Positions 1 to 64,000 of a stretch of 64,000 nucleotides of DNA are shown in pieces. The notes beneath the pieces were generated by a model. The model was not told the origin of the DNA, did no database searches, and saw only the letters and a list, made by a program, of their open reading frames with translations. Both the position numbers and the translations under genes were made by a program. Source of the stretch: Bacteroidetes bacterium 41-46 (GTDB lineage Bacteria > Bacteroidota > Bacteroidia > Bacteroidales > UBA932); assembly GCA_001897515.1 (NCBI GenBank), contig MKTA01000015.1, positions 62,001 through 126,000 of the forward strand. Direction: 5' to 3'. The first letter of the stretch is position 1. The number at the start of each line of letters is the position of its first letter.

Positions 1-1120
1 TTGCTATCAAACCATTTTCGGCCATTTTTTCACATACATCCCAGGCCTCCTTGCCATTATAAGGTTTAATTATTACAGCATTCAGAAGACCTTTACCCCT
101 GACAAGTTCAATAAACGGCGAGTCAATTTTTCTCATCTCATCGCGAAAAATTCCTCCCAGATAGTCTGCCCTTTCAACCAGATTCTCCTCCTTCACAACC
201 TCCAGAGCAGCCATTGCAACTCTGCAGGCCAGCGGGAAGCCTCCAAAAGTAGAGCCATGTTCACCGGGTTTTATTGTCAGCATAATCTCGTCATCTGCAA
301 GTACGGCAGATACCGGTAAAACACCTCCTGAAATAGCTTTACCAAGTATTACAATATCCGGCCTTATCCCCTCGTGGTCACAGCAGAGCATCTTGCCGGT
401 TCTGGCTATTCCTGTCTGAACCTCGTCAGCTATAAAGAGAACATTATGCTTTTTGCAGAGATCGTAACATTTTTTCAGATAGCCCTCATCCGGTACAAAA
501 ACCCCTGCCTCACCCTGAATGGGTTCCAGCATAAATCCCGCAATATTTTCTGAGTGCTTCTGAAGAACCTCTTCCAGTGCTTTAGCATCGTTGTATGGAA
601 TTTTCAGCAATCCCGGTGTAAAGGGGCCATACTGTGAGTATGAGTCGGGATCTGTTGACAGTGATACAATACTTATAGTCCTTCCATGAAAATTACCTTC
701 ACAACCTACGATAAGTGCCTGATTATCTTTAATTCCTTTCTTAACATAACCCCACCTTCTTGCTAGCTTAAGTGCTGTCTCAACGGCCTCAGCGCCTGAG
801 TTCATAGGAAGAACCTTGTCATATCCAAAATAGTTGTGCATGAACTCCTCGTAAGGGCCAAGACAGTCATTGAAAAATGCTCTGGATGTCAGGCAAATTC
901 TCTCTGCCTGATCCTTTAAGGCTCCTATAATCTTTGGATGACAATGACCTTGGTTTACAGCTGAATAAGCCGATAAAAAGTCATAATAACGCTTTCCGTC
1001 CACATCCCACACAAAGGGACCTTCTCCTCTGGAGAGTACCACCTCCAGCGGATGGTAGTTATGAGCTCCGTACTTCTCCTCCTGCGCGATGTAGGCAGCA
1101 GATTTTTGTGAAATTTTCAT
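1..1120 (-). CDS. rocD: Ornithine--oxo-acid transaminase (class III PLP aminotransferase), C-terminus cut by window edge
   Basis: Minus-strand translation starts [64 protein letters not shown] and contains [20 protein letters not shown] and [20 protein letters not shown], typical of ornithine aminotransferase. Not in the ORF track because it runs off the window. Confidence 0.9.
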
Positions 1121-1207
1121 AGCTTGTTAATTGTTTATCTAGCAAATATAACCCTTTTTTAACTTAAAAAATGTTAATAAGTTGTTTGTAGTTAGGAAAA
1201 GAAAGCG

Positions 1208-1215
1208 TATCTTTG
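1208..1215 (+). promoter_or_regulatory. Putative Bacteroidota-type -7 box TATCTTTG upstream of rpsL; TTTG at 1184-1187 fits a -33 box
   Basis: TTTG-N20-TATCTTTG matches the TTTG / TAnnTTTG consensus. Confidence 0.6.
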
Positions 1216-1266
1216 CAACCCGTTTTATATAACGTAATTACATAAAGTAAAGATTAACAATTAATT

Positions 1267-1668
1267 ATGCCAACAATTCAACAATTAGTACGCAAGGGCC
1301 GTACGGTTCTGGTTGAGCAGAGCAAATCAAGAGCGCTTGACTCATGCCCTCAAAGGCGTGGAGTTTGCGTTCGCGTTTACACTACTACTCCCAAGAAGCC
1401 AAACTCGGCTATGCGAAAAGTTGCCCGTGTTCGCTTGACTAACCAAAAAGAGGTTAACGCTTACATACCGGGTGAGGGCCACAACCTCCAGGAGCACTCA
1501 ATTGTGCTTGTTCGTGGTGGTCGTGTAAAAGACCTTCCGGGTGTTCGCTACCACATTCTTCGTGGTGCACTTGACACAGCAGGTGTTGAGGGTCGCAAGC
1601 AAGGGCGTTCGCTCTACGGCGCTAAGAGGCCTAAGAAAGGCGCGGCAGCTCCGGCTAAGAAAAAGTAA
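1267..1668 (+). CDS. rpsL: 30S ribosomal protein S12
   Basis: [12 protein letters not shown]...[36 protein letters not shown]...[18 protein letters not shown]. Confidence 0.98.
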
Positions 1669-1692
1669 AACTAAAATTATTAAGAGAAACAA

Positions 1693-2169
1693 ATGAGAAA
1701 AACGAAGCCTAAAAAGAGGATTCTGCTTCCTGATCCCAAGTATCACGATGTGTTGGTGACACAGTTCGTGAATAACCTAATGTACCAGGGGAAGAAGAGT
1801 ATTGCCTACAGCATTTTTTACGATGCTATGGATATTATTGGCGAGAAGATGAAAGATTCTGACAAGGCTCCGCTGGAAATCTGGAAAAAAGCTTTAGAAA
1901 ACATTACTCCACAGGTTGAGGTGAAAAGCCGCAGAGTGGGTGGTGCAAACTTCCAGGTTCCAACAGAGGTGCGTCCTGAAAGGAAAATTTCGCTCTCAAT
2001 CAAGAATATGATTCTTTACTCACGCAAACGCTCTGCTCATTCAATGGCCGAGAAGCTGGCAGCTGAGGTTTTAGCCGCTTACAACAACGAAGGTGGTGCT
2101 TATAAAAGAAAAGAGGATATGCATAAAATGGCTGAGGCCAACAAAGCATTTGCACACTTCCGTTTTTAG
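1693..2169 (+). CDS. rpsG: 30S ribosomal protein S7
   Basis: [36 protein letters not shown]...; located between rpsL and fusA. Confidence 0.98.
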
Positions 2170-2187
2170 AGTGATTAGACAGAATAG

Positions 2188-4308
2188 ATGGCAAGAGATT
2201 TAAAATACACTAGAAATATCGGCATCATGGCACACATTGATGCCGGTAAGACTACCACTTCTGAACGTATCCTGTTTTATACGGGTAAAACCCATAAATT
2301 AGGAGAAGTTCACGAAGGTGCCGCAACAATGGACTGGATGGTACAGGAGCAGGAGCGTGGTATTACTATCACATCTGCTGCAACCACAGCTTTTTGGAAC
2401 TATAACGGAAATCAGTATCAGATTAACCTTATTGATACCCCTGGCCACGTGGATTTCACGGTGGAGGTTGAGCGTTCTTTAAGGGTACTGGACGGAACTG
2501 TTGCTACTTTTTGTGCAGTAGGCCGTGTTCAGCCTCAATCTGAGACAGTATGGCGTCAGGCCGACAAATACCGTGTTCCCAAACTCGCTTATGTAAACAA
2601 AATGGACCGCGTAGGTGCAGACTTCCTTGCCGTTATTGAAGAGATGAACGACAAGTTGGGTGCTCATGCAGTTCCTATTGTTCTCCCTATTGGAGCGGAA
2701 GAGAAATTTGAAGGTATTGTTGACCTTATTTCCAATAAAGCATACTATTATAATTCAGACAGCAAAGACCTCGTAAATTATGAGATAAAGGAGATTCCGG
2801 CATCTATGAAGGAAGAGGTTGAAGAGTGGAGAGGCAAACTTGTTGAGTCTGTTGCAGAATACAATGATGCAATACTTGAGAAGTTCTTTGAAGACCCTAA
2901 TTCAATTTCTGAAGATGAGATTATTGAGGCTCTTAGGAAAGCAACCATAGATATGGCTGTTGTCCCTACCCTCTGCGGATCTTCATTCAAGAATAAAGGT
3001 GTTCAGTTTCTGCTTGATGCTGTAATGCGCTATCTCCCTTCCCCGCTGGATATTGAGGCCATAAAGGGCACAAATCCAAACACCGGGAACGAGGAGGTTC
3101 GCAAACCAAAACAGAGTGAACCATTCTGCGGACTAGTCTTTAAAATTGCAACCGACCCTTACGTAGGTAGGTTGGCGTTCATAAGGGCATATTCAGGGAA
3201 ACTTGATGCCGGCTCTTATGTGCTTAACACACGCTCTGACAAAAAAGAGCGGGTAGCAAGGCTATATCAGATGCACTCAAACAAACAGAATCCAATTGAG
3301 TTTGTTGAGGCAGGTGATATCTGCGCAGCAGTAGGATTCAAGGATCTTCGCACAGGCGACACAGTCTGCGTTGAGAACCACCCTATAGTACTGGAGTCTA
3401 TGTCGTTCCCTGATCCTGTAATTGGATTGGCTGTTGAACCTAAGACACAAAAGGATCTGGATAAACTGGGACTTGCTCTTGGCAAACTCTCTGAAGAGGA
3501 CCCTACATTTACAGTAAAAACAGACCACGAAACAGGCCAGACCGTTATTAGCGGAATGGGTGAGCTTCACCTTGAGATTATCGTTGACCGCCTAAAAAGG
3601 GAGTTCAATGTAGAAATCAACCAGGGAGCCCCTCAAGTGAACTACAAAGAGACAATTCGCTCTACAGTAGCTCACAGGGAGGTGTTCAAGAAGCAGACCG
3701 GAGGACGAGGTAAGTTTGCCGATATTGTATTTGAGATTGGACCTGCAGACGAGGGAGTAACCGGACTTCAGTTTGTTGACGAGGTAAAGGGAGGAAATAT
3801 CCCGAGAGAGTACATCCCATCTGTTGAGAAGGGCTTCAAGGCTGCAATGGCCAACGGCGTACTAGCCGGTTACGAAGTTCCTGCAATTAAGGTTGTGCTG
3901 AAAGATGGTTCATTCCACCCGGTTGACTCAGATTCGCTCTCATTTGAGATTTGTGCAAGGCAGGCGTTCCGTAAATCTTGTCCTAAAGCAAATCCTTACA
4001 TTATGGAGCCTATCATGTCACTAGAGGTTGTAACACCTGAGGACTATATGGGAGATGTTATCGGCGACCTTAACAAGCGCAGAGGACAGATCACCAACAT
4101 GGACTCAAAGGGCAATGCCAGAATTGTTAAGGCTAAAGTTCCTCTATCAGAGCAATTTGGCTATGTAACTGTTCTGCGTACCCTCTCTTCAGGAAGAGCA
4201 ACAAGTACTATGGAGTTTTCACACTACACTGAGCTCCCTGCATCTCTTGCAAAAGAGGTTATTGAAAAGGCAGGCGGCAAGAAGTTTGACGACGATACAG
4301 ACGAATAA
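2188..4308 (+). CDS. fusA: Translation elongation factor G
   Basis: [67 protein letters not shown]; 706 aa. Confidence 0.98.
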
Positions 4309-4340
4309 CAGAATTATAAATTGGTTAATATATAACAGAA

Positions 4341-4646
4341 ATGAGCCAAAAAATAAGAATAAAGCTGAAATCTTACGATCATATGCTGGTTGACAAATCG
4401 GCAGATAAGATTGTAAAAACCGTGAAGGCTACAGGCGCAATTGTAAGCGGACCGATTCCTCTTCCTACTGATAAGAAGATCTTTACCGTGAACCGCTCAA
4501 CCTTTGTGAACAAGAAGTCACGCGAACAGTTTGAACTCAACTCATTCCGCCGTCTATTGGACATCTATAGCTCAACACCTAAGACTGTTGACGCTCTGAT
4601 GAAGCTGGAACTTCCAAGCGGAGTAGAGGTTGAAATCAAAGTTTGA
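4341..4646 (+). CDS. rpsJ: 30S ribosomal protein S10
   Basis: [65 protein letters not shown]. Confidence 0.98.
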
Positions 4647-4699
4647 TGATAAATAACTATAAAGACTGCAATAAATACTAGGAGTTTCAGGATTTTTAT

Positions 4700-4707
4700 T
4701 ATTTTTG
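4700..4707 (+). promoter_or_regulatory. Putative -7 box TATTTTTG for the tRNA gene
   Basis: TAnnTTTG match 11 nt upstream of the tRNA; no clear -33 box. Confidence 0.4.
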
Positions 4708-4718
4708 CAGTCCTTTTG

Positions 4719-4793
4719 GGGCCCATAGCTCAGTTGGTTAGTAGCACCTGACTCATAATCAGGGGGTCGCTGGTTCAAGCCCAGCTGGGCCCA
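4719..4793 (+). tRNA. tRNA with CAU anticodon (elongator Met, or Ile2 if lysidine-modified); 3' CCA not encoded
   Basis: GGGCCCA acceptor pairs with TGGGCCC; anticodon loop CTCATAA; T-arm GCTGGTTCAAGCCCAGC. D-arm reads GCTCAGTTGGTTAGTAGC. Confidence 0.9.
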
Positions 4794-4796
4794 CAC

Positions 4797-4826
4797 GGGA
4801 GTGAACATGTTCACTCCCTTTTTTTT
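4797..4826 (+). terminator. Intrinsic terminator downstream of the tRNA
   Basis: Perfect palindrome GGGAGTGAACATGTTCACTCCC (4797-4818) followed by TTTTTTTT. Confidence 0.85.
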
Positions 4827-4898
4827 ACTGGCATTTTGTTAACTCACTTTGGTCGTGGCTCTCGCCCGTAAAGGGCTCGGGTCAAGCCCAGGGCGGGC

Positions 4899-5024
4899 TT
4901 GCCACCCTCCAATGTGCAACTTGCAGTAGTACTGTAATTTAACTTATACAAAAACTCAAAAATAGCATAAGCTCTAAATTTTAGTAAGCGCTAAATCAAC
5001 GATATGCACAACGAAGGGTGGCAA
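4899..5024. repeat. 126-bp element with imperfect 20-bp terminal inverted repeats (MITE-like, class unknown)
   Basis: Left TTGCCACCCTCCAATGTGCA; reverse complement of right end TTGCCACCCTTCGTTGTGCA; 17/20 identical. No coding potential inside. Confidence 0.5.
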
Positions 5025-5031
5025 CCGCTCC

Positions 5032-6264
5032 CTAAAAGATTAAGGGGAACCCAAACGTTACAAATATTGTCCAGATTACATAAACAGGGAGGTATTGAGA
5101 TATTGATTCACCAATATCTGATACAGAGCCTCTTCCTCTGATTACTCTGTATAGCTGAGCTGTTACTAAAACAAGGTTAATCAGGATTAGAAGATTTGCA
5201 CCCAGAACGGCTGCTCTGTTAGGTGAGAGACCCCATTCGGAGATTCTGAAAAGTATAGCGGAGAGCGCAATGCTGTTTACAACAATAGTAACAATTGAAA
5301 GAAGTAAAAGTATCCATATCTCTGCACGGCCCTTTCCCCCGGAAGATGATTCGGCAACTGAAAAGAATATTATTGCCATAACACCTACCAGAAGAGCATT
5401 GAAAATAATCAGAAATTCTCTGTCGTTATATGGATCTTTGCCGGAAAATGCCATTGCGCTAAGGAACACCAGGAGCATAATCAGGACAAGCGGGCTGAAT
5501 ATTTTTGCAATTACAGGGGATACCTTTCCCACAAGCTGTGGGTTAGTCCTTATTAAATATGTTGCAACTATAGGCGATGCTGCAAGGCCTATAATACCTA
5601 CGTATTGAAAGTAAACTTCCTCAATTTTGAAACCTATAAGTTCAAAGAGGCCGATTGTTATACCGCTCATTATACCACCTGCAATAACAATAAGGGTTGT
5701 CATTACAACCAGATCTCCGTTGAATTTAAGATAACCAAGCCGTTTTTCACCCGCTCTTTTAATTGAGCCTACAAATGAGAAGCCTGTAACTGCCCAAAGT
5801 AAAAGTATTAAATGAATACAGGAAAGAATGAGAAGATCTGTTTCCGGCTTTGGGAGTGAATTTATAAAGATAAGGCCTGTAAGCATTACACCAGCGATCA
5901 CCCCTATTTTTCCCTTTGACAGGTTGTTCTTCCAGGCAAAATATCCTGCGAGAACTGGAAAGATTACAAATCCTATATTTCTTGGGTAGAAAACCTCCTC
6001 GTCTAACGAAAAGATGGATGGTATCTTGGCTATAAAACCAGCCAGCAGGGCAAGGGAAATGATTATTAAAACCTCCCTTATACCTCCAAAATTAATGGAA
6101 TCCGTTTCAAAATTCAGTCTTTCATTCCATGTATCGGCTATCGGATTACCTGTAACCTGAGGATATATTAAAGCAAACTCTTTTTTGAAAAGCGTTTTGT
6201 TTGACCGGTACATCTTCTCAAGCTGTCCGGGATCATTAATGAATGCTAATATTTCATCTTTCAT
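5032..6264 (-). CDS. Multi-pass membrane protein, DUF4153-like
   Basis: 410 aa with many hydrophobic segments; N-terminal cytosolic stretch MKDEILAFINDPGQLEKMYRSNKTLFKKEF. Family assignment from recall only. Confidence 0.55.
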   Translation of the reverse strand: MKDEILAFINDPGQLEKMYRSNKTLFKKEFALIYPQVTGNPIADTWNERLNFETDSINFGGIREVLIIISLALLAGFIAKIPSIFSLDEEVFYPRNIGFVIFPVLAGYFAWKNNLSKGKIGVIAGVMLTGLIFINSLPKPETDLLILSCIHLILLLWAVTGFSFVGSIKRAGEKRLGYLKFNGDLVVMTTLIVIAGGIMSGITIGLFELIGFKIEEVYFQYVGIIGLAASPIVATYLIRTNPQLVGKVSPVIAKIFSPLVLIMLLVFLSAMAFSGKDPYNDREFLIIFNALLVGVMAIIFFSVAESSSGGKGRAEIWILLLLSIVTIVVNSIALSAILFRISEWGLSPNRAAVLGANLLILINLVLVTAQLYRVIRGRGSVSDIGESISQYLPVYVIWTIFVTFGFPLIF

Positions 6265-6348
6265 ATCGGTTGAATATTAAATTATCCATAATTAATTATT
6301 TTTTGTGTTTAATAGTACTTTGTATTTCAAAGTATGAGGTTAAAAAAA

Positions 6349-6657
6349 TTATAGTTTGTTAATTGTTGATTTCAAAAATTTCTCAAGAGACTCCAGATGG
6401 AGAGCGAAAGCCTCTTTGCCCTCTTTTGTTATATAATATCTTGTGTTTGGTTTTTTTCCAACAAATGTCTTCTCTACACCAATAAAATCATCCTTCTCCA
6501 ATGCCTTAATATGGCTTGCAAGATTTCCGTCTGTAATATCAAGATACTCTTTGAGTGAATTGAAATCTAAGGTTTCATTCACAGCAAGAGCAGACATTAT
6601 ACCCAGACGAACTCTGCTTTCAAAAGCTTTATGTAAACCATCAATGGAAGTTCTCAC
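6349..6657 (-). CDS. Winged-helix transcriptional regulator
   Basis: FESRVRLGIMSALAVNETLDFNSLKEYLDITDGNLASHIKALEKDDFIGVEKTFVGKKPNTRYYITKEGKEAF. Confidence 0.85.
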   Translation of the reverse strand: MRTSIDGLHKAFESRVRLGIMSALAVNETLDFNSLKEYLDITDGNLASHIKALEKDDFIGVEKTFVGKKPNTRYYITKEGKEAFALHLESLEKFLKSTINKL

Positions 6658-7280
6658 CTCTCGTACTTATAATGCATATAAATGCCGTAAATAATATTTA
6701 CCAGGCCGAATCCAATTGCCCAGATAATCAGACTATACTGAACTACAATGGTAGCAACTAAACCTAAAGAAATCTGTATTATTCCCATTAGCTTCACCTC
6801 CTCCAGTGTCATTTTGCTGGCGGTAAAAAGAGCCAGTCCATAAAAAATCATTGAAAGTGGGGCAGCAAGACCAACAAAACCTTTAGCGACTAAGATAACT
6901 ATTAGGAGTCCGCCTGCTGACAAGGGTACTAACATGTTTACAAGAAGCCTTCTTGTCGTTGAACTCCATATTTTCTCGCCCCTTCTGCCTGCATTTCTTC
7001 TGGATAAATAGATTACTGTTCCCAGAGCAAGAGAAAGAATTACAACCGCAACAGTGATAACACTTGAGAGTTTTGCCCCTGAACCGGCACCACCGGAAAC
7101 TACATAAGTATAAGAATCCGGATTAAATCCGAAGACAAAAAAGGCTATCAGTGCTCCTGATAGAGCATAAATGCCGGCCATAACTCCTGACAGACCGGAG
7201 AGTGAGAGGAATCTTGAGGAGCGCTCCATCATAGAGCGAATCTCAGATATCTCCTTTATGTAGTCATTGTCGTTTTTCAT
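6654..7280 (-). CDS. Integral membrane protein of unknown function
   Basis: 208 aa with several TM segments; stop overlaps the start of the winged-helix gene by 4 nt. Confidence 0.75.
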   Translation of the reverse strand: MKNDNDYIKEISEIRSMMERSSRFLSLSGLSGVMAGIYALSGALIAFFVFGFNPDSYTYVVSGGAGSGAKLSSVITVAVVILSLALGTVIYLSRRNAGRRGEKIWSSTTRRLLVNMLVPLSAGGLLIVILVAKGFVGLAAPLSMIFYGLALFTASKMTLEEVKLMGIIQISLGLVATIVVQYSLIIWAIGFGLVNIIYGIYMHYKYER

Positions 7281-7360
7281 TTAAAAGTACTTTTTTTTGC
7301 AAAGTAAAGTTAAATATTTTTAATCTGCAATACTAATCAAATAATAAATAAGACTTTTAT

Positions 7361-7368
7361 TACTTTTG
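7361..7368 (+). promoter_or_regulatory. Putative -7 box TACTTTTG 4 nt before the MBOAT start codon
   Basis: TACTTTTG-CCAA-ATG; spacing predicts a leaderless or near-leaderless mRNA. Confidence 0.4.
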
Positions 7369-7372
7369 CCAA

Positions 7373-8827
7373 ATGTTATTCAACTCGGTTGCATTTGCAA
7401 TATTTCTCCCCATAGTTTTTATTGCATACTGGCTTCTTGCCAGGAAAGGGTATAAAATTCAGAATTCCCTGCTTCTTGCAGCAAGTCTCTATTTTTACGC
7501 AAGCTGGGACTGGAGATTTCTTTTACTGCTGACAACATCTATAATATTAGGATACTATTCAGGTCTTTTAATACACAATTCCGGTAGTGAGCGGAGCAGA
7601 AAATCATTTTTATGGATTAGTGTATTTATAAACCTGGCATTTCTCGGTTTTTTCAAATATTTTAATTTTTTCACAGAATCATTTTCAGATGCACTTGGGT
7701 TGTTAGGTATTGATGCCGGAGTATCAACTCTGAAAATAATATTGCCTGTTGGTATATCTTTCTATACTTTTCACGGTCTTTCATACATCATTGACATCTA
7801 CAACAAAAAAATTAAACCTGAGGGCAATTTTGTAAACTACGCTCTTTTTGTAAGTTACTTTCCCCTGCTTGTAGCTGGTCCTATAGAAAGGGCAACTCAC
7901 CTTCTGCCGCAGTTAGATAAAGTCAGATCATTTAACTATTCACATGCTGCTAACGGACTAAGGCAGATTCTATGGGGACTCTTCAAGAAAATTGTTATTG
8001 CCGATAACTGTGCTGAGTATGCAAATATCATTTTCAACAATCATCAGGACCATTCCGGCAGTACAATGCTAGTAGGGGCCCTCCTCTTCACATTCCAGAT
8101 TTATGGGGACTTTTCAGGTTATTCCGATATAGCATTAGGGGTATCAAGGTTGTTTGGGATTGAGTTGCTGAGGAATTTTGCCTACCCCTATTTTTCAAGA
8201 GACATAGCAGAGTTCTGGAGAAGGTGGCACATATCACTCTCCTCGTGGTTCAGGGATTATGTATATATTCCGCTCGGAGGAAGCAAAGGTGGTATTTGGA
8301 TGAAAATCAGAAACACATTTGCAATTTTTCTTTTAAGTGGATTCTGGCATGGGGCAAACTGGACATATGTTGCCTGGGGAGCATTAAATGCAATCTACTT
8401 CCTGCCCCTAATGATATCGGGGAAAAACCGTAATAATATTGAGATTGTTGCCAAAGGGAAGGCTCTTCCAGATTTTAAAGAGCTTTTACTTATACTATCT
8501 ACATTCACTCTTACACTATTTGCCTGGATTTTCTTCAGGGCAGAGAGTATCGGTGATGCTGCAACAATCATTGGAGAGATATTTTCAACCTCTTTATTTA
8601 CAACTCCCTCCTTCTACGGAGCAGAAAAGATTCTGCCTTTAATTTTCATCCTTATTATATTTGTTGTTGTTGAGTGGAGAGGCAGAGAGAGAGATTTTGC
8701 AATAATGGATATGGGATTAAAGAGGAGTCGCAGATACAGATGGTCTTTGTATATGATAATCTTATTGACAATCTATCTGTTTGGTAATTTTAGCAGCAAT
8801 ATTGAATTCATCTATTTTCAGTTTTAG
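7373..8827 (+). CDS. MBOAT family O-acyltransferase (AlgI-like)
   Basis: MLFNSVAFAIFLPIVFIAYWLL...ILPVGISFYTFHGLSYIIDIYNKKI...GDFSGYSDIALGVSRLFGIELLRNFAYPYFSRDIAEFWRRWHISLSSWFRDYVYIPLGGSKGG...GFWHGANWTYVAWG. Confidence 0.95.
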   Translation: MLFNSVAFAIFLPIVFIAYWLLARKGYKIQNSLLLAASLYFYASWDWRFLLLLTTSIILGYYSGLLIHNSGSERSRKSFLWISVFINLAFLGFFKYFNFFTESFSDALGLLGIDAGVSTLKIILPVGISFYTFHGLSYIIDIYNKKIKPEGNFVNYALFVSYFPLLVAGPIERATHLLPQLDKVRSFNYSHAANGLRQILWGLFKKIVIADNCAEYANIIFNNHQDHSGSTMLVGALLFTFQIYGDFSGYSDIALGVSRLFGIELLRNFAYPYFSRDIAEFWRRWHISLSSWFRDYVYIPLGGSKGGIWMKIRNTFAIFLLSGFWHGANWTYVAWGALNAIYFLPLMISGKNRNNIEIVAKGKALPDFKELLLILSTFTLTLFAWIFFRAESIGDAATIIGEIFSTSLFTTPSFYGAEKILPLIFILIIFVVVEWRGRERDFAIMDMGLKRSRRYRWSLYMIILLTIYLFGNFSSNIEFIYFQF

Positions 8828-8829
8828 AG

Positions 8830-9798
8830 ATGGAGCATTTTAAAAAATCCATATTGAAATTCGCACTCCTTTTGATGCTTGTAAACGGGGTTATATTCCT
8901 TGTGAAGTTTCTTCTCTTCATGGATTACTACAGGCACTCTGAAGAAAACTCATCATACCTTCTGGCCGATTCGCACGGATGGTACCTTGGTGATGAGACA
9001 GAGAGGATAGGTGTTACTAACTTCTCTTACTATAGTGATTCTTATATAGATACTGAAAGAAAGCTAAACTATCTTATTGCCCGGGGAGATGTTGACACGA
9101 TCTACATATCAGCTGATGACCACACCCTCAGCCCATACAGAGAGATCTCTAACAATGGATATAAATCAGTGAAATATGAATACACTCAGGACGGATATGA
9201 ACTATCAGATTTTGCTCTGTATAAATTACAGCATTATATTGTTTTGTTTGATCCAAACATCAGAGCAATCATATCACACTTTTTTAATGAGCAGTCGGAG
9301 AGGTTACTGGACTTAAACGAAGAGGACAAAGAGGATGTTAATGATCTCCCCTGGGATAAACTGAGTGAAAAAGAGAGGATATCATTGTCCAGAGAGCGTT
9401 TTTCAGAACAGTTCCCAAATGGCGAGGCTTCAAAAGTGCTTGAAGAATCACTTATGAACATCATTGAGACATGCGAAGAGAATGATATAACCTTAATTGG
9501 TTTGAAATTTCCTCTCGCTGAAGAATATCTGGATATAATTGGAAATTTCTCTTTTGATGCCGACAGTATATTGAAAGCAAGAGGAGTAGAGGTGTATGAT
9601 TTTAGTTCAATTTTCAAACATGAGGATTCAATGTTTGAAGATCCGGATCATATCAAAGATAATGGGGCAGAAAAACTCATAGATTCTATAAAAATTCGTA
9701 ACTTTGGGGAAACCCGGACCATCTATGAAAAATCTCTCTTTAATGGTGGCGGTGCTTCTTTCAGGATGGAGCACGCTGGCGCAGGCTCAGGTCTATAA
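8830..9798 (+). CDS. Secreted/membrane-anchored SGNH-hydrolase-like protein, partner of MBOAT
   Basis: N-terminal TM; ADSHG motif (YLLADSHGWYL) and C-terminal DPDHIKDNGAEKL (Asp-x-x-His block); directly follows MBOAT gene. Confidence 0.65.
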   Translation: MEHFKKSILKFALLLMLVNGVIFLVKFLLFMDYYRHSEENSSYLLADSHGWYLGDETERIGVTNFSYYSDSYIDTERKLNYLIARGDVDTIYISADDHTLSPYREISNNGYKSVKYEYTQDGYELSDFALYKLQHYIVLFDPNIRAIISHFFNEQSERLLDLNEEDKEDVNDLPWDKLSEKERISLSRERFSEQFPNGEASKVLEESLMNIIETCEENDITLIGLKFPLAEEYLDIIGNFSFDADSILKARGVEVYDFSSIFKHEDSMFEDPDHIKDNGAEKLIDSIKIRNFGETRTIYEKSLFNGGGASFRMEHAGAGSGL

Positions 9799-10867
9799 GA
9801 CCGGAGGATATCAATTTTCCGAAACTGTTTCCATAAAAGCAACTCCCGTTAAGAACCAGGCCGTTACAGGCACTTGCTGGTCATTTACAGTTACCTCTTT
9901 TCTTGAGTCTGAGCTGCTCAGAACCGGAAAGGGTGAGTTTGACATCTCGGAGATGCATACTGTAAGGTACAACTACATAAACAGACTACAAGACAACTAT
10001 TTAAAAAGAGGAGCAGGAAATCTGGGAGAGGGGAGCCTGGCACATATGGCACTTAATGTCATAAAGACTTATGGAATGGTACCAGAAAGCATATACAACG
10101 GGATTAACTACAATTCAATTACACATAACCATGATGAACTTAACAGATATATCAATGCTGTTGCAGATATATCTGTTAAGATTAAGCAGAGAAGTCCTGA
10201 ACATTATAAACTGGTTGAGTCTATTCTGGATATATACCTGGGACCAAAACCTGAAAAATTCACCTATAAAGGCAAAGATTATTCACCAATTAGTTTCTTC
10301 AACAGTTTAGGACTGAATCTAGATGATTATGTAGAAATAACAAGCTTTTCACACCATCCATGGTACTCTTGTTTTGTTCTAGAAATACCTGACAATTGGG
10401 ATGGTGGAAAATTCTACAATCTCCCTCTTGACGAATTTATAGAGGTTATCGACAACTCTCTTGCAAAAGGATACTCTGTTTGCTGGGATGGGGACATGAG
10501 CGAGAAAAGCTACTCAGACAGAATGGGTGTGGCAGTTAACGCAACTGTAGAGGAATTAAATAGTGAAGAGGGCAAGGAGCTCTCATTCAACAGGATTTAT
10601 AAAGAGGCTGAGGTAACACAAAAGAGCAGGCAAGAGGGTTTTGAAACCTTTGTTACGACAGATGTGCATCTAATGCATCTGACAGGAAGGGCCACTGATC
10701 AAAACGGGACTGTTTACTACAAGGTAAAAAACTCCTGGAAGCCCGAAATCAACACATTTGGAGGATATAATTTTTTATCTGAAAAATTTGTCAGAGCAAA
10801 GACCATCTCAATAATGGTACACAAAGCGGCGATTCCTGAACCAATCAGGAAAAAACTTGGCATTTAG
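9725..10867 (+). CDS. C1-family cysteine peptidase (bleomycin hydrolase/aminopeptidase C-like), secreted
   Basis: Signal peptide MKNLSLMVAVLLSGWSTLAQA; KNQAVTGTCWSFTVTSFLESEL; DVHLMHLTGRATDQNGTVYYKVKNSW. ORF track start 9704; 9725 gives the better signal peptide. Confidence 0.85.
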   Translation: MKNLSLMVAVLLSGWSTLAQAQVYKTGGYQFSETVSIKATPVKNQAVTGTCWSFTVTSFLESELLRTGKGEFDISEMHTVRYNYINRLQDNYLKRGAGNLGEGSLAHMALNVIKTYGMVPESIYNGINYNSITHNHDELNRYINAVADISVKIKQRSPEHYKLVESILDIYLGPKPEKFTYKGKDYSPISFFNSLGLNLDDYVEITSFSHHPWYSCFVLEIPDNWDGGKFYNLPLDEFIEVIDNSLAKGYSVCWDGDMSEKSYSDRMGVAVNATVEELNSEEGKELSFNRIYKEAEVTQKSRQEGFETFVTTDVHLMHLTGRATDQNGTVYYKVKNSWKPEINTFGGYNFLSEKFVRAKTISIMVHKAAIPEPIRKKLGI

Positions 10868-10868
10868 G

Positions 10869-11681
10869 ATGAGACGACCATTTTTAGCAACTATTATCCT
10901 GCTTGTTTGCAGTACAGTTGCGGCTCAAAATGTAATAACAGATACTTTGTTTTCATCTGTCCTTAACAGAGGTGTACCGGTTACAGTAATAACACCCAGA
11001 GATTACGATTCAACTAAACAACATGTGGTTTATTACCTCCTGCACTATTGGGATGGCGACAATACGGCCTATGTAGATATGAATCTCCTCTCCTCTCTTG
11101 ATAATAAACCTGTAATTGTCGTATCACCGTCACTGGGAAATGGATGGTATATAAACAGTCTAGCAAAAAACGGAGAAAGACAGACAGATTTTATTGAGCA
11201 GGAACTTTTTAGCTATATAGATGGAAAATACAAAACTCTTCCGGGACTTCAGGCTATAGGTGGCTCGTCAATGGGTGGTTTCGGAGCTTTACTGATAGGA
11301 TTGAGAAATCAATCCAGATTCAGGTTTATTGCAGATCTTAGCGGAGCCATTAATGCCCCCTTCAGAGGAGTTGAGCCTGATAAATATCTTGAGCCCATAA
11401 TGGGTTTGCTCAATGAGCAATTCGGCAATAATACCGAATACGACATAATGAGGCTTGTAAGGGAGTCAAATTCTGCTGATATGCCGTATATATTTATGGC
11501 AATTGGGACTCACGACGAGTTTAAAACTTTTAAAGAGGCGCACAAGGAGTTGGTTGAGATCCTTGAGAACAAAAATTGTCAATTTGAATTTCACGAGATT
11601 TACGGCGGCCATTTCACCGGAGAGGTTAGATGGGCTGTAATGCCATATATTATGAATTATTTAAGAGAACTAACTTTGTAA
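10869..11681 (+). CDS. Secreted alpha/beta-hydrolase esterase (esterase D/Ig85-like)
   Basis: MRRPFLATIILLVCSTVAAQ signal peptide; GGSSMGGFGALLIGLRNQSRF nucleophile elbow; GTHDEFKTF; YGGHFTGE. Confidence 0.85.
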   Translation: MRRPFLATIILLVCSTVAAQNVITDTLFSSVLNRGVPVTVITPRDYDSTKQHVVYYLLHYWDGDNTAYVDMNLLSSLDNKPVIVVSPSLGNGWYINSLAKNGERQTDFIEQELFSYIDGKYKTLPGLQAIGGSSMGGFGALLIGLRNQSRFRFIADLSGAINAPFRGVEPDKYLEPIMGLLNEQFGNNTEYDIMRLVRESNSADMPYIFMAIGTHDEFKTFKEAHKELVEILENKNCQFEFHEIYGGHFTGEVRWAVMPYIMNYLRELTL

Positions 11682-11686
11682 CCCCT

Positions 11687-12919
11687 ATGAAAAAAACATT
11701 CAAGCTGGCACTACCCTGGCAGATTCTCATTGGCATCACCCTTGGAGCCATTTTCGGGATCTTTGCACACGAGTATGTTGATTATGTAAAGTGGCTGGGA
11801 GAGCTATTCCTTCGCGGCCTTAAAATGGTTGTGATACCCCTTGTTTTCAGCGCACTGATAATGGGTGTGTCAAGTATTGGAGAGAGTAAAGATCTGGGCA
11901 GAATTGCAGGAAAAACTTTCCTTTACTATATAATCACCACTGCTATTGCTTCAACACTTGGTCTATTCCTGGTAAATATATTCAAACCTGGTGTAGGTGT
12001 GGATCTTCAATTTAAAGAGAGTGTATCTAACGTTGCTGGCACAAAAATATCTTTTGTTGACCAGTTGCTGGGTATTGTCCCTGAGAATATAATAAAGGCT
12101 ATGGCAGATGGGAATATGTTGCCGGTTATATTTTTTGCAATTATGTTTGGTTACTTTATAACCGTTTCACAGGACAAGACCAAAATTCAGCTCACAGACC
12201 TTTTTAATGGCATATATGAGGTGATGATTAAGCTAACATTCCTTGTTATTAAATTTGCTCCGTTTGGACTTTTTGGAGTAGTTGCAGGTGTTGTTGGAGC
12301 TCAGGCAGGTGACTCTGAAGCGTTAGCCTCTCTTTTTGGCAGCCTGGGTATTTATGCTGCAATTATAGGAGGTGGGTGCATTCTTCACGGGATCGCATTA
12401 CTACCCGCGCTTTTTGCCTCTCTAACAGGCAAAAATCCTTATAAATTCATGAAACAAGTGAGTCCGGGACTTCTTACCTCTTTTGCAACAGCATCATCAG
12501 CAGCCTCTCTTCCTATTAACCTGGAGGATATTCATGTCAAAACAGGTGTCTCCAGGAAGATTGCCAGCTTTTGCCTTCCGCTTGGAAACACGGTAAATAT
12601 GAATGGGACTGCTCTGTTTGAAAGTGTAACAGCAATATTTATTGCTCAGGTATATGGAATTGAGATGACAATCGCCCAGCAGATAATAATTGTCCTGACC
12701 AGCCTTCTTGCCGCAATTGGAGCAGCTGGAATTCCTCTGGCCGGACTGGTAATGCTGGCGGTAGTTTTAAATGCTGTTGGCCTTCCACTTGAAGGAATAG
12801 GACTTGTTCTTGTTGTGCAGCAGCCTCTGGATATGATTCGCTCCGCTGTCAATGTTTGGGGAGATTGTACAGGTGCAGCTGTAGTAGCACACAGTGAAGG
12901 TGAAAAGTTAAACCTGTAA
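11687..12919 (+). CDS. Dicarboxylate/amino acid:cation symporter (DAACS/GltP family)
   Basis: MKKTFKLALPWQILIGITLGAIFG...TSFATASSAASLPINLE...CLPLGNTVNMNGTALFESVTAIFIAQ...DMIRSAVNVWGDCTGAAVVA. ORF track start is 11630; start moved to MKK. Confidence 0.93.
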   Translation: MKKTFKLALPWQILIGITLGAIFGIFAHEYVDYVKWLGELFLRGLKMVVIPLVFSALIMGVSSIGESKDLGRIAGKTFLYYIITTAIASTLGLFLVNIFKPGVGVDLQFKESVSNVAGTKISFVDQLLGIVPENIIKAMADGNMLPVIFFAIMFGYFITVSQDKTKIQLTDLFNGIYEVMIKLTFLVIKFAPFGLFGVVAGVVGAQAGDSEALASLFGSLGIYAAIIGGGCILHGIALLPALFASLTGKNPYKFMKQVSPGLLTSFATASSAASLPINLEDIHVKTGVSRKIASFCLPLGNTVNMNGTALFESVTAIFIAQVYGIEMTIAQQIIIVLTSLLAAIGAAGIPLAGLVMLAVVLNAVGLPLEGIGLVLVVQQPLDMIRSAVNVWGDCTGAAVVAHSEGEKLNL

Positions 12920-12933
12920 TTTCTTATAATAAA

Positions 12934-14034
12934 ATGGATTGTGTTTTTATCTGCCCCTCATGCGGGGCAAAATATCCTGTTTCCAGAGAGGTTTGGCGTT
13001 GTGAGTGCGGGAACTATCTTGATTTAGATTATCACCCTGTCCCTGACAGGTCAAAAATAGACTTAAGTGACAGAAGTTTCTGGCGTTATAGTCATGTATT
13101 GCCGCTGAATGATCTAAAAAATGCTATATCATACGGGGAGGGTGGAACTCCTCTTGTTGATATGGAGATTAAAGGAGTACCATTTCTTGGAAAAATGGAT
13201 TTTATGCTGCCCTCTGGTTCTTTTAAAGATAGAGGTGCCTCACTAATGATCAGTAAATGTAAGGAGATGGGAATAGAGGAGATTGTAGAGGACTCCTCCG
13301 GAAATTCGGCCTGCTCAGTCTCTGCATATTGTGCCAGGGGAGGTATTAAAGCGAACATCTATATGCCGGCAGGAAACTCTTCCGCCAAATCCATTCAGGC
13401 GGCTTCATACGGATCAGAAATACACCTAATAGAGGGTAACCGGATTGATTGTGCCAACGCTGCTCTGGAGGCTGCAAAAATGTCCTACTATGCTGCTCAC
13501 GCCTGGAATCCCTTCTTTATACATGGTACAAAGACTATTATTTATGAGATAGTGGAACAGCTTGGATGGAGAGCTCCTGACTCAATTTTTATCCCGGTTG
13601 GTAGTGGATCTCAAATAATTGGTGTATATTTAGGTTTAGTGGAGATGATGGAGGCCGGGATTATTGATAAGATGACTCGCCTCATAGCTGTCCAGAGCAA
13701 TAAGTGCTCTCCTCTTAAGGACTTTGTTGAGGGCAGAGAGACCCCAATCTCTGCAAGAAATCCATCAATTGCGGAGGGAATAGCAATCCACAGGCCTGTA
13801 AGATTGAGACAGATTATTGATGTTGTTCAGAAGACAGGTGGAGATTTTATTACTGTGGATGACAATGAGATTATTGCAGCAATGAAGGTCTCAGCAAGGC
13901 AGGGGGTATATATTGAGCCTACATCAGCAAGTGCGGTGGCTGCTGTATTGAAGGACAAAAGCACTAATGCAGCTAAAGAGGTGAGAGTTGTTTCTCTGAC
14001 CGGAACAGGGCTTAAGAGCTCTTATAAATTTTGA
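12934..14034 (+). CDS. Threonine synthase-like PLP enzyme with N-terminal zinc-ribbon-like domain
   Basis: CPSCGAKYPVSREVWRCECGNYL; GEGGTPLV; PSGSFKDRGASLMISKCKEMG; EDSSGNSACSVSAYCARGGIKANIYMP; IFIPVGSGSQIIG. Confidence 0.85.
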   Translation: MDCVFICPSCGAKYPVSREVWRCECGNYLDLDYHPVPDRSKIDLSDRSFWRYSHVLPLNDLKNAISYGEGGTPLVDMEIKGVPFLGKMDFMLPSGSFKDRGASLMISKCKEMGIEEIVEDSSGNSACSVSAYCARGGIKANIYMPAGNSSAKSIQAASYGSEIHLIEGNRIDCANAALEAAKMSYYAAHAWNPFFIHGTKTIIYEIVEQLGWRAPDSIFIPVGSGSQIIGVYLGLVEMMEAGIIDKMTRLIAVQSNKCSPLKDFVEGRETPISARNPSIAEGIAIHRPVRLRQIIDVVQKTGGDFITVDDNEIIAAMKVSARQGVYIEPTSASAVAAVLKDKSTNAAKEVRVVSLTGTGLKSSYKF

Positions 14035-14054
14035 ATAAACCAAAACTAAATAGT

Positions 14055-14591
14055 ATGAGGAGATTAACACTTACATTTATTATCGCAATGACCACACTGC
14101 TGGTTGCCTGCAACAATCCCGCAAAAGAGAGTGCAGAGCAAATAGTTGCCGAGAATGAAACTATAGTGGAGTTTCGCGACTATGGAGCCGAGCCTTTTGT
14201 ATTTGACATAGAGGCTTACACACTAAAGAATGAGACATTCCGGCAAGCTCTTTGGACAGGAAAAAATCTTCAGCTTACCCTTATGAAGATCATGCCGGGA
14301 GAGGATATCGGACTGGAGCAGCACAATGAACTTGACCAGTTTTTGAGAATTGAATCCGGAAAAGGGGTTGTCTATATGGGTGACCATAAGGATAGTCTTA
14401 CTTTTCAGGCCAATGTTCAAGATGATTTCTCGGTTATGATTCCTGCCGGGAAATGGCATAATCTTGTAAACACCGGAGAAGAGCCTCTCTTGCTCTACTC
14501 AATTTATGCCCCAGCCGAACATCCTTTTGGAACTGTCCATGCAACAAAAGCTGAGGCAATAGAGGCAGAGAAAAATCATCTTCATAAGTAA
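14055..14591 (+). CDS. Cupin-domain lipoprotein
   Basis: MRRLTLTFIIAMTTLLVACNN lipobox; EDIGLEQHNELDQFLRIESGKGVVYMGD...VMIPAGKWHNLVNTGEEPLLLYSIYAPAEHPFGTVH. ORF track begins at upstream TTG 14031. Confidence 0.85.
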   Translation: MRRLTLTFIIAMTTLLVACNNPAKESAEQIVAENETIVEFRDYGAEPFVFDIEAYTLKNETFRQALWTGKNLQLTLMKIMPGEDIGLEQHNELDQFLRIESGKGVVYMGDHKDSLTFQANVQDDFSVMIPAGKWHNLVNTGEEPLLLYSIYAPAEHPFGTVHATKAEAIEAEKNHLHK

Positions 14592-14619
14592 TTATTAATA
14601 ACATTTTAAACACACGAGA

Positions 14620-14856
14620 ATGAATCCAAAAATTGCAAAAAAGGGGCCCTTCAAGGTAGCTCTTGAGGAGGGGAAAAGCTATCACTGGTGCGCATGCGGA
14701 GAGAGTAAGAATCAGCCGTTCTGTGATGGATCTCACAAAGGAAGCGGAATTACTCCCGTGAATTTTAAACCCGAAAAGAGTGGCGAAAACTATCTTTGCG
14801 GTTGCAAGCACTCAAAAAATAAACCATTCTGCGACGGATCACACAATTCTCTTTAA
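14620..14856 (+). CDS. Tandem CDGSH iron-sulfur domain protein
   Basis: CACGESKNQPFCDGSHKGSG and CGCKHSKNKPFCDGSHNSL. Confidence 0.93.
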   Translation: MNPKIAKKGPFKVALEEGKSYHWCACGESKNQPFCDGSHKGSGITPVNFKPEKSGENYLCGCKHSKNKPFCDGSHNSL

Positions 14857-15449
14857 AAGATGATCTTCTCTACAGGGGTAAGATTTAGCATTGAATTTAT
14901 CAGATAGACCTTGTCATATCTTTTGATATCGCAGGGTCTTATCTTTTTTTCAGATATCAGACCCTGTTCCAGGAACTTCTCCCTTTTTGTTCCTGCGAGC
15001 AAGGGTGAATCTGGTGTGTACAGAATGCCATCCTTTTCAAAGATTACATTGCAATAAGATGTATCGGTAATAAGCCCATTTTTTACAATAAGTACATCAT
15101 CGCACTGCTCTCTTTGTTTATACAGAGTCTCAATAGAGCCTCTCTCTTCAAATTTGAACGAGTAATCAATATTGTTATCCTCCACAATTTTTAAACTATT
15201 AACCTGTCTGGCATAGTAAGGTTCAATTGTATGAGATATTATTATATCTGAGTATATTATCCTAAGTTTAAATACCCCTTTTGATACCAACCTCTCCGCC
15301 CCCTTTATAGCCTCATTGCAATACCTGTCAAGATCAGGAGCTGGCACATCTCCCCAATGAAATGAAATTGTTCTCGCAACTCTTCTGTTGTGATAAACCA
15401 AATCTTGTACGCTTCCCTTCTCAATTCTTATTGATTCTATAAATTTCAT
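14853..15449 (-). CDS. pabC: Aminotransferase class IV, probable 4-amino-4-deoxychorismate lyase
   Basis: DVLIVKNGLITDTSYCNVIFEKDGILYTPDSPLLAGTKREKFLEQG; adjacent to pabB. Confidence 0.8.
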   Translation of the reverse strand: MKFIESIRIEKGSVQDLVYHNRRVARTISFHWGDVPAPDLDRYCNEAIKGAERLVSKGVFKLRIIYSDIIISHTIEPYYARQVNSLKIVEDNNIDYSFKFEERGSIETLYKQREQCDDVLIVKNGLITDTSYCNVIFEKDGILYTPDSPLLAGTKREKFLEQGLISEKKIRPCDIKRYDKVYLINSMLNLTPVEKIIF

Positions 15450-16444
15450 AAAGTATTTAGGGGTAGATATATTTTTTTTATCATCTCTGAATACTCCTCA
15501 TCTGCACGGCTATTTATTGTAATTCCTCCGCCACTTCTGTAATATGTCTCTCCGTTGTTGGCAAACTCAAGAAACCTTATCAGCACGGCTGAGTCCAGAA
15601 CTCTCCCGTCAAAAAGACCGGCAACTCCTGTATAGTATCCCCTGGGGATAACCTCGGCCTCTGCAATTAGATCCACTGTAGCCTTTTTGGGAGCTCCTGA
15701 AATTGAACCTGCCGGTAAGAGTGAGGTAACCAATTGACCGTAGGAGTTATTATAACAGGCTTTAATCCTTCCTCTGATATCTGAACTTACCTGAAGTATC
15801 TCTCCTCTGTCTGTCAGTATTTTATCAATATATCTGTATCTTTCAACCCATACCTCATCAGAAACAATACCCAGGTCGTTTCTTATCAGATCCACAATTG
15901 TTGCGTGTTCGCAACTCTCCTTATAGTCATTAAGAATTCTATTCTCCGCATCTGGAAGAGCCGCGTCAATAGTACCCTTCATTGGATATGATGATATAAT
16001 TCCATCCTCTATCTTAACAAACCTTTCAGGGGAGAAGCATAGAAATACTCCCGGAATATAAAGGGCAAATGGAGAGTGAGTTGATTTAAGAACCTCCTCT
16101 CTTTCCATTGACAACATTATCTTGCTCCGGCATGTCAGGTTAGCCAGATATGAATCTCCTCGCTTCAGGCCATTGAGGATGATATTAAATTTACTTTTGT
16201 ACTCTTCAAACTGGTCTGTTGATATAATTTTTAACCCCTCATCTGTTAGATTTGCCAAAATATCTCTTTTGCAGTTTGTCCCGTTGCCAAATTTATATTT
16301 TATCTCATTTTGACCCTCAGGTTCAGGTATAAAAAAAGCAGAGTCCATCTCGTAATTAAACCCAAATAGAAAAGGGAGGCCCATAGATGAATATTTATCC
16401 ATCAAGTCAGACACCTCTGCCGGAGTAAAAAAGATTTTTTGCAT
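15446..16444 (-). CDS. pabB: Aminodeoxychorismate synthase component I
   Basis: SPFALYIPGVFLCFSPERFVKIEDGIISSYPMKGTID...IVDLIRNDLGIV...LLPAGSISGAPKKATVDLIAEAEVIPRGYYTGVAGLFDG. Confidence 0.93.
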   Translation of the reverse strand: MQKIFFTPAEVSDLMDKYSSMGLPFLFGFNYEMDSAFFIPEPEGQNEIKYKFGNGTNCKRDILANLTDEGLKIISTDQFEEYKSKFNIILNGLKRGDSYLANLTCRSKIMLSMEREEVLKSTHSPFALYIPGVFLCFSPERFVKIEDGIISSYPMKGTIDAALPDAENRILNDYKESCEHATIVDLIRNDLGIVSDEVWVERYRYIDKILTDRGEILQVSSDIRGRIKACYNNSYGQLVTSLLPAGSISGAPKKATVDLIAEAEVIPRGYYTGVAGLFDGRVLDSAVLIRFLEFANNGETYYRSGGGITINSRADEEYSEMIKKIYLPLNTL

Positions 16445-16449
16445 CAGGA

Positions 16450-16457
16450 CAAATTTA
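16450..16457 (-). promoter_or_regulatory. Putative -7 box TAAATTTG (minus strand) 5 nt before pabB ATG
   Basis: Forward CAAATTTA at 16450-16457. Confidence 0.35.
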
Positions 16458-16467
16458 ACAAAATATA

Positions 16468-16475
16468 TACTTTTG
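16468..16475 (+). promoter_or_regulatory. Putative -7 box TACTTTTG 4 nt before pabA ATG
   Basis: TACTTTTG-CAGA-ATG. Confidence 0.4.
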
Positions 16476-16479
16476 CAGA

Positions 16480-17100
16480 ATGAAGAGAATATTACTTATT
16501 GACAATTATGACTCCTTTACTTATAACGTTCTTCACCTGCTTGAAAGGGCGTGCGGGGTTCCTGTTGATATAGTAAAAAATGATTCAATCCCATTCTTTA
16601 AAATAGGCACATACAGCCACATAGTATTTTCTCCCGGGCCCGGGACTCCTTCTGAATGGAGCGTTTTAAGAGAGGTCATTGATTTGTGCAAAGAGAGTCA
16701 CGCTATCCTTGGTATATGTTTGGGACATCAGGCAATAGCTGAATATTTCGGGGCTAAACTAATAAATTTAGAGAGACCTTTGCATGGTCATATAAGTTCT
16801 TTGACAATTGACATTGAAGACCCGGTTCTTGGGTTGCTGTCAAAAAGGAATCAGGCTTATAATCACTTTAATGTTGGGTTATATCACTCTTGGGCAGTAG
16901 ATATTTCTTCATTAAATAACAATTTGAAAGCAGGAGCGGTAAATGAGCTCGGAATTGTGATGACATTGTACCATAAAGTTTTTAGCATTTATGGTGTTCA
17001 GTTCCACCCCGAATCTATTAATACTGAGCGTGGTGAAGAGATTATAAGGTCATGGTGGGAGAGTACAGCAACTACCAGTCGTATAAACCAAGCATGGTAG
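16480..17100 (+). CDS. pabA: Aminodeoxychorismate/anthranilate synthase component II (glutamine amidotransferase)
   Basis: ILLIDNYDSFTYNVLHLL...FSPGPGTPSEW...ILGICLGHQAIAEYFGA...YGVQFHPESINTERG. Confidence 0.93.
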   Translation: MKRILLIDNYDSFTYNVLHLLERACGVPVDIVKNDSIPFFKIGTYSHIVFSPGPGTPSEWSVLREVIDLCKESHAILGICLGHQAIAEYFGAKLINLERPLHGHISSLTIDIEDPVLGLLSKRNQAYNHFNVGLYHSWAVDISSLNNNLKAGAVNELGIVMTLYHKVFSIYGVQFHPESINTERGEEIIRSWWESTATTSRINQAW

Positions 17101-17215
17101 CGTAAAATAATATTTTACACATGATTGATTTCTTTACACACTCTTGGTTCTCTACAATTTAAATCAATTTTATTTAAAACTTTTTTACAAGTTATGCGTT
17201 TTATCAGAAATCTAT

Positions 17216-17223
17216 TATATTTG
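17216..17223 (+). promoter_or_regulatory. Putative -7 box TATATTTG upstream of the first LruC lipoprotein
   Basis: TAnnTTTG match 29 nt upstream of ATG 17253. Confidence 0.45.
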
Positions 17224-17252
17224 TATGTTAAGAATATGTTAATAACTAAGAG

Positions 17253-19703
17253 ATGAAAAAGGTCGCTTTCATAATATTTGGTTTGACCGTGTCATTATTA
17301 ACGAGTTGCGTTAAATTTCCGGCACCAAACCCTACTGAACCCACCAGTAAAATCCCCAGTGGATTTAACTGGAAGACAGTTCAGGAGCTGAATCTGAGCG
17401 TACAGGTCGGTACTGTAAACGGTATAGCTGACTCATATATTCGTGTAGTCAAAATTTACTCCTCGCCATTGCTGAAGGATGGATCTCTTATGGCGTCTGG
17501 AGCAGCAAAGCCGGGTTCTCCGCTCAATGTAAGGCTTACTGTTCCAACTGCAATGAAGACAATTTATGTTGAAGAGATTCTTCCAAACGGGAGCAGGAAT
17601 ACAAAAAGCGTTGAAATCACTGGGACCTCTCTGACAATAACAACTGCAGCGAGTGTTAAGAGCTCTGGAGCTATTTCTGCCAATGCCCCTTTTATATCCC
17701 CTACTATCCCGCTACCAACGAACTACGATGTAGAGATAACAAATAACAACTCGGTGAGCGTCCTGGGTTTCGGGGCCGGCGAGTCCTCTGCTTATGGAAA
17801 CACTTATAAATCCTATCTCTTAAAGGAGGGTGTCAACCGCACAGCTGTAATTGACCTTGGAAACTGGAAACAACATGCAATCCTTTACGTAAAGGGTGAA
17901 TACACAATTTCAGGAAGAATGGATCTTGATAAAGTAAGCGTTGTTGTTTTACCCGGTGGAAAGGTAACTGTCGGGGGAATAAGAGTGGGAGTTATTGATG
18001 CAGCCTCCCCTCCTGCAATATATGTAATGCCGGGCGGAGAGCTTTACTCCTCCAAGGTTGCCAATATTTATAACTGCAAGTTTGTTAACAAAGGCTCTGT
18101 TGAGATAAATGACAATTTGGATGTTAACAACTCATCCATATTTTACAATGAGGGAGATGTTACAATTAACAGATCCGGAAGGGGTTTACTTATCACAAAC
18201 TTTGCGCAGATGTTTAACAGCGGAGAGGTTAATGTTAAGAAATTTGACATAACCAGCAACTCATCTTTACTGAATGATACCGGAGGCAGAATTATTACCG
18301 CTACATATTATCAGACAAACGGAACCATTGTGACAAATAACCATGAAATTGTGGCAACAACAAGTTTTACTACAACAAGCACTGCTGTTGTACACAATTA
18401 CTGCAATATCACAACAAACCTTACGGATTATCAAGGCAGCACAATAAACTTATATGGAGGATCTTTATGGCAAAGTCAAAGCTTTAAGGTAAATCTTACA
18501 AACATTAATATGTTTGCCGGAAGTATGTTTCTGACAACAAACTTTACCGACATCTGGGGGATGAACCTTAGCTCATCATCTGCGGACTACTCTGTGTTTA
18601 AAGTAACCGGCAGTATGAAGACATTTGTTAGCTCTGGATCTCAGATTAGCGGCAGAATTGAAGTTGTGTACTCTAATCTTGTAGATGGCTCAGGAACAAA
18701 TGGTAGAGGCACTTATGAGCATCTCTTTACTGATGGTCTCTCTTTGCTTAACAAGAATCAGACAAAAAATATTGTTGCGACATCTTGCAATAACGGAGCC
18801 GGACAAATAGTAGCTCCGCCTCCTGCAATAGTTGACAATGATGGCGACGGAGTACAGGAGAGTGAGGATTTTGACGACAATGATCCTAATGTCGCTTTTG
18901 TCTCCTATTTCCCATCTGAAACAGGCTGGGGATCATATGCATTTGAGGATCTATATCCATGGAAGGGTGACTACGATATGAATGACCTGGTTTTGGCGTT
19001 CAGAAAGATTACATACACAAACTCCTCAAATATGGTTACCAAGGTTGGTGTGAAGTATAATGTCAGGGCCGCCGGCAGCAACTATACCATAGCTTCTGCA
19101 TTCCAGCTTGACAATGTAAATGCTTCAAACATTGCCTCTGTTGAAGGACAGGAGATTGTAGGTTCTGCTCCTTTCAACATAGCCACTAACGGAACAGAAC
19201 AGGGAGTAACGCTTGCAGTAATACCTCTGTTCAACAAAGTGAATGATGCAATTGGAATGAGCTCTTTTACATTCCTTAATACTATGGAGGGGGCACATTT
19301 AATGACACCAACCAAGGAGATTACAATCAGGTTTACAACACCAGTTCAGCCATCAAGTCTGAACATGGACAAGATGAACTTCTTTATTGTAGTCAATAAC
19401 AAAGGGGAGAGCCTGAGAGGAAAAGAGGTGCATCTTCCAACATTCAGTGCCACATCAAAAGTTGATAACAGCCTGTTTGCAGGAAAGCAGCTCCATCCTA
19501 CCGATAAATACAAATTCATAGATGGAATGATGTGGGGGATAATGCTTCCTGTTGTATTTGAATATCCATTTGAATTTAAATCTGTAAACTCCGCATACCT
19601 TAAGTTTCAGGCTTGGGCAGAGTCGGGAGGCGTAGAGTATCCTGACTGGTATGTCAATCTTCCTGATTACAGAAATGACTCTTTAATTTATTCTGTTGAG
19701 TAA
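17253..19703 (+). CDS. LruC-domain lipoprotein with long N-terminal repetitive region
   Basis: Lipobox LLTSCVKFP; FNWKT; DNDGDGVQESEDFDDNDPN; FEDLYPWKGDYDMNDLVLAF; RGKEVHLP. Confidence 0.85.
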   Translation: MKKVAFIIFGLTVSLLTSCVKFPAPNPTEPTSKIPSGFNWKTVQELNLSVQVGTVNGIADSYIRVVKIYSSPLLKDGSLMASGAAKPGSPLNVRLTVPTAMKTIYVEEILPNGSRNTKSVEITGTSLTITTAASVKSSGAISANAPFISPTIPLPTNYDVEITNNNSVSVLGFGAGESSAYGNTYKSYLLKEGVNRTAVIDLGNWKQHAILYVKGEYTISGRMDLDKVSVVVLPGGKVTVGGIRVGVIDAASPPAIYVMPGGELYSSKVANIYNCKFVNKGSVEINDNLDVNNSSIFYNEGDVTINRSGRGLLITNFAQMFNSGEVNVKKFDITSNSSLLNDTGGRIITATYYQTNGTIVTNNHEIVATTSFTTTSTAVVHNYCNITTNLTDYQGSTINLYGGSLWQSQSFKVNLTNINMFAGSMFLTTNFTDIWGMNLSSSSADYSVFKVTGSMKTFVSSGSQISGRIEVVYSNLVDGSGTNGRGTYEHLFTDGLSLLNKNQTKNIVATSCNNGAGQIVAPPPAIVDNDGDGVQESEDFDDNDPNVAFVSYFPSETGWGSYAFEDLYPWKGDYDMNDLVLAFRKITYTNSSNMVTKVGVKYNVRAAGSNYTIASAFQLDNVNASNIASVEGQEIVGSAPFNIATNGTEQGVTLAVIPLFNKVNDAIGMSSFTFLNTMEGAHLMTPTKEITIRFTTPVQPSSLNMDKMNFFIVVNNKGESLRGKEVHLPTFSATSKVDNSLFAGKQLHPTDKYKFIDGMMWGIMLPVVFEYPFEFKSVNSAYLKFQAWAESGGVEYPDWYVNLPDYRNDSLIYSVE

Positions 19704-19731
19704 ATTATTAAGTTAAGATCCAGATAAAATA

Positions 19732-19759
19732 AGCGACCGGGCATTTTAGCCCGGTCGCT
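19732..19759. terminator. Hairpin terminator between convergent genes
   Basis: AGCGACCGGGC-ATTTTA-GCCCGGTCGCT followed by GTTATTTTGTT. Confidence 0.75.
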
Positions 19760-19794
19760 GTTATTTTGTTATAATTATCTGTTATAATTGCTGC

Positions 19795-20418
19795 TTACAT
19801 CTTAAATATCTTTTCAAGTGGTGATGCCCAGTAGTTCCTCATTCCAAATCCACCGGCTTTCCCAGCAACTCTATCAGCAAATATTATCTTTTTAGATCTG
19901 ACATCAAAAAAGACTGCAATGAAATTTCCAATGCCATCCTCTTTATTAAGGAGTTCCGCAACATAGACAACCCCGTAGCCTGTATCACTTCCTGTGTTAA
20001 ATGATTTAATAAGCCTTGCCAAATCTGCATCATCAATTTTATATGCTTTATTGTATGTTGGCATTCCGGCCTCGTCCATTACCCTTGCTCTGTAAATTGC
20101 TTCATCAATATTCACATTGTCAAATCCCAGAGTCTCAATTCTGCCCAGGTCGGTAGTTTGGGCTATTTGTCTGATATACTTTTTGAAGAAGTTGCCATAC
20201 TGATATTTTTTTGTCTCAGTTACAATGAGCTTGTTAATCTCTTCAAAAGCCAAAGCTGTCTTTCCTGCGTCCTCCTTAACGCCAAAGGTTTTCACCAAGG
20301 TAAAGTCAATTCCGTAAAAGTTCATTTTGGGAGCCGGCTGGGACTCTCCTAATCCAAATCCTTTTGCCAGTAAAGGCAAAACAAGGAGGAGTGTTAGTGT
20401 TATAAAAGTCTTCTTCAT
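19795..20418 (-). CDS. Secreted protein of unknown function
   Basis: Signal peptide MKKTFITLTLLLVLPLLAKG; 207 aa; no motif recognised. Confidence 0.7.
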   Translation of the reverse strand: MKKTFITLTLLLVLPLLAKGFGLGESQPAPKMNFYGIDFTLVKTFGVKEDAGKTALAFEEINKLIVTETKKYQYGNFFKKYIRQIAQTTDLGRIETLGFDNVNIDEAIYRARVMDEAGMPTYNKAYKIDDADLARLIKSFNTGSDTGYGVVYVAELLNKEDGIGNFIAVFFDVRSKKIIFADRVAGKAGGFGMRNYWASPLEKIFKM

Positions 20419-20436
20419 AGTACATTGGTTTATATA

Positions 20437-20448
20437 TGCTCAAATATA
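20437..20448 (-). promoter_or_regulatory. Putative promoter region TATATTTGAGCA (minus)
   Basis: Reverse complement of TGCTCAAATATA; identical 12-mer occurs divergently at 20555. Confidence 0.45.
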
Positions 20449-20554
20449 CAATTAATAAATAATAGTTGGAACTCCATATCAACAATCTCTATCAACAATT
20501 GATACACGACATTAATTTCCCCTAAAATAGTATTGCATATTTCAAATATTTTTT

Positions 20555-20566
20555 TATATTTGAGCA
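20555..20566 (+). promoter_or_regulatory. Putative promoter region TATATTTGAGCA; TATTG at 20531-20535 could be -33
   Basis: TAnnTTTG match 19 nt downstream of TATTG. Confidence 0.5.
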
Positions 20567-20625
20567 AAATTGGCAGATAAGAATGCAAATACTTGATGGT
20601 TAAAATATACAACCGTTGAATTATC

Positions 20626-21822
20626 ATGAAAAACTATTTACTGGTATCCCTGATTCTTCTTATTATTGTCTCTTCTTGCGTAAAATTTCCACAGGAGAGA
20701 GGGAAGAAGGAGGGTCCCGGAACACTGGTCTCCTCAACATTTGACTGGAAGACCATTGAGATCAAAAAGGTCTCTGCACCCTATGATTTCTCCGTACTGA
20801 ACCAATACGGAGACACAATCGCCACCAATTTGGCGGCAGGCGAGTATGACATCTATGTCGGAAAGGGCTCTTTGCTAAATGTAATTAAAGCCGAGTCAAA
20901 TTCTCAGCAGGAGGTTACAACTAAAGCTGACATAACTCCTTTGGCATCAGGAACAGGAATCTATTTCCCAGCGAAAAATGTTTACGCCACGGTTATGTTT
21001 GAAGATCTCTTCCCCTATCCGGGAGACAGAGATATGAATGATATCGTATTTGGACTAAACATTGTTTACGAAGTTAACAAGAAAAATGAGGTGCTTGCCT
21101 TACACTTAAATATTCAGCCGAGAGCTGTTGGAAGCACTTACGGGACAATAGGACTGGCTGCATATTTCTCCGGAAAAGCAGTGACTGTTGATCAGATATC
21201 ACGTTCCAGCACAACTCTAGCCGGCATTACTTTAAATCACAGCGATGTCTCATCTCTGTTCTCAATTCAGCCATATTACAATTTTTACTACCCGGACCCA
21301 TCAGCATCAGGAGATAAAGGAGTTATACCATTTACCGGAGACTTTAGATATTTTTTCATTTCCAAGCCAGCCGGTTCACAGTTTTATAATGTAATGAACT
21401 TTGGAAACTTTGTGAGTGCTCATAATTTTACAGTAAAAGTAACTTTTAAAAAACCCGCTCCTAAATATTCCGACTTTACTTTTTTGGACCAAACAATTAC
21501 AACTAAAACAAATATCTCTATTTTTGCAACATTCGGGGTGAGAGGTAAAGAGGTCCATTTCAAGTATCAAACACCCTCTAAGTTATTTGATACCACACTT
21601 TTCAGGGTGACTGGCAGGACAGATTTCTCATCAAGTAAAGACAATTGGGTTTGGGCAATACTATCAGATAAATCTGTAAGACACCCCCTTGAGATGGTTA
21701 AAATAAACAATGCCTACCCGCAATTTAACAACTGGCTTACAGACCAGGACATGACCAACTGGTACGGAGCAAAAATATTAGATAGTTTATATACACAGTG
21801 GAATTTCGACTACATAGATTAA
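20626..21822 (+). CDS. LruC-domain lipoprotein
   Basis: Lipobox VSSCVKFP; FDWKT; FEDLFPYPGDRDMNDIVFGLN; RGKEVHFK. Confidence 0.85.
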   Translation: MKNYLLVSLILLIIVSSCVKFPQERGKKEGPGTLVSSTFDWKTIEIKKVSAPYDFSVLNQYGDTIATNLAAGEYDIYVGKGSLLNVIKAESNSQQEVTTKADITPLASGTGIYFPAKNVYATVMFEDLFPYPGDRDMNDIVFGLNIVYEVNKKNEVLALHLNIQPRAVGSTYGTIGLAAYFSGKAVTVDQISRSSTTLAGITLNHSDVSSLFSIQPYYNFYYPDPSASGDKGVIPFTGDFRYFFISKPAGSQFYNVMNFGNFVSAHNFTVKVTFKKPAPKYSDFTFLDQTITTKTNISIFATFGVRGKEVHFKYQTPSKLFDTTLFRVTGRTDFSSSKDNWVWAILSDKSVRHPLEMVKINNAYPQFNNWLTDQDMTNWYGAKILDSLYTQWNFDYID

Positions 21823-22988
21823 AAAAATTAACAAGGCTGCTTTTCCTTGTTCCCCTTATGTTTCTGATGGGCTCGTGCCTTAAGTTTCCGGAAGACACTT
21901 ATGTTAAGGTACTTGATGTCCCTTCCGACTTTGACTGGAAAACAATAGAGTATAAAGATATTGAAATCTCCAATCTCTCATCTCTCTTAAATGAGGAGGG
22001 GGATACTGTTGCCTCATTTATACCTCCGGGAAAGTATCTAATTGCCACCGGAATTGGCTCTGTGTTGAATATCCGGGAAGAGAGTGCTGTCCCCGATACC
22101 TACCTTCCTCTAACAAAATCTCTTCCGGGCAATCATAAACAAACTATCTATTTCCCTGCAAAAAACAAATATGCTACTTTGATGTTTGAAGACCTGTTCC
22201 CTTCAAAAGGGGATATGGATATGAATGATGTGGTTATTGGATTGAATATAGAGTATCTACTGGATAATCAGGGGCGAGTATTAGGCATTAGATTTAAGGT
22301 AGAACCCAGAGCTCTGGGGAGTTCTTATAATTTAATCGGTTTGGCGGCGTGTTTAAGAGGTAAGCCTCATGTCAATATTGTTGAACAGATTGTCCACTCG
22401 TCAACTCCCTCTCTGGCACCGCTTTTTGCAAGTTCTAACGGCGGAAGTACTTATTTGCCCGAGGATGGGATCACGAGCTCTCAGGTTATCCCGTTAACAG
22501 GTAATTTAAGATCACATATTGATAACGATACAGATCTTTTTCTAAATGTAAGAAATATTGATGCATATTCTCCCGTGGAGAGATTTACCGTTACTGCTGA
22601 GGTCTTTGCAAATCAGAAAACACACTATTCAAACTTCACTTTTTTGGACTCTTTGAAGGATGGAAAGATTAACCTTGACATATTTGCTGTCTTTGATACC
22701 AGAGGAAAAGAGGTTCATTTCAAAGGACAGCTCCCAACCAACAAATTCACCATTCAATACTTTATGAGTACAAGACCAAAGATGGACTTCTCAACGGTTG
22801 ACAATTGGGTTTGGGCTGTGTTAAGTCCCAAGTCTATTAGGCACCCTTTAGAATTTGTCAAAATATATAATGCCTATCCAAATTTCAAGACATGGGCTGA
22901 GGCTGGTGGAGAGGTTGGTGTTGATTGGTACAACAACACTGTAAGAGACAGTTTGTGGACAAGGCATAATTTCAATTATGTAAATTGA
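21798..22988 (+). CDS. LruC-domain lipoprotein, GTG start overlapping the preceding gene
   Basis: Lipobox MGSCLKFP; FDWKT; FEDLFPSKGDMDMNDVVIGLN; RGKEVHFK; NWVWAVLSPKSIRHPLE. Confidence 0.85.
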   Translation: MEFRLHRLKKLTRLLFLVPLMFLMGSCLKFPEDTYVKVLDVPSDFDWKTIEYKDIEISNLSSLLNEEGDTVASFIPPGKYLIATGIGSVLNIREESAVPDTYLPLTKSLPGNHKQTIYFPAKNKYATLMFEDLFPSKGDMDMNDVVIGLNIEYLLDNQGRVLGIRFKVEPRALGSSYNLIGLAACLRGKPHVNIVEQIVHSSTPSLAPLFASSNGGSTYLPEDGITSSQVIPLTGNLRSHIDNDTDLFLNVRNIDAYSPVERFTVTAEVFANQKTHYSNFTFLDSLKDGKINLDIFAVFDTRGKEVHFKGQLPTNKFTIQYFMSTRPKMDFSTVDNWVWAVLSPKSIRHPLEFVKIYNAYPNFKTWAEAGGEVGVDWYNNTVRDSLWTRHNFNYVN

Positions 22989-23950
22989 CCTACCCCTCTC
23001 TTAATTATTGATTTCGCTCTTTTTAAAAAGGGGAATATCAAAATTGCAATATCTCTTGTTTTCATATCGTGAAGCAAACCCTCTTTGACGATAAATTTAG
23101 CAAGCCGCAATTTCTTGCTATAGTTAAGGGAGTCAGAGTTATATGCCAAAACAGATGTTATATCTGTGATAATCTTCTTCACTGTTACCCTATTTTGCAG
23201 ACTCAATTCCCTTGAAAAAACATTAAGCTCCTTAACTACAGTACAGTAGCCTGAAAAATTTCTTTCTGAGAAACTTTTTGTCATAGTAGAGCTTGCTCTT
23301 ACTCGTCTGGTAAAAAAAATTTTCGGTAAATATGAGACCCTCTTTGCTATAAGATATAGTTTTGGAGTGAATAGCTCATCCTCGTGGATAATTCCGGGAT
23401 AAAATCTGACACTGCCAGACTCCAAGAGCCCTTTTCTAACAAAGAGTAACCATGGAGCAGCTCTATAGGATCCATTTTCAACTGTTAGCCTAAAAAAACT
23501 CTCCCCTGAGAGAATATCAAGAGGAATCAGACCGTTCCTGATATAGTTGTAACTCAAAGGCTTCATATCGCCTTCATATATAATTCCGGCATCAAATGTA
23601 ACAATATCAAGTCTCTCCCTCTCTGCAAGGTCATAACAAGAGGCAAGTGCCTCTTTATCCAGAATATCGTCACTATCCATGAAGTAGATATAGTCCCCTT
23701 TTGCCATATCTATCAGTCTGTTCCTTGCAACAGACTGCCCACTGTTCTCCTGAGAAAACAGATGCACTCTTGAATCGTCTGTGCAGTAACCTTCTATCAG
23801 CTCTCTGCTCCCATCTGTTGATCCGTCATCCATTACCAGAATCTCAATGTCCTGGAGTGACTGGTTCAATATTGATTCCAGACACTCCTCCAGATAATTT
23901 TGAGTATTATAAACCGGAATAAGTACGCTGACTCTAGGCTTTTTCTCCAT
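22976..23950 (-). CDS. Family 2 glycosyltransferase
   Basis: VSVLIPVYNTQNYLEECLESILNQSLQDIEILVMDDGSTDGSRELI...FMDSDDILDKEAL. Confidence 0.92.
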   Translation of the reverse strand: MEKKPRVSVLIPVYNTQNYLEECLESILNQSLQDIEILVMDDGSTDGSRELIEGYCTDDSRVHLFSQENSGQSVARNRLIDMAKGDYIYFMDSDDILDKEALASCYDLAERERLDIVTFDAGIIYEGDMKPLSYNYIRNGLIPLDILSGESFFRLTVENGSYRAAPWLLFVRKGLLESGSVRFYPGIIHEDELFTPKLYLIAKRVSYLPKIFFTRRVRASSTMTKSFSERNFSGYCTVVKELNVFSRELSLQNRVTVKKIITDITSVLAYNSDSLNYSKKLRLAKFIVKEGLLHDMKTRDIAILIFPFLKRAKSIIKRGVGQFT

Positions 23951-24746
23951 ATTTTTTTATAAATTCATCATATGGCATTGGCTTGGAGAAGGTTAACACC
24001 TTCTCTTTCACCATCTTTAGAGAAAATTTTATAAAGACTTTAAGAATTGATCCAATTTCTGAATACATACTACGTTTGGGAAATAGAATTTCAGCCTCTC
24101 TCTGACCAATTTTTTGAGAAAAGAAGGCTTTGAAGTAATCATCTTCAGGATTCAATAAAATCTCAAACCTCCCTTCCCAATTAATCTTAACCGACATGAA
24201 ATTCTGAGTTGACAATTCAGTAAGCCTGTAAAGAAGTGATTTGTACGGCAAATGATTAAGATAGACATCCCCAAAGTCAGGAGAGAAATCGTATGACAAC
24301 TTTGATTTTTCATACATTACCAATTTCCCATCTATAACCAGAGAAACCCATTTATGCGACTCCTTAGGGGCTAAAAACTCTCCAAAAAGGCTTGGAGCCT
24401 CCAGATATCCTCTTCCTGAGACTCTAAACTGCTCCTCCATAAATTTCACCGGATTATCAGTATGCTCTATGACATGACTGCAAATAACAAAATTAAACTC
24501 GCCATTTTTAAAAGGCATATTTTCACCATCCCCAACAACCAGTTTCTGATGTTTGTACAGCTTGAAATCCCCTCTCCTATGGGTGTTGTCCTGTATAAAT
24601 TTCTCCAAAAGGGTATCTGCTCTTTTTGTAGGATTATTTCCGGGACCCACTTCAAGAACCTTCAAGCCTTTCCTGATTTTAAGATAATTCTTATTGTATA
24701 AATATTTAATCATTCTGCTATATTTTTTCCCATTGGGATAGTTCAA
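23934..24746 (-). CDS. SAM-dependent methyltransferase (class I)
   Basis: LKVLEVGPGNNPTKRAD...NFVICSHVIEHTDNPVKFMEEQFRVSGRGYLEAPS. Confidence 0.85.
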   Translation of the reverse strand: MNYPNGKKYSRMIKYLYNKNYLKIRKGLKVLEVGPGNNPTKRADTLLEKFIQDNTHRRGDFKLYKHQKLVVGDGENMPFKNGEFNFVICSHVIEHTDNPVKFMEEQFRVSGRGYLEAPSLFGEFLAPKESHKWVSLVIDGKLVMYEKSKLSYDFSPDFGDVYLNHLPYKSLLYRLTELSTQNFMSVKINWEGRFEILLNPEDDYFKAFFSQKIGQREAEILFPKRSMYSEIGSILKVFIKFSLKMVKEKVLTFSKPMPYDEFIKKYGEKA

Positions 24747-25335
24747 AATTGTATTTTTTAACAGGTTTTGCGGGATTGCCTGCCACTATGGTAAAATCAT
24801 CAACATCTCTTTTAACAACACTTCCTGCAGCAACAATTGAATGACGTCCAATTGTTATACCTTTTGTTATTACGCTGTTTGCACCGATCCATGAGTCATC
24901 ACATATTACAACCTTTGAGACTGTAACTCCCTGTAATGATATCGGAATTTCTGTATTAATATAATTGTGGTCCATTCCTGAGACAACAATGTTTTGAGCT
25001 AACATTACATTATTGCCAATCTCTGCCGGACCAATTATTGTATTCGCTATTCCCACCCGGGACCTCTCTCCTATTTTAACCTCTCCAACCATGTTGTTAA
25101 TAGTTGAGAAGCTCTCAATAACTGAGTATCTTCCAATAGAGAATTTATTAAACGGAACAATATCCTTTCTGACACTAGAACAAATCACTGATCCAGCACC
25201 TCTCTTAGTATATAAAAACATTAAGAGCCTCAACCACGCTCTTGGCCTGGTTCTAACCGGATTAATAAGAAGATGATGTACTCTTCTCTTAATCTTCGCA
25301 TTGCTATTTAGCCAGCTCTGTATCTTATTAATCAT
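24718..25335 (-). CDS. Hexapeptide-repeat acyltransferase (LbetaH fold)
   Basis: SRVGIANTIIGPAEIGNNVMLAQNIVVSGMDHNY...VVICDDSWIGANSVITKGITIGRHSIVAAGSVVKRDVDDFTIVAGNPAKPVKKY. Confidence 0.92.
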   Translation of the reverse strand: MINKIQSWLNSNAKIKRRVHHLLINPVRTRPRAWLRLLMFLYTKRGAGSVICSSVRKDIVPFNKFSIGRYSVIESFSTINNMVGEVKIGERSRVGIANTIIGPAEIGNNVMLAQNIVVSGMDHNYINTEIPISLQGVTVSKVVICDDSWIGANSVITKGITIGRHSIVAAGSVVKRDVDDFTIVAGNPAKPVKKYNFELSQWEKI

Positions 25336-26543
25336 AACTGTTGCTTTTTTGCTCTCTCAGATTTCTCCCAAACACCTGTACCTCTCTTCTTATACAGATA
25401 TCTGAACCCTTTGAGAACTGATAAGTTCATAAACATAAAGTAATATGGCACAAAAATGATTTTTCTTTTTACCTCTCTCTCAGCCATAAGGTACCCTGCA
25501 ATGGATAAAAAATAGAAAAGAGCATGAAAGATCAGCAGGACACTGTAGATATTACCGGCATTACGCAGAGCTAAAGCAATATTTAGTGGCATTAATGCAA
25601 AAAGGGCTATGGGCGTTATTGTCCATCTTAGTAATCTGTGTGATACATATTGAAATGAAAAGAAACCATATTTAAATATGTTCAAAAGAGGTGTTAACAT
25701 AATTACAGATTGAAGGCCACCTGCAGAGATTCTTACCTTCCTCTTCTCCTCCTCCTTCATATTCTTAGCTCCGAACTCTACAGCATATGCATCTCTGCAA
25801 TATCTTATTCTGTATCCTTTCATTGCAATCCTCATTGACAAAATAAAGTCATCAAGAAGTACACTCTTCTCTACATTATTGTAGAGGTTTGTCCTTATTG
25901 CATAAAGTTCACCTGCAGCTCCAACGGCGCTATAGAGCCTTGAATCCAGCTCCTTGAGCTTTGACTCATAACGCCAGTAAATACCCTCCCCGCTAGAAGA
26001 GGCACCATCTTTGTCGCCGTAAACAACCCTTTTTTCTCCCGCTACGCATCCCACCTTACTATCACTAAAAGCATTAGCAATAATCCTGATAGCATCTTTG
26101 TTAAGCATTGCATTGGCGTCCGAAAAAACAACTATAGGAGTTTTTACAAAAGGGATTGCTCTATTGATAGCCGCGCTCTTTCCCTCTCTGATATTCTGAT
26201 GGAGTAAAATCACCTTTGGATAGCGAGATATGATATCATTTGTTTTGTCTGTACTCCCATCAGTAACCCATATAAGATGGAGTTTATCGTCCAGATAATC
26301 AAGATCAAGTGAGTTAAGTATCTTCTCTTCTGCAACTTCTTCTTCATTGTAGGCTGCAACAAGCAGGGTAACAGCAGGAAGATTATGTTCAATAATAGAG
26401 CTTGACTCATCTTTCCGGATCTCTACTCTTTTTACAAACCACTCCTTTATAGCAACTGATATATAGAGTATTATTCCATAGCCGATATATGTATAAAATA
26501 TCAGCAATGCCATCCCCCAAAAAATAATCTCTAAAAGATCCAT
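25332..26543 (-). CDS. Membrane-anchored family 2 glycosyltransferase
   Basis: PAVTLLVAAYNEEEVAEEKILNSLDLDYLDDKLHLIWVTDGSTDKTNDII...VFSDANAMLNKDAIR; C-terminal TM segments. Confidence 0.9.
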   Translation of the reverse strand: MDLLEIIFWGMALLIFYTYIGYGIILYISVAIKEWFVKRVEIRKDESSSIIEHNLPAVTLLVAAYNEEEVAEEKILNSLDLDYLDDKLHLIWVTDGSTDKTNDIISRYPKVILLHQNIREGKSAAINRAIPFVKTPIVVFSDANAMLNKDAIRIIANAFSDSKVGCVAGEKRVVYGDKDGASSSGEGIYWRYESKLKELDSRLYSAVGAAGELYAIRTNLYNNVEKSVLLDDFILSMRIAMKGYRIRYCRDAYAVEFGAKNMKEEEKRKVRISAGGLQSVIMLTPLLNIFKYGFFSFQYVSHRLLRWTITPIALFALMPLNIALALRNAGNIYSVLLIFHALFYFLSIAGYLMAEREVKRKIIFVPYYFMFMNLSVLKGFRYLYKKRGTGVWEKSERAKKQQL

Positions 26544-26550
26544 TAAAAAA

Positions 26551-27717
26551 TTAAATACTGTTAATAACTCTCTTCATCTGAATATCCCATGAAAGCTTAT
26601 CAATTACTGTGTTACGAATCTCTTCCGGTTTTAATTTAAACACTGAAAAATATTGAACTATCTCTTCTATGTTGATTGGAGACTCATCTGGAGAGGCTTT
26701 AAGAATGTAGGGCATATTATTAAAGTCGCTATCATCCTCTGAAAATATAAATGGAATTCCTCTTGCAGCATACTCCCTGTTTTTAATAGTTTTGATTACA
26801 CTAATTCCTGTTCTATGCCTCGCCAGACTTGCAATTGCAAAATGAGAACTGTCAAATGCCTCATCCAGCTCCTTTCCGGAAAGATAACCTGAAAACTGCA
26901 CACAGTCGCTTAAGTCAAATTCTCTGACCATTTTCTGCAATCTCTCCACATCACCAGTATTGCTATTGCCTACAATATTGAATCTCACCTTAATGTCTCT
27001 TACTGATTTATTATATTCATACAAACCCCTTATTACTCTGTCGTATCCATGCCAAATATGGACCTCAGCGACTCCAATTAAATTTAGTGTATCTCCAAAC
27101 TCACTTCTCACCTTTAATTTAATTTGGCTAAAATCAATTCCATTTGAGATATTAATTGTCTTTATACCATGAATATAATCTGCATCAGAAAAAGTAACTG
27201 CTTTTTTTACATATTGTTTTAACCTGCTCCTGAAGAGCCTGTTAACCATAAATATTAATCTTGTTTTCAACTCTGCCCCCTTCAGCTCTTTTTCATAAGG
27301 ATAGGTTGGAAACTCCATCAATACTTTTACTCCTTCTCTGTTTACACGTCTCAACATGTTGACTAACTGAGGAGTTGTGTTGTAAAAACTTCTTATATAT
27401 AAAATTTCATACTTCTCGTCAATTATGAACTTTGCAAGTTTTCCATAACTAAACCATTTAATAAATTTTGCCAGAGGCGTTCTCCCGAAATTCTGAATGG
27501 TTTTTCCGTTACAAATCCTAACCTGATTACCGTTTTCTTCAATCATAGTATAGCACAGATCACAATCCACACCATTAGCTCTCAGAGCATTAACCTGAGC
27601 CAATATCTTTTTACTTATGCCACTGTGCTCGGCAAAGTCAAAGAAGTGAAGAAACAGTGCCTTCATAACTGAAGAGATTATGTAGAAATACCTATCAAAG
27701 TTAAGATTTTTAGTCAT
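26551..27717 (-). CDS. Glycosyltransferase, GT4-like
   Basis: LHFFDFAEHSGISKKILAQVNALRANGVDCDLCYT...ISNGIDF...VQFSGYLSGKELDEAFDSSHFAIASLARHRTG. Start may be at 27666 (MKALFLHFF). Confidence 0.75.
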   Translation of the reverse strand: MTKNLNFDRYFYIISSVMKALFLHFFDFAEHSGISKKILAQVNALRANGVDCDLCYTMIEENGNQVRICNGKTIQNFGRTPLAKFIKWFSYGKLAKFIIDEKYEILYIRSFYNTTPQLVNMLRRVNREGVKVLMEFPTYPYEKELKGAELKTRLIFMVNRLFRSRLKQYVKKAVTFSDADYIHGIKTINISNGIDFSQIKLKVRSEFGDTLNLIGVAEVHIWHGYDRVIRGLYEYNKSVRDIKVRFNIVGNSNTGDVERLQKMVREFDLSDCVQFSGYLSGKELDEAFDSSHFAIASLARHRTGISVIKTIKNREYAARGIPFIFSEDDSDFNNMPYILKASPDESPINIEEIVQYFSVFKLKPEEIRNTVIDKLSWDIQMKRVINSI

Positions 27718-27748
27718 ATATTTATAAGCAAAATATCAATTTTGAGCT

Positions 27749-28639
27749 ATGGTTTACTCTACACTAACTGACAGAATTGGGAATCTTCTATTTCAAATTG
27801 GAGCAGGTGCTTCGCTGGCTGCCAGGAATAACTCAGAATTTAAGTGTTGTATTATTGAAAGGCTGGTTCCAGAGGGAATAACTCTTGTAGAGTATATTGA
27901 ACAATATCGTGATAATATACTTAGAAATGTCGTTATGGAGCCCGGAATACCTATAGATTCAATTGAGTTTGCACAACCGGGCTTCAACTTTTCTCCTCTT
28001 CCATACTATGATAATATCCGTTTAAGCGGCTATTTCCAAAGTGAAAAATTCCTTGACAGGGAGATAGTTTTGAAGCTATTTTCAATTGATGACAAATCTA
28101 AAGAGCATATAGAGCGAAACTACGGAGCTCTTTTTAGTGAAGAGATTATCTCAATAAATGTAAGGCGGGGTGATTATCTGAAAAGACCATTAAGGCAGCC
28201 AATATGTGAAATGCCCTATTTCAGAAGAGCCCTAAAATACTTTGGACCAAAAAGAAGATATCTGGTTATAAGTGACGATATTGAATGGTGCAGAAAGATG
28301 TTTCGGGGCGACAATTTTATCTTTATAGACGATGAGCCTCCGGTGATTGACCTGTACCTGCAAACATACTGCACCCACAACATTATCAGCAATTCTACCT
28401 TCAGTTGGTGGGGAGCATGGCTCAATCCAAATCCGGAAAAGATTGTTGTTGCACCAAAAAAATGGTTTGGCATACAAATGAAAAATCTTGACACAAGTGA
28501 CTTGATACCAGAGAGCTGGGTTCGTATTCCAAATCCCAGAACCCTCTCCCTGACTCTGAAGATTATCTTAAATTATCTCTTTGATTTATTTAACAGGGGA
28601 GTACGTAAAGTTATGAAAACCTTACACCTTCCTCTTTAA
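27749..28639 (+). CDS. Alpha-1,2-fucosyltransferase-like (GT11)
   Basis: DRIGNLLFQIGAGASLA; LSGYFQSEKFLDRE; ISINVRRGDYLKRP; YLVISDDIEWCRKMF; NIISNSTFSWWGAWLNPNPEKIVVAPKKWFG. Confidence 0.88.
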   Translation: MVYSTLTDRIGNLLFQIGAGASLAARNNSEFKCCIIERLVPEGITLVEYIEQYRDNILRNVVMEPGIPIDSIEFAQPGFNFSPLPYYDNIRLSGYFQSEKFLDREIVLKLFSIDDKSKEHIERNYGALFSEEIISINVRRGDYLKRPLRQPICEMPYFRRALKYFGPKRRYLVISDDIEWCRKMFRGDNFIFIDDEPPVIDLYLQTYCTHNIISNSTFSWWGAWLNPNPEKIVVAPKKWFGIQMKNLDTSDLIPESWVRIPNPRTLSLTLKIILNYLFDLFNRGVRKVMKTLHLPL

Positions 28640-30109
28640 CACTTTATCCAGAAGCGACTTGACACCTATTAGCTTATCTAATTCTCTATAGGAGAAAATA
28701 AAACTCAATGCAATTGTAGAAATACCTACAGCAATTGCAGAAACATTGTCAAGAACTAAAGATGACACCGCTGCAGTTGTAATAAAAAACAGCTGGATTA
28801 AAAAAATCTTTATATAATTTGCAGACAGTCTGTATTTGTATAGTTTACCTGTAACAAATATAATAACGGCTAAATAAACTGCGTGCATAATTGTAAAGGA
28901 CCAGGCAAGCCCCATAAGTCCCCCAACTATATATCCTAATGCCAGAAACAGCAGCATTGAAAAATTTGTATATAATCCCTCTAAAACAAAGAATACTCGC
29001 TTGTCTCCCTTAGCAAAGGAAATGGCTCCGATTGAGTATGAGGCAGCCTTAAACAGCATACCTAAAGCAAAAATCCTGACCATATCTGCGGAGGGCAAAA
29101 ACTCTGCACTTAAAAGAACTCTTATGGCTAGAGGGGAAAATACAACAAGCATTGCTAAAATTGGAGCAGATATCAGTACCATTACTTCACCTTGCTGGTT
29201 AACCATCTCTCTCACTTTTGAGTTGTCATTACAAACAGCAGCGAGCTTAGGGTAGAAATCAACTGCCATGGCAGAAAATATTAGACCAACCGACTGATTT
29301 GTAATACTAATAGCTGCCTGATACAACCCTTGATCAGAAAGAGAACCATAATTTGTAACAAATGTGTTTATAAGATAGTGCATAAGAGCCCCAATTGAGG
29401 TAGCAACCATCATGGCAATCCCCAGTTTAAGCATCTCCCTCCCCTCTGCTATAACCTCTCTTCTTCCCACATTCACCTTGATTGCCCCTGACTCCTTAGA
29501 ATAGTACAGAACAACTAAATATGTTATAAATGCGCCAGCTATAAGAGCCGGAATTATAGCATCCATCCTGAAAAAATAGTATAGAGGGGCAATTGCAACT
29601 AAAGAGAGCAAAGAGCTAACTACAATTTGTTTACCATAATTTTTAATATCTCTTACTCCCTGAATAATTGAAGCATAACCTGAGCTTAAGGCCGTGAAAA
29701 ACACCATCAGTCCTAATAGAACAAATGAAATTACATATTTGTCTGATCCAAAAGTGAATCTACTAAGGAGGGGTGACAGAAGGATTGTTGCAGCAAAACC
29801 GAATAGTGCTGTAAACATCACAAGTTTCTTAAAAACCGATAGCGTTTTTGAGAATTTGCTTATGTCTCCCGACTCCTTGGCCTGGGATATATTTCTAACA
29901 GCACTGAAATTTAGACCTAAACCGGTAACATTTGTGATTACGTTGGTAGAAGAGACAAAAAGGCTGTTTATACCCATACCGTCAGGTCCAAGGAAAAGTG
30001 CCAATAACTTCCCCTTAAGAAGGGCTGCCAAAACCTTGAAAAGGTTTGCACCACCAAATATTGTAGTGGCCTTAACAATCTGTTTATATGAACCTTTCTG
30101 ATCAGTCAT
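28622..30109 (-). CDS. wzx: Wzx-type polysaccharide flippase (O-antigen translocase, MOP superfamily)
   Basis: QIVKATTIFGGANLFKVLAALLKGKLLALFLGPDGMGINSLFVSSTNVI; 495 aa multi-TM. Confidence 0.88.
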   Translation of the reverse strand: MTDQKGSYKQIVKATTIFGGANLFKVLAALLKGKLLALFLGPDGMGINSLFVSSTNVITNVTGLGLNFSAVRNISQAKESGDISKFSKTLSVFKKLVMFTALFGFAATILLSPLLSRFTFGSDKYVISFVLLGLMVFFTALSSGYASIIQGVRDIKNYGKQIVVSSLLSLVAIAPLYYFFRMDAIIPALIAGAFITYLVVLYYSKESGAIKVNVGRREVIAEGREMLKLGIAMMVATSIGALMHYLINTFVTNYGSLSDQGLYQAAISITNQSVGLIFSAMAVDFYPKLAAVCNDNSKVREMVNQQGEVMVLISAPILAMLVVFSPLAIRVLLSAEFLPSADMVRIFALGMLFKAASYSIGAISFAKGDKRVFFVLEGLYTNFSMLLFLALGYIVGGLMGLAWSFTIMHAVYLAVIIFVTGKLYKYRLSANYIKIFLIQLFFITTAAVSSLVLDNVSAIAVGISTIALSFIFSYRELDKLIGVKSLLDKVLKRKV

Positions 30110-31226
30110 TGCTCACTATATCATTGTATATATTCAGCAATTTTTCTGAAGATTTTACCCAGGAAAACTCTTTAGTTCTATTCAAGCCTTTTTCTTTCAT
30201 GGCTTTCTGCAGTTCATTGTTGGTTATAACCTCATTTATTGCGCTCTCAATACTGTCAATATTAAACGGATCTGCATAAACAGCTGCATCTCCGGCAATT
30301 TCTGGCATAGCTGATGTATTTGATGTTATTACGGGTGTTTCGCATGCCATCGCCTCCAGTTGAGGGATGCCGAAACTCTCCCTCAGAGATACATACAGAA
30401 ACAAGGTGGCACCGGAATATATATAAGGTAGGTCTCTGTTAGGTATATAGCCAGGCATCCGGAGTAACGGAAAAATGTCACTAATCTTTAGTTTAACCAG
30501 AATATCTCTTACATATTTTTCATCCAAATCTGCAATTAACAGAGGGATTTTCAATCCTGTTTTTCTAATAAATTTTGAGTAAGCCATCAGAACCCTCTCT
30601 GTATTTTTTTTGGGGTCTGTATTACCAAGGAAAAAAAGATACTCTCTATCTGAGAGATATTTAGAGGTGACTTTGTAATGCCCCTCTCTGTAATAGAAGT
30701 GTGTTGAAAAACTGTTATATATGAAATCTACTTTATCAGATGACAGATTAAGAGCACTAGATATTCTATCCATTTCAAATGCTGAGACAGTTAATATCTT
30801 TTTAGCCTTTGCAGCGACAAGTGGAACTATAAATTTTCTGTAGTACCATCCCAGATTTTGATAAATAGATTTATTTGTGCTGTTTCGTTTTTCAAGGTAT
30901 ATAACATCGTGAATTGTAAGAATCAATGGAGTTTTTAATATCAACGGAGCAGTGTTGCTCGTGCAGTGTAGAATATCTGGATTTACCCTTTTTACAGCCA
31001 ATGGAAGTGCAATTTGCTCCCACAAAGGATAGAGAGGCATCCCCACTTTTATTATTTTAAAGTTATCAGAATCCGTTAATACCTCATCCTCTCCCGGGGC
31101 TGCAAAAATGTAGTAAAGATTTACTTTATCTATCTGTTGCAGTGCCCGAATATACTCCAGAACGACAAAATCCATTCCGTGTTTATTCTTTCTGAATATC
31201 CTCTGAGCCTCAATGCCAATTTTCAT
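30102..31226 (-). CDS. Glycosyltransferase family 4
   Basis: MKIGIEAQRIFRKNKHGMDFVVLEYI...ILTVSAFEMDRI...FFLGNTDPKKNTERVLMAY...GATLFLYVSLRESFGIPQLEAMACETPVITSNTSAMPEIAGDAAVYADPFN. Confidence 0.93.
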   Translation of the reverse strand: MKIGIEAQRIFRKNKHGMDFVVLEYIRALQQIDKVNLYYIFAAPGEDEVLTDSDNFKIIKVGMPLYPLWEQIALPLAVKRVNPDILHCTSNTAPLILKTPLILTIHDVIYLEKRNSTNKSIYQNLGWYYRKFIVPLVAAKAKKILTVSAFEMDRISSALNLSSDKVDFIYNSFSTHFYYREGHYKVTSKYLSDREYLFFLGNTDPKKNTERVLMAYSKFIRKTGLKIPLLIADLDEKYVRDILVKLKISDIFPLLRMPGYIPNRDLPYIYSGATLFLYVSLRESFGIPQLEAMACETPVITSNTSAMPEIAGDAAVYADPFNIDSIESAINEVITNNELQKAMKEKGLNRTKEFSWVKSSEKLLNIYNDIVSND

Positions 31227-31232
31227 ACATTG

Positions 31233-32387
31233 CTAATTTTTAGATGTGTGAATAAACCTTCTGACAGCCCCTTTTGTCCTGAAGAAATTTAGAATTGTCA
31301 GAGTAAAAATTATGGGCAATTTCAATAGTGATCGTGCTGATATTTTCTCTCTTAATGAATGTGGTATAGAAGAGATGAGCGAAATTGAAAAAATTATCGC
31401 TAAGACACCCCATTTTAGAGAGGAGTATGGATTGATTATAAGGGCCAGACCGAATGAAATAATCAGGAAACCTAATGTAGCAACTCTTGGGAGAAGAGAC
31501 CACTGGAAAATTTTATCAATATAACCGATATTGGCAGAAAGAATCGCATTTGGCAACCACTTTGCACCTGTTGACAAGGAGTGAAACTGGGCTGCAATCC
31601 ACCTTCTTCTCTGGTTGTAATATGTTGAATCTCGTTTAGTTTTTTCGTCATACACCAGTAAGTCGTCTAAATAATTTATAAACACTCGCTCTTTCAATAT
31701 CAAAATCTCCAGCTCTTTATCCTCTCCGGCAGTTTCAAGTTTTGAAACGGCATTTTTAAACCAATTAAACTCAAAAGCCATACCAGAGCCAATAAGTGCA
31801 GAGGGGAGCCCTACTGCGGTGTGTCCCTTCCTGAATATTGAATTGTTTATCTCCTCACTAATTGCATCTAAAAGAGCAACCTCAGTATCTGTGTTTTTTG
31901 CAGTTCTGTGAGCCTGCACAACTCTGCATCCAGAATTAAATGCCTCATTGAGAGTGCATAAAAAATCACTTTTCACGACGTTGTCTGCGTCAAGTATTAC
32001 TACTTCATCAAATGCTCTTTCACTATAATAGGTTATTGCGTGATTAAGTGCCTTTGCCTTTGAACTTGATTCGGGTTCAAAAACAATTACGCTGGCGCCT
32101 AATGATGCAAGGATGCTGTTTGTATCAGGTGACATCCTGTCCGATACAACAGCAACTTCATACGACTCTTCCGGATAATTTTGTTTTAAGGCAGATTTAA
32201 CACACTCCACTACCATTCCATCCTCCTTATATGCAGGAATCAATACAAGAAAACTCAGTTTGCTGTCCGCTTTCTTGAATTTAGGAGATTTATAGAAAAA
32301 AGATGCTAGGACAAAGAAAAACGTATATGCTACATTTATTGCCAGCAATATAAATAATATTATATCCGCAAAATACAAAATTCTCAT
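31233..32387 (-). CDS. Membrane glycosyltransferase family 2
   Basis: LSFLVLIPAYKEDGMVVECVKSALKQNYPEESYEVAVVSDRM...VVILDADNVVKSDFL...YYNQRRRWIAAQF. Confidence 0.9.
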   Translation of the reverse strand: MRILYFADIILFILLAINVAYTFFFVLASFFYKSPKFKKADSKLSFLVLIPAYKEDGMVVECVKSALKQNYPEESYEVAVVSDRMSPDTNSILASLGASVIVFEPESSSKAKALNHAITYYSERAFDEVVILDADNVVKSDFLCTLNEAFNSGCRVVQAHRTAKNTDTEVALLDAISEEINNSIFRKGHTAVGLPSALIGSGMAFEFNWFKNAVSKLETAGEDKELEILILKERVFINYLDDLLVYDEKTKRDSTYYNQRRRWIAAQFHSLSTGAKWLPNAILSANIGYIDKIFQWSLLPRVATLGFLIISFGLALIINPYSSLKWGVLAIIFSISLISSIPHSLREKISARSLLKLPIIFTLTILNFFRTKGAVRRFIHTSKN

Positions 32388-33283
32388 ATATGGCTTTTTT
32401 CACCGAATTTTTGTTTGAAAAAATCAATGCAACCCTCAACTATTGAGGCAGAATTGCTTATTCTGCCTTTGAATAACTCAACTGTTATATCTTTAGTTAC
32501 CGAAAAAAGAGTGAAGTATAATGCAAACATCAAGAACTCAGCCTTAGTCCTGTTCCTCTTGGCAAAAAGGAGTCTGTTTCTGGTTATGTAATATTTTTTA
32601 AGCGGGCTGTGCGCTCCAACAGTACTGCTCTCTTTATGAATAATCTTCATAAAAGGGAGATACCACAGCTCGTATCCGGCCCTCTTTATTGACTCACTCC
32701 AGTCCATCTCCTCATAATATAGAAAGTAATCTTCCGGCATACCGCCAACTGCTGTTATCACATCTCGCCTTACAATCATTGCCGCACCATGAAGGAAATG
32801 TGTAGGCTGAGGATCCCGATATTGGCCTCTGTCTATCTCCAAAAACCCTATCGCTCTGTTTCTTAGAGTAATTCTGGATAAAGGTGTAAATCCTGCAAAT
32901 TGCAAAGTATTCTCGGGCTTATAAAAGACAATTTTGGGAGAGACTGCCCCTATTTTTTTTTCTCTCTCCATATGGGATATGATGTCTTTGACAGAAGAAT
33001 CCAACAAAAGCGTATCATTGTTGACAAAAAAAAGATATGACCCTGTTGCCCTCTCTAAGCACAAGTTATTACCTGCAGCAAAACCTAAATTTTTATCACT
33101 TCTAATAATCTCATACTCCGGGTAATTGCTCTTTATTATCACAGATTCATCAACTACTGAACCATTGTCTAATACAATACATTCATAGCTACACCCTTTA
33201 AAGGATCTACTTAGAGATGCAAGCATCTCTAGTGTGTGATTGACACTGTTGTAATTGATAGTTATAACAGATAATTCAACCAT
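32384..33283 (-). CDS. Glycosyltransferase family 2 (rhamnosyltransferase-like)
   Basis: MVELSVITINYNSVNHTLEMLASLSRS...VLDNGSVVDE...NLGFAAGNNLCLERATGSYLFFVNNDTLLL...FLHGAAMIVRRDVI. ORF track start 33328; start trimmed to MVELS. Confidence 0.92.
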   Translation of the reverse strand: MVELSVITINYNSVNHTLEMLASLSRSFKGCSYECIVLDNGSVVDESVIIKSNYPEYEIIRSDKNLGFAAGNNLCLERATGSYLFFVNNDTLLLDSSVKDIISHMEREKKIGAVSPKIVFYKPENTLQFAGFTPLSRITLRNRAIGFLEIDRGQYRDPQPTHFLHGAAMIVRRDVITAVGGMPEDYFLYYEEMDWSESIKRAGYELWYLPFMKIIHKESSTVGAHSPLKKYYITRNRLLFAKRNRTKAEFLMFALYFTLFSVTKDITVELFKGRISNSASIVEGCIDFFKQKFGEKSHI

Positions 33284-34751
33284 AGTTTTCCTCAAGAATT
33301 GCATTTTTATCTGTTTGTACCTTATCAAGCCTTGGGCTCATATAGACCACAGCCATACAAGTATAAAGAATAAAGCCGGTAGGGAACTGACCAATAATTT
33401 CAATAGTATATGAAGATACATATAATCCCGATATCCCGCACACCATCGCAGAGACTATACCCCTGACTGTTGGATCCCTCAGTTTGAATAAGATCAGATA
33501 TGCACCATATGCCGGAACAGAAAGAAGTATTAAAAGGTGTAATATTAATCCGACAATACCTGTCTCTACCCAAATCAGGACATACCAGGAATCACTTGGA
33601 ATTTTTGAAACAAAGGCATCGGGCTGATATGTCTCTGCTCTACCTCTGCTCATACCTATGCCGACTCCAAAGTGTTTATCTGCCATATACACTCTTAGTC
33701 TCTCCTGGTTAACCATACGAACCTGCAACGAGGCATCTTCAGCTGCATTAAAGATTGATCTCATTCTCCTTATATATGAGTTACCCTGTCCGTAATTGGT
33801 ATATCTTAAAAATGCAAATACAGATAATATGGCAAAAGCAGCTAAAAGTGTTGTTTTAAACTGCTTAGAAAGAATGGTATATAAAGTAAATCCGACAAAA
33901 GGGACCATCAATGATCCTCTTGTCCCTGAGATTATCATCCCATACATACATGCCGCTGCTGTGATAGCATAGAAAATTTTGTATCCATATCGTTTGTCAC
34001 TCAGTGCGGCTATTCCGAATACTACCCCAGAAAGGGCAATTCCAGAGCCAAAGTTTGCAGCATCAGAGAAGAATGAGAAATACCTGATTCCTGAATATAT
34101 TATATGGGTCCTGCTGGCTCCTTCAACATATAACCATCTGGACTCAGCGGCATCAAATCCCAGGTATTGTTGCATAAGGGCCTTCAGTACTGCCGTTAAA
34201 GAGAGAACCGCCCATATGTTAAGTATAATGTGCAGATCCTTCAAGTCTCTTACAAGTACAGAGACAAGGAGAACTATTATAAAAAAATAGATTCCAATTC
34301 CTCTTGCAGCAGTAGCCCAACCCAAAGGAGATGCTTCCGGCACCAGTAAGAGAAAAATACAATATAACAGCCATATGAAAGCCAAAAGGACTATTACATT
34401 GAACCCACCCTTCCATGAATACCTGAATCTGGTTTTAAACTGATGTAAAATTATTGATACAATGGTTATAACCAAGAGACCATCCATTACAATCCCGGAA
34501 GGGAGACCCGGAATATATCTTGTTAAACCTTGTATATAGTAGTTTGCAATAAAGACTGCAATAAACCCCCAAAAGGGGTTATTGATAAAAATCACCAGAA
34601 AGACTAATGCAAATGGAATAAGTGCTATAGATGCCCCGGCGAGATATCCAAACTTGAAAGTGATAAATAGTAGGAGCGCAATAATTCCCAGCAGCAAAAA
34701 ATTAAGCCACGATCTTCCTAAGAAACCAAGAATATTGTATTGAGACCCCAA
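33276..34751 (-). CDS. O-antigen ligase/polymerase-like membrane protein (Wzy candidate)
   Basis: 491 aa multi-TM; GMIISGTRGSLMVPFVGFTLYTIL; VGIGMSRGRAETY; IWVETGIVGLILHLLILL. Confidence 0.85.
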   Translation of the reverse strand: MGSQYNILGFLGRSWLNFLLLGIIALLLFITFKFGYLAGASIALIPFALVFLVIFINNPFWGFIAVFIANYYIQGLTRYIPGLPSGIVMDGLLVITIVSIILHQFKTRFRYSWKGGFNVIVLLAFIWLLYCIFLLLVPEASPLGWATAARGIGIYFFIIVLLVSVLVRDLKDLHIILNIWAVLSLTAVLKALMQQYLGFDAAESRWLYVEGASRTHIIYSGIRYFSFFSDAANFGSGIALSGVVFGIAALSDKRYGYKIFYAITAAACMYGMIISGTRGSLMVPFVGFTLYTILSKQFKTTLLAAFAILSVFAFLRYTNYGQGNSYIRRMRSIFNAAEDASLQVRMVNQERLRVYMADKHFGVGIGMSRGRAETYQPDAFVSKIPSDSWYVLIWVETGIVGLILHLLILLSVPAYGAYLILFKLRDPTVRGIVSAMVCGISGLYVSSYTIEIIGQFPTGFILYTCMAVVYMSPRLDKVQTDKNAILEENYG

Positions 34752-34763
34752 ATTTTCAAATCT

Positions 34764-36920
34764 CTATTTTGATGTAAATCCTAACTGCAACAATCTATAT
34801 ATAAAAGACCTAAGCTTTGAAACAGGTGGCATTTGCCCAACAAAACTCTCAGCAACATCTCTTGTTGTTTCTGACAAATACAGCATAAGAGGTGTGGTCT
34901 GCACCTGATCTTTCAACCGATCAAATGCAATTTTGTCAATATCTCTCCAAACCTTGTCTGCTCTTACAACAAGCAGGTTTAGCGATGCCTCCCTTAGCAA
35001 CCCTACAGGAATAGCTGATTTCATTAGGGACCTGTGCTCTATTATTATGATATCCTCGTTGTCATAATCGTTAAAGTCGTAGAAATTGTTAGAGAGTAAA
35101 TACTCTCTTGATTCTGAGAACTCCTGCTCGCTCCAGTTTATGACTCTTACCTTAAGGCCCCTGTCAGTCCAATACTCATCAAGAAGATTGATAAGTTTGG
35201 ATTTCCCGGTCCCATCATCGGTGCTGATAAAATTAATGATGTCCGGCCTCTCTTTGGGATTAAGGAAAGGTATTATTGAGTTTGCCAGATAATTTGTGCA
35301 AATTCTTACATATGTGCTGTAATAGGACCTGAATCTAAACCGATGCTGTCTCGGGAACGCTCCCAGCACCTTTGCCGGTATAATCCTCTCTGTTCTGTAT
35401 CTGTCTCTAAGCGTCCTGTCAAAAATCTCAACTAAAATAAAGAAAGCAATCAAGAAAACCAGTGAGATTAAATATGATGTAAGGACTATCAGTCTCCTTT
35501 TTGTCGGCAGAGGAGATACCGGAAAGAGAGGGGGGTTAATAGGCTTAAGGTTTGCTGATGTCATCTGAAGTGTCTTCTGTCTTAGAAGAGCTGCATTTAA
35601 GCTTTGCAAAACCGACAGGTATGATTGCTCGGTAAATGATATATCTCGCTCAATCCTCTTTAAGGTTGAACCTATTGGTGAGAAAAATGCATACTGATCC
35701 TCTAGCTTTCTGATAACATCTGTCATGACATTCATCTCAGCATAGGCCTTCTCTCTCTCAATAAGATTTGTTATCCACTGATCTACGAAAGTAGTTGTGG
35801 CAATACCCTCTTTAGTATATTTCTGAGATGAAATCTCACCAGACAAGGCCTTAAGATCCTGTTCGGCGACATCCAGTCTCCTTTTTGTCTCAATAATTTC
35901 AGCATTACGGGAGGCAACTGTGTCAGTTGCGAATGTTTGTAATTTTGCTAATTGGGAGCTTAAAGTAGAAATCTCATTGATCTTACCAATAAATTGTGTA
36001 TTGTTCTCAATTACCTTTACCTGATTTTCAATTTTGTCCTCCAGCTCCCTTACAGAAGTGGCTGCGCTGGTATATCTGAGCAAAACTTCATTAAACAGAA
36101 GATCATAGTCTCTTGACATTGCTGCCACCTGCTTAGTCTGCTCTCCATAATTTATTATCTTTTTGGATATGGAGTAATCTGTAAGAGAATCCTCTGAAGC
36201 TCTAAGTTTTTTTGATAGCTCAAGCAACTCATTTCTGAAATAGTCAACGACATTGTTTGTCTCACCAAACCGTAACAACTGATATTGATTGACAAACTCC
36301 TCATTCAGTATTACCAGAGTGTTGAATGTAATTCCCGGGTCGTTTGAAGAGTATTTAATATCAAGCATGTCACTGTTAAATATCCTTCTGACTTCAATTT
36401 TACTAAGGGCCGTGTAACTATAGTGGTGATGGTTCCAGTTGAACAATCCATATACAAAATTTCTTGGAGAGGCCTTCTCATAATTATTAAGATTTCTTAT
36501 AGTACGATCAATAGATGAAGTATCTATAAGTGCCTTAACCTCCCGTGGGGTTATGCGAAGCAGACTTCTGTAGTGTTCGGCAGTAATAAAGTTATTGTCT
36601 TTTAAAGAGTCGCCGTATATCATATGTTGCGCGTAGAGACGAAGGGAGACATTTCTGAGTGTTGTTTTGGATTTGATAATGCTAATAAGATTATCCATTC
36701 CGTTGTTAACACTGCTCCAGTCAACTCTTCCACCCCCGTCCATACCGGATTCAATAGTAAACCCGGACGCAATACCTGTGTATATTGTTGTGCTCACCTC
36801 ATACTCTCGAGGCATCTCTCTTGTCTTGTAAATAAAGATCAAAGCCACTGTTAACGGAAGAAATATCAACCAGTATTTTATACGGAAGATAAGTCTGAGT
36901 ATTTGGTTTAATACATCCAT
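34764..36920 (-). CDS. Polysaccharide co-polymerase (Wzz/GumC-like) with C-terminal degenerate BY-kinase-like domain
   Basis: N-terminal and ~residue 480 TM segments, coiled-coil middle; C-terminal IINFISTDDGTGKSKLINLLDEYWTDRGLKVRVINWSEQEF. Confidence 0.8.
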   Translation of the reverse strand: MDVLNQILRLIFRIKYWLIFLPLTVALIFIYKTREMPREYEVSTTIYTGIASGFTIESGMDGGGRVDWSSVNNGMDNLISIIKSKTTLRNVSLRLYAQHMIYGDSLKDNNFITAEHYRSLLRITPREVKALIDTSSIDRTIRNLNNYEKASPRNFVYGLFNWNHHHYSYTALSKIEVRRIFNSDMLDIKYSSNDPGITFNTLVILNEEFVNQYQLLRFGETNNVVDYFRNELLELSKKLRASEDSLTDYSISKKIINYGEQTKQVAAMSRDYDLLFNEVLLRYTSAATSVRELEDKIENQVKVIENNTQFIGKINEISTLSSQLAKLQTFATDTVASRNAEIIETKRRLDVAEQDLKALSGEISSQKYTKEGIATTTFVDQWITNLIEREKAYAEMNVMTDVIRKLEDQYAFFSPIGSTLKRIERDISFTEQSYLSVLQSLNAALLRQKTLQMTSANLKPINPPLFPVSPLPTKRRLIVLTSYLISLVFLIAFFILVEIFDRTLRDRYRTERIIPAKVLGAFPRQHRFRFRSYYSTYVRICTNYLANSIIPFLNPKERPDIINFISTDDGTGKSKLINLLDEYWTDRGLKVRVINWSEQEFSESREYLLSNNFYDFNDYDNEDIIIIEHRSLMKSAIPVGLLREASLNLLVVRADKVWRDIDKIAFDRLKDQVQTTPLMLYLSETTRDVAESFVGQMPPVSKLRSFIYRLLQLGFTSK

Positions 36921-37640
36921 CTATCTTTCAATTAATTTTGTATTTGATAGTATCTCAAGTTTTAGCAATGATGCGTTAAGTTCTGCCTTAATTCGCTCTA
37001 ACTGCATATAAGCCTGTACCTGAGAGCCTTTAATTACACCAAGCGTCTGCCCGGTCATCGCTCCAATAGCATAATCTTTCTGAGCAACCTCATACTGTTT
37101 ATCAACTAGCTGAAAATGCTCATTTGCATAAGTCAGGCTGTTTAACATCTCTGCAACCTTTACATAGAGATCTATTATCTTAATCTTTTGCTCATCATAC
37201 CAAAGGTCTCTCTCCTTTAGAGTCGCTTCCATCTTTGCCCTTTGACTCTTAACCCTGTTGCCTCTGTCAAAAATTCTGTCCAGAGGAATCCTTATCATTG
37301 CACCCACGTTATACCATAACTGTACCTCTCCGGAGGTCTGATAAACCAGAGGAAAATCCATCCCGTAGTTAGTATATGAGCTTATACCGATAGCACCATA
37401 CTGATAAGATCCAAAAACACTGAAAAATTCCAGCCATCTTCTCTTTTCAGTTTTTAATATATATTGCTCCTGCTGCATTTTATAATCATAAAACTGGAAC
37501 ATTGAAGTTTTCATAGCCCCCTCATAAAGCACCTCTATTGGTGGAAGTTTGACTTTCAACAGCTCCTGCGTTCCTGGTTGAGAGTAAATCAGACCAGTTT
37601 TTGAAGCCAAAAAAACAATAAGCAAAAGAAATCTCTTCAT
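36921..37640 (-). CDS. TolC-family outer-membrane-efflux-like protein (short)
   Basis: Signal peptide; VGAMIRIPLDRIFDRGNRVKSQRAKMEATLKERDLWYDEQKIKIIDLYVKVAEMLNSL helical segment. Confidence 0.6.
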   Translation of the reverse strand: MKRFLLLIVFLASKTGLIYSQPGTQELLKVKLPPIEVLYEGAMKTSMFQFYDYKMQQEQYILKTEKRRWLEFFSVFGSYQYGAIGISSYTNYGMDFPLVYQTSGEVQLWYNVGAMIRIPLDRIFDRGNRVKSQRAKMEATLKERDLWYDEQKIKIIDLYVKVAEMLNSLTYANEHFQLVDKQYEVAQKDYAIGAMTGQTLGVIKGSQVQAYMQLERIKAELNASLLKLEILSNTKLIER

Positions 37641-37652
37641 TTAATGTTCGGT

Positions 37653-38819
37653 TTAGACATTCTCCTTTTGAATAAAAGCTGTAAATGTTCTTATAATAAT
37701 CTTCAGATCCAGCCAGAAGCTAAAGTTATTTGCATAGTAAATATCAAGTTGCTTTCTCTCCTCCGGAGAGAGCTTTCCTGAATCTCCCCTCTTTTCAACC
37801 TGCCATAACCCTGTAAGTCCGGCTGGTCCCATAAATCTGTCAATATACTGGTCAGATGTCAGCTGTTCCGCCTCATACAATGGAAGAGGTCTATTGCCCA
37901 CGATTGACATATCTCCTCTAATTATATTAATGAGTTGTGGCAATTCGTCAATGCTGTATTTTCTGATAAACCTGCCCATTTTAGTTATTCTCGGGTCATT
38001 TTCAAATTTAACGAAATTATTCTTCTGTTTTATAGACCTCTCTTTAATAAACTCCTCTTCCGTAATAACATCATCATCAGAAAAATAAAGCCCGTCATGG
38101 AGAACATTTTCAGTATCTATAGGAATTCTTGCTGTATCATCTTCAATATTGAAATGGGAGAGGTCTACATCATTATACTGATTAAGACTAAGAAATTCTT
38201 TGAGCCTTTTATCTGCATCTCTGTACATAGATCTGAATTTAAAAAAATCAAACTCCTTATAATTGCTCCCAACTCTTTTTGATTTATATATCACAGGTCC
38301 CGGGCTTTCAATTCTGATTAACACTCCCACAATAATAAGAACAGGAGATAGAATAACGAAAGCAGCCACAGAGAGGATAATGTCAAAGATCCTTTTCCAT
38401 AAAGGCACTCTATATGTTCCCAGGCTTAACTGTCCGCGTGAAGTTGATGTTATAATTTTATGATTTCTCTCAACAAACTCTAATGCATTGGAATACCTCT
38501 CCTTTGTGGCCCTGCTCTTTAGAGCATCTCTGACACCGTACTTTATGTATCGGTTGAACTCCTCTCTTGGAATTGAATCTGAAACAAGAATAATATATGA
38601 GTTGGGGACCTTTGTCTTGATCTCCTTTAGAATCTCTACATCTTTTTCAATTTCAGTTTTCTCAAAAAGGATAATCGCAGGAGAGTCCTCGCTAGCCTGT
38701 TTAGAGTATTCAACTATATTTTTTACGGAAGTACAGAGTGCAATCCCACCATCTTTTATTGTCTTAAAGTGGGAATAAGATAGCTTATCACTTCCAAAGT
38801 ATAATTGGACGGTACTCAC
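37653..38819 (-). CDS. Undecaprenyl-phosphate sugar phosphotransferase with N-terminal receiver-like domain
   Basis: C-terminal WKRIFDIILSVAAFVILSPVLIIVGVLIRIESPGPVIYKSKRVGSNYKEFDFFKFRSM...KMGRFIRKYSIDELPQLINIIRGDMSIVGNRPLPLYEAEQL...GLTGLWQVEKRG. Confidence 0.93.
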   Translation of the reverse strand: MSTVQLYFGSDKLSYSHFKTIKDGGIALCTSVKNIVEYSKQASEDSPAIILFEKTEIEKDVEILKEIKTKVPNSYIILVSDSIPREEFNRYIKYGVRDALKSRATKERYSNALEFVERNHKIITSTSRGQLSLGTYRVPLWKRIFDIILSVAAFVILSPVLIIVGVLIRIESPGPVIYKSKRVGSNYKEFDFFKFRSMYRDADKRLKEFLSLNQYNDVDLSHFNIEDDTARIPIDTENVLHDGLYFSDDDVITEEEFIKERSIKQKNNFVKFENDPRITKMGRFIRKYSIDELPQLINIIRGDMSIVGNRPLPLYEAEQLTSDQYIDRFMGPAGLTGLWQVEKRGDSGKLSPEERKQLDIYYANNFSFWLDLKIIIRTFTAFIQKENV

Positions 38820-39214
38820 TCAATCAGTTTTTTTAGCCTTATCTTCAACTCCATTGGATTGAACGGTTTTGATATATAATCACTTGCCCCCTTTTCCAAT
38901 AAATCAATTTTCTGTGATGTGCTGTCTTCACCTGATAAAATTACAAAAGGTATAGATTTAAACAGATCATTCTTCTTTGCATAATTCAGAAACTCTACAC
39001 CTGTCATGTTGGGCATATTAATATCTGATATTATCAAATCAGGCAGATTTCCATCCTGCATCCATGCAATCGCCTTAATTGGGTCATCAAAATAGATACA
39101 ATCAAATAGATCTGCAATATAAACCTTTATAATTTTTGCAATGGTCTCTTTATCATCTACAATAAGAACATTCTTCTTCACGGTCACGTATAGTTTTAAT
39201 ACAGTTCGTCTCAA
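38816..39214 (-). CDS. Stand-alone response regulator receiver
   Basis: KKNVLIVDDKETIAKIIKVYI...PDLIISDINMPNMTGVEFL...IPFVILSGEDSTSQKIDLLEKGASDYISKPFNPMEL. Confidence 0.93.
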   Translation of the reverse strand: MRRTVLKLYVTVKKNVLIVDDKETIAKIIKVYIADLFDCIYFDDPIKAIAWMQDGNLPDLIISDINMPNMTGVEFLNYAKKNDLFKSIPFVILSGEDSTSQKIDLLEKGASDYISKPFNPMELKIRLKKLIE

Positions 39215-39307
39215 TTTATCGTGTAAAATTAGAAAAAAATAGTATGAAACGAATGGAAACCGGAATTATTGTTGATTTTTAATATATTTAAACAAAATTT
39301 ATCTGTT

Positions 39308-40357
39308 ATGAAAAGGGTTAAAGGGGCTGAATTTATTGAAATAGTTGCTTCAATTGTTACTGTAATCATTTTTATACTTGCAATTGGAAGCAGCATCTCA
39401 GGATATATCAGGCCTCACCATTTTAAATGGATTGCATTGACTAATGTTATACTTCCTGTAACAATAATATCATCAATAGTTTTAACTATATTTTGGCTAA
39501 TCAGACGAAGCTGGGGATTTTTGCTGCCATTATTTTCAATTGCAATAAATGCTTTATCTTTATTGTCGTTTTTTCAAATCAGGGGCAATTCAAATCCTGA
39601 ACATAGTACAGATAAGTCATTTATAAAGGTTATAAGTTATAATATTCGTGAATTTAAGCATTTTAGAGGGGAGGAGGCAGCAGGTGGAATCTCACATTTT
39701 ATAGATGAACAATCTCCTGACATACTATGTCTTCAGGAGTATAAAAATTCACCATATTTAAATGACAATGAAATGGATGGACTCTTCAGAAGTTTATCTG
39801 AAAAGTTTATTCAGTATCCGGATGTTAACTCTCTTGGATTGGCGATTATGAGCAAACATAAAATTGTAAACAGAGGTATAATTGACTTTGAAAGCACATC
39901 CAACAGAGTTATATGGGCAGACTTAATAATAAATGATAAACTTGTAAGGATTGTTAACTGCCATCTCCAATCAACAAATGTTGATAATAATAACATCCGA
40001 GGGGGAGGTTTTTTTAAAACAATCAATAAGTTAATGGAGAGTAATGAGATGAGGGCTGCACAGGCTGAGGAGGTAAGGCTGCTGGTGGATACAACCGCTC
40101 ATCCGGTTATTGTGTGCGGCGACTTCAATGACACTCCATCATCATATACATATGTAAAGATCAAGGGTAGAAAGTTAAGAGACGGCTTCAGAGAAGCGGG
40201 GTCTAAACTTGGAGGGACATACAGAGGGATGATGGGAATGTTCCGGATAGATTACATACTGCATACTGATGATTTCAAATCCAATAAATACATATCTCCC
40301 GACAAAGAGTGGAGCGACCACAAACCGGTTATCTCTGAATTGGAATATCAAAACTGA
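39308..40357 (+). CDS. Membrane-anchored endonuclease/exonuclease/phosphatase-family protein
   Basis: VISYNIREFKHFRG...DILCLQEYKNSPYL...VRIVNCHLQST...VIVCGDFNDTPSSYTY...FRIDYILHTDDF...SDHKPVISELE. ORF track start 39269; 39308 start preferred. Confidence 0.88.
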   Translation: MKRVKGAEFIEIVASIVTVIIFILAIGSSISGYIRPHHFKWIALTNVILPVTIISSIVLTIFWLIRRSWGFLLPLFSIAINALSLLSFFQIRGNSNPEHSTDKSFIKVISYNIREFKHFRGEEAAGGISHFIDEQSPDILCLQEYKNSPYLNDNEMDGLFRSLSEKFIQYPDVNSLGLAIMSKHKIVNRGIIDFESTSNRVIWADLIINDKLVRIVNCHLQSTNVDNNNIRGGGFFKTINKLMESNEMRAAQAEEVRLLVDTTAHPVIVCGDFNDTPSSYTYVKIKGRKLRDGFREAGSKLGGTYRGMMGMFRIDYILHTDDFKSNKYISPDKEWSDHKPVISELEYQN

Positions 40358-41453
40358 ATACCGAACCCTTACCCTCCTCAGATTCAAACCAGATATTTCC
40401 ATTATTTCTGGTAATGAACTCTTTACAAAGAAGAAGACCAAGTCCTGACCCCTCCTCTTTCTCAGTCCCATAGGATGAAATATGGATGCTGGTTTTGAAT
40501 ATTTTAGACTGTTCTGACTCCTTTATTCCTCTTCCACTGTCTTTAACTGAGATTTGAACTCTCTCGTCAGACTCATTTATCATCACATTTATCTCAGATC
40601 CTCTCTCACTGAATTTAATCGCATTGTTTAGAAGATTCCTGAGAACTGTTTTAATCATATCCTGATCAATCCTTGCTTTTGACTCAGTATAACCATCAAT
40701 GGAGATGGTAATCTGCTTAAGTTCAGCAACGACTTCAGCAACCTCCAGTTCTCCTCTTATAAGGGAGTATATATCAACGTCATTCTGAAAAACTGTTTTA
40801 AGTCTTCCTGTTTGACTTTTTGTCCATTTAAGCAGATTGTCCAGGAGAACAAATGTATCTTCAGCCAGTCTGTTTCCCATGATAAGTATCTCGTACATAT
40901 CCTCCTCAATACTCTCTCTGTCAACGCCCATTGAGAGCGCATTCATAACCATCCTTAGAGACCCAACCGGCGATCTTAGATCGTGTGCAATAAGTGAGTA
41001 TAGTTTATCTCTCGCCTCTACAGTCTTTTCAAGCTCATCTTTCTGTTTCACTATCATTCTCTTTGCAGAGACAAGTGATAATTGGTGGTTAACCCTTATT
41101 AAAAGTTCGTCCTTATTGAATGGTTTTGAGACATAGTCGGCTGCACCGTTTCTGAATCCCTTCACAATGTCTTCAGGAGAGTTTAATGCTGATAGAAATA
41201 TTATTGGTATCTCCTTTTTATCAGGCATCTCTTTGACCCGTTCAGCTACCTCATGACCATCCATCACCGGCATCATAATATCTAACAGGATAAGGTCAGG
41301 TGAGTTTCTGGAGATTATATGAAGTGCATCCTTTCCATTGTAGGCTGTTAGGGTCTTGTATCCGGCTTTACTCAGAAGAAGCTTAAGCAAAAGTACATTG
41401 GCGTCAACATCGTCAACTATGAGAACTGTAAAGTCAGATGGTTTTATATCCAT
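40329..41453 (-). CDS. Receiver-histidine kinase fusion (REC-HisKA-HATPase)
   Basis: VLIVDDVDANVLLLKLLLSKAGY...PDLILLDIMMPVMDGHEVAE...SKPFNKDELLIR; LIAHDLRSPVGSLRMVMNAL; LRNLLNNAIKFSERGSEI; VKDSGRGIKES; EEGSGLGLLLCKEFI. Confidence 0.95.
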   Translation of the reverse strand: MDIKPSDFTVLIVDDVDANVLLLKLLLSKAGYKTLTAYNGKDALHIISRNSPDLILLDIMMPVMDGHEVAERVKEMPDKKEIPIIFLSALNSPEDIVKGFRNGAADYVSKPFNKDELLIRVNHQLSLVSAKRMIVKQKDELEKTVEARDKLYSLIAHDLRSPVGSLRMVMNALSMGVDRESIEEDMYEILIMGNRLAEDTFVLLDNLLKWTKSQTGRLKTVFQNDVDIYSLIRGELEVAEVVAELKQITISIDGYTESKARIDQDMIKTVLRNLLNNAIKFSERGSEINVMINESDERVQISVKDSGRGIKESEQSKIFKTSIHISSYGTEKEEGSGLGLLLCKEFITRNNGNIWFESEEGKGSVFSFDIPIQR

Positions 41454-42391
41454 TATACTACTATTTTTCTAAAGTAATCAACAGTTTTCTCCAACCCCTC
41501 TTCCAGTTCAACTACAGGACTCCAGTTTATAATGCTATTTGCAAGCGAGATATCAGGTTGTCTCTGCCTTGGGTCATCCGCAGGTAAGTCTCTGATTACA
41601 AATTTTGACTTGGTTGCAGTAATTGAAACAACTTTTTCTGCAAGCTCTTTTATTGTGAACTCATTAGGATTTCCAATATTAATAGGGCCGATAAAATCAT
41701 CCGGAGTATCGTTCATTATCCTTATTAATGCCTCAACAAGGTCATCAATGTATTGGAAACTTCTTGTCTGAGCCCCTCCTCCATAAAGCGTAATATCCTC
41801 TCCTTTCAATGCCTGTACAATAAAATTGGATACCACTCTTCCGTCATTCGGGTGCATTTTAGGGCCGTATGTATTAAATATCCTTACAATCTTAATTTTA
41901 ACTCTGTTTTGCCTGTGATAATCCATAAATAGCGTCTCAGCACATCTCTTGCCCTCATCATAGCATGAGCGAATGCCAATTGGATTTACATTCCCCCAGT
42001 AGCTCTCCTCTTGTGGATGAAGAGCCGGATCTCCATAAACTTCGCTAGTTGAGGCCTGAAGTATTTTAGCTTTGACCCTTTTTGCAAGACCAAGCATATT
42101 TATGGCTCCCATTACTGATGTCTTGACTGTCTTAATTGGATTGTACTGATAATGCACAGGTGATGCAGGGCAGGCAAGATTGTAAATTTGATCTACTTCC
42201 GCGTAAAACGGGTGTGTGACATCATGTCTAACCAGCTCAAAATGAGGATTGCCAATAAGATGAAGGACATTTTCCTTAGATCCTGTAAAAAAATTGTCAA
42301 GGCATATTACGTCATTCCCTTCCATAATAAGCCTTTCACAAAGATGTGAGCCAATAAAGCCAGCCCCACCGGTTACTAGAATCCTTTTCAT
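41453..42391 (-). CDS. uxs: UDP-glucuronate decarboxylase / UDP-xylose synthase-like SDR
   Basis: [44 protein letters not shown]...[40 protein letters not shown]...[14 protein letters not shown]. Confidence 0.92.
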
Positions 42392-42396
42392 AACTG

Positions 42397-43716
42397 TTAG
42401 TTTTTACCTATAGCAAAATACCTGAATCCTTCAGACTCAAGTTCGTTTTTATCATAAATATTCCGTCCATCCACAACAACATCTCCACTCATAGAGTCTT
42501 TTAGTCTGGCCCATGAGGGTAGCCGGAATTGCTTCCATTCAGTCATGAGTGCAATTGCATCAGAATCTTTAGCAGCATCGTAAATGTTGCAGCAATATTT
42601 AATTTTATAACCCAGTCTTCTTTTAGCCTCCTCCATTGCTACAGGATCAAAAGCCTTTACAATGGCACCTGCTTCAATTAATCTCTCAATTACCACTAAA
42701 GATGGGGCCTCTCTCATATCGTCAGTGTCTGGTTTAAAAGACAATCCCCATATTGCTATTGTCTTACCCTTCATATTTCCGTTAAATGCTTTTGCTAGCT
42801 TATGAAAAACAACCTCTTTCTGAGCCTCGTTTACCTCTTCAACTGCCTCAACAATTCTCATCTTAAGATTGTTCTCCTTTCCGGTTTTAGCTAAAGCTTT
42901 AACATCTTTAGGAAAGCATGATCCTCCGTAGCCTGCACCTGCGTAAAGAAAGCTCATTCCAATGCGCTTGTCAGACCCGATACCCTTTCTAACCATCTCC
43001 ACATTTGCACCTGTAGCCTCACAGAGAGAGGCTATCTCATTCATAAAGCTGATTCTCGTAGCCAGCATTGCATTCGCCGCATATTTTGAAAGCTCAGCAG
43101 AGGCAATATCCATAAAAATAATAGGAAATCCATTTAACACAAATGGTTTATAAAGTCTCTCCATCATTGAAGCTGCCCTTTCGCTCTCTACGCCTATCAC
43201 AACGCGGTCAGGAGCCATAAAATCCTTTATGGCAGCACCCTCTTTAAGAAATTCAGGATTTGAAGCAACATCAAATTCAATACTAACTCCTCTCCTCTCT
43301 TGCTCCTCATGTATTGCCCTCTTCACTTTAGAGGCTGTTCCAACCGGAACTGTGCTTTTAGTTACCAGCAACACATATTTTGTCATGCATCTCCCAACTG
43401 ACCTTGCAACATCAAGTACATATGTAAGATCTGCACTTCCATCTTCGTCCGGTGGAGTCCCGACAGCACTAAATATAATTGATACATCAGGTAGTATTTT
43501 CTCCAGACTATCTGTGAAAGTCAGCCTGCCCTCATTTACATTTTTATCAACCAATTCCTTAATGCCGGGCTCATATATAGGCATTACACCTTTTTGAAGA
43601 GACTCTATTTTTTTACGGTCTATGTCAACACAAACAACATTAACCCCCATTTCAGCAAAACAAGCACCAGTTACCAATCCAACGTAACCGGTGCCTACAA
43701 TGGCTATGTTCATCAT
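42397..43716 (-). CDS. ugd: UDP-glucose 6-dehydrogenase
   Basis: [39 protein letters not shown]...[23 protein letters not shown]...[16 protein letters not shown]. Confidence 0.96.
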
Positions 43717-43720
43717 ACCG

Positions 43721-44095
43721 TTAATCTAAATTTAATAATTTGGAAATTGTTTTTCGCAAAGTTTCAGCTCTGTAAGGCTTTGTTATATACTCTGTACAAC
43801 CTGCCTCAAGTGCCACGCTTCTGTCATTGTCATAAGCAAACGCTGTCAATGCAATAATAGGGACAGTAACGCCCGTCTGTCTAAGTTTTCTTGTTGCTTC
43901 AAGTCCATCCATAACCGGCATTTTCATATCCATAAGAATAATATCCGGCATAATGGAAGAGTACAACTCCAATGCCTCAGCACCATTGTTTGCTCTGAAA
44001 ATATCATAAACGCCCTTCAACATAGCTTTGGCAAGAATATAGTTGCTGTCGTTGTCCTCTGCGTAAAGAATTTTAATTTTTCTACTCTCTTCCAT
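43721..44095 (-). CDS. Stand-alone response regulator receiver
   Basis: KIKILYAEDNDSNYILAKAML...PDIILMDMKMPVMDGLEATRKLRQTGVTVPIIALTAFAYDNDRSVALEAGCTEYITKPYRAETL. Confidence 0.93.
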   Translation of the reverse strand: MEESRKIKILYAEDNDSNYILAKAMLKGVYDIFRANNGAEALELYSSIMPDIILMDMKMPVMDGLEATRKLRQTGVTVPIIALTAFAYDNDRSVALEAGCTEYITKPYRAETLRKTISKLLNLD

Positions 44096-44270
44096 AACAG
44101 GAATTCTATATTGTCATATAATCCGTAAATTTAACATATTCTTTAAGAATAATTATCTTTAGAGAGAAAATTTAACTTGAAACCAGAGAGGATTTGGAGC
44201 ATAAAAGCGCGAATAACATTATTGTTTCTTTGAATTATATAATTGTTTTATAATCTTATTTTCAACATAT

Positions 44271-44756
44271 ATGAATACTCTTCACAACACTTATAGTGAG
44301 ATAGAGCGAAAATTTCTAATTAAGGGTGAGTTTAAAAATTCCATCAAATCCAGCCATTTTATAGCACAGGGATATCTATCTACCGACCCTTCCAGAACCG
44401 TCAGAGTGAGAATTTGGGATAACAGTGGATTTATCAACATTAAAGGTGAAACCTCCCGTGGGGGGATAGGACGTTTTGAGTGGGAGAAGGAGATTTCAAA
44501 GGAAGATGCTTATCAGCTGTTAAGACTGTGCAAAGGGTTTATTATAGAAAAAACAAGACATCTTATTGACTACAAAGGACATACTTTTGAAGTTGATGAA
44601 TTCTCAGGGGAGAACTTGGGCTTAGTTATTGCAGAGGTTGAGATATCAACAGTTGATGAAGAGTTTGAGAAGCCGGAATGGCTTGGTGAAGAGGTTAGTT
44701 TTGATTCAAAGTACTATAATTCAGAACTTTCAGTTAATCCCTATTCACATTGGTAA
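44271..44756 (+). CDS. CYTH-domain protein (inorganic triphosphatase/adenylate cyclase fold)
   Basis: EIERKFLIKGEF...QGYLSTDPSRTVRVRIWDNSGFINIKGETSRGGIGRFEWEKEI...FEVDEFSGENLGLVIAEVEI. Confidence 0.9.
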   Translation: MNTLHNTYSEIERKFLIKGEFKNSIKSSHFIAQGYLSTDPSRTVRVRIWDNSGFINIKGETSRGGIGRFEWEKEISKEDAYQLLRLCKGFIIEKTRHLIDYKGHTFEVDEFSGENLGLVIAEVEISTVDEEFEKPEWLGEEVSFDSKYYNSELSVNPYSHW

Positions 44757-44805
44757 TAAATGAGCTATGTGTTTTCATAGTTTAATTAAAAGTGTATATA
44801 TTAAT

Positions 44806-44841
44806 AAATAAGAGGTGATTAAAAATAATCACCTCTTATTT
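44806..44841. terminator. Hairpin between convergent genes, possible bidirectional terminator
   Basis: AAATAAGAGGTGATTA-AAAA-TAATCACCTCTTATTT. Confidence 0.7.
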
Positions 44842-46004
44842 TAGTTCTTTATTGATGCAATCTCTTTGATGGCGATAATCGCTGACTCAACTTCATCATG
44901 TGTAGTGAATGCCCCTATGCTCATTCTAACTGTTCCGTGCAGATCGTAAGTTCCTATCTGTTTGTGAACAAATGGAGCGCATTGTAATCCGGTTCTAACG
45001 GCAATATTATAATCCACATCCAGCATGGTACCAACATCTGCCGCTTCAAATCCGCAAATATTAAAAGATACCACAGGATTCTTATTCTCTCTCCCATTAG
45101 CGCAATAAGTTACGACTCCGTTAATCTTTTTGATCTCTGAGACAAGCATATCCCATAAGTCCATCTCTTTTTCATGTATCTTAGATATGCCCTGCTCGGT
45201 AATCCATTTAACACCGGCGTAAAGTCCGCCAACACCAAGCAGATTCAAAGTTCCATACTCTAATCTGTATGGATATTCGTCCAGATGTGCAAGGTGGGCA
45301 GAGCGTACACCTGTTCCACCGGCCCTGGAGTGCTTTATCTCGATTCCCTCTCTTACATATGATCCGCCAATTCCTGTAGGTCCCATAAGACACTTATGTC
45401 CTGTAAAGCAATATACATCAACATTGCACTCTTGCATATCAAACTCAACAGAGCCGGCACCCTGACTTCCATCAACGACAAATAACACCCCTTTCTGCTT
45501 GCATATTGCCCCTATCTCCTTTAGAGGTTGAATTGTACCCAGTACATTTGAACAGTGAGTAATAATCACAAATTTTGTATTTGGTCTTATTGCTGCTTCA
45601 ATATCTTTGGGATTCACATATCCTTCAATATCAAACGGGACATGTGTAGTCTCAATTGTTCCGTTGATTGTATGGTGATATAGAGGCCTTAATACAGAGT
45701 TATGCTCAAGCATTGATGTAACAACGTGATCTCCTCTCTCAACAAGGCCGTTAATAATCAGATTCAACGAATCGGTAGCGTTATAGCTGAATGTTAGCCT
45801 GTTATGATCCTGCCCTCCATTAAAGAGGCGGGTTAGCATTTTTCTTGTGTTATTTACAACCTCCTCTGTTTCAAGTGCTGCGTCAAAGCCGGAACGACCG
45901 GGACTAACTCCTTTAGTTCTGTAGAAAGTGTTCATAAAATCATAAACACTCTCCGGTTTGGGATAGCTGGTGGCAGAGTTGTCAAGATAAATCAGTTTGC
46001 TCAT
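44841..46004 (-). CDS. Class V aminotransferase / cysteine desulfurase-family protein
   Basis: IYLDNSATSYPKPESVYDFMN...GFDAALETEEVVNNTRKMLTRLF...VDGSQGAGSVEFDMQECNVDVYCFTGHKCLMGPTGIGG...AVRTGLQCAPFVHKQIGT (catalytic Cys loop). Confidence 0.9.
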   Translation of the reverse strand: MSKLIYLDNSATSYPKPESVYDFMNTFYRTKGVSPGRSGFDAALETEEVVNNTRKMLTRLFNGGQDHNRLTFSYNATDSLNLIINGLVERGDHVVTSMLEHNSVLRPLYHHTINGTIETTHVPFDIEGYVNPKDIEAAIRPNTKFVIITHCSNVLGTIQPLKEIGAICKQKGVLFVVDGSQGAGSVEFDMQECNVDVYCFTGHKCLMGPTGIGGSYVREGIEIKHSRAGGTGVRSAHLAHLDEYPYRLEYGTLNLLGVGGLYAGVKWITEQGISKIHEKEMDLWDMLVSEIKKINGVVTYCANGRENKNPVVSFNICGFEAADVGTMLDVDYNIAVRTGLQCAPFVHKQIGTYDLHGTVRMSIGAFTTHDEVESAIIAIKEIASIKN

Positions 46005-46015
46005 AGCTTAATTTT

Positions 46016-47287
46016 TTATGTTTTTTCAATAATAATTGCATCTGCTACTAACTCTGCAATTGTTTTAATTTTTACCCCCAGTTTGTAAGTGTGGTTTAAC
46101 TGTGTCAATTGATCAACACAATTGTGGCAGGGGGTAACAACAACCTTAGCACCACTTTTCCTTATCTGATCTGCTTTAATCTCACCAGCTCCAACCCGTC
46201 TGTCATTATATTCGCTCATTGCAAGCAATCCACCGCCACCACCGCAGCAATAATTGTCATTTCCGCATGGAGTCATTTCTGTAACATTCTGCGCTGAAGA
46301 ATTTACTACAAACCTTATCTCTTGCAACAATCCTCCATTTCTTACAAGATTACATGGGTCATGAATTGTAACGGCCTCTTTGTTTAGAGTTGGATCTAGC
46401 TTTATCTTCCCCTCTCTTATATAAGAAGAAGTTAGCTCAACTGCAGTAGTCATATCAAACTCATACTCTTTGCATAGATAATTGGGAGCCTCCCAGCGGT
46501 TCGCCCTTGAACCATGCCCGCACTCCCCAAGCACAAGCAGAGCTGAGTTCAAGCCTATTACCTCATCGTGGAGATTTTTTGCTATCAAGGCAGCCTCTCT
46601 TTTATTGCCATTGAAGAATCCATAGTTTGTAACATCATAATATTTTGAAGAGAGAGTCCAGCTCTCTCCGGCGGCATAAAAAATCTTAGCCATTGCAGAT
46701 ATTGAGAGGGGGAAAAACTTAGGTTCTCTGGGGTTAAGTGTGTAAAACACCCTTTTCCCCTTTTGATTAAGAGGAATTGATGCATTTTGATCATTAAGCT
46801 CGTCCCTAAGCTCCTCTTCCATCCAACTTATTGTGCCCACAAACTCATCTTCAGGAATTCCCATATTGTTACCAGTATTTACAGCTGCATCAACTGTTGA
46901 CTGAAGTGTTGAGGGTACCAGGCCCATCTCTGCAAGCATCTCCCTACCTTTACGAACAACAAAAGCTATGTCCACTCCAATTGAGCAGTGTTTAACACAC
47001 CTTCCGCACATAGTACATGCTCCAAAAAGGAGGTCAACCATCCTCTCTGCCATCTCCTGAGACATCTTTTCGGCTCCTACGAGTGACGGAATTAATCTGC
47101 CTGATAAGGTGTTGTACCTTCTGTATATTGAACTTACAAGAGCCACCTTTGAGGCTGGTATATAGTCGGGATCACTAAATTTCTTGTAAAACATACAGCT
47201 GTCAGCACATAGCCCGCATTTTACACAGGCATTTAGATGAGTCAGCAACTTACTGTCAATATCTTTAAATTTCAATATACTATCCAT
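46016..47287 (-). CDS. 4Fe-4S/CCG-domain protein, HdrD/DsrK/TmcB-like
   Basis: CVKCGLCADSC...CTMCGRCVKHC; CCG-like motifs HDPCNLVRNGG...PCGNDNYCCGGGGGLLAMSE...VVTPCHNCVDQL. Confidence 0.87.
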   Translation of the reverse strand: MDSILKFKDIDSKLLTHLNACVKCGLCADSCMFYKKFSDPDYIPASKVALVSSIYRRYNTLSGRLIPSLVGAEKMSQEMAERMVDLLFGACTMCGRCVKHCSIGVDIAFVVRKGREMLAEMGLVPSTLQSTVDAAVNTGNNMGIPEDEFVGTISWMEEELRDELNDQNASIPLNQKGKRVFYTLNPREPKFFPLSISAMAKIFYAAGESWTLSSKYYDVTNYGFFNGNKREAALIAKNLHDEVIGLNSALLVLGECGHGSRANRWEAPNYLCKEYEFDMTTAVELTSSYIREGKIKLDPTLNKEAVTIHDPCNLVRNGGLLQEIRFVVNSSAQNVTEMTPCGNDNYCCGGGGGLLAMSEYNDRRVGAGEIKADQIRKSGAKVVVTPCHNCVDQLTQLNHTYKLGVKIKTIAELVADAIIIEKT

Positions 47288-47918
47288 TGCTTACCTTTTT
47301 TTGAGGCCATGAATTGCGTCTGCCATAAAATCTTCCCAAATGGTATCTTGCAAAGAAAAAATAGATCAGGTGTCTTGTTTTTCCTATCGGCACCCATACC
47401 AAAAGAACTGAATAGACAACAAAATAAAGGGGCACAAGTGTTTCTGTCAAAAGAGCAATTGAGCTCATCAATAAGGAAAATGTCGTCAATCCATTTGATA
47501 TATAGTCATCTGCTCCTGAAATTGCCCTGATATCTCTCTTAACAATCCTCTTAACAAGAATAAAGAGACCTGAAAAAGAGCTAATCAAGAGAAAAAGACT
47601 TATGCTTGCGGTAAGGTATTGGGAGATAAAGAGGATTTTAGGGAAGATAATCATTAAAAGTAATACAGGGAAAGACAGAAACACTCCAAAGTGGAATAAC
47701 AATCCTGCTATGTATGTCGGCAGATGGAGATATGCCGACTCCTTTTCAAATGGCGACATCGCCCCTGTAAATGAATAGACTATACCATCTTTCTCACTGC
47801 CGGATGGTTTGGAAAAATCTCGTTTGTTGCCGGCAATCAACAATTTTGTCATCTGATACACAAGGGAACTCAGGCAAAATATAAATGCAGCAGCTGCAAG
47901 TAATCTGAAAATATCCAT
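47280..47918 (-). CDS. Cytochrome b-like membrane subunit (HdrE/DsrM/TmcC/NarI-like)
   Basis: Five or so TM segments with HFGVFLSFPVL and C-terminal GKTRHLIYFFFARYHLGRFYGRRNSWP; directly upstream of the HdrD-like gene. Confidence 0.7.
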   Translation of the reverse strand: MDIFRLLAAAAFIFCLSSLVYQMTKLLIAGNKRDFSKPSGSEKDGIVYSFTGAMSPFEKESAYLHLPTYIAGLLFHFGVFLSFPVLLLMIIFPKILFISQYLTASISLFLLISSFSGLFILVKRIVKRDIRAISGADDYISNGLTTFSLLMSSIALLTETLVPLYFVVYSVLLVWVPIGKTRHLIYFFFARYHLGRFYGRRNSWPQKKVSNG

Positions 47919-47931
47919 TTGCTCTACCTAA

Positions 47932-48249
47932 TTAAACGCAGCCGTCCGGTTTTGGCAATCCTGCCACTTTACAGGCACCTCGTGCTGGACCAAGCGGAAA
48001 AAGTTCATATATCTCTCTTAGCTTTAGTCCTGTCTCCTGGCAAATAGTTCTGATCATTGGGGCGTTACCCTTTTCATCAAAGTTTCTTCTTATTATGTTG
48101 ACAATTGCCCAATGTTTGTCATTCATCTCCTCAATTCCATCGTTTTTGGCGAAGAGCATCGCAACCTCTTCATTCCACAAAGATGGTTCTGTAAGAAATC
48201 CGTCACCGTCAACTTCAAAAACTTTTCCTTCAATTTCAAGAGTAGCCAT
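47932..48249 (-). CDS. dsrC: DsrC/TusE-family sulfur carrier with both C-terminal cysteines
   Basis: MATLEIEGKVFEVDGDGFLTEPSLWNEEVAMLFAKNDGIEEMNDKHWAIVNIIRRNF...LYELFPLGP-like segment IYELFPLGPARGACKVAGLPKPDGCV (two Cys 11 residues apart). Confidence 0.93.
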   Translation of the reverse strand: MATLEIEGKVFEVDGDGFLTEPSLWNEEVAMLFAKNDGIEEMNDKHWAIVNIIRRNFDEKGNAPMIRTICQETGLKLREIYELFPLGPARGACKVAGLPKPDGCV

Positions 48250-48310
48250 AAGATTTAGGTTTAACAACTGTTATTAAAAAGTATTGATTACGAAGATAAA
48301 AAAATATCGT

Positions 48311-48341
48311 TTTGAAAGGAAACTTTAATAAATTATATTTG
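48311..48341 (+). promoter_or_regulatory. Putative promoter of fhs: TTTG (48311-48314) N19 TATATTTG (48334-48341)
   Basis: Consensus Bacteroidota -33/-7 pair. Confidence 0.65.
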
Positions 48342-48384
48342 TTATGATTAAAACGTATGCATTTACTTACAAATAATTAGAATT

Positions 48385-50046
48385 ATGACAGACCAGGAAA
48401 TTGCACGCACAATCAAGTTGCGTCCCATTGGCGAGATAGCCTCAAAGCTTGGTATTGATGCCGGAGACCTTGAGTTGTACGGGAAGTATAAAGCGAAACT
48501 ACCTCTTAAATATATTGACAGAAATAAATTTGGGAAGCTGATCCTTGTATCGGCAATATCTCCCACACCTGCCGGAGAGGGAAAAACAACTGTATCAATA
48601 GGACTCTCCCAGGCATTGAACAGAATTGGAAAGAGATCTGCGGTTGTGTTGAGAGAGCCCTCTCTTGGACCGGTTTTCGGAATAAAGGGGGGAGCAACAG
48701 GAGGCGGCTATTCACAGGTTCTTCCAATGGAGGATATTAATCTACATTTTACCGGAGATTTCGCTGCAATAGAAAAGGCTCATAACCTTCTTTCTGCGTT
48801 AATTGACAATAATATTCAAAGTAAAAACAACAATCTGAATCTAGACCCAAGGACCATCTCGTGGAAAAGGGTGATGGACATGAATGACAGGGCACTTAGA
48901 GACATTGTTGTGGGACTTGGTGGCACAGGAAACGGGATACCAAGAGAGACAGGATTTGATATAACTGCAGCATCTGAGGTGATGGCAATCCTTTGTCTAT
49001 CCAAAGACAGAGAGGATCTTAAAGAGAGACTGGGAAATATATTCATAGGCTTTACATTTGAAAAAAAACCAATTTACGCAAGAGATCTTAAAGCTAACGG
49101 AGCTATGGCTGCCCTCCTGAAGGATGCTATAAAACCAAATCTTGTACAGACTATTGAAGGGACTCCTGCGATTATTCATGGAGGTCCATTTGCAAATATT
49201 GCTCAGGGGACAAACTCTGTTATTGCGACTCAAACGGCTATGTCATTGACTGACTATACAGTAACTGAGGCAGGATTTGGATTTGATCTTGGGGCTGAGA
49301 AGTTCCTTGATATTAAGTGCCGCTCAGCTAAATTATCTCCTAATGCGGCTGTTCTTGTGGCAACTGTAAGAGCATTAAAATACCATGGCGGAAAGTCTCT
49401 TAAAGATATTAAAGAGCCGGATGTTAATGCACTATCAAAAGGGATAGAGAATCTGCAGAAGCATGTGGAAAATATCCGACTCTTCAGCCTGGCACCTGTT
49501 GTTGCAATAAACAAATTTGTCACAGACACCCAGGAAGAGCTTGATTTTATTAAAACTTACTGTGAAGGCAAAAACATACCAGTCTCAATAATAGACGTTT
49601 GGGCAAAAGGTGGAGAGGGTGCTGAGGAGCTTGCAAGAATGGTAGTAGATGCTGCTGAAGATTGCTGCCCAAACTTCCTCCCGCTCTATCCTCTTACTGA
49701 CAGTGTTGAGAAAAAAATTGAAACCATTGCAAAGAAAATCTACGGTGCAGAGGCTGTTGACTACACAGCAAAAGCAAAAAATCACCTAGCAAAAATTGAG
49801 CGACTTGGGTTAGGAAATCTGGCAATTTGTATGGCAAAAACTCAGAAGTCTCTATCTGACAACCCGGAATTGCTTGGAAGACCTAAAGATTTCGTTGTTA
49901 CGGTCAGAGAGATTGAGATTGCTGCCGGAGCTGGATTTATTGTGCCAATTACGGGTGAAATTATGAGGATGCCGGGGCTACCTGAAGAGCCTTCTTCAAT
50001 AAGAATTGATATTGATAATGAAGGCAATATAACCGGACTCTTCTAG
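48385..50046 (+). CDS. fhs: Formate--tetrahydrofolate ligase
   Basis: GKLILVSAISPTPAGEGKTTVSIGLSQALNRIGKRSAVVLREPSLGPVFGIKGGATGGGYSQVLPMEDINLHFTGDFAAIEKAHNLLSAL. Confidence 0.98.
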   Translation: MTDQEIARTIKLRPIGEIASKLGIDAGDLELYGKYKAKLPLKYIDRNKFGKLILVSAISPTPAGEGKTTVSIGLSQALNRIGKRSAVVLREPSLGPVFGIKGGATGGGYSQVLPMEDINLHFTGDFAAIEKAHNLLSALIDNNIQSKNNNLNLDPRTISWKRVMDMNDRALRDIVVGLGGTGNGIPRETGFDITAASEVMAILCLSKDREDLKERLGNIFIGFTFEKKPIYARDLKANGAMAALLKDAIKPNLVQTIEGTPAIIHGGPFANIAQGTNSVIATQTAMSLTDYTVTEAGFGFDLGAEKFLDIKCRSAKLSPNAAVLVATVRALKYHGGKSLKDIKEPDVNALSKGIENLQKHVENIRLFSLAPVVAINKFVTDTQEELDFIKTYCEGKNIPVSIIDVWAKGGEGAEELARMVVDAAEDCCPNFLPLYPLTDSVEKKIETIAKKIYGAEAVDYTAKAKNHLAKIERLGLGNLAICMAKTQKSLSDNPELLGRPKDFVVTVREIEIAAGAGFIVPITGEIMRMPGLPEEPSSIRIDIDNEGNITGLF

Positions 50047-50666
50047 TTTGTATTACTTTTATGACGTAATACAAGCTCCTCTTCAATATCCTTAATTGAA
50101 AGATTATAGTACTCAAGCAATACTAACAAATGATATATGAGGTCTCCTGCCTCATATATCATTTGTTCTTTATCTCCCTTTACAGCCTCAATAACAACTT
50201 CAACAGCCTCCTCACCCAACTTTTTGGCTATCTTTCCGGCACCACTGTTAAAAAGCATTGTAGTATATGAATTTTCAGGCATCAATTTACGCCTGTCAGA
50301 CACAATCTGCTGCAATCTTCCAATAAATCCCTCTGCATCATTATTAAAACAGCTTTTAGTACCGTTATGGCACACAGCACCTGCAGGGTCAACTCTAATC
50401 AATAGTGTGTCATTGTCACAATCCGCCTCTATACTCTTTAGGAACAGGTAGTTTGAGCTACTCTCACCTTTTGTCCATAAGCATTTTCTGGATCTGCTGT
50501 AAAAGGTAACCTTACCATTTGAGATGGTTTCATTGAAAGACTCTTTGTTCATATAGCCCAGCATCAGAACCTTCAGTGTTATATCATCCTGAATAATTGC
50601 CGGGATAAGAGCTGAATCATTACTGAATACCTTTTCAATTTCTATTTTATTATAATTTCTATACAT
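50043..50666 (-). CDS. hisIE: Bifunctional phosphoribosyl-AMP cyclohydrolase / phosphoribosyl-ATP pyrophosphatase
   Basis: VLMLGYMNKESFNETISNGKVTFYSRSRKCLWTKGESS...RVDPAGAVCHNGTKSCF; KIAKKLGEEAVEVVIEA...YEAGDLIYHLLVLL. Confidence 0.96.
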   Translation of the reverse strand: MYRNYNKIEIEKVFSNDSALIPAIIQDDITLKVLMLGYMNKESFNETISNGKVTFYSRSRKCLWTKGESSSNYLFLKSIEADCDNDTLLIRVDPAGAVCHNGTKSCFNNDAEGFIGRLQQIVSDRRKLMPENSYTTMLFNSGAGKIAKKLGEEAVEVVIEAVKGDKEQMIYEAGDLIYHLLVLLEYYNLSIKDIEEELVLRHKSNTN

Positions 50667-50691
50667 ACCTGTTTCTTTATTTTAAATTAAT

Positions 50692-51450
50692 TTAATCTAC
50701 TCTTACGTTTATCCCTTTATCCTTTAAATATCTCTTAAGATTACCAATTGTTATACTCCCGTTGTGAAATACAGATGCTGCCAGTGCGGCATCGGCCTCT
50801 CCATCATTAAAAACCTTTGCAAAATGGCTCATCTCGCCTGCTCCTCCGGAGGCGATGATCGGTATGTTTATCATACCGCCAAGCCTGGCTGTTGGATCAC
50901 AGGCATAACCTTTATGAGTACCGTCATTTCCCACAGATGTAAACAGTATCTCACCGGCACCCCTATCTGCAACCTCTTTTGCCCAGCCAAACAACTCACG
51001 ATTTGTTTTATACCTTCCTCCCTTAGTCAGCACCCTCCATACACCTGTACTTTCAAGGGCATCAATAGCAACAACGACAAACTGAGAACCATATTTTAGT
51101 GCTAGATCGTCAATCAAACGAGGATTCTCCAGAGCAGATGAGTTTATTGATACTTTATCTGCACCATTATCCAATAACGCAGATGCATCCTCCACCGAGG
51201 ATATCCCACCCCCTACAGTAAATGGTATTTTAACTCCTGCTGCTATTTTTCTCACCAAAGAGAGAAATGCCCCTCGGCCTTGGTATGATGCGTCTATATC
51301 AAGATATACAAGCTCATCGGCACCGTTCTCAGCATAGAGTCTGCCCATTTCTACGGGGTCACCTATCTCCCGTAAGTTTATAAAATTCAACCCCTTTACT
51401 GTCTTTCCATTGAGTACATCAAGGCAGGGGATTATTCTCTTCGCAACCAT
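50692..51450 (-). CDS. hisF: Imidazole glycerol phosphate synthase cyclase subunit
   Basis: [52 protein letters not shown]...[32 protein letters not shown]. Confidence 0.97.
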
Positions 51451-52172
51451 TTCACAATTTCATTTTTCGTTAATTCTCCTTCGTACAGGGCTTTACCAAC
51501 TATAGCCTCCCTTATTCCACAATATCTAAGTTGCTCCAAATCAGAGACAGATCTTATTCCACCCGATGCAACAATATTTATATCCGGAAATTCCATAGAA
51601 AGACCAGCATATAAATTCAAGGAGGGCCCCATCAACATTCCGTCTTTAGATATATCTGTACATATAACATTACTTATCCCCTGAGATATGTAATATTTTA
51701 GTAGTGACTTAACATTATTGTCAACAATATCAAGCCATCCGTTAACTGCAATTCTGCCATTCAGAAGGTCCAAACCCAGAATAACTCTTTCAACTCCACA
51801 TGAATCAATAATATTTGATACAGCAGATGGGTTTGTTACGGCTAAACTGCCTATAATTATTCTTTTTACTCCTGCTGAGAAGACTCTTTCAGCAGACGCC
51901 TCAGATTTTACCCCTCCTCCAAACTGAATTGATAATTTTGTATTATTAGCAATCTTCTCAACTACCTTTAAATTAAAAGGTTCTAAACCTTTTGCTCCAT
52001 CCAGGTCAATAAAATGTATTTTTTTAAATCCAATATCCTCAAATTTTTTTGCCTGGTCAAAAGGGTTGTTGGAATACTCCCTCTTTTTTGAGTAATCCCC
52101 CATTGAAAGTCTGACGCACCTTCCATCTATTATATCCATGGTGGGTATTACCTCTATCTTATTACTCTCCAT
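51432..52172 (-). CDS. hisA: ProFAR isomerase
   Basis: [56 protein letters not shown]...[28 protein letters not shown]. Confidence 0.95.
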
Positions 52173-52178
52173 ACCCTG

Positions 52179-52763
52179 TTAATTCATATTAATAAAATTC
52201 CTTAAAAGCATCTCTCCTGCCTCACCGCTCTTCTCAGGATGGAACTGAGTTCCATAAAATCTTCCATGAGATAGAGATGACGAGATCAAAGCACCATAAT
52301 CAGTAACAGATGATGTTTCAGAAGATATTTCAGGTGCGAATGAGTGGACAAAGTAGAACCACTCGCCCTCTCTTATACCGTTAAAAAGAGGACCTTTAAG
52401 GTTAACCGCTTTATTCCATCCCATATGTGGTATTTTAAGCTTTTCAGCTTTAATCCTTTTTACCCTTACTGGAAAAAATCCTAAACAATCAACATCACCC
52501 TCGTCGCTATGGGTGCACATTAGCTGTAGTCCAATACATATTCCAAGAACAGGTACGAATGATCTTTTCAGAATTTTATCAATTCCTCTCTTATTTATAT
52601 TATTAATTAATCCTGATGCCTCGCCGACACCCGGTAATATTATTCTATCGGAAGAGAGTATTAAAGAATCATCATTAGTTATTATGTATCTCTCTCCTAT
52701 CCTCTCCAGAGCTGCTCCCAAAGAGAACAGATTCCCTGAACCATAATCAATAATTGCTGTCAT
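52179..52763 (-). CDS. hisH: Imidazole glycerol phosphate synthase glutaminase subunit
   Basis: TAIIDYGSGNLFSLGAALERIG...RIILPGVGEASGLI...VLGICIGLQLMCTHSDEG...GTQFHPEKSGEAGEMLLRNFI. Confidence 0.96.
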   Translation of the reverse strand: MTAIIDYGSGNLFSLGAALERIGERYIITNDDSLILSSDRIILPGVGEASGLINNINKRGIDKILKRSFVPVLGICIGLQLMCTHSDEGDVDCLGFFPVRVKRIKAEKLKIPHMGWNKAVNLKGPLFNGIREGEWFYFVHSFAPEISSETSSVTDYGALISSSLSHGRFYGTQFHPEKSGEAGEMLLRNFINMN

Positions 52764-54373
52764 AAACTCCCTTTACTACTTATTATTTTTTGACCTCTGC
52801 GACTATCATCCAACATCATTTTTAATGACTTAGCAAAGGCTTTGAAAATTGATTCCACCATATGGTGTGAATTTGTACCAGAAGTTTTAATATTGAATGT
52901 TGCCTTCATACTTTTTGAAAGAGTATCAAAAAAGTGTCTGAACATATCAGACTCTATATTCTCAACAAATGGTACCGGAAACTGAACATCCCAGGTCAAA
53001 CAGGCTCTGTTACAGAAATCCAACATTACAGTAGATGATGACTCATCCATTGGCAGGGAAAATCCATATCTTCTGTTTCCAAAAGATAAGGTCAGCAGCT
53101 CATTTAAAGCATCTCCAAGTACTATAGCGATATCTTCAATAGTATGGTGAGGACCATTTTGAATATCACCCTTTACTAGTATTCTTATTGAAAGTCCGCT
53201 ATGTACCGGCATCTGTTCAAGCATATGGTCAAAAAACGAGATTCCAGTAAAAATCTCACTATCCATAATTCCTGACGGGTCAAGCCTTACTGACACATTA
53301 GTCTCTTTTGTGCTTCTGGTCTTTTCAACAAATTGAACAGACACCTCTTTTAGAGTGCCATTTAGAAGGTTTAACAATAAATTATTCTCACTCACTGAGC
53401 CAACAGTAATTCTTAAATAACCTTTACTACCGTTTATGTTTGTTATATCTCTTACTATAACACCATTATTTAATAACATTTTATGTATTACTTCATGATT
53501 GCTAAATTTTACTAATAAGAAGTTTGATTGAGAAGGATATACCTTTATAACAGATGGTAAAGCGATCAGACCCTCTCTGAGTCTCTCCCTTTCAGAGATT
53601 ATACTCCTGACATATCCTGAATTCCCTTTTTTAATTAACTCTATGGCCTTTTCCTGACTAAGAATACCAATGTTGTAAGGGGGCTTTACTCTGTTCAAAT
53701 ATCTGATAATCTCATTTGAAGCCATTGCAAAACCTACCCTTAATCCAGCCATACCCCAAGCTTTTGACAAGGTTCTCAACACAATTAAATTCCTAAATTT
53801 TCTTACATCCAGTGCAAATCCCATTTCTTCAGAAAAGTCTATGTATGCCTCATCTATAACAACAATCCCATTAAATCTTTTTATTATTTGCACTATCTCT
53901 TTCTTATCCAGCAAATTTCCAGAAGGGTTATTTGGAGAGCATAGAAATACGATTTTTGAGTCAGAGTCAATCTTTTTAAATAGATCATCCGCACAAAGAG
54001 TAAAGTCCTCCTTAAGAGTAACCTCAACGCATTTAATATTGTTAATAGTTGCCCAGGTTTTGTACATCCCAAATGATGGGGACAAGCAGACGATTCCATC
54101 TTTACCGGGTTCGCAAAATACTCTAATAATCAAATCAATAATTTCATCACTCCCATTACCAGCAAAAAGATTATCAACAGGTACTCCTGAGAGATTTGAG
54201 TATGCCACTCTTAGCTTTTTACTTTGAGAGTCAGGATACCTGTTATATCCATTATTGAAAGGGCTCTCATTTGCATCCAGCAAAATATTGACAAACTTAT
54301 CTACCTTGTCTCTTAATGAATTGTAGGGTTCAAGGTTTACAATGTTCTCTCTTACAAGATCTCTTATCCTCAT
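52760..54373 (-). CDS. hisCB: Fusion: histidinol-phosphate aminotransferase (N-term) + imidazoleglycerol-phosphate dehydratase (C-term)
   Basis: N-term: LDANESPFNNGYNRYPDSQSKKLR...FAGNGSDEIIDLIIRVF...RTLSKAWGMAGLRVGFAM; C-term: VEKTRSTKETNVSVRLD...GISFFDHMLEQMPVHSGL...HHTIEDIAIVLGDAL...PMDESSSTVMLDF...SGTNSHHMVESIFKAFAKSL. Confidence 0.94.
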   Translation of the reverse strand: MRIRDLVRENIVNLEPYNSLRDKVDKFVNILLDANESPFNNGYNRYPDSQSKKLRVAYSNLSGVPVDNLFAGNGSDEIIDLIIRVFCEPGKDGIVCLSPSFGMYKTWATINNIKCVEVTLKEDFTLCADDLFKKIDSDSKIVFLCSPNNPSGNLLDKKEIVQIIKRFNGIVVIDEAYIDFSEEMGFALDVRKFRNLIVLRTLSKAWGMAGLRVGFAMASNEIIRYLNRVKPPYNIGILSQEKAIELIKKGNSGYVRSIISERERLREGLIALPSVIKVYPSQSNFLLVKFSNHEVIHKMLLNNGVIVRDITNINGSKGYLRITVGSVSENNLLLNLLNGTLKEVSVQFVEKTRSTKETNVSVRLDPSGIMDSEIFTGISFFDHMLEQMPVHSGLSIRILVKGDIQNGPHHTIEDIAIVLGDALNELLTLSFGNRRYGFSLPMDESSSTVMLDFCNRACLTWDVQFPVPFVENIESDMFRHFFDTLSKSMKATFNIKTSGTNSHHMVESIFKAFAKSLKMMLDDSRRGQKIISSKGSL

Positions 54374-55653
54374 TCAACACCTCCTATTCTGATTTTTACA
54401 GCGTTCATGTGAGCCTCCAACCCCTCGGCAGCTGACATTACCTCTATCGTGTTTGCCAAACTATAGAGACCTCGCTCCGATATCTCCTGTATGGTATATG
54501 TTCTGCAAAAACTATCGGTTGTAATACCTCCCTGTGATCTGGCCCATCCACCTGTTGGAAGTGTATGATTTGTGCCTGAAGCATAATCTCCGGCGCTCTC
54601 TGGAGAAAAATTACCAATAAAGATACTTCCGGCTGAGGTTATTCTGTCTGCACATTCCCAAGGCTCCTTTACTGCTATAATTAAATGCTCTGGAGCGTAT
54701 TTATTAGCAATCTTAATAGCCTCGTCAAGTGAACTAATCACAACCATTTTGCTTTTCCTAAGCGACTCTTCTGTCTCTTTTCTTCTTGATAGTTTTTGTA
54801 TTTGTTTATCAATCTCTGAGCTGCATTTAAGGGCAAAACTCTCAGACAATGAAAGTAAAATTACCTGTGAATCTTTGCCATGTTCTGCCTGAGACAGAAG
54901 GTCTGCTGCAACAAAAGATGAATTTGCCGTATCATCTGCAATAACCATCAACTCTGAGGGTCCTGCAAACATGTCAACAGAGACAGTATTACTAACAAAC
55001 TGCTTTGCTATTGATACATAGCGGTTTCCCGGTCCAAATATCTTATCACATTTTTTTATGCTCTCTGTTCCATATGCCATTGCCGCAATTGCCTGTGCTC
55101 CGCCTGCTTTTACTATATTTTTAATCCCGGCAACTTTTGCCGAATAGAGTATATTCTTATTTACAGAGCCATCTTTTGCAGGAGGAGTGAAAACTGTAAT
55201 CTCTTTACAACCTGCTATTTTTGCCGGAATTGCAAGCATTAGAAGAGTTGAGAAAAGTGGAGCAGTTCCACCTGGTATATATAAGCCGATCCTCTCTATA
55301 GGCACTCTCTTCAATACGCACCTAACACCCGGGAGAGTCTCTATATCAGTCTCAGGAACAGATTGAGCTTTGTGGAACTTTGCTATATTTCGTGATGCAT
55401 TTTCAATTGCAATCTTTACATTCTTATCCATATAGAATTCACTATTTTCAATCTCCTCCTGAGTAACAAATAATGAATCTATAGTGGCTCCGTCAAGTAT
55501 CTTCGCATATCTGACAAGCGAGCTATCTCCCTCTCTGCGAACATCCTGAATAATATCTTTTACAGCTGACTCAGCTATAGTGTCATCAGTAAAGGGGCGA
55601 ATAAAGAGTCTCTCTGTCTGGAAAGAGTCCGGATAGTAAATAATTTCTCTCAT
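54370..55653 (-). CDS. hisD: Histidinol dehydrogenase
   Basis: VKRVPIERIGLYIPGGTAPLFSTLLMLAIPAKIAGCKEITVFTPP...VSVDMFAGPSELMVIADDTANSSFVAADLLSQAEHGKDS...TLPTGGWARSQGGITTDSF. Confidence 0.97.
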   Translation of the reverse strand: MREIIYYPDSFQTERLFIRPFTDDTIAESAVKDIIQDVRREGDSSLVRYAKILDGATIDSLFVTQEEIENSEFYMDKNVKIAIENASRNIAKFHKAQSVPETDIETLPGVRCVLKRVPIERIGLYIPGGTAPLFSTLLMLAIPAKIAGCKEITVFTPPAKDGSVNKNILYSAKVAGIKNIVKAGGAQAIAAMAYGTESIKKCDKIFGPGNRYVSIAKQFVSNTVSVDMFAGPSELMVIADDTANSSFVAADLLSQAEHGKDSQVILLSLSESFALKCSSEIDKQIQKLSRRKETEESLRKSKMVVISSLDEAIKIANKYAPEHLIIAVKEPWECADRITSAGSIFIGNFSPESAGDYASGTNHTLPTGGWARSQGGITTDSFCRTYTIQEISERGLYSLANTIEVMSAAEGLEAHMNAVKIRIGGVE

Positions 55654-56501
55654 AACATCATTTTTTCTAGTGATAATATTAATATTCCCTCAGCTCCCAA
55701 AGATTTAAGGGTCTCCAGTTTAGGCCATATTTCGCTCTCTTTGACAACAATATGCATTGAGCACCACCCCTTCTGTGCAAGAGGCATTATTGTGGGGCTT
55801 CTCATACCTGGTAAAATAGTTGATACTCTCTCCACCATATCTGAAGGTAGATTCATTAACAGGTACTTCATCCCTCTGCTTCTCTCAACAGGCTGGAATC
55901 TAGAGACCAGCTGTTTTATAATCATCTCTTTATCTTTTGAGAGATTCCTGTTTGTAACAAAAACGGCCTCAGAGAAGAAGACCCGTTCAACCTCTTTTAA
56001 TCCATTAGAAATAAGCGTACCTCCTGAACTGACTATATCAAAAATAGCATCTGCCATACCAACAGAGGGTGCTACCTCAACAGATCCGGCAATCTGGTGG
56101 ATATCAACCTTTACCTGCCTCTCTCTGAAGAATTTCTCAAGAATTACAGGATAAGATGTGGCGACCCTCCTGCCTGAGAACCATTCAATACCTGAATACT
56201 CTTCACCTTTTGGCAGAGCCAGAGAAATACGACACTTCCCAAAACCCATTTTATGAATAATATTAAGCTCGTACTCTTTTTCCACAACCTCGTTCATTCC
56301 GACTATTCCCGCATCCGCTACTCCTGTTGAGACGGCACCCGGAATATCATCATCTCTGAGATAAATAATTTCGAGTGGAAAATCTTCACACCTTGCAAGC
56401 AGCTTCCGCTTGCTCTGATCAACAGAGAGCCCGCATTCACTTAATAGCTGTGTACTCTCTTCACTAAGTCTTCCTTTTGCCTGTATTGCCAGTCTTATCA
56501 T
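55650..56501 (-). CDS. hisG: ATP phosphoribosyltransferase
   Basis: MIRLAIQAKGRLSEESTQLLSECGLSVDQSKRKLLARCEDFPLEIIYLRDDDIPGAVSTGVADAGIVGMNEV. ORF track starts at 56585, which runs through the terminator hairpin; 56501 preferred. Confidence 0.95.
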   Translation of the reverse strand: MIRLAIQAKGRLSEESTQLLSECGLSVDQSKRKLLARCEDFPLEIIYLRDDDIPGAVSTGVADAGIVGMNEVVEKEYELNIIHKMGFGKCRISLALPKGEEYSGIEWFSGRRVATSYPVILEKFFRERQVKVDIHQIAGSVEVAPSVGMADAIFDIVSSGGTLISNGLKEVERVFFSEAVFVTNRNLSKDKEMIIKQLVSRFQPVERSRGMKYLLMNLPSDMVERVSTILPGMRSPTIMPLAQKGWCSMHIVVKESEIWPKLETLKSLGAEGILILSLEKMML

Positions 56502-56510
56502 ATTAGAAAC

Positions 56511-56544
56511 AAAAAAAAGGGGGCTTGCCAATCGGCAAGCCCCC
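56511..56544 (-). terminator. Putative his attenuator (Rho-independent terminator) before hisG
   Basis: Minus strand GGGGGCTTGCC-GATT-GGCAAGCCCCC then TTTTTTTT, ending 9 nt before the hisG ATG. Confidence 0.85.
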
Positions 56545-56566
56545 CAGGTAATTAAATATAATTCGT

Positions 56567-56656
56567 TTAACTCATATATCCGCAATAACCACTCGGCCCG
56601 CCGTATAAAAACAGGTGATGATGATGGATTGCATGAATGTTTGAGTTTCTGTTCAT
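56567..56656 (-). CDS. hisL: his operon leader peptide, 29 aa MNRNSNIHAIHHHHLFLYGGPSGYCGYMS
   Basis: Short ORF between a consensus promoter and an intrinsic terminator upstream of hisG; five His codons including CAT CAT CAT CAC. Confidence 0.85.
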   Translation of the reverse strand: MNRNSNIHAIHHHHLFLYGGPSGYCGYMS

Positions 56657-56673
56657 CTCTTTTTGTAAGTCCG

Positions 56674-56706
56674 CAAATGTAAGTTTAAATTTTTGTAATC
56701 TCCAAA
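56674..56706 (-). promoter_or_regulatory. Putative his operon promoter: TTTG (56706-56703) N21 TACATTTG (56681-56674)
   Basis: Consensus -33/-7 pair positioned just upstream of the leader ORF. Confidence 0.6.
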
Positions 56707-56724
56707 TAAATTCTCACAAGGATT

Positions 56725-57498
56725 TTAATATGTATGAATACTTCCCTGAGCAGCAGGCAAATAATTCACTCCTAGCCAGGTTATCATCAGCAATATAAAG
56801 GCAACCGGAAGTATCCACAGGGCCTCCCTTCTTGATATTTTTGTATAATGGGCATGCATATATATCAAATAGGCCGATGCTGTTATAAAGGCCCAGACCT
56901 CTTTTGGATCCCAAGTCCAGTAATCTCCCCATGCCTCTTTTGCCCATACTGCTCCCATGAGCATACCAAGCACCAGAAAACCGAACCCAATATGAACAAG
57001 GTTATCGATCAGAGGCAGAAGCTCCCTCTCCCTCTTTTCTCCTGATGAGAGGGTTATTGCTGATGCTATTGTTGCAGCTCCCATCATGGCATAGGATAGT
57101 ATATAGACGGTAACGTGAGGTACGAACCAGACGCTCTGAAGTGCAGGCATAAGATTCGTGCCATGAATTTCTGGCTTGAGCAGGTTTACAAAAATAAAGA
57201 CAGATGATACTAGCACGCTGTATGCCATTAGCCATTTATACCTCCATCTCTTATAAGTAACATAGCCGACTAGTACTAGAAATAGAGAGTACCAAAGCCT
57301 TGTTTCTCCCATTGTCCTAAGGGGAGGGTGACCGATATAATCCCATAAAAGAGCTATAAATGAAGAGAATAGTAAAAGGCCGGCTATTATCAGTAACTCC
57401 CCGGTCAGACTCCTCCTGAGTCTGTAAAGTGCTACAGTACCCGATATCCAAAACAACAGAGAGCCTGCTGCAAAATATATAAATTCATTCCAGCTCAT
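56725..57498 (-). CDS. ccsA: Cytochrome c biogenesis protein CcsA/ResC-like
   Basis: WGDYWTWDPKEVWAFITASAYLIYMHAH (WWD-type motif); VWFVPHVTVYILSYAMMGAATIASAI. Confidence 0.92.
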   Translation of the reverse strand: MSWNEFIYFAAGSLLFWISGTVALYRLRRSLTGELLIIAGLLLFSSFIALLWDYIGHPPLRTMGETRLWYSLFLVLVGYVTYKRWRYKWLMAYSVLVSSVFIFVNLLKPEIHGTNLMPALQSVWFVPHVTVYILSYAMMGAATIASAITLSSGEKRERELLPLIDNLVHIGFGFLVLGMLMGAVWAKEAWGDYWTWDPKEVWAFITASAYLIYMHAHYTKISRREALWILPVAFILLMITWLGVNYLPAAQGSIHTY

Positions 57499-58625
57499 TC
57501 TCTTTTTCCTCCCTTAATCAAAAGGGTCAAAGACCCAATCATAACCATTCCAATTCCTATGTATGCCAAAATAATCCAGGGATCATATACCAGTTCAAAA
57601 ACGGAAATTTCGGAATCCCTCCCTCTTCTTGTGTCGTATGAGTATTGATATATTTTCCAACCAGCAATTGTAAGAGGTCTGTTAACCTCTATTATTCCTG
57701 TCCGCTCTTCTCCCTCTTTTGTATAAACTTTCACTTGAGAGGAGAACTTCTGAGGCTCCGGATGGGTCATTGCAAAGCAGAATCTATCGTCTATGTCCAG
57801 TATGGCAAACTGCTGAAAGATGTTTCCACAGCTCACTCTTCCGGATATCATCTCTCCATCGCTTACCCTTTTGGCAGAGATAAATGCGGAAGGAGCCATC
57901 ATCGGTCTGTAAATAAATGAATCTATTTGGATACTCCACCCGGCAATTATACCGGAATTTCCATCAGTACTCTCTATAAAAACCGGCTTTCCTGATGGCT
58001 GTGACTCCCCTGTGCTCTTATTTACAATAGCTATTTTTGGGGGATACTCCTCCATGCTGAAATCAATCAGGGAGATTGCAACAGGTAATTCAACCGGCTC
58101 ATTTACACCGGCCCTCTCTCCCCTCCACTCTGTTGCTCCCTCAGCTACAGTCATAAACCATCTCTGCATATCGCCACTCCCCGGACCAGCCGAAAAGAGG
58201 AGCAGAAGAAGTCCTAAATGGTTTAGCATAAATCCATGATCCCGCTTCAGGTTGAATTTTCTGACTCTCTTTCCAACAGCTAAAGCCAAATTGACCATAG
58301 TCATGAGATATATTAAGGCAAAAGGCCATGAGTGTTTTACATCATTACCAGGCACAACACCCATGTAGATTGCCATTAATGTAACAATCGCAAGAAGGGT
58401 TACCGACACTCTTCCGGAGCCAAACCTCCTTATGGACTTAGGGAATTTAAAAGGTATCAATAAGAGAAGCAGTAATCCTAGTACAAGATTAACCGGGAAT
58501 GCAAGAATCCCAAAATCCAGGGGCCCAATAACAAATTGCAGGGCAAGCCCTGCAATTGTCACGGCAGATATGATTATGATCTCAACTAGAGCAGTCTCTT
58601 GTTTTCCTTTGCCTTGGCCACCCAT
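57495..58625 (-). CDS. ccsB: Cytochrome c biogenesis protein ResB/CcsB-like
   Basis: FMLNHLGLLLLLFSAGPGSGDMQRWFM; EVNRPLTIAGWKIYQYSYDTRRGRDSEISVFELVYDPWIILAYIGIGMVMIGSL. Confidence 0.85.
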   Translation of the reverse strand: MGGQGKGKQETALVEIIIISAVTIAGLALQFVIGPLDFGILAFPVNLVLGLLLLLLIPFKFPKSIRRFGSGRVSVTLLAIVTLMAIYMGVVPGNDVKHSWPFALIYLMTMVNLALAVGKRVRKFNLKRDHGFMLNHLGLLLLLFSAGPGSGDMQRWFMTVAEGATEWRGERAGVNEPVELPVAISLIDFSMEEYPPKIAIVNKSTGESQPSGKPVFIESTDGNSGIIAGWSIQIDSFIYRPMMAPSAFISAKRVSDGEMISGRVSCGNIFQQFAILDIDDRFCFAMTHPEPQKFSSQVKVYTKEGEERTGIIEVNRPLTIAGWKIYQYSYDTRRGRDSEISVFELVYDPWIILAYIGIGMVMIGSLTLLIKGGKRE

Positions 58626-60067
58626 TGAGGTACTATTTCTGATTTAAACTTATCTTTCTTTGCATGCAGATCTTTCATATCAAGACCAATATACTCCTGA
58701 GCCTTAGCCTTTGTAGATATATCAGGCATAGGAAAATCACCCTTTACGCCCATAGAGGTAAGCACTCTCTGTATCTCAAGCTGAGCCTGATAGCTTTTGT
58801 CAAGCGAATGAGCCAGAATTCTCTGAGTCTCTACCGGAGCATGGAAAGAGGCACCGTGAGATGCAACAGCAAAATCCCATCTCCATTGAGCAGCCCTTAA
58901 GAGTTTTAATACCGGCTCCATCTGCTTCTCATTTGCTCCGTTGTCCCAGGCGTACTTTGCACCAATATGCGCCTTAGAAAGTTCACGCTCTACCCTGTCC
59001 CGTATCTCAAGAACCTTATCCTGATACTCATAAACATACTTTAACAGGTTCTCCTTACTATCCCTGTGACAAGTCTGGCATGTTCTGTCAATATTTAACA
59101 GAGGCGAAACCAGCTGGTGATCACTATATTTAATTGCACCTTCAGTTTTATAAGGCATATGACAATCAGCACATGACAAGCCTCTCTGAGCATGAGGACC
59201 CATAGCAAACAGCTCGTAATCCGGGTGTTGGGCTTTAAGCATTGGTGCTTTGCTGAGTTTATGTGTCCAGTCTGAGAATCCGTACTCGTCATAATACTCT
59301 TCCATAGCCTCTACTGTCATACCCTTGTCCCATGGGAAGGTGAGATATTTACCATCTCCCTTAAAGTAATATTCTACGTGGCACTGAGCACAAGCCAAGG
59401 AGCGCAGGTCTTGGATGGTTGATTTTGAGATATCCTTTCCCTGTCTCTCAAATGCCTCGGCCAGTGCAGGGCGGGAGATATTGATATTCATATTCTGAGG
59501 GTTGTGACAATCAGCACACCCTATTGGATTAACAACTTCATCTCCATAAGCTGCCCATTTGTTTTTGTAAAACTCTTCTATACCCACCTCTGCCATCATC
59601 CTTGGTACGTCAGGACTTTTGCAGCTCCAGCAGGTTGCAGGCTGAGGGCCATCTTCCGGTGTCATTGGAGCACCGGTTCTGAGTGTATTGTAAATGTCTT
59701 TTATTGCATATGCGTGCCCTCTTGGAGCCGAGTAGTCCATAGAGAATGCATAACCTGCCCATAAAACAACCATCTCAGGTCTCTCTTCAAGTACGTCCTG
59801 GAAATGATTTCCGTGATGCTTACTTTGGAAGGTGGAATCTGCAGTCTTTTTCCATGTTTCGTACTCGCGTGGGTAGTTTTCACCCCAGATAGAGCTTCTG
59901 GACTCAATGCCCGTAATCTCTACTCTTTTATTCGCAAACAGTGTGGCTATCTCGGCTCTTCTTTCATTTACTGAAGCCGCTAATAAGCCAAGCAGAAATA
60001 CGACTACTATCGTACCTCCGAAAAGAATCCACAACAGGACTCCTTTGTGTTTTTCATAGAATTTCAT
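58586..60067 (-). CDS. nrfA: Ammonia-forming pentaheme cytochrome c nitrite reductase
   Basis: CWSCK plus CADCH, CAQCH, CADCH, CQTCH heme motifs; HPDYELFAMGPHAQRGLSCADCHMPYKTEGAIKYSDHQLVSPLLN. Confidence 0.97.
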   Translation of the reverse strand: MKFYEKHKGVLLWILFGGTIVVVFLLGLLAASVNERRAEIATLFANKRVEITGIESRSSIWGENYPREYETWKKTADSTFQSKHHGNHFQDVLEERPEMVVLWAGYAFSMDYSAPRGHAYAIKDIYNTLRTGAPMTPEDGPQPATCWSCKSPDVPRMMAEVGIEEFYKNKWAAYGDEVVNPIGCADCHNPQNMNINISRPALAEAFERQGKDISKSTIQDLRSLACAQCHVEYYFKGDGKYLTFPWDKGMTVEAMEEYYDEYGFSDWTHKLSKAPMLKAQHPDYELFAMGPHAQRGLSCADCHMPYKTEGAIKYSDHQLVSPLLNIDRTCQTCHRDSKENLLKYVYEYQDKVLEIRDRVERELSKAHIGAKYAWDNGANEKQMEPVLKLLRAAQWRWDFAVASHGASFHAPVETQRILAHSLDKSYQAQLEIQRVLTSMGVKGDFPMPDISTKAKAQEYIGLDMKDLHAKKDKFKSEIVPQWVAKAKENKRLL

Positions 60068-60077
60068 ATTATAGGCT

Positions 60078-60644
60078 TTATTTCATAATATTCTTCAACC
60101 ATTGCGGAACAGGCGACTCCGGGAGTGGAACAATTGCATTTGGGCTCATTGCCAGATTAGATATCCTGCCATGAGGTACCTCTCTGTGGCAATCCCAGCA
60201 AGCTTTGCCGTTTCCCTTCCGGGTGTCGGCAAACCTTATCATTCCTGTATTAACAAATTCTTTGTTAAGCTGCGAATGGCATCTTATACAATTTTCCATA
60301 ATAACACCATAGCTTTCATTTCTGGGTCTTATAACCTGAGGCTCCATTCTGGCAGTAAATACTGCAGCGTGATATAATCCATCCTTAGCCTTAAAGGCGT
60401 AACCTCTTACGAAATTATCCTGTGGTACATGACACTCATTGCATGTTGTCCATGCCTGATGAGAACTCTTTTGCCAACTCTGATAGTATGGGGCCATTAT
60501 ATGGCAGTTAACACATGCAGATGGGTCGTCAGAGAGATAGGAGGGCATCCTTGCTACATAAAGAAGATAGAAAAATACGCCCATCACGGCACCCAGCAGG
60601 ATGATAAGAGGGAGAACAAGTTTCTTGGGAAATTGAACTTCCAT
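60078..60644 (-). CDS. nrfH: Tetraheme cytochrome c quinol dehydrogenase NrfH
   Basis: N-terminal TM; CVNCH, CNECH, CIRCH, CWDCH; upstream of nrfA. Confidence 0.95.
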   Translation of the reverse strand: MEVQFPKKLVLPLIILLGAVMGVFFYLLYVARMPSYLSDDPSACVNCHIMAPYYQSWQKSSHQAWTTCNECHVPQDNFVRGYAFKAKDGLYHAAVFTARMEPQVIRPRNESYGVIMENCIRCHSQLNKEFVNTGMIRFADTRKGNGKACWDCHREVPHGRISNLAMSPNAIVPLPESPVPQWLKNIMK

Positions 60645-60692
60645 AACTTACTCTTTTGATCTAAAACAAAGATAAAAATTAATTGCTAATAT

Positions 60693-63299
60693 TCAATATC
60701 CTAGCTCATAATCCAAATCTATCGCCGTAACTCCTTCACTCATCCATTTAGGTGCTTCTTTTCCAAGAAGATAGTGGTCAAAAAACTGCATCATCCTCTT
60801 TTGGAAATCCATTTTATTCTGAATCTTCTGAGGCCAGTGTACCTCTCCACTGTAGTTAAGAAGCCATACCGGCTTACTGAGTCTTTTTAGCGCAACGAAA
60901 TACTCTATGCCCTGATACCAGGGAACATGGCCGTCCTGATCATTATGCATAATGAGGATTGGAGTTGTAACCTTATCCATGGCAAAAAGGGGGGAGTTTT
61001 CAATGTATCTTTGATGAGACTCCCAGGGAGTTGCCCCTATTCTGCTCTGCTGATGCTCATACTGGAATGATCTGTTCAGTCCTGTCCCCCATCTGATTCC
61101 TCCGTATGCACTAAACATATTGACAACCGGAGCACCACTTTCAATTGCGGCAAAGAGAGATGTGCGAGTTGCAAGGTAGGCCACCTGATATCCTCCCCAG
61201 CTATGACCCTGAGCCCCGATTGCTTTTTCATTCACCCATCCCTGTTGTATAAGGGATGATATACCCGGCATAATACAGTTGAATGCGCTCTCACCGGGAT
61301 ATCCATCTTTGTAAACAATATCAGGGTTGAATATTATATACCCGTGGCTGTTGTACATATGATAGTCAACAGTTGATCTGTGTGCTTCAGGCGTTCTGTA
61401 GGCAAATAATGATGAGGAATTTTTATCATAGAAATTCACTATCATGGGGTATTTCTTTGACGGGTCAAAATTTTCCGGTTTGTAAACAACCCCTTGCAAC
61501 TCTTTACCATCAAGCGATTTCCATGTTACAAGCTCTGCTCTCCCCCAAAGAAACTCCTTTTGTTGGGGGTTAATATCTGTTATTTTCAACTCCCTTTTAA
61601 ACGATACATCAGAAAGAAAAACGTCCGGAGAGGTCTCAAAGTTCTCTTTTGTGAAAACTATATCTTTTGAATTTTTTGCTTTTAAAATGGACGAATAGCT
61701 GTATTGACCCTTAACCAGTATTTGCGGCTCTTTTTTAAAGCCCCGGGAAAGCAATGCAAATCCTCCCTCTTTTGTTTTATTATCAAACAGAGAGATAAGT
61801 ATATCACTATCATCTTTAATAAAGTCAGCCTCTCTATCTGTTTTTTCTAACCTGTAAGTATAGCCCCTCTCCCTGCCATTCATAGTTATCCTTAATGCTC
61901 TCTCTTTACCGTTTGGATCCACTTTCCAGATGTCATATTTATCGTAAAGATAAAGAGCACTCTCGTCTTCGTTCCAGCCTGCCAGTCCGTATGATGATGG
62001 CCAGTCGGGAACATCATTCTCCTCGTCATTTACAGGCAAAAATGACGGATTCGTAACAAAACGGCCCTCCATGGAGGCTACTGACCAAACGAACCAAGAA
62101 CTGTCGGGATAGCTGTACCAATATACCCATCTTCCCTTAGGTGAGAACTGAGGATTTCCGTTAACCTCTTTTGCTACAGACACAGACCTGTCAAGAACAA
62201 CATTGGTAACATGAACATCATACTTTGATCTTCCTGTCCACATCTCTTCAAGGCTGTACTTTTTGTCTGAAAGAGTCAATACCCAATCTCCGTCACCCTT
62301 GTCAGACATAAGAACTCTTGAGACATCCGGTGTGGATAGTTGATTTACAACAGCTGTGGGGATATCATATACAGCCAGATATGTTCTCTTCTTTTCACGC
62401 TCTTTCTCCACAACCTGAACAGTAAACTGAACGCTCTCCTTCCAGTGCCATACCTGTACACCAGGCCAATCTCCGTTTACAGCAGAGGTGTCTCTAACCC
62501 TTACAGCAGGTGCTGTGCCGAAATACAGTCTGTCACCACTTTCAGAAAAGTTTAACTGAGAGTTATCCGGTATCCTCCAGCCTTCAGGAAGAGAGCTATC
62601 TCCTCCCTTAATTTTTCTTATATCCTCGCTTCCTATACAGATTGACAACTCTCCGTCAGCGATCCATGCAAAATTTTTCGCATCATTGGATATTGCCATC
62701 CTCTTAACTCCCCTGGATTTAACAAGCTCTTTGTTAGAGCTGTCCAAGAGAGAGATTAAAGTAATAACATCCCCGCTGAGTGTCAGAATGGCCGGTCTCT
62801 TATCAGCTGCAACCCACTCTTTAACCTTTCCATGGTTTATACGGTTGCCTGAAGTGAGGTTTGAAGAGATTAAAGTGGAGTCTTTGCGTGACCAGAGAAT
62901 CCAGGGTCCCCATTCATCCATCAGTCTGAATTTTGAAACAGAGTCCACCCTCTCTTTCGTTCCGCTTTTGGTATTGAAAATTATGAGAGACTCTACCTTT
63001 TTACCGGCTCTGTGGACAATATAGAACTCCCCGTCAGGAGTAAAAAAAGTCCCCTTTACAGAGTCGGCAGTGAAAAGGGAGCTCCCCTTTCTGTCAAAAA
63101 GCATAGCCTCTGCAGTACCCTTCCAGGGCTCTTTAATTACAGAAATATATTTACCGTCATCAGAAATCTTCCGTTCAGTTATTCTGTTCCATTTTACAAT
63201 ATCATCAACCGTCAGGGCACGTCTCTCCTGTGCGGAAGCAATGCTGAAAAGTCCTGAAGCAATTATTGAAAGAGCAATTAAGGTTATTAATCTGTTCAT
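60693..63299 (-). CDS. Secreted S9-family prolyl-oligopeptidase-like peptidase
   Basis: Signal peptide; IGAQGHSWGGYQVAYLATRTSLFAAIESGAPVVNMFSAYGGIRWGTG; ILIMHNDQDGHVPWYQGIEYFVALKRL. Confidence 0.9.
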   Translation of the reverse strand: MNRLITLIALSIIASGLFSIASAQERRALTVDDIVKWNRITERKISDDGKYISVIKEPWKGTAEAMLFDRKGSSLFTADSVKGTFFTPDGEFYIVHRAGKKVESLIIFNTKSGTKERVDSVSKFRLMDEWGPWILWSRKDSTLISSNLTSGNRINHGKVKEWVAADKRPAILTLSGDVITLISLLDSSNKELVKSRGVKRMAISNDAKNFAWIADGELSICIGSEDIRKIKGGDSSLPEGWRIPDNSQLNFSESGDRLYFGTAPAVRVRDTSAVNGDWPGVQVWHWKESVQFTVQVVEKEREKKRTYLAVYDIPTAVVNQLSTPDVSRVLMSDKGDGDWVLTLSDKKYSLEEMWTGRSKYDVHVTNVVLDRSVSVAKEVNGNPQFSPKGRWVYWYSYPDSSWFVWSVASMEGRFVTNPSFLPVNDEENDVPDWPSSYGLAGWNEDESALYLYDKYDIWKVDPNGKERALRITMNGRERGYTYRLEKTDREADFIKDDSDILISLFDNKTKEGGFALLSRGFKKEPQILVKGQYSYSSILKAKNSKDIVFTKENFETSPDVFLSDVSFKRELKITDINPQQKEFLWGRAELVTWKSLDGKELQGVVYKPENFDPSKKYPMIVNFYDKNSSSLFAYRTPEAHRSTVDYHMYNSHGYIIFNPDIVYKDGYPGESAFNCIMPGISSLIQQGWVNEKAIGAQGHSWGGYQVAYLATRTSLFAAIESGAPVVNMFSAYGGIRWGTGLNRSFQYEHQQSRIGATPWESHQRYIENSPLFAMDKVTTPILIMHNDQDGHVPWYQGIEYFVALKRLSKPVWLLNYSGEVHWPQKIQNKMDFQKRMMQFFDHYLLGKEAPKWMSEGVTAIDLDYELGY

Positions 63300-63320
63300 A
63301 ATATGTTATAGTGATTATTA

Positions 63321-64000
63321 CTAAAATACTGAAATACCCAGATAAGTGGTAAACCTCTCAAGAGCCTCTATACCTCTGTAAGAGTTACCGTTCTTATTTA
63401 ATTCAGGACTCCACACCGCAATAGATAGCTTGCCCGGTATAACAGCCACTACTCCTCCACCAACTCCGCTCTTTCCGGGCAATCCTACCCTGTATGCAAA
63501 ATCTCCCGATTCATTATAGAGTCCGCATGTAAGCATTAAGGCATTTAACCTCTTTGCACTTCTTGATCCACATACTCTCTGACCTGATGTGGAGACAATA
63601 CCCCCGTTTGCCAAAAAAAGAAATGATGTTGCCAGCTCATATGCATTCATACTAAGAGCACAGTGATGGCAATATGTGTCAATTACCTTTACCGGGTCAT
63701 TTACCAGATTCCCAAAGCTCTTAACAAAATTTGCAAGAGCTAGATTTCTGTAAGAGTGTTCAATTTCAGAAAGTGCTACATCTTTATTATAATTAAGATC
63801 TCTATTGCCACTAAGCTCTCTTACAAAAGTCAGTATATCCTCTTTTGGATTTTTATAGAGTGAAATCAGCCTGTCTGTTATTACTAGTGCACCTGCGTTG
63901 ATAAAAGGGTTTCTTGGAATTCCTCTCTCCTGCTCCAGCTGAATAAGAGAGTTGAAGGCTGTTCCGGAGGGTTCACGACCCACTATCTCCCATAATTTGT
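63321..64000 (-). CDS. glsA: Glutaminase A, N-terminus cut by window edge
   Basis: KLWEIVGREPSGTAFNSLIQLEQERGIPRNPFINAGALVITDRL...GLYNESGDFAYRVGLPGKSGVGGGVVAVIPGKLSIAVWSPELNKNGNS. Confidence 0.95.
   Translation of the reverse strand, partial: KLWEIVGREPSGTAFNSLIQLEQERGIPRNPFINAGALVITDRLISLYKNPKEDILTFVRELSGNRDLNYNKDVALSEIEHSYRNLALANFVKSFGNLVNDPVKVIDTYCHHCALSMNAYELATSFLFLANGGIVSTSGQRVCGSRSAKRLNALMLTCGLYNESGDFAYRVGLPGKSGVGGGVVAVIPGKLSIAVWSPELNKNGNSYRGIEALERFTTYLGISVF

Follow-up and report, generated by a model that had tools for sequence, protein, structure and literature searches.

Four genes lie consecutively on the minus strand between positions 44841 and 48249 of the window (the whole stretch of 64,000 nucleotides analysed here). 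They encode a DsrC protein, a membrane protein termed M′, an iron-sulfur protein termed K′ and a cysteine desulfurase termed CSD (Table 1). All four frames are open and, as the preliminary description had it, follow each other in the order dsrC, M′, K′ and CSD; they are tightly packed, with 13 bp between dsrC and M′, an 8-bp overlap between M′ and K′, and 11 bp between K′ and CSD. The inverted repeat at the CSD end is common to a convergent CYTH gene and represents a strong hairpin that is terminator-like by consensus. On the opposite side, dsrC is divergent from fhs, which encodes formate-tetrahydrofolate ligase, and in the window's clade the operon is neighboured by his and fhs genes of a housekeeping type.

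Table 1. Features of the dsrC-M′-K′-CSD locus (window coordinates)
Feature	Position	Strand	Basis
Perfect inverted repeat (16 bp), terminator-like, at the stop codon of CSD	44806..44841		pattern scan, consensus match only
CSD, group II (SufS-like) cysteine desulfurase, DsrC-associated subfamily (predicted)	44841..46004	-	TIGR01977
K′, FeS protein resembling TmcB/HmcF/DsrK, with two 4Fe-4S ferredoxin sites and one complete CCG site (predicted)	46016..47287	-	NCBIfam, Pfam
M′, membrane anchor (NarI/TmcC/DsrM-like) and candidate heme b subunit	47280..47918	-	NCBIfam, AlphaFold fold
DsrC, two-cysteine (redox-competent) class (predicted)	47932..48249	-	PF04358, TIGR03342, 2xsj_C match
Intergenic region dsrC/fhs (divergent), presumed promoter	48250..48384	-	position and sequence

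The dsrC gene starts with an ATG at 48249, the mechanically called ORF opening six codons further upstream at a TTG. Its product matches PF04358 (E 1e-33; 116 bits, cut-off 24.9) and belongs to the DsrC/TusE/DsvC family according to TIGR03342 (97.4 bits, cut-off 53.5). The closest solved chain is the DsrC of Desulfomicrobium (2xsj_C, E 2e-29), with which the AlphaFold model aligns at a TM of 0.87. The C-terminal arm, GPARGACKVAGLPKPDGCV, contains C99 and C110 of the 111-aa ORF, confirming the spacing of 11 residues between the redox cysteines that had been noted beforehand. Both arm cysteines (CysA and CysB) are invariant in an alignment of two-Cys homologs (97/97), as is an additional cysteine, C76, numbered in the TTG-started ORF. 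With both cysteines present 11 residues apart, the window DsrC is predicted to belong to the redox-competent class, distinct from TusE.

M′ has no match in Pfam, and its sequence has none in the PDB; the NCBIfam models TmcC (7e-9) and HmcE (4e-8) are hit, both under cut-off. All top fold matches of its AF2 model (pLDDT 90) are NarI chains with a probability of 0.99-1.00, yet with E values of only 0.08-0.2. In the homolog alignment H76 and H183 are invariant and H65 is conserved in 97%, while position 193, the fourth candidate histidine, is H or Q, with Q in about a quarter of the homologs, so that two hemes in M′ are not assured. M′ is a candidate heme b subunit of the NarI/TmcC/DsrM-like type. 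As for K′, its scores against TmcB (288 bits), HmcF (286) and DsrK (NF045796; 234 bits, cut-off 400, which leaves it outside DsrK) are each under the equivalog cut-off, and its substrate could therefore differ. Its Pfam matches are Fer4_8 and CCG (PF02754, 36.0 bits, cut-off 20.6). In 81 sequences the cysteines C21/24/27/31, C91/94/97/101, C256, C312, C347, C348, C387 and C390 are invariant, including all eight ferredoxin cysteines and the motif CX34CCX38CXXC (C312, C347-C348, C387xxC390). The complete five-Cys motif and the two 4Fe-4S sites identify a predicted CCG domain of the heterodisulfide reductase type. The HdrD/HdrE-like pair initially proposed is closer to TmcBC/HmcEF/DsrMK than to HdrDE itself, and its anchor is NarI-like.

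CSD scores over the cut-off of TIGR01977 (413 bits, cut-off 377), and among solved structures it is closest to SufS and further cysteine desulfurases. K204 (the expected PLP lysine), C342 in the catalytic loop, H101 and R360 are invariant among its homologs, in agreement with the previous assignment to the cysteine desulfurase family on the basis of a catalytic-loop cysteine. From the PLP lysine, the loop cysteine and the family score, a group II cysteine desulfurase activity is predicted. In the tree, the module CSD is monophyletic with respect to YedF/SelD-linked paralogs, SufS and CSD2, with a support of just 0.76. A second full-strength Aminotran_5/SufS-like gene (460 bits) is found in the window's genome (G000), so CSD is not the sole desulfurase there; a role as the housekeeping desulfurase was rejected given the presence of this distinct gene.

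The distribution of the four genes was analysed in 295 genomes of the same order as the window's genome, 33 of which encode a two-Cys DsrC. A CSD ortholog (threshold of at least 520 bits) is present in 32 of these 33 genomes versus none of the other 262 (Fisher p 4.6e-42), and the same figures were obtained for K′ (32/33 versus 0/262; Fisher p 4.6e-42). The concern that the desulfurase might not be kept with the other three genes is contradicted by these counts. Among 80 K′ loci from public genomes, 62 contain all four genes together, 4 have dsrC, M′ and K′ without CSD within 6-8 kb, and 13, many of them from rumen or gut, have a lone K′ without DsrC, M′ or CSD nearby; for the lone loci, the remaining module genes were seen elsewhere in the dispersed genomes G120, G218 and G001, the only ones for which this is shown. 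The co-occurrence of DsrC and CSD survives gene dispersal, CSD being on a separate contig in G120, G218 and G122. In G073, DsrC directly adjoins CSD, and no K′ was found in the genome. The operon is thus conserved in many anaerobic Bacteroidales, and the association of its genes is not accidental. Recurrence across Bacteroidota had been suggested as a check; the set does recur, but its range is essentially Bacteroidales, plus Ignavibacteria MAGs, and not Bacteroidota at large. No paper describing the four-gene set was found in literature searches.

A second class, the one-Cys DsrC, represents a natural control for the link between two-Cys DsrC and CSD. All 59 sequences of this class lack the redox CysB and have S, T, A or M instead; 58 of them adjoin SQR (sulfide:quinone reductase), and the class sits with DsrE2 too. 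It shows no association with CSD (p 0.82).

A two-Cys DsrC is taken as a marker of sulfur metabolism that depends on DsrAB. A published survey describes the CysB of DsrC as nearly restricted to organisms with DsrAB (Stockdreher 2012; PMC3397948). In a profile search, the window's genome gave zero matches to PF01077 (NIR_SIR), hence no dsrAB, which places it outside the dissimilatory sulfite reduction system; siroheme sulfite reductase (PF01077) is likewise absent from the 32 other two-Cys DsrC genomes. The objection that dsrAB might be encoded elsewhere in the genome does not hold. The two-Cys DsrC of these DsrAB-free Bacteroidales therefore breaks the published rule (PMC3397948), the module forming a large, patchy clade of exceptions. 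The lack of siroheme sulfite reductase and the conservation of CSD support the original idea that the genes form a redox module linked to sulfur but not part of sulfite reduction, and a desulfurase acting as sulfur loader with the reductase retained would be a consistent explanation for the exceptions.

Regarding the quinone pool, MenA was found neither in G000 nor in G224, but each carries two PF02621 (MqnA/MqnD) genes and one gene for a UbiA-family prenyltransferase; the argument that there is no quinone because there is no MenA was rejected, since MqnA/MqnD are present. Menaquinone synthesis by the host is predicted from the MqnA, MqnD and UbiA-family genes; PF02621 has no match in 5 of the 15 module genomes examined (G001, G202, G034, G241 and G150). 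The MqnA, MqnD and UbiA-family genes make a quinone link of the module plausible.

The reading that we favour, with a probability of about 0.55, is that DsrC here belongs to a redox module fed by cysteine, where the dedicated desulfurase replaces DsrAB as the loader, M′K′ re-reduces DsrC with menaquinol, and sulfide is released. According to the family chemistry, CSD would take sulfur off L-cysteine, leaving alanine and a persulfide on Cys342. The sulfane sulfur would then pass to the penultimate cysteine of DsrC (CysA), either directly or via TusA/DsrE2; in vitro, E. coli IscS with cysteine persulfurates A. vinosum DsrC at the penultimate cysteine (PMC3397948). By analogy with the trisulfide/disulfide chemistry of DsrC in sulfate reducers, CysB would attack, sulfide would leave and a CysA-CysB bond would remain, which K′, as a protein of the heterodisulfide reductase type, might break with electrons delivered via M′ from menaquinol. 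The net reaction would be cysteine + MKH2 → alanine + H2S + MK, which would amount to a minor sulfur respiration or a sink for electrons. We infer the sulfur transfer, the electron donor and acceptor, the electron direction, the energy yield and a proton-motive force. With an E0′ of about -75 mV, menaquinol is a poor reductant for a persulfide or disulfide, and the cycle may therefore proceed only if products are removed or a driving force is supplied.

Four alternatives have to be weighed against this cysteine-fed cycle. It is unlikely that DsrC and M′K′ represent a general thiol-disulfide or sulfane-sulfur reductase, supplied mainly with environmental polysulfide or thiosulfate via TusA/DsrE2 (and SQR in some species), with CSD as a minor or regulatory feeder. 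Such a role would fit those relatives in which the module directly adjoins DsrE2-TusA-MvhD-HdrA-HdrA-QmoC-like genes, some loci including SQR and one-Cys DsrC as well, and the tusA search suggested earlier did locate TusA with DsrE2 in a Qmo-like cluster of the window's genome (G000:C30, unlinked to the module). On the other hand, CSD is the partner in 32/33 genomes versus 17/33 for TusA, which was rejected as a universal module partner; DsrC retains CSD in G073, where K′ was not found, and the DsrC found with SQR/DsrE2 alone is of the other, one-Cys class. The last point also argues against an oxidative mode, to which we give only a slim chance, where K′M′ would oxidise DsrC thiols (with sulfide) and pass the electrons to the quinone pool, while its desulfurase partner would draw on or buffer the sulfane sulfur formed. 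DsrMK homologs do function in sulfur oxidisers too (PMC10504309), and the SQR and Qmo-like genes co-located in some species would agree with an oxidative direction, but there is no DsrAB or any NIR_SIR protein to convert sulfane sulfur to sulfite. Cysteine desulfurases release sulfur and are not known to run in reverse, which also counts against this mode.

A biosynthetic relay, decidedly unlikely in our view, would have CSD load DsrC, which would act like TusE as a carrier in tRNA thiolation or in the assembly of FeS or cofactors, while M′K′ would keep DsrC reduced. Sulfur from E. coli IscS travels through TusA, TusBCD and TusE to MnmA (PMC3397948), and the housekeeping-type surroundings of the operon would suit this role; yet CysA suffices for carriers of the TusE type, whereas CysB is invariant here, the gene set, present in just 33/295 genomes of the order, is not essential, and another SufS-like gene is present. 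Finally, it is very improbable that the operon handles selenium, with CSD as a selenocysteine lyase or another enzyme of selenium metabolism. SclA (NF040779) is the second-best NCBIfam model of CSD, and TIGR01977 paralogs are found in selA-selB-csd-yedF-selD operons, but the SclA score of 309 bits is far under the cut-off of 525 and the selenium-linked paralogs, 41-44% identical to the module CSD, fall outside its clade, G210 and G129 carrying both kinds; CSD as a selenium enzyme was rejected on these grounds.

If the cysteine-fed cycle is extended to physiology, it can be tentatively postulated, at somewhat less than even odds, that fermentative Bacteroidales perform a cysteine-sulfur respiration in which the desulfurase-fed DsrC persulfide/disulfide is the terminal acceptor for a menaquinol-oxidising DsrMK-like complex. 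This would be a third route for the DsrC cycle, besides sulfite reduction by DsrAB and reverse-Dsr sulfur oxidation, and a hidden source of H2S in guts and anoxic sediments. The module occurs in the culturable Butyricimonas synergistica; literature searches found no link of Butyricimonas to high H2S, and one study in hens reported a negative correlation between the two (PMC6813079). If the cysteine-fed cycle is true, Bacteroidales of gut and sediment could form H2S from cysteine by respiration and not by a simple lyase reaction. Surveys in which dsrC is scored as sulfite reduction would then be misleading, and DsrC with M′K′, as the smallest energy-conserving part of Dsr, could be studied without sulfite chemistry.

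Among known systems, the DsrC-DsrMK(JOP) system found in sulfate/sulfite reducers shares with the module a two-Cys DsrC with a near-identical arm and a DsrK-type FeS subunit, and would share with it a quinone-facing cytochrome b and a step that reduces the CysA-CysB (tri/di)sulfide; the module differs in having neither DsrAB nor, in the operon, DsrJOP, with a desulfurase in the place of DsrAB and a K′ at 234 versus 400 bits. K′ is most similar to TmcB and HmcF, and M′ to TmcC and HmcE, but unlike TmcBC/HmcEF of Desulfovibrio, the module proteins fall below the equivalog cut-offs, have no multiheme cytochrome c or NrfD-like gene in the operon and are tied to CSD and DsrC. Like HdrDE of methanogens, which reduces CoM-S-S-CoB, the module would combine an FeS disulfide reductase that has a CCG domain with an anchor of the cytochrome b type and pass membrane electrons to a thiol disulfide, although its presumed substrate is the DsrC protein, only one CCG motif is complete and the anchor is NarI-like. 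The selenium-cluster desulfurases of the EF2568 type exceed the cut-off of the same family model (TIGR01977), whereas the module CSD forms its own clade and has DsrC partners instead of SelD/YedF. With the IscS-TusA-TusBCD-TusE relay the module would share a cysteine desulfurase that feeds a DsrC-family carrier at the penultimate cysteine; unlike that relay, whose TusE is a one-Cys protein, the module has an invariant CysB and a co-encoded membrane reductase.

The four genes of the module lie next to one another on the minus strand of the window (G000:C15:62001-126000, within a Bacteroidales-type draft genome of 2.47 Mb in 34 contigs, 93% complete), and are spaced along the operon by a 13-bp gap (DsrC/M′), an 8-bp overlap (M′/K′) and an 11-bp gap (K′/CSD), with a perfect 16-bp hairpin at the stop codon of CSD. 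The operon is flanked on its 5′ side by a divergent formate-tetrahydrofolate ligase gene followed by his genes, and on its 3′ side by a convergent CYTH-domain gene. Elsewhere in the window, a 537-aa histidine-biosynthesis fusion, read by eye, appears to join an N-terminal histidinol-phosphate aminotransferase-like part to a C-terminal imidazoleglycerol-phosphate dehydratase-like part.

Coordinates of the module genes and of other features discussed in the text
Feature	Position	Strand
DsrC	window:47932-48249	-
M′, membrane protein	window:47280-47918	-
K′, FeS protein	window:46016-47287	-
CSD, cysteine-desulfurase-family enzyme	window:44841-46004	-
Histidine-biosynthesis fusion	window:52760-54373	-
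DsrE2 to QmoC-like fusion cluster	G000:C30, about 174996-180705 (L164:5996-11705)	
Aminotran_5 protein, about 500 aa	L090:5375-6895, L078:5421-6941, L138:4539-6065, and others	

In profile searches the window DsrC exceeds the family cut-offs. Its closest solved chain is 2xsj_C, the DsrC of Desulfomicrobium (GPARGACKVAGLPKPDGCV in the window protein versus GPGKGACKMAGLPKPTGCV in 2xsj_C), with which its predicted fold is consistent (TM 0.87). A third Cys (C76 in the TTG-started ORF, C70 from the ATG) is invariant in 97/97 two-Cys Bacteroidales DsrC and is Ser in both aligned sulfate-reducer chains. Judged by profile scores, K′ is a member of the TmcB/HmcF/DsrK group that falls below the cut-off of every member, and all of its cluster-binding Cys are invariant (81 sequences). 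Against the curated cut-off it does not qualify as DsrK itself. M′ matches TmcC and HmcE weakly; the high-probability fold matches of its model (pLDDT 90) are nitrate reductase NarI chains only, with E-values near 0.1, and its candidate ligands comprise invariant H76 and H183, an almost invariant H65 and a fourth position occupied by H or Q. CSD lies above the TIGR01977 cut-off and below that of SclA, its relatives of solved structure being SufS and other cysteine desulfurases.

A public-genome scan with K′ as query yielded 80 loci, hosted by Ignavibacteria MAGs and, for nearly all, by Bacteroidales MAGs and isolates (Butyricimonas among them). All four genes occur together at 62 of these loci; four have DsrC, M′ and K′ without CSD within 6-8 kb, one is truncated where its contig stops, and the other 13 show K′ without the remaining three genes. 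At six loci (L067, L069, L076, L088, L093 and L098, several from rumen or gut MAGs) a lone K′ lies immediately 3′ of a PatB C-S lyase cluster gene (L088 copy: TIGR04350, 486 bits against a cut-off of 340), an arrangement that suggests a different cysteine-sulfur source beside the same reductase subunit.

When DsrC, K′ and CSD (orthologs at 521 bits or more) were searched in 295 sampled genomes of the order, two-Cys DsrC was found in 33, spread over 23 families. The CSD ortholog and K′ were each present in 32 of these 33 genomes versus 0/262 others (Fisher p 4.6e-42 for either, a value that takes no account of shared ancestry, although the co-occurrence recurs across the 23 families). The exceptions are informative: the G148 locus is on a short contig that ends within K′, G073 has DsrC directly adjoining CSD with no K′ found, and G120, G218 and G122 retain the full gene set far apart or on different contigs. 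Across the phylum, the CSD ortholog occurs in just 2 of 396 genomes, that of the window and one from outside its class; the module is therefore chiefly a Bacteroidales trait. PF01077, the family spanning DsrA, DsrB and siroheme sulfite/nitrite reductases, gave zero matches in 33/33 two-Cys-DsrC genomes, one of which is a closed 2.66-Mb genome from the window's genus.

A second, one-Cys class of DsrC in other genomes of the order serves as a natural control. Among 60 fetched loci, DsrC is readable in 59, with the penultimate Cys in 59/59 and CysB, the second C-terminal-arm Cys, in 0/59, its place being taken by S, T, A or M. A gene for sulfide:quinone reductase (SQR) of type III adjoins in 58 and DsrE2 in 56. 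Since this class is paired with SQR and shows no association with CSD (p 0.82), CysB tracks the desulfurase and membrane reductase, and its absence tracks SQR. Stockdreher et al. 2012 describe CysB as almost confined to DsrAB organisms, with few exceptions (PMC3397948); the Bacteroidales set adds a large new group to those exceptions, and brings along the parts that would make CysB useful. The one-Cys operon (L174-L232, 58/59 readable loci) reads SQR type III, f44, DsrC, DsrE2, often accompanied by a Crp-type regulator; f44, a 190-236 aa protein whose L090 copy has no Pfam or NCBIfam match, is a candidate sulfur-transfer partner.

By its family chemistry, CSD would make persulfide out of cysteine, and the penultimate Cys of DsrC (CysA) would take up the sulfur. 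In vitro, E. coli IscS with cysteine persulfurates the DsrC of A. vinosum, and does so at no residue other than the penultimate Cys (PMC3397948). By analogy with the proposal for sulfate reducers, CysB would then attack, displacing sulfide and leaving a CysA-CysB bond. In those organisms formation of this bond has been proposed, and DsrMKJOP regenerates the DsrC thiols with menaquinol (PMC10504309, PMC13232883); K′ and M′ would take over this restoring part, so that, on balance, quinone-pool electrons would reduce cysteine sulfur to H2S. We infer every step beyond gene content, direction and energy balance being the weakest points.

At seven loci of relatives (L078, L082, L085, L090, L096, L138 and L155) the operon forms one continuous cluster with DsrE2, MvhD/FlpD, a pair of HdrA-like genes and an HdrC-membrane fusion. 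TusA was identified in this cluster twice, through a family search for L138 and through its position in the genome for G069 (L155). The fusion resembles QmoC, with E-values of 4e-56 for the L138 copy and 1e-40 for that of the window's genome, each below the cut-off. Unlinked to the module, contig C30 of the window's genome carries DsrE2, TusA, MvhD/FlpD, two HdrA-like proteins (431 and 595 aa), an HTH-type protein (93 aa) and the QmoC-like fusion, by gene content a putative Qmo-like complex with sulfur carriers in a genome without DsrAB. In about 15 loci a second class-V aminotransferase-fold (Aminotran_5) protein is encoded immediately 5′ of two-Cys dsrC; its catalytic-loop position reads CxC, and the L090 copy is below every desulfurase cut-off. 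L103 has a cysteine-synthase-like gene 3′ of CSD, and the selenium operons of L162 and L163 (SelA-like, SelB-like, desulfurase, YedF, SelD-like) hold TIGR01977 paralogs that are a useful outgroup to the module CSD. MenA was looked for in G000 and in a second genome, G224, and not found; each has two PF02621 (MqnA/MqnD) genes and one UbiA-family gene, as would be expected of the futalosine route for menaquinone.

No description of the four-gene set was found in a literature search whose reach left out most subscription papers and preprints. In its proposed mode of action the module resembles the last stage of the Dsr pathway, yet it stands outside that system because DsrAB, its defining part, is absent. 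With the IscS-Tus relay it would share a desulfurase that loads a DsrC-family protein, whereas in that relay TusE lacks CysB and there is no membrane reductase. Given this partial likeness to both, the module is best described as a variant in which DsrC/DsrMK-like chemistry has a desulfurase as its loader.
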